Shown: positions 1 to 17,539 of the stretch, one piece after another
Layout: every line of letters starts with the position of its first letter
Position numbering within the stretch: the first letter of the stretch is position 1
Assembly (NCBI GenBank): GCA_947365485.1
Contig: CANAXK010000012.1
Span: 1-17,539, forward strand
Reading direction: 5' to 3'
From: an uncultured bacterium
Lineage (GTDB): Bacteria > Cyanobacteriota > Vampirovibrionia > Gastranaerophilales > Gastranaerophilaceae
DNA length: 17,539 nt
Translations under genes and position numbers: made by a program
Notes under the pieces: generated by a model
What the model saw: the letters and a program-made list of their open reading frames with translations, nothing else
What the model was told of the DNA's origin: nothing
Database searches by the model: none

Positions 1-1355
1 AGCTTGAACCGTCATTGACACTTGGCTGCGGTTCTTGGGGCGGCAACGCTGTTTCAGGTAACGTAGGCGTTGAAAACTTACTTAACTACAAAACTGTTGC
101 TGAAAGGAGAGAAAATATGTTATGGTTTAAGGTTCCACCTAAGGTTTACTTCAAAAGAGGAGCTCTTGACCTTGCTCTTAGAGAACTCTCTGGCAAAAAA
201 CGTGCGTTTATTGTTACAGACAGATTCTTGTTCAACTCCGGTGCAGTAGATAATATTACTAAGGTTCTTGACGAAATCGGTATTGAACATGAAGTATTCT
301 TCGACGTTAAACCAGACCCAACTTTGTCTACAATCAATCAGGCAATGGCAGTTCTTAAACCGTTTGAACCAGACGTTATCATCTCTCTTGGTGGCGGTTC
401 TCCAATGGACGCAGCTAAGATTATGTGGTTATTGTATGAACAACCTGATACAAACTTCGAAGATATCGCAATGAGATTCATGGATATCAGAAAGAGAATT
501 TGCTCTATTCCTGAATTGGGTAAAAAGGCTACAATGGTTGCTATTCCTACAACTTCAGGTACTGGTTCAGAAGTAACTCCGTTTGCGATTATTACCGATG
601 ATGAAACACAGGTTAAATACGCAATTGCTGATTACGCTCTAACTCCAAACATGGCAATCGTTGACCCTAACTTTGTTGACGGAATGCCTAAGGGCTTGAC
701 TTCAGCATCTGGTATTGACGCTCTTGTACACTCAATCGAAGCTTACGTATCTTGTATGGCTACTAACTTCACTAACTCAAACGCTTTAGAAGCTACCAAG
801 TTGGTATTCAAATACTTAGAACGTTCATACAGAGAAGGTGCTAACGACCCTGTTGCTAGAGAAAAAATGCACTATGCTGCAACAATTGCAGGTATGGCAT
901 TCGCTAACTCTTTCTTAGGATTGTGCCACTCAATGGCTCACAAACTTGGTGCAATGTACCATGTTCCACACGGTGTGGCTAACGCGCTTCTTATCAGACA
1001 GGTTATGAAGTACAACGCTTCTGACGCGCCTAAGAAACAGGCAATCTTCCCTCAATACAAATTCCCTTGTGCTAAAATGAAATACGGTCAAATCGCAGAC
1101 GAATTGAATTTGGGCGGAAACAACGACGACGAAAAAGCTCAACTTCTTATTAACGCAGTTGATGATTTGATGAAGAAGGTAGACCTTCCAAACTCAATCA
1201 AAGACTTCGGTGTTGATGAAGAAACATTCATGAACAACCTTGATGAGTTGGTTGAACTTGCATTCGACGACCAGTGCACAGGTGCAAACCCTGCATATCC
1301 GTTGATGGAAGACATCAAGAAAATCTATATTGACGCTTACTACGGTAATGTTTAA
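1..1355 (+). CDS. adhE: Bifunctional aldehyde-alcohol dehydrogenase AdhE, C-terminal part (5' truncated by window edge)
   Basis: The reading frame is open from base 3 with no stop upstream, so the gene starts outside the window and about 450 residues are visible. The first visible residues (PSLTLGCGSWGG) and the ERRENMLWF linker are typical of the end of the acetaldehyde dehydrogenase half of AdhE, so this is the fused enzyme and not a stand-alone alcohol dehydrogenase. The rest is the iron-dependent alcohol dehydrogenase domain: NAD-binding GGGSPMDAAK (about residues 126-135 counted from base 15), TTSGTGSEVTPF, and metal ligands D235, H239, H305 and H319. The spacing of 4, 66 and 14 residues equals that of E. 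coli AdhE. The family reduces acetyl-CoA through acetaldehyde to ethanol with two NADH, a redox sink in fermentation. Preference for AAC, TTC and AAG codons suggests high expression. A terminator follows directly. Confidence 0.95.
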   Translation, partial: LEPSLTLGCGSWGGNAVSGNVGVENLLNYKTVAERRENMLWFKVPPKVYFKRGALDLALRELSGKKRAFIVTDRFLFNSGAVDNITKVLDEIGIEHEVFFDVKPDPTLSTINQAMAVLKPFEPDVIISLGGGSPMDAAKIMWLLYEQPDTNFEDIAMRFMDIRKRICSIPELGKKATMVAIPTTSGTGSEVTPFAIITDDETQVKYAIADYALTPNMAIVDPNFVDGMPKGLTSASGIDALVHSIEAYVSCMATNFTNSNALEATKLVFKYLERSYREGANDPVAREKMHYAATIAGMAFANSFLGLCHSMAHKLGAMYHVPHGVANALLIRQVMKYNASDAPKKQAIFPQYKFPCAKMKYGQIADELNLGGNNDDEKAQLLINAVDDLMKKVDLPNSIKDFGVDEETFMNNLDELVELAFDDQCTGANPAYPLMEDIKKIYIDAYYGNV

Positions 1356-1380
1356 GATTAGATAGAATATAAAATTTAGA

Positions 1381-1409
1381 GAGCGCCCACAAGCGCTCCC
1401 TATTTTTTT
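1381..1409 (+). terminator. Intrinsic terminator of adhE
   Basis: A 6-bp GC-rich stem (GAGCGC at 1381-1386 pairing with GCGCTC at 1393-1398) with a 6-nt loop is followed by CC-TA and seven T (1403-1409). It lies 25 bases after the adhE stop. This is the textbook layout of a rho-independent terminator. Confidence 0.85.
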
Positions 1410-1422
1410 GAGGAAATGAGGG

Positions 1423-1510
1423 TGCGGAAAACTTGCTGGACGCGGGATAGCGTCTAATAGGTTTTGAAACCGTTCCAGCGAGTTTGCGAGAAAAACTTGA
1501 GTTTTCCGCA
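1423..1510. repeat. 88-nt palindromic element, possible dispersed repeat or structured RNA
   Basis: The element is bounded by an 11-base perfect inverted repeat, TGCGGAAAACT (1423-1433) and AGTTTTCCGCA (1500-1510). Inside, TGCTGGA (1434-1440) can pair with TCCAGCG (1474-1480, one G-T pair), extending the stem past a 19-nt bulge. Two small hairpins sit in the centre, CGC/GCG (1441-1452) and GGTT/AACC (1460-1471). It lies between the adhE terminator and the next gene, and I see no coding potential. The nested helices suggest a folded RNA or a MITE/REP-like unit. I could not test copy number. A tRNA is excluded because no T-arm or acceptor layout fits. Confidence 0.5.
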
Positions 1511-1601
1511 AACTCAAATTGGTAATATTTCTTAATACTTTGTTTAAATCAGGCAATTTTTAAGCTTCAGCTGATTTGTTTATAAACATAAAGGTGGTTT
1601 T

Positions 1602-1877
1602 ATGAATATAAATCTTAATTTTTATCAGCCAAACACAGGCTCTTCGGCTTTTAAAAGCAAGTATGAAATTGATGCAAATTCGGTAAGAACCAGAAAGCAG
1701 ATTTATACAATGGGAATGCTGATGAGCAGTCCGCTTATTTATAATCCCAGAAACAAGTATTCAGAAGTGAAGCGTAAAAATGTTTACGGTAAGCTGGCTG
1801 TAGATGTTAAGGATGCAAAAGACAAGACTTTTGAGACAATTCTTAAAAATAATCAAATTGATTATAAGAAGGTATAA
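1602..1877 (+). CDS. Small orphan protein, 91 aa, with FKSK motif
   Basis: I do not recognise this protein. The start is well supported by the ribosome binding site AAGGTGG (1591-1597), 4 bases before the ATG. The protein is basic and polar with no membrane segment or signal peptide. Its N-terminus carries SSAFKSKYE (FKSK at residues 17-20), followed by a hydrophobic MGMLMSSPLIYNP stretch at about 38-50 and a lysine-rich C-terminus. The F-K-S motif recalls motifs in two other orphans in this window. It has its own intergenic region on both sides, so it is probably monocistronic. Function unknown. Confidence 0.65.
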   Translation: MNINLNFYQPNTGSSAFKSKYEIDANSVRTRKQIYTMGMLMSSPLIYNPRNKYSEVKRKNVYGKLAVDVKDAKDKTFETILKNNQIDYKKV

Positions 1878-1890
1878 AATTTAAATAACC

Positions 1891-1919
1891 TTTACCATCT
1901 GCCGTATTTTTGTTACTAT
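1891..1919 (+). promoter_or_regulatory. Candidate sigma-70 promoter of tyrS (extended -10)
   Basis: TTTACC (1891-1896, 4 of 6 consensus bases) and TACTAT (1914-1919, 4 of 6) are separated by 17 bases. A TG one base before the -10 hexamer (1911-1912) gives an extended -10. Transcription would start near 1926, shortly before the tyrS ribosome binding site AAGGGG (1935-1940). No T-box leader is present, so no tRNA-sensing control is visible. Confidence 0.45.
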
Positions 1920-1949
1920 TGAATCATTATTAATAAGGGGATTTAAGAC

Positions 1950-3170
1950 ATGGCAGACATCAGACAAGAATTTATAGAACAGGCAATGCAGCTGACCCGT
2001 AACGCAGAGTTTTTACCTGACGGGGCAGAGGGACTTGCAGCGAAATTGCAACACGCGCACGATACAAATACACCTTTGAGGGTTAAACTCGGCATGGATC
2101 CGACAAGACCGGATTTGCACCTCGGACACACGGTCGTTATGAGAAAGTTGAGAGAATTTCAACAACTCGGACATAAAATCGTCCTGATTGTGGGCGGTGC
2201 AACAGCTATGATTGGCGATCCTTCCGGAAAATCAGAAACAAGGCCGGCTTTGACCAAAGAACAGGTTGAAGAAAACGCTAAAACATACTTTGAACAAATG
2301 GCTAAAGTTCTTGATGTGAGCGAAGCAGAGGTCGTTAATAATGCTGACTGGCTGCATAAATTGACTTTTACAGAACTCTTGCAACTCGCAGGAAAAATTA
2401 CCGTTGCACAGATGATGACAAGAGACGATTTTGCAAAAAGATACGCTGACGGAAGACCGATTGCAATCCACGAGTTTTTCTACCCTCTGATGCAGGCTTA
2501 CGACTCTGTTGCGATTGATTCTGATATTGAGCTTGGGGGAACAGACCAGAGATTTAATACTCTGCTCGGACGCGATATTCAGGCTGCTTACGGCAAAAAA
2601 TACCCGCAACATGTTATGATGCTTCCGCTGCTTGAAGGCACTGACGGCGTGGTTAAGATGTCAAAGACTTATCCTGAACACTGTATCTCGCTCACTGACA
2701 GCGCAAAAGACATGTTCGGCAAACTGATGAGTATTCCTGATACACTGATTACACGCTACTATTCTTTGCTCACCGATGTTCCTCAATCAGAACTGGTTAA
2801 GATGGATGAAGAAATTGCGTCTGGCTCAATCAACCCGCGCGATATCAAGATGAGACTTACGCACATGATTACAGAAGAATACCACGGCAAAGACGGCGCT
2901 GACAAGGCTCAGGAAGACTTTATCAATGTTGTATCCAACAAGGGAATACCGGACGACATAGAAAGTGTTACAATTGAAGCTGATAAAAGTATTCTTGATT
3001 TGCTAGTAGAGCTTTCGTTCGTTCAGAGCAAAGGCGAGGCTAAGCGTCTGATACAAGGCGGCGGGGTAAAACTTGATGGCGAAAAACTTGCAGACATGGC
3101 GTTTATGGTTAAACCGAATATGGATGTGGTATTACAGGCAGGCAAAAGAAAGTTTGCAAAGTTAGTTTAA
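1950..3170 (+). CDS. tyrS: Tyrosine-tRNA ligase
   Basis: This 406-aa class I aminoacyl-tRNA synthetase charges tRNA-Tyr with tyrosine in the cytoplasm. The ATP-binding HIGH-type motif is HLGH at residues 57-60, within GMDPTRPDLHLGH. The pocket motif GGTDQ is at 196-200 and the KMSKS-type loop is KMSKT at 236-240. The C-terminal 60 residues form an S4 RNA-binding domain (LVELSFVQSKGEAKRLIQGG and following). Length and the KxGxDPTxPDLHLGH signature fit the longer bacterial TyrRS subtype and not the E. coli-like one. The final Ser of KMSKS is Thr, and the usual Leu-Gly-Asn after it is replaced by Tyr-Pro-Glu, a mild deviation. AAGGGG lies 9 bases before the ATG. Confidence 0.96.
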   Translation: MADIRQEFIEQAMQLTRNAEFLPDGAEGLAAKLQHAHDTNTPLRVKLGMDPTRPDLHLGHTVVMRKLREFQQLGHKIVLIVGGATAMIGDPSGKSETRPALTKEQVEENAKTYFEQMAKVLDVSEAEVVNNADWLHKLTFTELLQLAGKITVAQMMTRDDFAKRYADGRPIAIHEFFYPLMQAYDSVAIDSDIELGGTDQRFNTLLGRDIQAAYGKKYPQHVMMLPLLEGTDGVVKMSKTYPEHCISLTDSAKDMFGKLMSIPDTLITRYYSLLTDVPQSELVKMDEEIASGSINPRDIKMRLTHMITEEYHGKDGADKAQEDFINVVSNKGIPDDIESVTIEADKSILDLLVELSFVQSKGEAKRLIQGGGVKLDGEKLADMAFMVKPNMDVVLQAGKRKFAKLV

Positions 3171-3196
3171 CGAATAGTTAGGTGCTTAAGCGTATT

Positions 3197-3230
3197 CCCT
3201 CGCCCTGCGGGAGAGGGTTAGGGTGAGGGG
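3197..3230 (+). repeat. GC-rich dispersed-type palindrome containing the cysK ribosome binding site
   Basis: CCCTCGCCC (3197-3205) pairs with GGGTGAGGG (3221-3229), 9 bp with one G-T pair and a 15-nt loop. The unit closely resembles the CCCTC...GGGTTAGGGTGAGGG palindromes scattered between genes in many bacterial genomes, which often give rise to spurious reading frames. Its base composition is clearly richer in G than its surroundings. The 3' arm supplies GAGGGGG (3225-3231), the only good ribosome binding site before the cysK ATG at 3241. Confidence 0.65.
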
Positions 3231-3240
3231 GCAACTCAAT

Positions 3241-4107
3241 ATGGTATACAACAACATTTTAGAAACCATCGGCAGCACACCAATGGTGATGCTCACAGAC
3301 AATATCTGGTTAAAGTTGGAAAACTTTAACCCTTCTGGCTCAATAAAAGACAGGGCTTCGTATTCCATGATAACTAATACCCTGGAGCGCGGCGAAATCA
3401 ACCAGGATACCGTGATTATTGAACCAACGAGCGGAAATACCGGAATCGGACTTGCAATGGTCTGCGCGGTTCTCGGGCTGCGCCTGATTATTTGTATGCC
3501 GGAGAGCATGTCAGAAGAACGCAAAAAAAGCATCGCAGCCTACGGCGCAGAACTTATTCTTACACCGGCAGCAGAAGGAATGCAGGGCTCTGTGGATAAA
3601 GCTCTGGAACTTAAAAACGAGTATCCAAACAGCTGGATTCCAATGCAGTTCTCTAATCTCGATAACCCGGGAGCGCATGAACAAACTGCGCAGGAAATCC
3701 TTGAAGATACCGGAAACACCGTTGATATTGTTGTTGCAGGAATTGGAACCGGCGGCACAGCGTTTGGACTTAAGAAGTATCTAAAACACGCAAAAGTGTT
3801 CGGGGTTGAACCTGCTGAAAGCCCTTTGTTTACGGAAGGTCATGCAGGGCCGCATAAGATTCAGGGTATTGGCGCTAATTTTCTGCCTGATATCTCTAAG
3901 ATAACAGAACTCGACGGGGTTCTGACCGTAAAAGGAGACGACGCGATTGCGCAGGCTCGCGAACTCGCTCAAAAACACGGGATTTTCTGCGGGATTTCTG
4001 CCGGCGCAAACGTGTGCGCTGCTTTTGAACTTGCTCAAAAATATCCGGATAAACTCATTGTGGCAATTGTTCCGGACGGCGGCGAAAGGTACTTGTCTAT
4101 TTGGTGA
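3241..4107 (+). CDS. cysK: Cysteine synthase (O-acetylserine sulfhydrylase)
   Basis: This 288-aa fold-type II PLP enzyme makes cysteine from O-acetylserine and sulfide. The PLP lysine is K36 in SGSIKDR, the substrate loop TSGNTG is at 63-68, and the phosphate-binding loop GIGTGGT and the GISAGAN region are present. The C-terminus GERYLS is canonical. It is about 20 residues shorter than E. coli CysK. Part of the difference is a shortened segment between LIGNTP-like GSTPMVML and KLE, also seen in some anaerobes. I chose the ATG at 3241 because it lies 9 bases after GAGGGGG and begins with the family's usual YNNILETIG. The upstream in-frame GTG at 3223 lies inside the palindrome. The cysE start is 4 bases after the stop. 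Confidence 0.94.
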   Translation: MVYNNILETIGSTPMVMLTDNIWLKLENFNPSGSIKDRASYSMITNTLERGEINQDTVIIEPTSGNTGIGLAMVCAVLGLRLIICMPESMSEERKKSIAAYGAELILTPAAEGMQGSVDKALELKNEYPNSWIPMQFSNLDNPGAHEQTAQEILEDTGNTVDIVVAGIGTGGTAFGLKKYLKHAKVFGVEPAESPLFTEGHAGPHKIQGIGANFLPDISKITELDGVLTVKGDDAIAQARELAQKHGIFCGISAGANVCAAFELAQKYPDKLIVAIVPDGGERYLSIW

Positions 4108-4111
4108 TAAT

Positions 4112-4759
4112 ATGCTTATACGTGCAATAAACAAGATTAAAGAAGACATAAAAGTAATCTATGAAAACGACCCTGCTGCAAACAATCTTGCAGAAGTTTT
4201 GTTCTGCTACCCGGGCTTGCAGGCTCTGATTTCGCACAGAATAGCGCATAAACTCGCTTACTGGGGCGTGCCTTTTCTTCCGAGACTGATTTCATACTGG
4301 ACAAGGATTTTTACAGGGATTGAAATTCACCCGAAGGCAAGAATCGGGAACAGATTCTTTATTGACCACGGCGAAGGCGTTGTAATCGGCGAGACCGCGA
4401 TTATCGGGGATGATGTCCTAATCTACCAGCAGGTAACACTGGGTGGAACAGGTAAAGAATGCGGAAAACGCCACCCGACCATCGGGAATAATGTCATTAT
4501 TGGCGCGGGCGCGAAAGTTCTGGGTAATATTACTATCGGAGATAATGTTCGGGTCGGCGCAGGCTCTGTTGTTGTGGATAATGTCCCTGAACACTGCACA
4601 GTTGTTGGCGTTCCCGGGCGGATTGTTCAGCAGAAATTCGTTAATCAGGACGGTGTTTTGATGCACAATCGGATTCCTGACCCTGTTAAGTGCGAACTCA
4701 ACAGACTCAAATACGAGGTTCAGGACTTGAAAGAAAAACTTGGCGAGCATAAGAGTTAA
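4112..4759 (+). CDS. cysE: Serine O-acetyltransferase
   Basis: This 215-aa enzyme acetylates serine with acetyl-CoA, giving the substrate of the adjacent CysK. A helical N-terminal part (1-65) is followed by left-handed beta-helix hexapeptide repeats (about 66-172) and a coiled-coil-like tail (about 190-215). The catalytic histidine is H86 in IDHG, with E71 in GIEIHP at the place of E. coli Asp143. The loop VTLGGTGK (108-115) and GAGAKVLGNI are canonical. The short N-terminus is the EpsC/plant-like short type and not the long enterobacterial one. The ATG follows the cysK stop by 4 bases, with GGTGA overlapping the cysK end as ribosome binding site, so translation is probably coupled. The pair forms a cysteine biosynthesis operon. 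Confidence 0.94.
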   Translation: MLIRAINKIKEDIKVIYENDPAANNLAEVLFCYPGLQALISHRIAHKLAYWGVPFLPRLISYWTRIFTGIEIHPKARIGNRFFIDHGEGVVIGETAIIGDDVLIYQQVTLGGTGKECGKRHPTIGNNVIIGAGAKVLGNITIGDNVRVGAGSVVVDNVPEHCTVVGVPGRIVQQKFVNQDGVLMHNRIPDPVKCELNRLKYEVQDLKEKLGEHKS

Positions 4760-4844
4760 GTTTTGTAACGATTTTTAGTAAGTTGGGCAAATTTTTCGGT
4801 TGACAAACATTATATTGAGTGTGTAGGAAGTGTAAGGACGAATT

Positions 4845-5453
4845 ATGGCGATATCAGCAATCAATGTAGAACAGACACCTTCTTTCAGGGGTAAATGGGA
4901 CAGGACGGATAAGGGAACACCTTATTATAAGACGAATGTAGGGCTTAAAGCTGGTGCTGTTATGGCTGTTCCTGCTGCATTATTTTGGGCTACTCAAAAA
5001 TCTGCAGAAAAACAAATGGATATGCTTAAAAACTTGAATGTTCCGGACGAGTTGTTAACGAATATAAAAGTCGGTGCAGAGCGGGTTTATAAGTACAAGT
5101 ATTTGTTTGCAGCAATTGCAGCTGTTTCATCTGTGGGTTGTGGTATCTTGATTGATTATTTGAGAAACAAAAAAGCGCAGGAGACTGCTGATGCTGCCAA
5201 AGCAAACGGGGCAAAAGCTGTTTTAATGTCAGATGAATCTGTTGAGCTTTCCAGAAAAAGGCGCGCTTATTATAAGTCTGGCGAGGGATTTAAGCTGGGT
5301 GGTGCATTAGGTGCAGTATGTGGCTTGATGCATGGCGCAATGGCCAGCAAAACTTTTAGTATCGGAAGCGCTATTATTTTGGGTTTGGGCGGTTTAGCAA
5401 TGGGATCAATAGTAGACCATTACACTAACAAAGATGCACACAAACATGCTTAG
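4845..5453 (+). CDS. Glycine-rich membrane orphan, 202 aa, with FRGK motif
   Basis: I do not recognise this protein. The start is supported by AAGGA (4834-4838), 6 bases before the ATG. There is no signal peptide. The N-terminus holds TPSFRGKWD (FRGK at 14-17). Four hydrophobic, Gly/Ala-rich segments are visible (about 33-49, 86-104, 150-167 and 171-190). The last two form a glycine-zipper-like hairpin (GGALGAVCG, ILGLGGLAMG). Between them lies a basic loop with SRKRRAYYKSGEG. The C-terminus is histidine-containing (DAHKHA). It is most likely an inner-membrane protein of unknown role. It stands alone between cysE and the zinc-ribbon gene. A TTGACA lies at 4800-4805, but no -10 element is correctly spaced from it. 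Confidence 0.7.
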   Translation: MAISAINVEQTPSFRGKWDRTDKGTPYYKTNVGLKAGAVMAVPAALFWATQKSAEKQMDMLKNLNVPDELLTNIKVGAERVYKYKYLFAAIAAVSSVGCGILIDYLRNKKAQETADAAKANGAKAVLMSDESVELSRKRRAYYKSGEGFKLGGALGAVCGLMHGAMASKTFSIGSAIILGLGGLAMGSIVDHYTNKDAHKHA

Positions 5454-5476
5454 CTAAATCATCTTACCGCTGACAC

Positions 5477-5505
5477 TTGCAAAAATTTTAGTATTGTATT
5501 ATAAT
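5477..5505 (+). promoter_or_regulatory. Sigma-70-type promoter for the zinc-ribbon/rimM/trmD operon
   Basis: TTGCAA (5477-5482) and a perfect TATAAT (5500-5505) are separated by 17 bases. The expected start is near 5512, giving an AT-rich leader of about 110 bases before the ATG at 5622. This is the best promoter match in the window. Confidence 0.65.
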
Positions 5506-5510
5506 GCATG

Positions 5511-5539
5511 TGTAGAGTTGAATTTGGCTCTATGTTTTT
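5511..5539 (+). promoter_or_regulatory. Hairpin plus T5 at the 5' end of the leader
   Basis: TAGAG (5513-5517) pairs with CTCTA (5528-5532), extended by two G-T pairs, with a 10-nt loop and followed by TTTTT (5535-5539). It would sit at the first bases of the transcript. It could be a 5' stabilising stem or a weak attenuator. The stem is AT-rich and short, so a function is uncertain. Confidence 0.3.
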
Positions 5540-5621
5540 GATTGAATCTCATATTATTTATTGATAGGATTATTTTTATAGTAGTGAATTTTTATTTTAA
5601 TTTGGTTAAGAGGCTTTTATT

Positions 5622-6647
5622 ATGTATGTAAACAAGTGCATTAAGTGTGGTGCGGAATTTGAAACAAAGAACCCCAAAAGAGTGATATGTCCTAATTGCT
5701 TATACGCAGACAAGGGAAGTGAATCGACGGAAGAAAAACCAATGCAGAGCTACAGCTCTTATAGCTCGTATTCCACAGAGTCTCGTCCAAGAAGCTATGA
5801 CAGACCGCAGCAGGGCGGATACAGAAACAATAATTACAACCGCAATGACGGTGGCGGATACCAGCGTCGAGAAGGCGGTTACAACCGCGATGGCGGGTAC
5901 AACAGAGATAACCGTCAGCAGGTCGGATATAACAGAGAAGGCGGGTACCAGAGACGCGATAATAACAACCGCGGCGGTTACCAGCAAAGACGACCTGATA
6001 ACAGAGGCGGATATAGAAACAATTATGCTAGCGGCGGCGGAAGACCGCAGGGCGGAAATCGCCGTCCTATGCAGCGCAGACCGCAAAAACCGGCAAGACC
6101 ATTGCTTGTAAGCAAGGAGCAGCTTGAACAGATTGAACTTTTGTATAAAGCTATGCTTCCGCTTCCAAACCCGGACGCGCATGAAGTAATCGGTGCAAAG
6201 CTTGAGCTTGAACCGCAAAAAGTTTTCTTTGGCATAAACCTTGTGCGCCAGAAAATGATGCTTCCGAAGCTTCCGTTTCCGAAACGCAAACTCGCGATTT
6301 CTCCTGACCAGATGATGGCGATTAAGGCTTTGTACGAACCGTTGCTTCCACTCCCTCCAATTGGCTGCCACAAGATTATCGCGGCCCAGCTTAAGATGGA
6401 TGAGTGGAGAGTCCACGTTGGTATCAAGCTAATCCGTGCTCAGATGGGGCTGGATAGATGGAACGAAGACCGCGTTGACAAGCCGGCTGACTATATGGTT
6501 GCCAAGCACACAAAACCTTCCAGCGAAGAAAAAGTGCCTGTTGCTGTAGAAGCAAAAAAGGAAGTGGCTGTAGAAGAGGCTCCGGAAGCGGTTGAAGAAA
6601 AACCAAAACGCGGTAGAAAACCTAAGAAGAAAGAAGATGAAGAATAA
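5622..6647 (+). CDS. Zinc-ribbon, RGY-rich protein with a duplicated 63-residue module; putative RNA-binding protein
   Basis: I do not recognise this 341-aa protein as a named family. Residues 6-26 form a zinc ribbon (C6, C9, C23, C26). Residues 46-160 are disordered and dominated by R, G, Y, N and Q, with near-repeats such as GGYNRD and GGYQRR, like RGG boxes of RNA-binding proteins. Two ungapped copies of one module follow, about 163-215 and 226-278, offset by exactly 63 residues. They share LYxxxLPLP, a His with a hydrophobic helix, and VxxGIxLxRxxM. The tail (about 300-341) alternates acidic runs with PKRGRKPKKK. The gene end overlaps rimM by 11 bases, so the protein is probably made together with RimM and TrmD. 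That context and the composition suggest a role in RNA or ribosome handling, which is inference. Confidence 0.8.
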   Translation: MYVNKCIKCGAEFETKNPKRVICPNCLYADKGSESTEEKPMQSYSSYSSYSTESRPRSYDRPQQGGYRNNNYNRNDGGGYQRREGGYNRDGGYNRDNRQQVGYNREGGYQRRDNNNRGGYQQRRPDNRGGYRNNYASGGGRPQGGNRRPMQRRPQKPARPLLVSKEQLEQIELLYKAMLPLPNPDAHEVIGAKLELEPQKVFFGINLVRQKMMLPKLPFPKRKLAISPDQMMAIKALYEPLLPLPPIGCHKIIAAQLKMDEWRVHVGIKLIRAQMGLDRWNEDRVDKPADYMVAKHTKPSSEEKVPVAVEAKKEVAVEEAPEAVEEKPKRGRKPKKKEDEE

Positions 6648-7149
6648 TTACATTTCAGTAGGTAAAGTTCTTAATTTTCATGGTGTTCAGGGCGAGGCAA
6701 AACTCGGCTACACCAAAAACAGAGAGGATTTTCTATCCCAACTCAAGGTTGTTTTTGTTGAGCAAAACGGTGAATACACCCCGCTTGAGATTTCAAAAAT
6801 CAGGTTTACTCCTAAATGCGCAATTGTTAAGTTTAAAGGGATTGACTCCTTAAACGATATTCTGGAGTACAAAAACAAACTCGTTTTTGTACCGGAAGAT
6901 ACAGCAAGAGAGTTTCTTGAAGACGACGAGTTTTTGATTGACGAACTCGTAGGACTTGATGTTTACGACAATGAAAAACGAGTTGGAGCGATTGTCGGAG
7001 TGTCAAACAACGGCGCGAGCGACTTGCTCTCTGTGAAGACTCTTTCTAAAAAAGTATGCCTCGTCCCTTTTGTAAAAGCAATCGTGCTTTCTGTTGACAT
7101 AAAAGGACGCAAAGTCCGGATTAATAATATTGAAGGGCTGCTGGAATGA
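6637..7149 (+). CDS. rimM: Ribosome maturation factor RimM
   Basis: This 170-aa protein assists 30S subunit assembly, binding ribosomal protein S19 near the head. The N-terminal beta-barrel begins with the family signature ISVGKVLNFHGVQGEAKL. The C-terminal PRC-barrel starts near residue 95 (DELVGLDVYDNEKRVGAIVGV) and ends with VPFVKAIV and VDIKGRKVRINNIEGLLE. I chose the ATG at 6637 because it gives the normal length and start of the family. The upstream in-frame TTG at 6592 would add 15 lysine/asparagine-rich residues inside the previous gene. It overlaps the previous gene by 11 bases and trmD by 4, indicating translational coupling. Confidence 0.94.
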   Translation: MKNNYISVGKVLNFHGVQGEAKLGYTKNREDFLSQLKVVFVEQNGEYTPLEISKIRFTPKCAIVKFKGIDSLNDILEYKNKLVFVPEDTAREFLEDDEFLIDELVGLDVYDNEKRVGAIVGVSNNGASDLLSVKTLSKKVCLVPFVKAIVLSVDIKGRKVRINNIEGLLE

Positions 7150-7835
7150 GGTTTGATGTCTTAACCCTGTTTCCTGACCTGATTAACTCGCACATGGACT
7201 TTAGTATCATGAAACGGGCTTCCGAAGACGGAATAATCGAGGTTAATACGGTTAACCCGCGTGATTTCACACTCGATAAACACAAAAAAGTGGACGACAC
7301 ACCCTACGGCGGCGGGGCTGGCATGGTTCTTATGCCTCAACCCTATGTTGACGCCTATGAATCGCTGGAAAAACTCGAAAACTCTGTGACACTTATGATG
7401 ACCCCGCAGGGCGAGCCTTTCACTGATAAGATTTCTAACGAACTCGCCCAATACGAGCAGATTGTAATCCTCTGCGGACACTACGAAGGCTACGACGAGA
7501 GGATTAGAGAGATTATTAACCCGAGAGAAATTTCTATCGGTGATTTTGTGCTAACAGGCGGCGAACTCCCTGCACTCTGCGTTATTGATAGCGTCTCGCG
7601 CAAAATCGAGGGCACGCTCGGCAAGATTGAATCCGCACACGACGACAGCTTCTCGGACGGCCTGCTCGAATACCCGCAATACACAAAACCCCGCGAGTAC
7701 AGAGGGCTGTGCGTTCCGGAAGTCCTATTGGGCGGGAATCACAAACTTATAGAAGAATTTAGGCAGGAACAAAAAATTATAAGAACCAAGCAAAAGCGAC
7801 CTGATTTGTACGAGAAGTGGAAGAAGCTTTATTAA
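7146..7835 (+). CDS. trmD: tRNA (guanine-N1-)-methyltransferase
   Basis: This 229-aa SPOUT-class enzyme methylates G37 of tRNAs with S-adenosylmethionine and so prevents +1 frameshifting. The N-terminus (MRFDVLTLFPDLI), the VDDTPYGGGAGMV loop (49-61), the knot-forming LCGHYEGYDERI (109-120) and IGDFVLTGGELPA (131-143) are all canonical. The catalytic aspartate is D167 in HDDSF. The C-terminal domain contains YPQYTKPREYRG and VPEVLLGGNH. The ATG overlaps the rimM stop (ATGA). Many bacteria have rpsP upstream and rplS downstream in this operon. Neither is present here. Confidence 0.97.
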   Translation: MRFDVLTLFPDLINSHMDFSIMKRASEDGIIEVNTVNPRDFTLDKHKKVDDTPYGGGAGMVLMPQPYVDAYESLEKLENSVTLMMTPQGEPFTDKISNELAQYEQIVILCGHYEGYDERIREIINPREISIGDFVLTGGELPALCVIDSVSRKIEGTLGKIESAHDDSFSDGLLEYPQYTKPREYRGLCVPEVLLGGNHKLIEEFRQEQKIIRTKQKRPDLYEKWKKLY

Positions 7836-7912
7836 CTTTTGTAACAATTCTACTCTAAATCCTAAAGTTTTCACTCCAAAGTGCCGTAAACATGTGTACA
7901 AGGAGTATTATT

Positions 7913-8491
7913 ATGTCAGAAGATTTCAGAGTCGATAAAGGCCAGGTTCCTAATGCAGCGCCGCAGCCGGAGAACAATTCCCAGGGCGGAGGCAAGGTTA
8001 TTGATGAGGCCAATTACAGAATCCATGCACCGAGAGAAAGCGGGCCGACTGCGGTCGGGCGTGGTGGCGACCCATTGTTCAGGCGTATTAATGCTTCCAG
8101 AGAACAGCTTTTGGATTTAATGGAAGAAACCCAGACAGTGCAGGATTGGGTGCAACGTGAGACCTGCAACAATGTTGCGATTTCATGTCTGGATAACGAG
8201 AACCTGAAAGAAATCTATTACGAGATTAAAGATGGATTTGGCGAGTATGGAAAGATTTCGCTGATGGGGTTCAAAACTCCGTCCGGAGTAGAAATCCCGC
8301 GGCTCAAGGTTTATGACAAAGACGGAGAAGTCTTGCAGGTCTTAACAGGGCCTATGGCGATTGATGAGCTCAACAGGCGCGCTATCGCGTTTAGAGAGTC
8401 GGTGAGCGAATACCAGACTGTCGCAGCAGGAGAAGATCAAGAAGGTGTTATTCCTGATTACTCCGGTAATCCTGACGACTATGCTACTTAG
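7913..8491 (+). CDS. Orphan soluble protein, 192 aa
   Basis: I do not recognise this protein. The ATG at 7913 is chosen because AAGGAG (7900-7905) lies 7 bases upstream; the in-frame ATG at 7892 precedes that site. The first 50 residues are polar and probably disordered (asparagine, proline and glycine rich). A compact region (about 52-165) alternates predicted helices and strands (DLMEETQTVQDWV, EIYYEIKDGFGEYGKISLMGF, IPRLKVYDKDGEVLQVLTG), and the tail is acidic. No membrane segment, signal peptide or catalytic motif is visible. Its stop lies 8 bases inside the end of the convergent ATPase gene. Confidence 0.7.
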   Translation: MSEDFRVDKGQVPNAAPQPENNSQGGGKVIDEANYRIHAPRESGPTAVGRGGDPLFRRINASREQLLDLMEETQTVQDWVQRETCNNVAISCLDNENLKEIYYEIKDGFGEYGKISLMGFKTPSGVEIPRLKVYDKDGEVLQVLTGPMAIDELNRRAIAFRESVSEYQTVAAGEDQEGVIPDYSGNPDDYAT

Positions 8492-11432
8492 TGCCTTTTT
8501 TAAGCACTATTCCGTTAAGTTTGCAGAAGGAAGTCAGAATCGCAAGCTCGTCTCGGATTTTTTTCTGGAGTCTGATGTGGTCTGATACTATGCCGACATT
8601 CTTTGCAAGCTGGAACATTTTGAGCGCCTGCTTGATGTACTCACCCCTATGCGCAGTCTTTGGAAGCGCAAGCTCCTGATAGAATTTTGAGTACTGGATG
8701 TAGTCTTTTACGAGAATGTTCTCAAGGTTGAACTGCTTGGCAACGAAAATAGATTTTTCAATATAGACTTTTGCAGAATCAAAGTCCTGTTTTGCCATGT
8801 AGATTTCGCTTATAAGCTTGTTAAACAGCGCTATGAAGTAGTAGTTGTTAATGTTTGGACCCTGCGCAATGTCGAGCGCTTTGTTTGCTATATCAAGCGC
8901 AAACTGGGTTCCTTTTGTGACAAGCTTGATTTCCGCAATCAGGTACCACGAAAGCAGCACACCTGTTGCAACTTTTTCCTTTGCAAAATACGCAACCTGC
9001 TCTTCAAGAATCTCGAGTGCTTTTTTCGTCTCGTTCTTGTCCTTTAGCATCTTGGCAAGCAGGGTTTTTAAAATATTCTTTGTGAAGCTGTCGTTCACAT
9101 TGTTTGCATAGGCAACTACGTTGAAAAGCTCTGTATACAGGCTGTTGTAGTCCTTGTCAATGAACTTGTTAACAATATCAATGAAGTTCCATCTTGAGAT
9201 TATGTAGGAGTCCATATTGTCAAGCGTGTACTCCTTAAGAATATCGTCGAGGATTCTTGAGGACGTTTTAGTGTCGCCCTTAATTGTGTTGGCAAGCGCA
9301 AGTGAAAGATGTGCCTTGCAAATAACAGAAGGTTCGGTAATCTGGTTTTTCTCAATAATGTCAAAAATGAGCTTGACTACGTCAAACATCCTGCTGTCAC
9401 CCTGAAAAGTCAGGGCTTCTGCAAAGTCAAAATAAACGTCAATCCAGATTTTGTAAAGCTCTTTTATGCTTATTACGCGTTGGTTCTTGCCCTTTGAAAG
9501 ATATTTTTCAAACATCGGCATAATCTCTGTGTCAATGAGATTGATAACCTGCCCGTAGTTTCCGAGCTTGAGCATCGGCCTTACCTGTCTTGACTTGACG
9601 AGCGTGCGCGCAAGCTCCATATCCTCCGGAAGTTTGTTCAAAACGCTATCTGCGCACTCGATTGCGCCCCAGTAATTTCCGCTCTTCATCGCGCAGGAAG
9701 CAAGGTAACCAAGGAGCTCAATGTGTTCAAATTCTTCGTTATCTTCCAGCATCATAACTGCTGTTTGAAGGTACCCAAACGCAGCCTCATGGTCAATCGG
9801 TTCAAGGAGCTTGCCCACTCTTGTGTTAATATTCTTCTTTATTTTCTGGTGAAATGGGCTGTTCTTGTGCTCAATGAGCTTGAGTGCTTGTTTTTGTGAA
9901 ATAATATAGAGCCCGATATCTCCGATGTATGCAGCCTGCTTCATAAGAAGCGTCCAGATGTTGAACGCCTGCTCTTCGTTTTTGAGCTTCTGCACAATGT
10001 AGCCAAGAAGCGCGACTGACGATTGTTTGTATATGCTCAAAGTTTCATAAAGAATGTTGAGAATATCTTCAAAGCAGTCGTCGTTCTTTACAATCGAGAC
10101 AATAATCTTCCAGGTTGCAGAAGTCTTGAACTCAAACGACAGGTTGTTAATCTGAGAGATGAATCCGAGCTGCGCGAGCCTTTCTATTGTTCTTTCAAAC
10201 TCCTGAGGCGGGTTGTTGTCAAAGTGCTCAAGCATTGCAGGGTAGAACTTCGGCCCCAGAACAGACATCGCAACCAGCATTCTGTATGAGTTGTAATCTT
10301 CCTGCTTAAGTATTCCGAGCCGAGCGTCGATTATTGATTCGAGCGAGTTGTAGTTGACCTGTTTTAGCCCGCCTCTTGAGATGTCTTTGCTAAGAAGAAC
10401 CATCTGCTCAACAACAGAAGGATTTCCGGCTGAAACCTTTGTTGCGTGTCTTATAAATTCTTTTGTGGCTGTAAAATCAATGTACTGCTTGCAAAGAGTC
10501 TCCACCTGCGTTTCTGTAAATGGCGCAATGGTGAGGTCTGTGTAATTCTCTTCATCTAGCTTGGGCGAGGTGATACAGCCCATTGCAGGCTTAGGGTTCT
10601 GATAGATAAGTATGAACTTGCATTTTTCCAGCACAACATCTTCTTTTAGGAGCTCTTTTAGAAAATCAAAAGACATTCCGTCAATGTTCTCAAAGTTGTC
10701 AATAATGAAAACGATTTTCATCTTATCAACAATGGTTAAGAGTATTTTTTTCATTATCTGGAACATTTTTGCCTTGTTAAAGTAGATGTTTTCGTACTTG
10801 TCAAGGTTTTCCGGATAAAGAAAGTTCAGCAAATCCAGAATTTCCGGGTTTGTGAGCAGCGGGAAATCCTGCTTAAAAAATTTTATCGAGTTTTTCTTGA
10901 GCTGGAGCGTGTCAGGACAGAAATTATTTATGTTGAAAAAATTCAATAACACATCCTGAAAATACCCGAACGGCGAAAGCTGGGTGACCTGCGTGCAGGT
11001 GCCTGCAAGCCAGATGAGATTTGCATTTTTAAGCTCGCTTATCGTGTATCTTAGAACAAGGTTTTTGCCCGTGCCACTCTCTCCGCTTATTGATATGATT
11101 CTGGAATCCGCGTCTTTTATTGCGTCAAGAAGCCTTGCTTTGACTTTTTGCTGCGAGTTCTTGTCCGCGTTGTATTCAGGCTTGGGGTTGAATCTCTCGC
11201 GCGGTTTCACAAACTCAAACCCACATTTGCGGCAGGTTCTGGCGTCCGGCATGTTAGCTACACCGCAGTCGCTGCAAAGCTTTAAGAGCACTTTGTGGCA
11301 GCCGGAGCACTCTGTTGCAGTGATGAGGTTGTAGGTTCCGCAGTCTTTACAAAGTGATGCAACTTTCGTGTTACAAAATTTGCATTTTAAGGAGTTATCT
11401 TCTATTTCTTGTTTACACTTTGGACACTGCAT
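8484..11432 (-). CDS. Triple zinc-ribbon STAND/AAA-type ATPase with TPR-like C-terminal half, 982 aa
   Basis: Three zinc ribbons with identical CxxC-10-CxxC spacing open the protein (C3/6/17/20, C28/31/42/45, C53/56/67/70). A P-loop NTPase follows, resembling the AAA_16/MalT class: Walker A GESGTGKN at 117-124 and Walker B VFIIDNFENID near 241-251. Asn replaces the usual Ser/Thr after the P-loop lysine, and Asn follows the Walker B aspartate. From about 480 to 960 the chain is almost all helical with TPR-like pairs (SGNYWGAIECADSVL, KDKNETKKALEILEEQ, AKQDFDSAKVYIEKS). There is no signal peptide or membrane helix and no C-terminal DNA-binding domain as in MalT. AGGA lies 8 bases before the ATG. 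It is third in a minus-strand operon, 14 bases after the acidic helix-turn-helix gene. A regulatory or scaffolding NTPase is likely; the exact role is unknown. Confidence 0.85.
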   Translation of the reverse strand: MQCPKCKQEIEDNSLKCKFCNTKVASLCKDCGTYNLITATECSGCHKVLLKLCSDCGVANMPDARTCRKCGFEFVKPRERFNPKPEYNADKNSQQKVKARLLDAIKDADSRIISISGESGTGKNLVLRYTISELKNANLIWLAGTCTQVTQLSPFGYFQDVLLNFFNINNFCPDTLQLKKNSIKFFKQDFPLLTNPEILDLLNFLYPENLDKYENIYFNKAKMFQIMKKILLTIVDKMKIVFIIDNFENIDGMSFDFLKELLKEDVVLEKCKFILIYQNPKPAMGCITSPKLDEENYTDLTIAPFTETQVETLCKQYIDFTATKEFIRHATKVSAGNPSVVEQMVLLSKDISRGGLKQVNYNSLESIIDARLGILKQEDYNSYRMLVAMSVLGPKFYPAMLEHFDNNPPQEFERTIERLAQLGFISQINNLSFEFKTSATWKIIVSIVKNDDCFEDILNILYETLSIYKQSSVALLGYIVQKLKNEEQAFNIWTLLMKQAAYIGDIGLYIISQKQALKLIEHKNSPFHQKIKKNINTRVGKLLEPIDHEAAFGYLQTAVMMLEDNEEFEHIELLGYLASCAMKSGNYWGAIECADSVLNKLPEDMELARTLVKSRQVRPMLKLGNYGQVINLIDTEIMPMFEKYLSKGKNQRVISIKELYKIWIDVYFDFAEALTFQGDSRMFDVVKLIFDIIEKNQITEPSVICKAHLSLALANTIKGDTKTSSRILDDILKEYTLDNMDSYIISRWNFIDIVNKFIDKDYNSLYTELFNVVAYANNVNDSFTKNILKTLLAKMLKDKNETKKALEILEEQVAYFAKEKVATGVLLSWYLIAEIKLVTKGTQFALDIANKALDIAQGPNINNYYFIALFNKLISEIYMAKQDFDSAKVYIEKSIFVAKQFNLENILVKDYIQYSKFYQELALPKTAHRGEYIKQALKMFQLAKNVGIVSDHIRLQKKIRDELAILTSFCKLNGIVLKKGTK

Positions 11433-11446
11433 TATGCCTATCCTAT

Positions 11447-12661
11447 TTACACCAGAGCAATTATTTCACTCAAAGCTTCCAGTACGCTGCTTTCTGACAT
11501 CTCAAGCTGCTCTGCAATCTGAGGAACAGAAGCGTTTTCTTTGTACTTCAAATTGTAGACTTTGATTATGTTGAGCTCAGGTCTCTTGCTATCAAGGCTT
11601 GAAATCTCTGATGCGAGCTCCTCTGCATCAAGCGTCAAATCTTCTTCCTCATCTTCTGCGTTGAGCCTTGTTGCAAAAAGTGAATAATCCGTTGGAGAAA
11701 AGCTTGAATCGCTCTCTTCCACCGGTTCCTCTTCCGGTGCTTCTTCTAATACTTCAACTGTTTCTTCTTCTTCCAAATCAAGAGAAATTGCAGGCTCTTC
11801 TTCAAGAGGCTCCTCTTCGAGCGTAAACTCTTCAAGGCTAAATTCGTCTTTTTCTGCCTCTTCTGCCTCTTCTGCCTCCGGCTCCTCAATTTCCTCTACT
11901 TCTTCGATTTCTTCTTCCTGAATAGTTAGTTCAGGCTCTTCTTCCGTGAGCTCAAGAACTGCATCCTGCTCTTCTTCAATCTCCGGAATCTCAATTTCGA
12001 GCTCTGTTTCAGGCTCCGGCTCCGGTAAAAGTTCATCTTCTTCAGGAAGCGGTTCTTCTTCAAGGCTTGAAACAGGCTCAAATGCTGATAAATCAGTAAA
12101 ATCTGTGCTGATAAATTCTTCTGTTTCTTCTTCTTTCTCTTCCTCTTTTACTTCAAGGACTTCCGGAATTTCCTGAATCTCTTCTTCCGGTTCTGGTTCA
12201 AGCTCCAGAGTTACCTCTGGCTCTTCGATAACTTCTTCAATCGGTTCTTCAACCATTATTGGTTCTTTAATTTCAGCAGCCGGTTCTTCTTCTACTACAA
12301 TTTCTTTAAGAAGTGTTTCTTCCTCCTCTTCTTCCGGTTTGGTTTCAAAAGAGGAGTTAATCAAGTTATCAACGTATTCAGTCTTGACATCCGGTTTGAT
12401 AAGCCGTTCGGAAGAAGGACGTCTATACTGGATTTCAGGTATAAACCGCAGTTTTTTAGGCACGGTAATAATTGAGGTCGAAATAACTTTTTCCAGGTAC
12501 GCGTTGATTACTTTCTCGTTATTAATCGAGCCGATAATAACTTCGGAGTGCGCGTAAACATCGTCAATAATTTCGTCCAGAATCGGTTCGTATCCCGGGA
12601 ATTTTTTGTGGTTTCTTACAAGATTTTCGATTAAACCATAGTACTTATTGTCTTTTTCCAT
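11447..12661 (-). CDS. Acidic linker protein with C-terminal helix-turn-helix, 404 aa
   Basis: I do not recognise this protein. Residues 1-105 form a compact, mostly helical region (LVRNHKKFPGYEPILDEIID, INAYLEKVISTSI, VPKKLRFIPEIQYRRP). Residues about 108-345 are a strongly acidic, probably disordered tract of Glu with Pro, Val and Leu (runs such as EEEEEE, EPEPE). The last 30 residues (375-404) read like a helix-turn-helix of the sigma-region-4 type: ASVPQIAEQLEMSESSVLEAL. The purine-rich GGAAGAAGAG serves as ribosome binding site. The gene lies 19 bases after the membrane-protein gene and 14 before the ATPase gene, so the three are one operon. A DNA-binding role rests only on the C-terminal motif; the fold could also mediate protein contacts. 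Confidence 0.8.
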   Translation of the reverse strand: MEKDNKYYGLIENLVRNHKKFPGYEPILDEIIDDVYAHSEVIIGSINNEKVINAYLEKVISTSIITVPKKLRFIPEIQYRRPSSERLIKPDVKTEYVDNLINSSFETKPEEEEEETLLKEIVVEEEPAAEIKEPIMVEEPIEEVIEEPEVTLELEPEPEEEIQEIPEVLEVKEEEKEEETEEFISTDFTDLSAFEPVSSLEEEPLPEEDELLPEPEPETELEIEIPEIEEEQDAVLELTEEEPELTIQEEEIEEVEEIEEPEAEEAEEAEKDEFSLEEFTLEEEPLEEEPAISLDLEEEETVEVLEEAPEEEPVEESDSSFSPTDYSLFATRLNAEDEEEDLTLDAEELASEISSLDSKRPELNIIKVYNLKYKENASVPQIAEQLEMSESSVLEALSEIIALV

Positions 12662-12680
12662 ATAATTCTCTTCTTCCAGT

Positions 12681-14798
12681 TTATAAACGAATAATTAATG
12701 TCGGGTTGCCTTTTAGGTTGGTGAACGAATCTGAGTTTGTGCTAAGATTCATTCCGAGTGCTTTTTGTACGGTTCTCAAAATCAAATCGTCAACACTCTG
12801 TTCACCGCTTGAAGTTGTTACTCCAACCGTTTCAAATTTTCTGCTTGTCGGGTTGTATTTTATCTCAACAGCAATCTTGTTTGTAATCGGAGGCTTGCTT
12901 AACAAAAGAAGCTCTGTTTTTAAGTTAAGCTGAACAATTTTTCCTAGTTTAACAAGGTATCTCTTTGCAGAAGTGTTGTTGGCATATCCACCAGGGACTT
13001 CCCAATCAACCTTGAGGTTGGATACGAGAATAGAAGCGTCAAGGTTTTGCTCAATAGCCGGAATTGATTCTGCTGTCCCTTCGTTAACATTTACAACAGG
13101 CTTTGCAGCCTCAACCGTCTCAACCGGCATAGCCTCTTCGACCTTTGTCTCCTGTGGAATGTCAGGTGCCGGAATCGGTTCTGCTTCCTGAACAAGGTTG
13201 TTTTGAGTATCTTCTGCACCTGTGAATTTTGTGTATCCAAAATACCCGACAGCACCCAAAACTGCAAGAAATCCTGCGATGAGCAATAGCTTGAGCGAGC
13301 TTCCTGATTTCTTGACCGAAGGAATTTCTTCTACTTGCTCTTCCGGATTGTTGAACAGGGCTTCGATTTCTTCTGTCTGCTCTGTTGCTTCATGAGGCTC
13401 CTCGTCAGTTGCAGAAGCCGTATCCTCGCTCTCATCAAGGTTTTCTAACTCTTCGTATACATCAAGGCTTGGTGAAGTAACGGTCTTAAAGTCCTCAAAT
13501 GAAGTATCTTCCTCTTCTTCCTCAACTTGAACCTCAACCTTTTCCGGTTCTTCTTTTGGTATATCAACAACCGGCTCTGAAATCTCTTCAACGATTTCTT
13601 CGCTGCTGTTACTGTCTTCTAAAATTAGGCCTGAAAAATCTTCTTCAACTTCGACTTCAAGCGCAGGTTCTTCTACCAAAACAGGCTCTTCAACCGCTGC
13701 TTGCTCAAACCCGCTCGGGAAAGATTCTTCCGGAGCGTCTGTAACAAATTTTATGCTGTCAATATCAAAATCAGCCATCTGGATTTGAGGCTCCTCAGTC
13801 TCCTGTTCTTCAACAGTCTCTTCTTCAACTGTTTCAACAATATCGTCTCTGTCAAAATCAAGGCTTATTTCTGCAGACTCTTCAAGCAGGCACGTTTCTT
13901 CAAGCGGCTGAATTTCGTTAGCCGGTTCTACGTCTGCAAATCCGATAACCTCGTCTGTGCTTTCTTCAAGCAGAGCTTCTGTTTCCACTGGCTCATCAAG
14001 TGTTTCTTCAAGAGTAAAAGAAGCACCTTCTTCCATCAAGTCAAGAGGAGTAGCTTCCATAGATCCGAAGTCATCTTCTTCCTGCGGTGCCTCTAAAAGG
14101 TCGGTTGTTTCTTCTTCTTCTGCTGCTGCTTCAACTGTCGCCTCGGCTTTCGGTTGGGCAACTGAAACAAAGTTGAAAACATATTGCGCTTTCGCGGTTT
14201 TTGCGAGTCTCAATCTGCCGTCTTTTGATGCGATGAGTTCGCGGTAGAACTCATTCTTGTCCGCTATTGTGCCGTCAAGGTAAGCAAAGATGTCTTTGTC
14301 TTCAACAGCGTAGGTGTCTTCTTCCGCAATCAGGTGGGATTCTATATCGTAGAATGAAACGAGCGAATCGTATTCAACAGGGTAGAATCCGCTTATTTCT
14401 TTTGAGGTATCAATGTTTTCAGGGAGAATGAACCCGACGACTGTCGCGCCTGAAAGGTCTTCGGTTACCTTTATAAACATGTAGGCTGCCGGAGTCAGGT
14501 TGTTATCAAAATGCGATTTCGGAACCCCAAATTCTTCTTCGTTAAAGAAGACACGAACATCAATGTACGCGTTGTTTACGTAGATGTCTGCAATATCAAT
14601 ATCGTTCAAGATGTTTGCAATATTGTGGAGTCCTGATTCAAAATCTGCGTTTTCCGATTCAAAAAACTTCGGTGCAATATTTGCTGCTATGGCGTTTGCA
14701 ATGGCTCTGTTTCTGACACCCGTTTCTTGTATTGTTTTACATATTTCCTGTGCCAGCTCTAAATCTTTCTCTTCTATTAAAAAGTTATCAGTATTCAC
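12681..14798 (-). CDS. Membrane protein with long acidic cytoplasmic part and TonB/TolA-C-like end, 705 aa
   Basis: I chose the GTG at 14798 because GGGAGAG (14806-14812) lies 7 bases upstream. In-frame starts further up (ATG at 14834, TTG at 14870) lack a ribosome binding site. Residues 1 to about 215 look folded, alternating helices and strands (AQEICKTIQETGVRNRAIAN, DIYVNNAYIDVRVFF, YMFIKV, VVGFILP). About 218-495 is acidic and disordered. One membrane helix lies at about 503-522 (LKLLLIAGFLAVLGAVGYFG), preceded by lysines, so the N-terminal part is probably cytoplasmic. A Pro/Glu linker leads to a terminal domain (about 588-705) with VTTSSGEQSVDDLILRTVQKAL. That stretch resembles the SSG...LD...A...V pattern of TonB/TolA C-terminal domains. 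The similarity is by eye only. Function unknown; first gene of the operon. Confidence 0.82.
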   Translation of the reverse strand: MNTDNFLIEEKDLELAQEICKTIQETGVRNRAIANAIAANIAPKFFESENADFESGLHNIANILNDIDIADIYVNNAYIDVRVFFNEEEFGVPKSHFDNNLTPAAYMFIKVTEDLSGATVVGFILPENIDTSKEISGFYPVEYDSLVSFYDIESHLIAEEDTYAVEDKDIFAYLDGTIADKNEFYRELIASKDGRLRLAKTAKAQYVFNFVSVAQPKAEATVEAAAEEEETTDLLEAPQEEDDFGSMEATPLDLMEEGASFTLEETLDEPVETEALLEESTDEVIGFADVEPANEIQPLEETCLLEESAEISLDFDRDDIVETVEEETVEEQETEEPQIQMADFDIDSIKFVTDAPEESFPSGFEQAAVEEPVLVEEPALEVEVEEDFSGLILEDSNSSEEIVEEISEPVVDIPKEEPEKVEVQVEEEEEDTSFEDFKTVTSPSLDVYEELENLDESEDTASATDEEPHEATEQTEEIEALFNNPEEQVEEIPSVKKSGSSLKLLLIAGFLAVLGAVGYFGYTKFTGAEDTQNNLVQEAEPIPAPDIPQETKVEEAMPVETVEAAKPVVNVNEGTAESIPAIEQNLDASILVSNLKVDWEVPGGYANNTSAKRYLVKLGKIVQLNLKTELLLLSKPPITNKIAVEIKYNPTSRKFETVGVTTSSGEQSVDDLILRTVQKALGMNLSTNSDSFTNLKGNPTLIIRL

Positions 14799-14829
14799 TA
14801 AAACACTCTCCCATTTTAAGTTTAATAAT

Positions 14830-14857
14830 ATCATATTATTTAAAAAAAATCTATAAA
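14830..14857 (-). promoter_or_regulatory. Weak candidate promoter of the three-gene minus-strand operon
   Basis: On the minus strand TATGAT (14835 down to 14830, 5 of 6 consensus bases) lies in a very AT-rich stretch. A poor -35 TTTATA (14857-14852) is 16 bases upstream. The start would be near 14823, about 25 bases before the GTG and just ahead of the GGGAGAG ribosome binding site. The A/T tract makes chance matches likely. Confidence 0.3.
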
Positions 14858-14984
14858 TAAAGAGTGGCAATTCATCTGTTTGACTTATTTCTAAAAATAA
14901 TTAAACCATTTGGTGTATATTTCAGATTAATAACTAAAGATTATGAACCATTTGTTCGTCATACAGAGTGAAAGGACTGTTGGT

Positions 14985-15659
14985 ATGTTTTCATCCATGA
15001 TACAAAATTTATTATCGTCATCCGGCAAATCGAGTGCAATGCAGCGCGCTGTCCAGATGAATAACTATGTTAATAACCTTAATGCTGAATGGACTCCTGT
15101 TGAAAAAAAAACTCAAGGTCAGGAAACAGTTCCTTCAAATATCCAACCGTTTGACAGCGTGCTGAAAAGCTCTGCAAAAACAAAATTCGGCGACCTGCTT
15201 ACAAACCCTGCAACAAGGGTTAATGCAAGCCTTTACACAAATACTGCACAAGGTGCAACAACACCCAATGAAAAAATCTCAACAAGAGAGCAAATAAAAG
15301 GACTTGTTTCAAGGGCTGCTAAAAAACACGGTGTGGATGAAAAACTGGTAAACGCGCTTATTAAACAGGAATCAGGATTTAACCCTAACGCAAAATCACG
15401 CGTGGGTGCAATGGGCTTGATGCAGCTTATGCCTGCAACAGCCAAAGGACTCGGGGTTACAAACCCGATGGACCCTGAACAGAACGTGGAAGGCGGAGTC
15501 AAGTACCTTAAATCCATGCTCAACAGATACAACGGAAACGTAATCCTTGCACTTGCGGCGTACAATGCTGGCCCGGGTGCTGTTGACAAGTACGACGGGG
15601 TTCCTCCGTACAAAGAAACGCAGAATTACGTGCGCTCAATACTTGCTAATTACCTCTAA
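14985..15659 (+). CDS. Lytic transglycosylase, SLT (GH23) domain, 224 aa
   Basis: The SLT domain (about 105-224) cleaves the MurNAc-GlcNAc bond of peptidoglycan with formation of 1,6-anhydroMurNAc. The catalytic residue is E129 in ALIKQESGFNPNA. The family motifs GAMGLMQLMPATA (141-153) and AAYNAGPGAVDKYDG (191-205) are intact. Residues 1-100 are polar and probably disordered, with no signal peptide. The layout resembles the leaderless short SLT proteins of Gram-positives and of flagellar systems. I chose the ATG at 14985 because AAAGGA (14971-14976) lies 8 bases before it. An in-frame ATG at 14943 would add 14 residues but has no clear ribosome binding site. The gene is divergent from the acidic membrane-protein operon. 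Its end overlaps the convergent large orphan by 4 bases. Confidence 0.9.
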   Translation: MFSSMIQNLLSSSGKSSAMQRAVQMNNYVNNLNAEWTPVEKKTQGQETVPSNIQPFDSVLKSSAKTKFGDLLTNPATRVNASLYTNTAQGATTPNEKISTREQIKGLVSRAAKKHGVDEKLVNALIKQESGFNPNAKSRVGAMGLMQLMPATAKGLGVTNPMDPEQNVEGGVKYLKSMLNRYNGNVILALAAYNAGPGAVDKYDGVPPYKETQNYVRSILANYL

Positions 15660-17539
15660 GCGCTGGCTTTCAGCTTCTGCTGCGCATTCAATTTGCGCTC
15701 ACGGTCTTGTTTTTCGTGAATCCTGCGGGTATTTTTGTAAGTCAGTCTAGGTATAGCCCAGCCGAGCAGGTATGGAGAAATTAAGAATGTTGTGAGCAAG
15801 CCAGGTACGGAGTTCAAGCCTCTTGCAAACGCTGCAATCTTGTTGCCGCCCTTGCTTCCTGCGCCCTTCATAAGCTTTGCAATCATCTCGTCAAGAGCCT
15901 TCTTGTCTTCGCCTTTGCCCAGCTTTTTGGCGTTTTCCTTGAAGTTTTCAAAGAACGAGATAATCTTCTTGTTCTTGTCAGATTTTGACATGTCCTTGAG
16001 CGAGTTGAAGTCCATTGTGGATTCGTTGAAAACAGTTTTTAACTCTTCTGATTTAGAGATAATTTTCTGTAAATCACCGCCATTTTTGTCAATGTACTTG
16101 CAGAAATTCAACATCTTAGCCTGTGAATCGATTCTGTCGTACAAAGAGGCAATCTCGGCATTTGTCATAACATGGGCTTTTGAATAAGGATTGAATAAAT
16201 CCAGAACGGTTTTTGCTTTGCTCATAGAGCGGTCTTTTTCCATCAAAACAAAACCTGATTTCTTCTCATAAGCTGTAACACATGCCCTTGTTCCCATTGG
16301 CACCGCAAAAACAACAGCAAGGCTGGAGGTCAAATCCCTTATGAAGATTTCGTATAGTTCGGTCAAATCCTTTTTGCCGTTTTCATCCACCTGTGCGCGG
16401 TTATAAGCACGCAATCCTCTAGGTGTCAGAAGCCCGAAGATGGAAAGTCCTGCCATCAAAGAGTTAGTGAAATTGTGTCCGTTGTATTCAAGCTCGGAGG
16501 AGAGTTTTTCGTACTTCTTGCTCGAAGAAATCTTCTTGCCCATTTTTGCAAGCAAATCAGCTTTCTCTTTGCCCTTGAATGTAACATTCTGGTTGCTTTC
16601 AGTCTCTACGTTCTTTCTTGCACCCGGTGCAACGTTGCTTCTTGCGTAAATCTTAGGAAGAACAGATAGTACGCCAAGGGTTGCTGCCATTGTGGAAATG
16701 TTTGTGATTATTCTCTTTGCAATGGAGCGGTTTTTGATATTTTCTGCTGCAAGTACGTCCAGCTTGTCAAGGTGCTTGTTAGCGGTGATTGCGTCGTCAG
16801 TGTACTTCATCATCGCATCAAAAGTATTCTTGGTTGAGAATACTTTTTTGTCAGCGCCCGCCTTAACTTTGCCGAGCATGTTCAAATCTTCTCCGGAAGC
16901 GTATTTTAGATTGTTGATGTGCTCAACAATGTTGTTCATGCACTCGTTTCTGTACTTAGCCTTGCCCCGGAATTTCTTTAATGGGACTCCTGCAGGGATG
17001 TTTTCGTAGTTTGCAAGCTGTTTCATGATGTATTCAACAGAATCCTTGCCCGCGTTTTCCTTGCCAACAGTGTCTGCGAGGATTTTTTCGACGTTGATTC
17101 TATAGAACTCTTGTTTGAACTTGTCAGGTGTTTTGAGTAGCGCTTTGTCAAATTCAGGTTTTGCAATTATTTCTTTGAGATTGTTTCCAAATCGCTTAAT
17201 CAGCTGTGAGTTTACACTGGTTGAGCGCCCGAATTTTGCGGCTATGAGAAGCATAAGAGGAGCAACAGCCATCATACACGGGCCCGTAAGCCCTTCACGC
17301 CCAAAAACTTCCAGTCCTTCCTGTTTATTGTATTTGCCGGTAACTTCCTTGTCGCGCATAAATCCTGCGACAGTACGAGGCGCGGTCATACCAATGCCGT
17401 CCTGAATCAGGAACGAGCCCAGGAATCCCCAGTCTTCAATCTGCTGCATAGCCCTTCCGCTAACGTTCAGTACTCCGGCCATGGATTTGAAATTCGGCGA
17501 TGAAGCCTGTTTCTCCGGTATGATATTATTATGATTATT
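15656..17539 (-). CDS. Large multi-helix membrane-associated orphan (5' truncated by window edge)
   Basis: The frame stays open to the window end, with 19 codons upstream of the first visible ATG (17482). That ATG has no ribosome binding site, and the upstream residues include SPNFKSM, so the true start is probably outside; about 627 residues are visible. I do not recognise the protein. Hydrophobic segments (numbered from 17482) lie near 66-83, 258-280, 340-358, 385-402 and 563-590. They alternate with long Lys-rich helical stretches. A second motif, NVTFKGKEK, sits at about 299-307. A basic tail (KNTRRIHEKQDRERK) follows the last segment. The pattern suggests a membrane-associated scaffold or a secreted/membrane effector-like protein. 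No catalytic motif is seen. It overlaps the convergent lytic transglycosylase gene by 4 bases. Confidence 0.75.
   Translation of the reverse strand, partial: NNHNNIIPEKQASSPNFKSMAGVLNVSGRAMQQIEDWGFLGSFLIQDGIGMTAPRTVAGFMRDKEVTGKYNKQEGLEVFGREGLTGPCMMAVAPLMLLIAAKFGRSTSVNSQLIKRFGNNLKEIIAKPEFDKALLKTPDKFKQEFYRINVEKILADTVGKENAGKDSVEYIMKQLANYENIPAGVPLKKFRGKAKYRNECMNNIVEHINNLKYASGEDLNMLGKVKAGADKKVFSTKNTFDAMMKYTDDAITANKHLDKLDVLAAENIKNRSIAKRIITNISTMAATLGVLSVLPKIYARSNVAPGARKNVETESNQNVTFKGKEKADLLAKMGKKISSSKKYEKLSSELEYNGHNFTNSLMAGLSIFGLLTPRGLRAYNRAQVDENGKKDLTELYEIFIRDLTSSLAVVFAVPMGTRACVTAYEKKSGFVLMEKDRSMSKAKTVLDLFNPYSKAHVMTNAEIASLYDRIDSQAKMLNFCKYIDKNGGDLQKIISKSEELKTVFNESTMDFNSLKDMSKSDKNKKIISFFENFKENAKKLGKGEDKKALDEMIAKLMKGAGSKGGNKIAAFARGLNSVPGLLTTFLISPYLLGWAIPRLTYKNTRRIHEKQDRERKLNAQQKLKASA

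Follow-up and report, generated by a model that had tools for sequence, protein, structure and literature searches.

A conserved operon of Gastranaerophilales that probably encodes a sigma/anti-sigma envelope-signalling module with an AAA_16/TPR partner

Introduction

Among the described systems most similar to the operon reported here is the group IV ECF sigma factor with its class I membrane anti-sigma factor, as in SigW/RsiW. In FecR-type cell-surface signalling, an anti-sigma factor of the inner membrane has a domain outside. Proteins in which zinc ribbons, a class III cyclase, an AAA domain and TPR repeats follow one another are named soluble adenylyl cyclase-like. For ECF sigma factors, PMC8103513 describes a sigma2-sigma4 linker of under 50 residues and frequent autoregulation, and PMC7406223 reports an Hx3Cx2C zinc motif in about 56% of known class I anti-sigma factors.

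Here we analyse a three-gene operon from an uncultured bacterium of the Gastranaerophilaceae, in a window of 17,539 nucleotides that is the entire contig C12 of a source genome of 1.63 Mb in 227 contigs. A preliminary description of the window knew of no described system with this combination, but a precedent exists: because gene 2 is a sigma-70/ECF homologue and gene 1 has an anti-sigma domain, the core of the operon is a sigma/anti-sigma pair. As in SigW/RsiW, sigma2 and sigma4 are encoded next to a membrane protein with an RsiW-like helical domain, and the operon has its own ECF-type promoter, but in the sister genera. Unlike SigW/RsiW, the trio includes a DUF1822 domain, a TolA/TonB-like domain and an AAA_16/TPR gene as third member, and in the genus of the window it has a 270-residue acidic insert and lacks both the SKRL-like motif and the ECF promoter. 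The trio shares with FecR-type signalling a predicted inner-membrane anti-sigma factor with an outer domain, but here the outside domain is TolA/TonB-like, and the TonB-dependent receptor plug domain was found in 0 of 11 genus genomes. With soluble adenylyl cyclase-like proteins, gene 3 shares the order of zinc ribbons, AAA_16 and TPR and, in six homologues from the order, a degenerate cyclase stretch, whereas the window's family is without the cyclase domain and has eroded Walker residues. In the open-access literature searched on DUF1822, Gastranaerophilales sigma factors and Melainabacteria anti-sigma factors, the operon was not described.

Results

The three genes are consecutive on the minus strand with intergenic gaps of 19 and 14 bases (Table 1), and the open reading frame coordinates agree with the preliminary description. 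The open frame of gene 1 extends past its GTG to a TTG at 14870; we place the start at the GTG at 14798 because the sequence GGGAGAGTG just upstream is conserved in an alignment of 29 upstream regions from the genus.

Table 1. Coordinates in the window of the three genes, their domains and the upstream elements.
Feature	Position	Strand	Remarks
Gene 1: membrane anti-sigma-like protein, 705 aa	12681..14798	-	GTG start
DUF1822-type N-terminal domain, residues 1-160	14319..14798	-	PD-(D/E)XK-like predicted fold
Anti-sigma helical domain, residues 162-223, zinc ligands lost	14130..14315	-	
Disordered acidic linker, residues 224-500	13299..14129	-	pLDDT <50; net -89 over 241-495
Single transmembrane helix, residues 501-526	13221..13298	-	
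TolA/TonB-like C-terminal domain, residues 596-705	12684..13013	-	
Gene 2: ECF sigma homologue with acidic insert, 404 aa	11447..12661	-	
Sigma2-like domain, residues 1-75	12437..12661	-	
Acidic, disordered insert, residues 76-344	11630..12436	-	low pLDDT
Sigma4-like HTH, residues 345-404, basic recognition-helix motif lost	11450..11629	-	
Gene 3: zinc-ribbon AAA_16/TPR protein, 982 aa	8484..11432	-	
Zinc ribbons, residues 1-75	11208..11432	-	DZR, Zn_Ribbon_1
AAA_16 domain, residues 99-264	10641..11138	-	
Non-canonical Walker A, GESGTGKN, residues 117-124	11061..11084	-	
TPR-like region, about residues 547-909	8706..9794	-	weak TPR matches
GGGAGAGTG, ribosome-binding-site-like, ahead of gene 1 GTG	14804..14812	-	kept in genus alignment
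Genus-specific promoter-like element TAGATTTT..TATGATATTAT	14825..14853	-	conserved in genus

The expectation that the trio would stay together in relatives was borne out: it is collinear and adjacent on a single contig in 30 of 34 same-genus genomes and is found together in 22 of 23 loci fetched from sister genera, and the families to which the neighbouring genes belong turned out to be functionally linked. Within the genus, L083 and L085 have a sigma frame with a break or gap, and gene 3 runs off the contig in L077; G011, G018 and G028 have the genes split across two contigs with the break inside gene 2, and G006 has gene 3 only, with an internal stop, at a contig end. The sister-genus loci with the trio are 19 of the 20 loci L132-L151 (L149 ends within gene 1) and L223-L225; the former 20 were fetched from a set of 53 genomes of the same family in which DUF1822 was matched and, because they were chosen by that match, are biased towards recognisable copies. 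Two further loci, L024 and L033, one from f5 and one from f7, also have the trio. In f2, f3 and f4 and in the other f7 genome, gene 1 adjoins gene 2 and gene 3 is not there, and in the fetched f6 loci genes 1 and 2 are apart. Among 57 relatives, gene 1 was matched in 44, gene 2 in 41 and gene 3 in 55, and the nearest of 25 compared loci with gene 3 is 98% identical. In three within-genus comparisons, non-synonymous differences per site amounted to 0.13-0.43 (0.13-0.15 in gene 3, 0.27-0.29 in gene 1 and 0.30-0.43 in gene 2, with 0.11-0.17 in its sigma2 domain) versus 0.75-0.99, that is, saturation, at synonymous sites. Because non-synonymous differences stay low against saturated synonymous sites, we concluded that the genes are not decaying.

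Gene 2 had been presented as an acidic helix-turn-helix protein. Its acidity holds (net charge -110 for the whole protein), as does the helix-turn-helix, which is now assigned to sigma region 4 instead of a plain HTH. The protein is a sigma-70/ECF homologue that contains sigma2 and sigma4 domains only; an ECF sigma factor proper would also direct transcription with core RNA polymerase. The insert between the two domains comprises about 270 residues in the window and exceeds the <50 residues of an ECF linker; homologues in the sister genera have a total length of 184-203 aa. ECF sigma factors carry basic residues in the sigma4 recognition helix. A basic SKRL-like motif in this helix, which was defined only after inspection of the alignment, was found in all 22 copies from sister genera and in 0 of 30 genus copies, and none of these 30 carries K or R at the SKRL positions. 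Such a loss suggests that the protein may no longer read DNA.

In the sister genera, an ECF-type promoter, GGAATATTTT-N9-TG..ATC, stands at this operon and is seldom seen elsewhere. A conserved block upstream of gene 1 contains GGAATA in 20 of 20 loci (L132-L151); it is common to f2, f4, f5 and the f6 locus L063 and is not found in f3 and f7. Counts for f3 are loose because the GGAATA matches of L056 and L225 sit at the wrong place and because, in L056, the basic-motif expression additionally picks up an SKK of helix 2. In the window's genus, the ECF-type promoter block was found upstream of gene 1 in 0 of 29 cases. A search of 107 family genomes with the pattern TGGAATATTTTN{5,11}TGYNNTC gave 57 sites in 56 genomes (9 sites with the reversed control) and none in the 4 genus genomes included in the draw; the spacing was 9 bases in 51 of the 57. 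Of 30 inspected sites, 26 have this spacing; 22 of these lie directly before gene 1, 3 before a 105-aa frame and 1 elsewhere (L218), so that 25 of the 26 head the operon. None of the 4 sites with other spacings is at the operon. A stricter pattern matched at 16 sites, distributed over 15 of 78 genomes, and 11 of these sites lie at gene 1. An ECF-type promoter at the own operon is a frequent but not universal ECF trait. In one sister genus, the 105-aa frame (MELDKSLAVLAAFEKLYCLE..) stands before gene 1 behind the same promoter (L223:5528-5845, L224 and L225).

A different, genus-specific element precedes gene 1 in the window. There are 22 sites for the pattern TAGATTTT..TATGnTATnAT, spread over 21 of 38 genus genomes (reversed control, 3), with 17 at gene 1 by coordinates, 4 elsewhere and 1 without a position check. 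The element resembles an extended -10 sigma70 promoter. Between 14798 and 14943, a second element conserved throughout the genus, about ATCCACTATATGGTTTAAT, sits between gene 1 and a divergent lytic transglycosylase gene. Elsewhere in these loci, an SF[RK]G-like motif lies near the N-terminus of 16 of 271 proteins in 21 loci, versus 2.9 expected from later stretches; the matches belong mostly to one orthologous family, divergent from gene 1, and include the window proteins at 4845-5453 (+) and 15656-17482 (-) and proteins of L132-L151. The latter window protein, of 608 aa, matched no Pfam family; its weak homologues in L032 are spread across two frames.

Gene 1 resembles a membrane anti-sigma factor and is predicted to bind and inhibit the neighbouring sigma. 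It contains the helical domain that defines class I anti-sigma factors, in which the Hx3Cx2C zinc motif is present in 0 of 30 genus copies, 3 of 23 copies from sister genera and 10 of 10 in f2, f3 and f4. The Pfam scan for DUF1822 (PF08852) gave no match in the window protein; matches were obtained in the homologues L024, L033, L150, L067 and L057, and L024 itself matches the window protein at E 3.5e-14. This domain carries a D..DxR signature (D71, D80, R82), to be compared with the fold plus D..(D/E)xK active site by which the PD-(D/E)XK superfamily is defined. The large acidic part noted in the preliminary description was recovered (net charge -30 over residues 1-240 and -89 over 241-495). 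The naming as a TonB-C-like membrane protein is backed by one hydrophobic segment, by structure comparison with the TonB/TolA C-terminal fold and by Pfam matches in relatives, but not by the Pfam scan of the window protein, where this end gave no match.

For gene 3, the reading as a zinc-ribbon P-loop ATPase with TPR-like repeats agrees with the domain matches (Pfam DZR, E 4e-7; AAA_16, E 2.3e-8; TPR under the Pfam cut-offs), but the P-loop is non-canonical and the canonical Walker residues are lost in the genus. STAND/AAA_16 proteins are defined by GK[ST] in Walker A and an acid pair in Walker B; the window has GKN and D-N. Of 31 genus sequences, 30 have GKN in Walker A, where GK[ST] is found in 16 of 19 sister sequences and 19 of 23 order homologues. 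The second Walker B acid, which 20 of 23 order homologues have, is absent from all 31 genus and all 19 sister sequences, a pattern consistent with a loss of ATP hydrolysis. Between zinc ribbons and P-loop, a 144-column stretch of six order homologues, the six that could be delimited by a strict P-loop pattern, aligns with class III cyclases (hhalign probability 90.5; single-profile E 1.4e-6), which suggests that order-level homologues carry a degenerate cyclase domain. In the window, gene 3 gave no Pfam match to a cyclase domain and has 50 residues from its last CxxC to the P-loop; across the window's family, the gap (48-81 residues where measured) is too short to hold the domain. A 1098-aa protein, L021:1381-4677 (G000:C69), has only the N-terminal zinc ribbons in common with gene 3, and long frames like it match in many genus genomes.

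Discussion

We consider it probable that the trio is a sigma/anti-sigma envelope-signalling module of the Gastranaerophilales with an AAA_16/TPR partner, which in the window's genus serves as a protein-protein relay or scaffold and not as a promoter-reading sigma. In the sister genera, gene 1 would be a membrane protein that exposes its TolA/TonB-like domain to the outside, keeps its DUF1822 and anti-sigma domains on the inner side and there holds the sigma. A signal from outside would loosen this hold, and the freed sigma would bind RNA polymerase and fire the promoter of its own operon, with the zinc-ribbon protein as a putative assembly or gating partner. The proteins are kept in the window's genus, but there the sigma no longer has the basic motif of its recognition helix and has acquired a long acidic insert, a sigma70-like element replaces the ECF promoter and the ATPase lacks canonical Walker residues; the module would most likely act as a relay or scaffold at the membrane. 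The computations show the homologies, gene order, promoter motif and residue losses, whereas binding, topology, the signal and the loss of DNA reading and of ATP hydrolysis are inferred. Since the window form keeps folds and gene order and not the residues for DNA reading and canonical ATP hydrolysis, a relay is likelier than a transcription switch. The outside-to-inside module first proposed, comprising an envelope sensor, an adaptor or regulator and an NTPase hub, fits this outline, except that the hub has lost its canonical Walker residues in the genus.

Gene 2 could instead still be a working sigma of changed promoter specificity that reads TAGATTTT..TATGnTATnAT, its acidic insert being a regulatory linker. 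The conservation of that element before gene 1 in the genus, its 22 sites against 3 in the control and the conserved sigma2 and sigma4 domains speak for such retargeting; we nevertheless regard it as unlikely, given the likeness of the element to an extended -10 sigma70 promoter, SKRL positions without K or R in 30 of 30 copies and an insert of about 270 residues where PMC8103513 has linkers of under 50. Kinship with the cyanobacterial EACC2/CHAT-DUF1822-ECF sigma conflict systems, which would make the trio a defence or programmed-death system, seems very improbable to us. In PMC8195603, DUF1822 and ECF sigma genes are described beside EACC2-caspase genes, and those systems share with the trio a DUF1822 gene next to a sigma gene. 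Of 25 upstream neighbours taken from 30 cyanobacterial loci, 15 had Sigma70_r4_2, CHAT was present in 3 of 3 scanned downstream neighbours, and gene 3 is STAND-like. The order differs, however: sigma, DUF1822 and CHAT there, DUF1822, sigma and AAA_16/TPR here, and the Pfam scan of the trio returned neither a CHAT nor a caspase domain. A scan with a defence library returned only a weak QatD match (E 7.7e-5, 20 bits). Moreover, defence genes are typically patchy in distribution, unlike gene 3, which nearly all genomes of the order have (55 of 57), and the gene order, which is stable in the family. The presence of DUF1822 beside sigma genes in cyanobacteria suggests that the association of DUF1822 with sigma factors is old.

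Hardly credible, in our judgement, is a reading of gene 1 as a TonB/TolA-like energy transducer or envelope tether with its neighbours as assembly factors: its C-terminal fold and the MotA/ExbB-family proteins in 19 of 19 genomes would suit it, but the receptor plug domain was absent from all 11 genus genomes searched, and the anti-sigma domain and the sigma neighbour would be left unexplained.

Within the relay or scaffold reading, we tentatively suggest, as a possibility somewhat short of probable, a strongly conserved, genus-wide pseudo-sigma module for envelope relay in these gut bacteria, in which an ECF sigma became an acidic adaptor that has ceased to read promoters, the membrane anti-sigma carries a nuclease-fold DUF1822 and a TolA/TonB-like outer end, and the zinc-ribbon AAA protein has ceased to hydrolyse ATP. 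The cyclase, Walker B, Walker A, the sigma recognition helix and the ECF promoter would have been lost stepwise while the complex persisted. To our knowledge, pseudo-sigma factors are much less known than the well-known pseudo-enzymes. Because the apparently working form of the sister genera is available for direct comparison with the eroded form of the genus, the change lends itself to direct testing. DUF1822, a domain common in cyanobacteria, is thereby ascribed a probable function within an anti-sigma factor, and its fold may be that of a nuclease.
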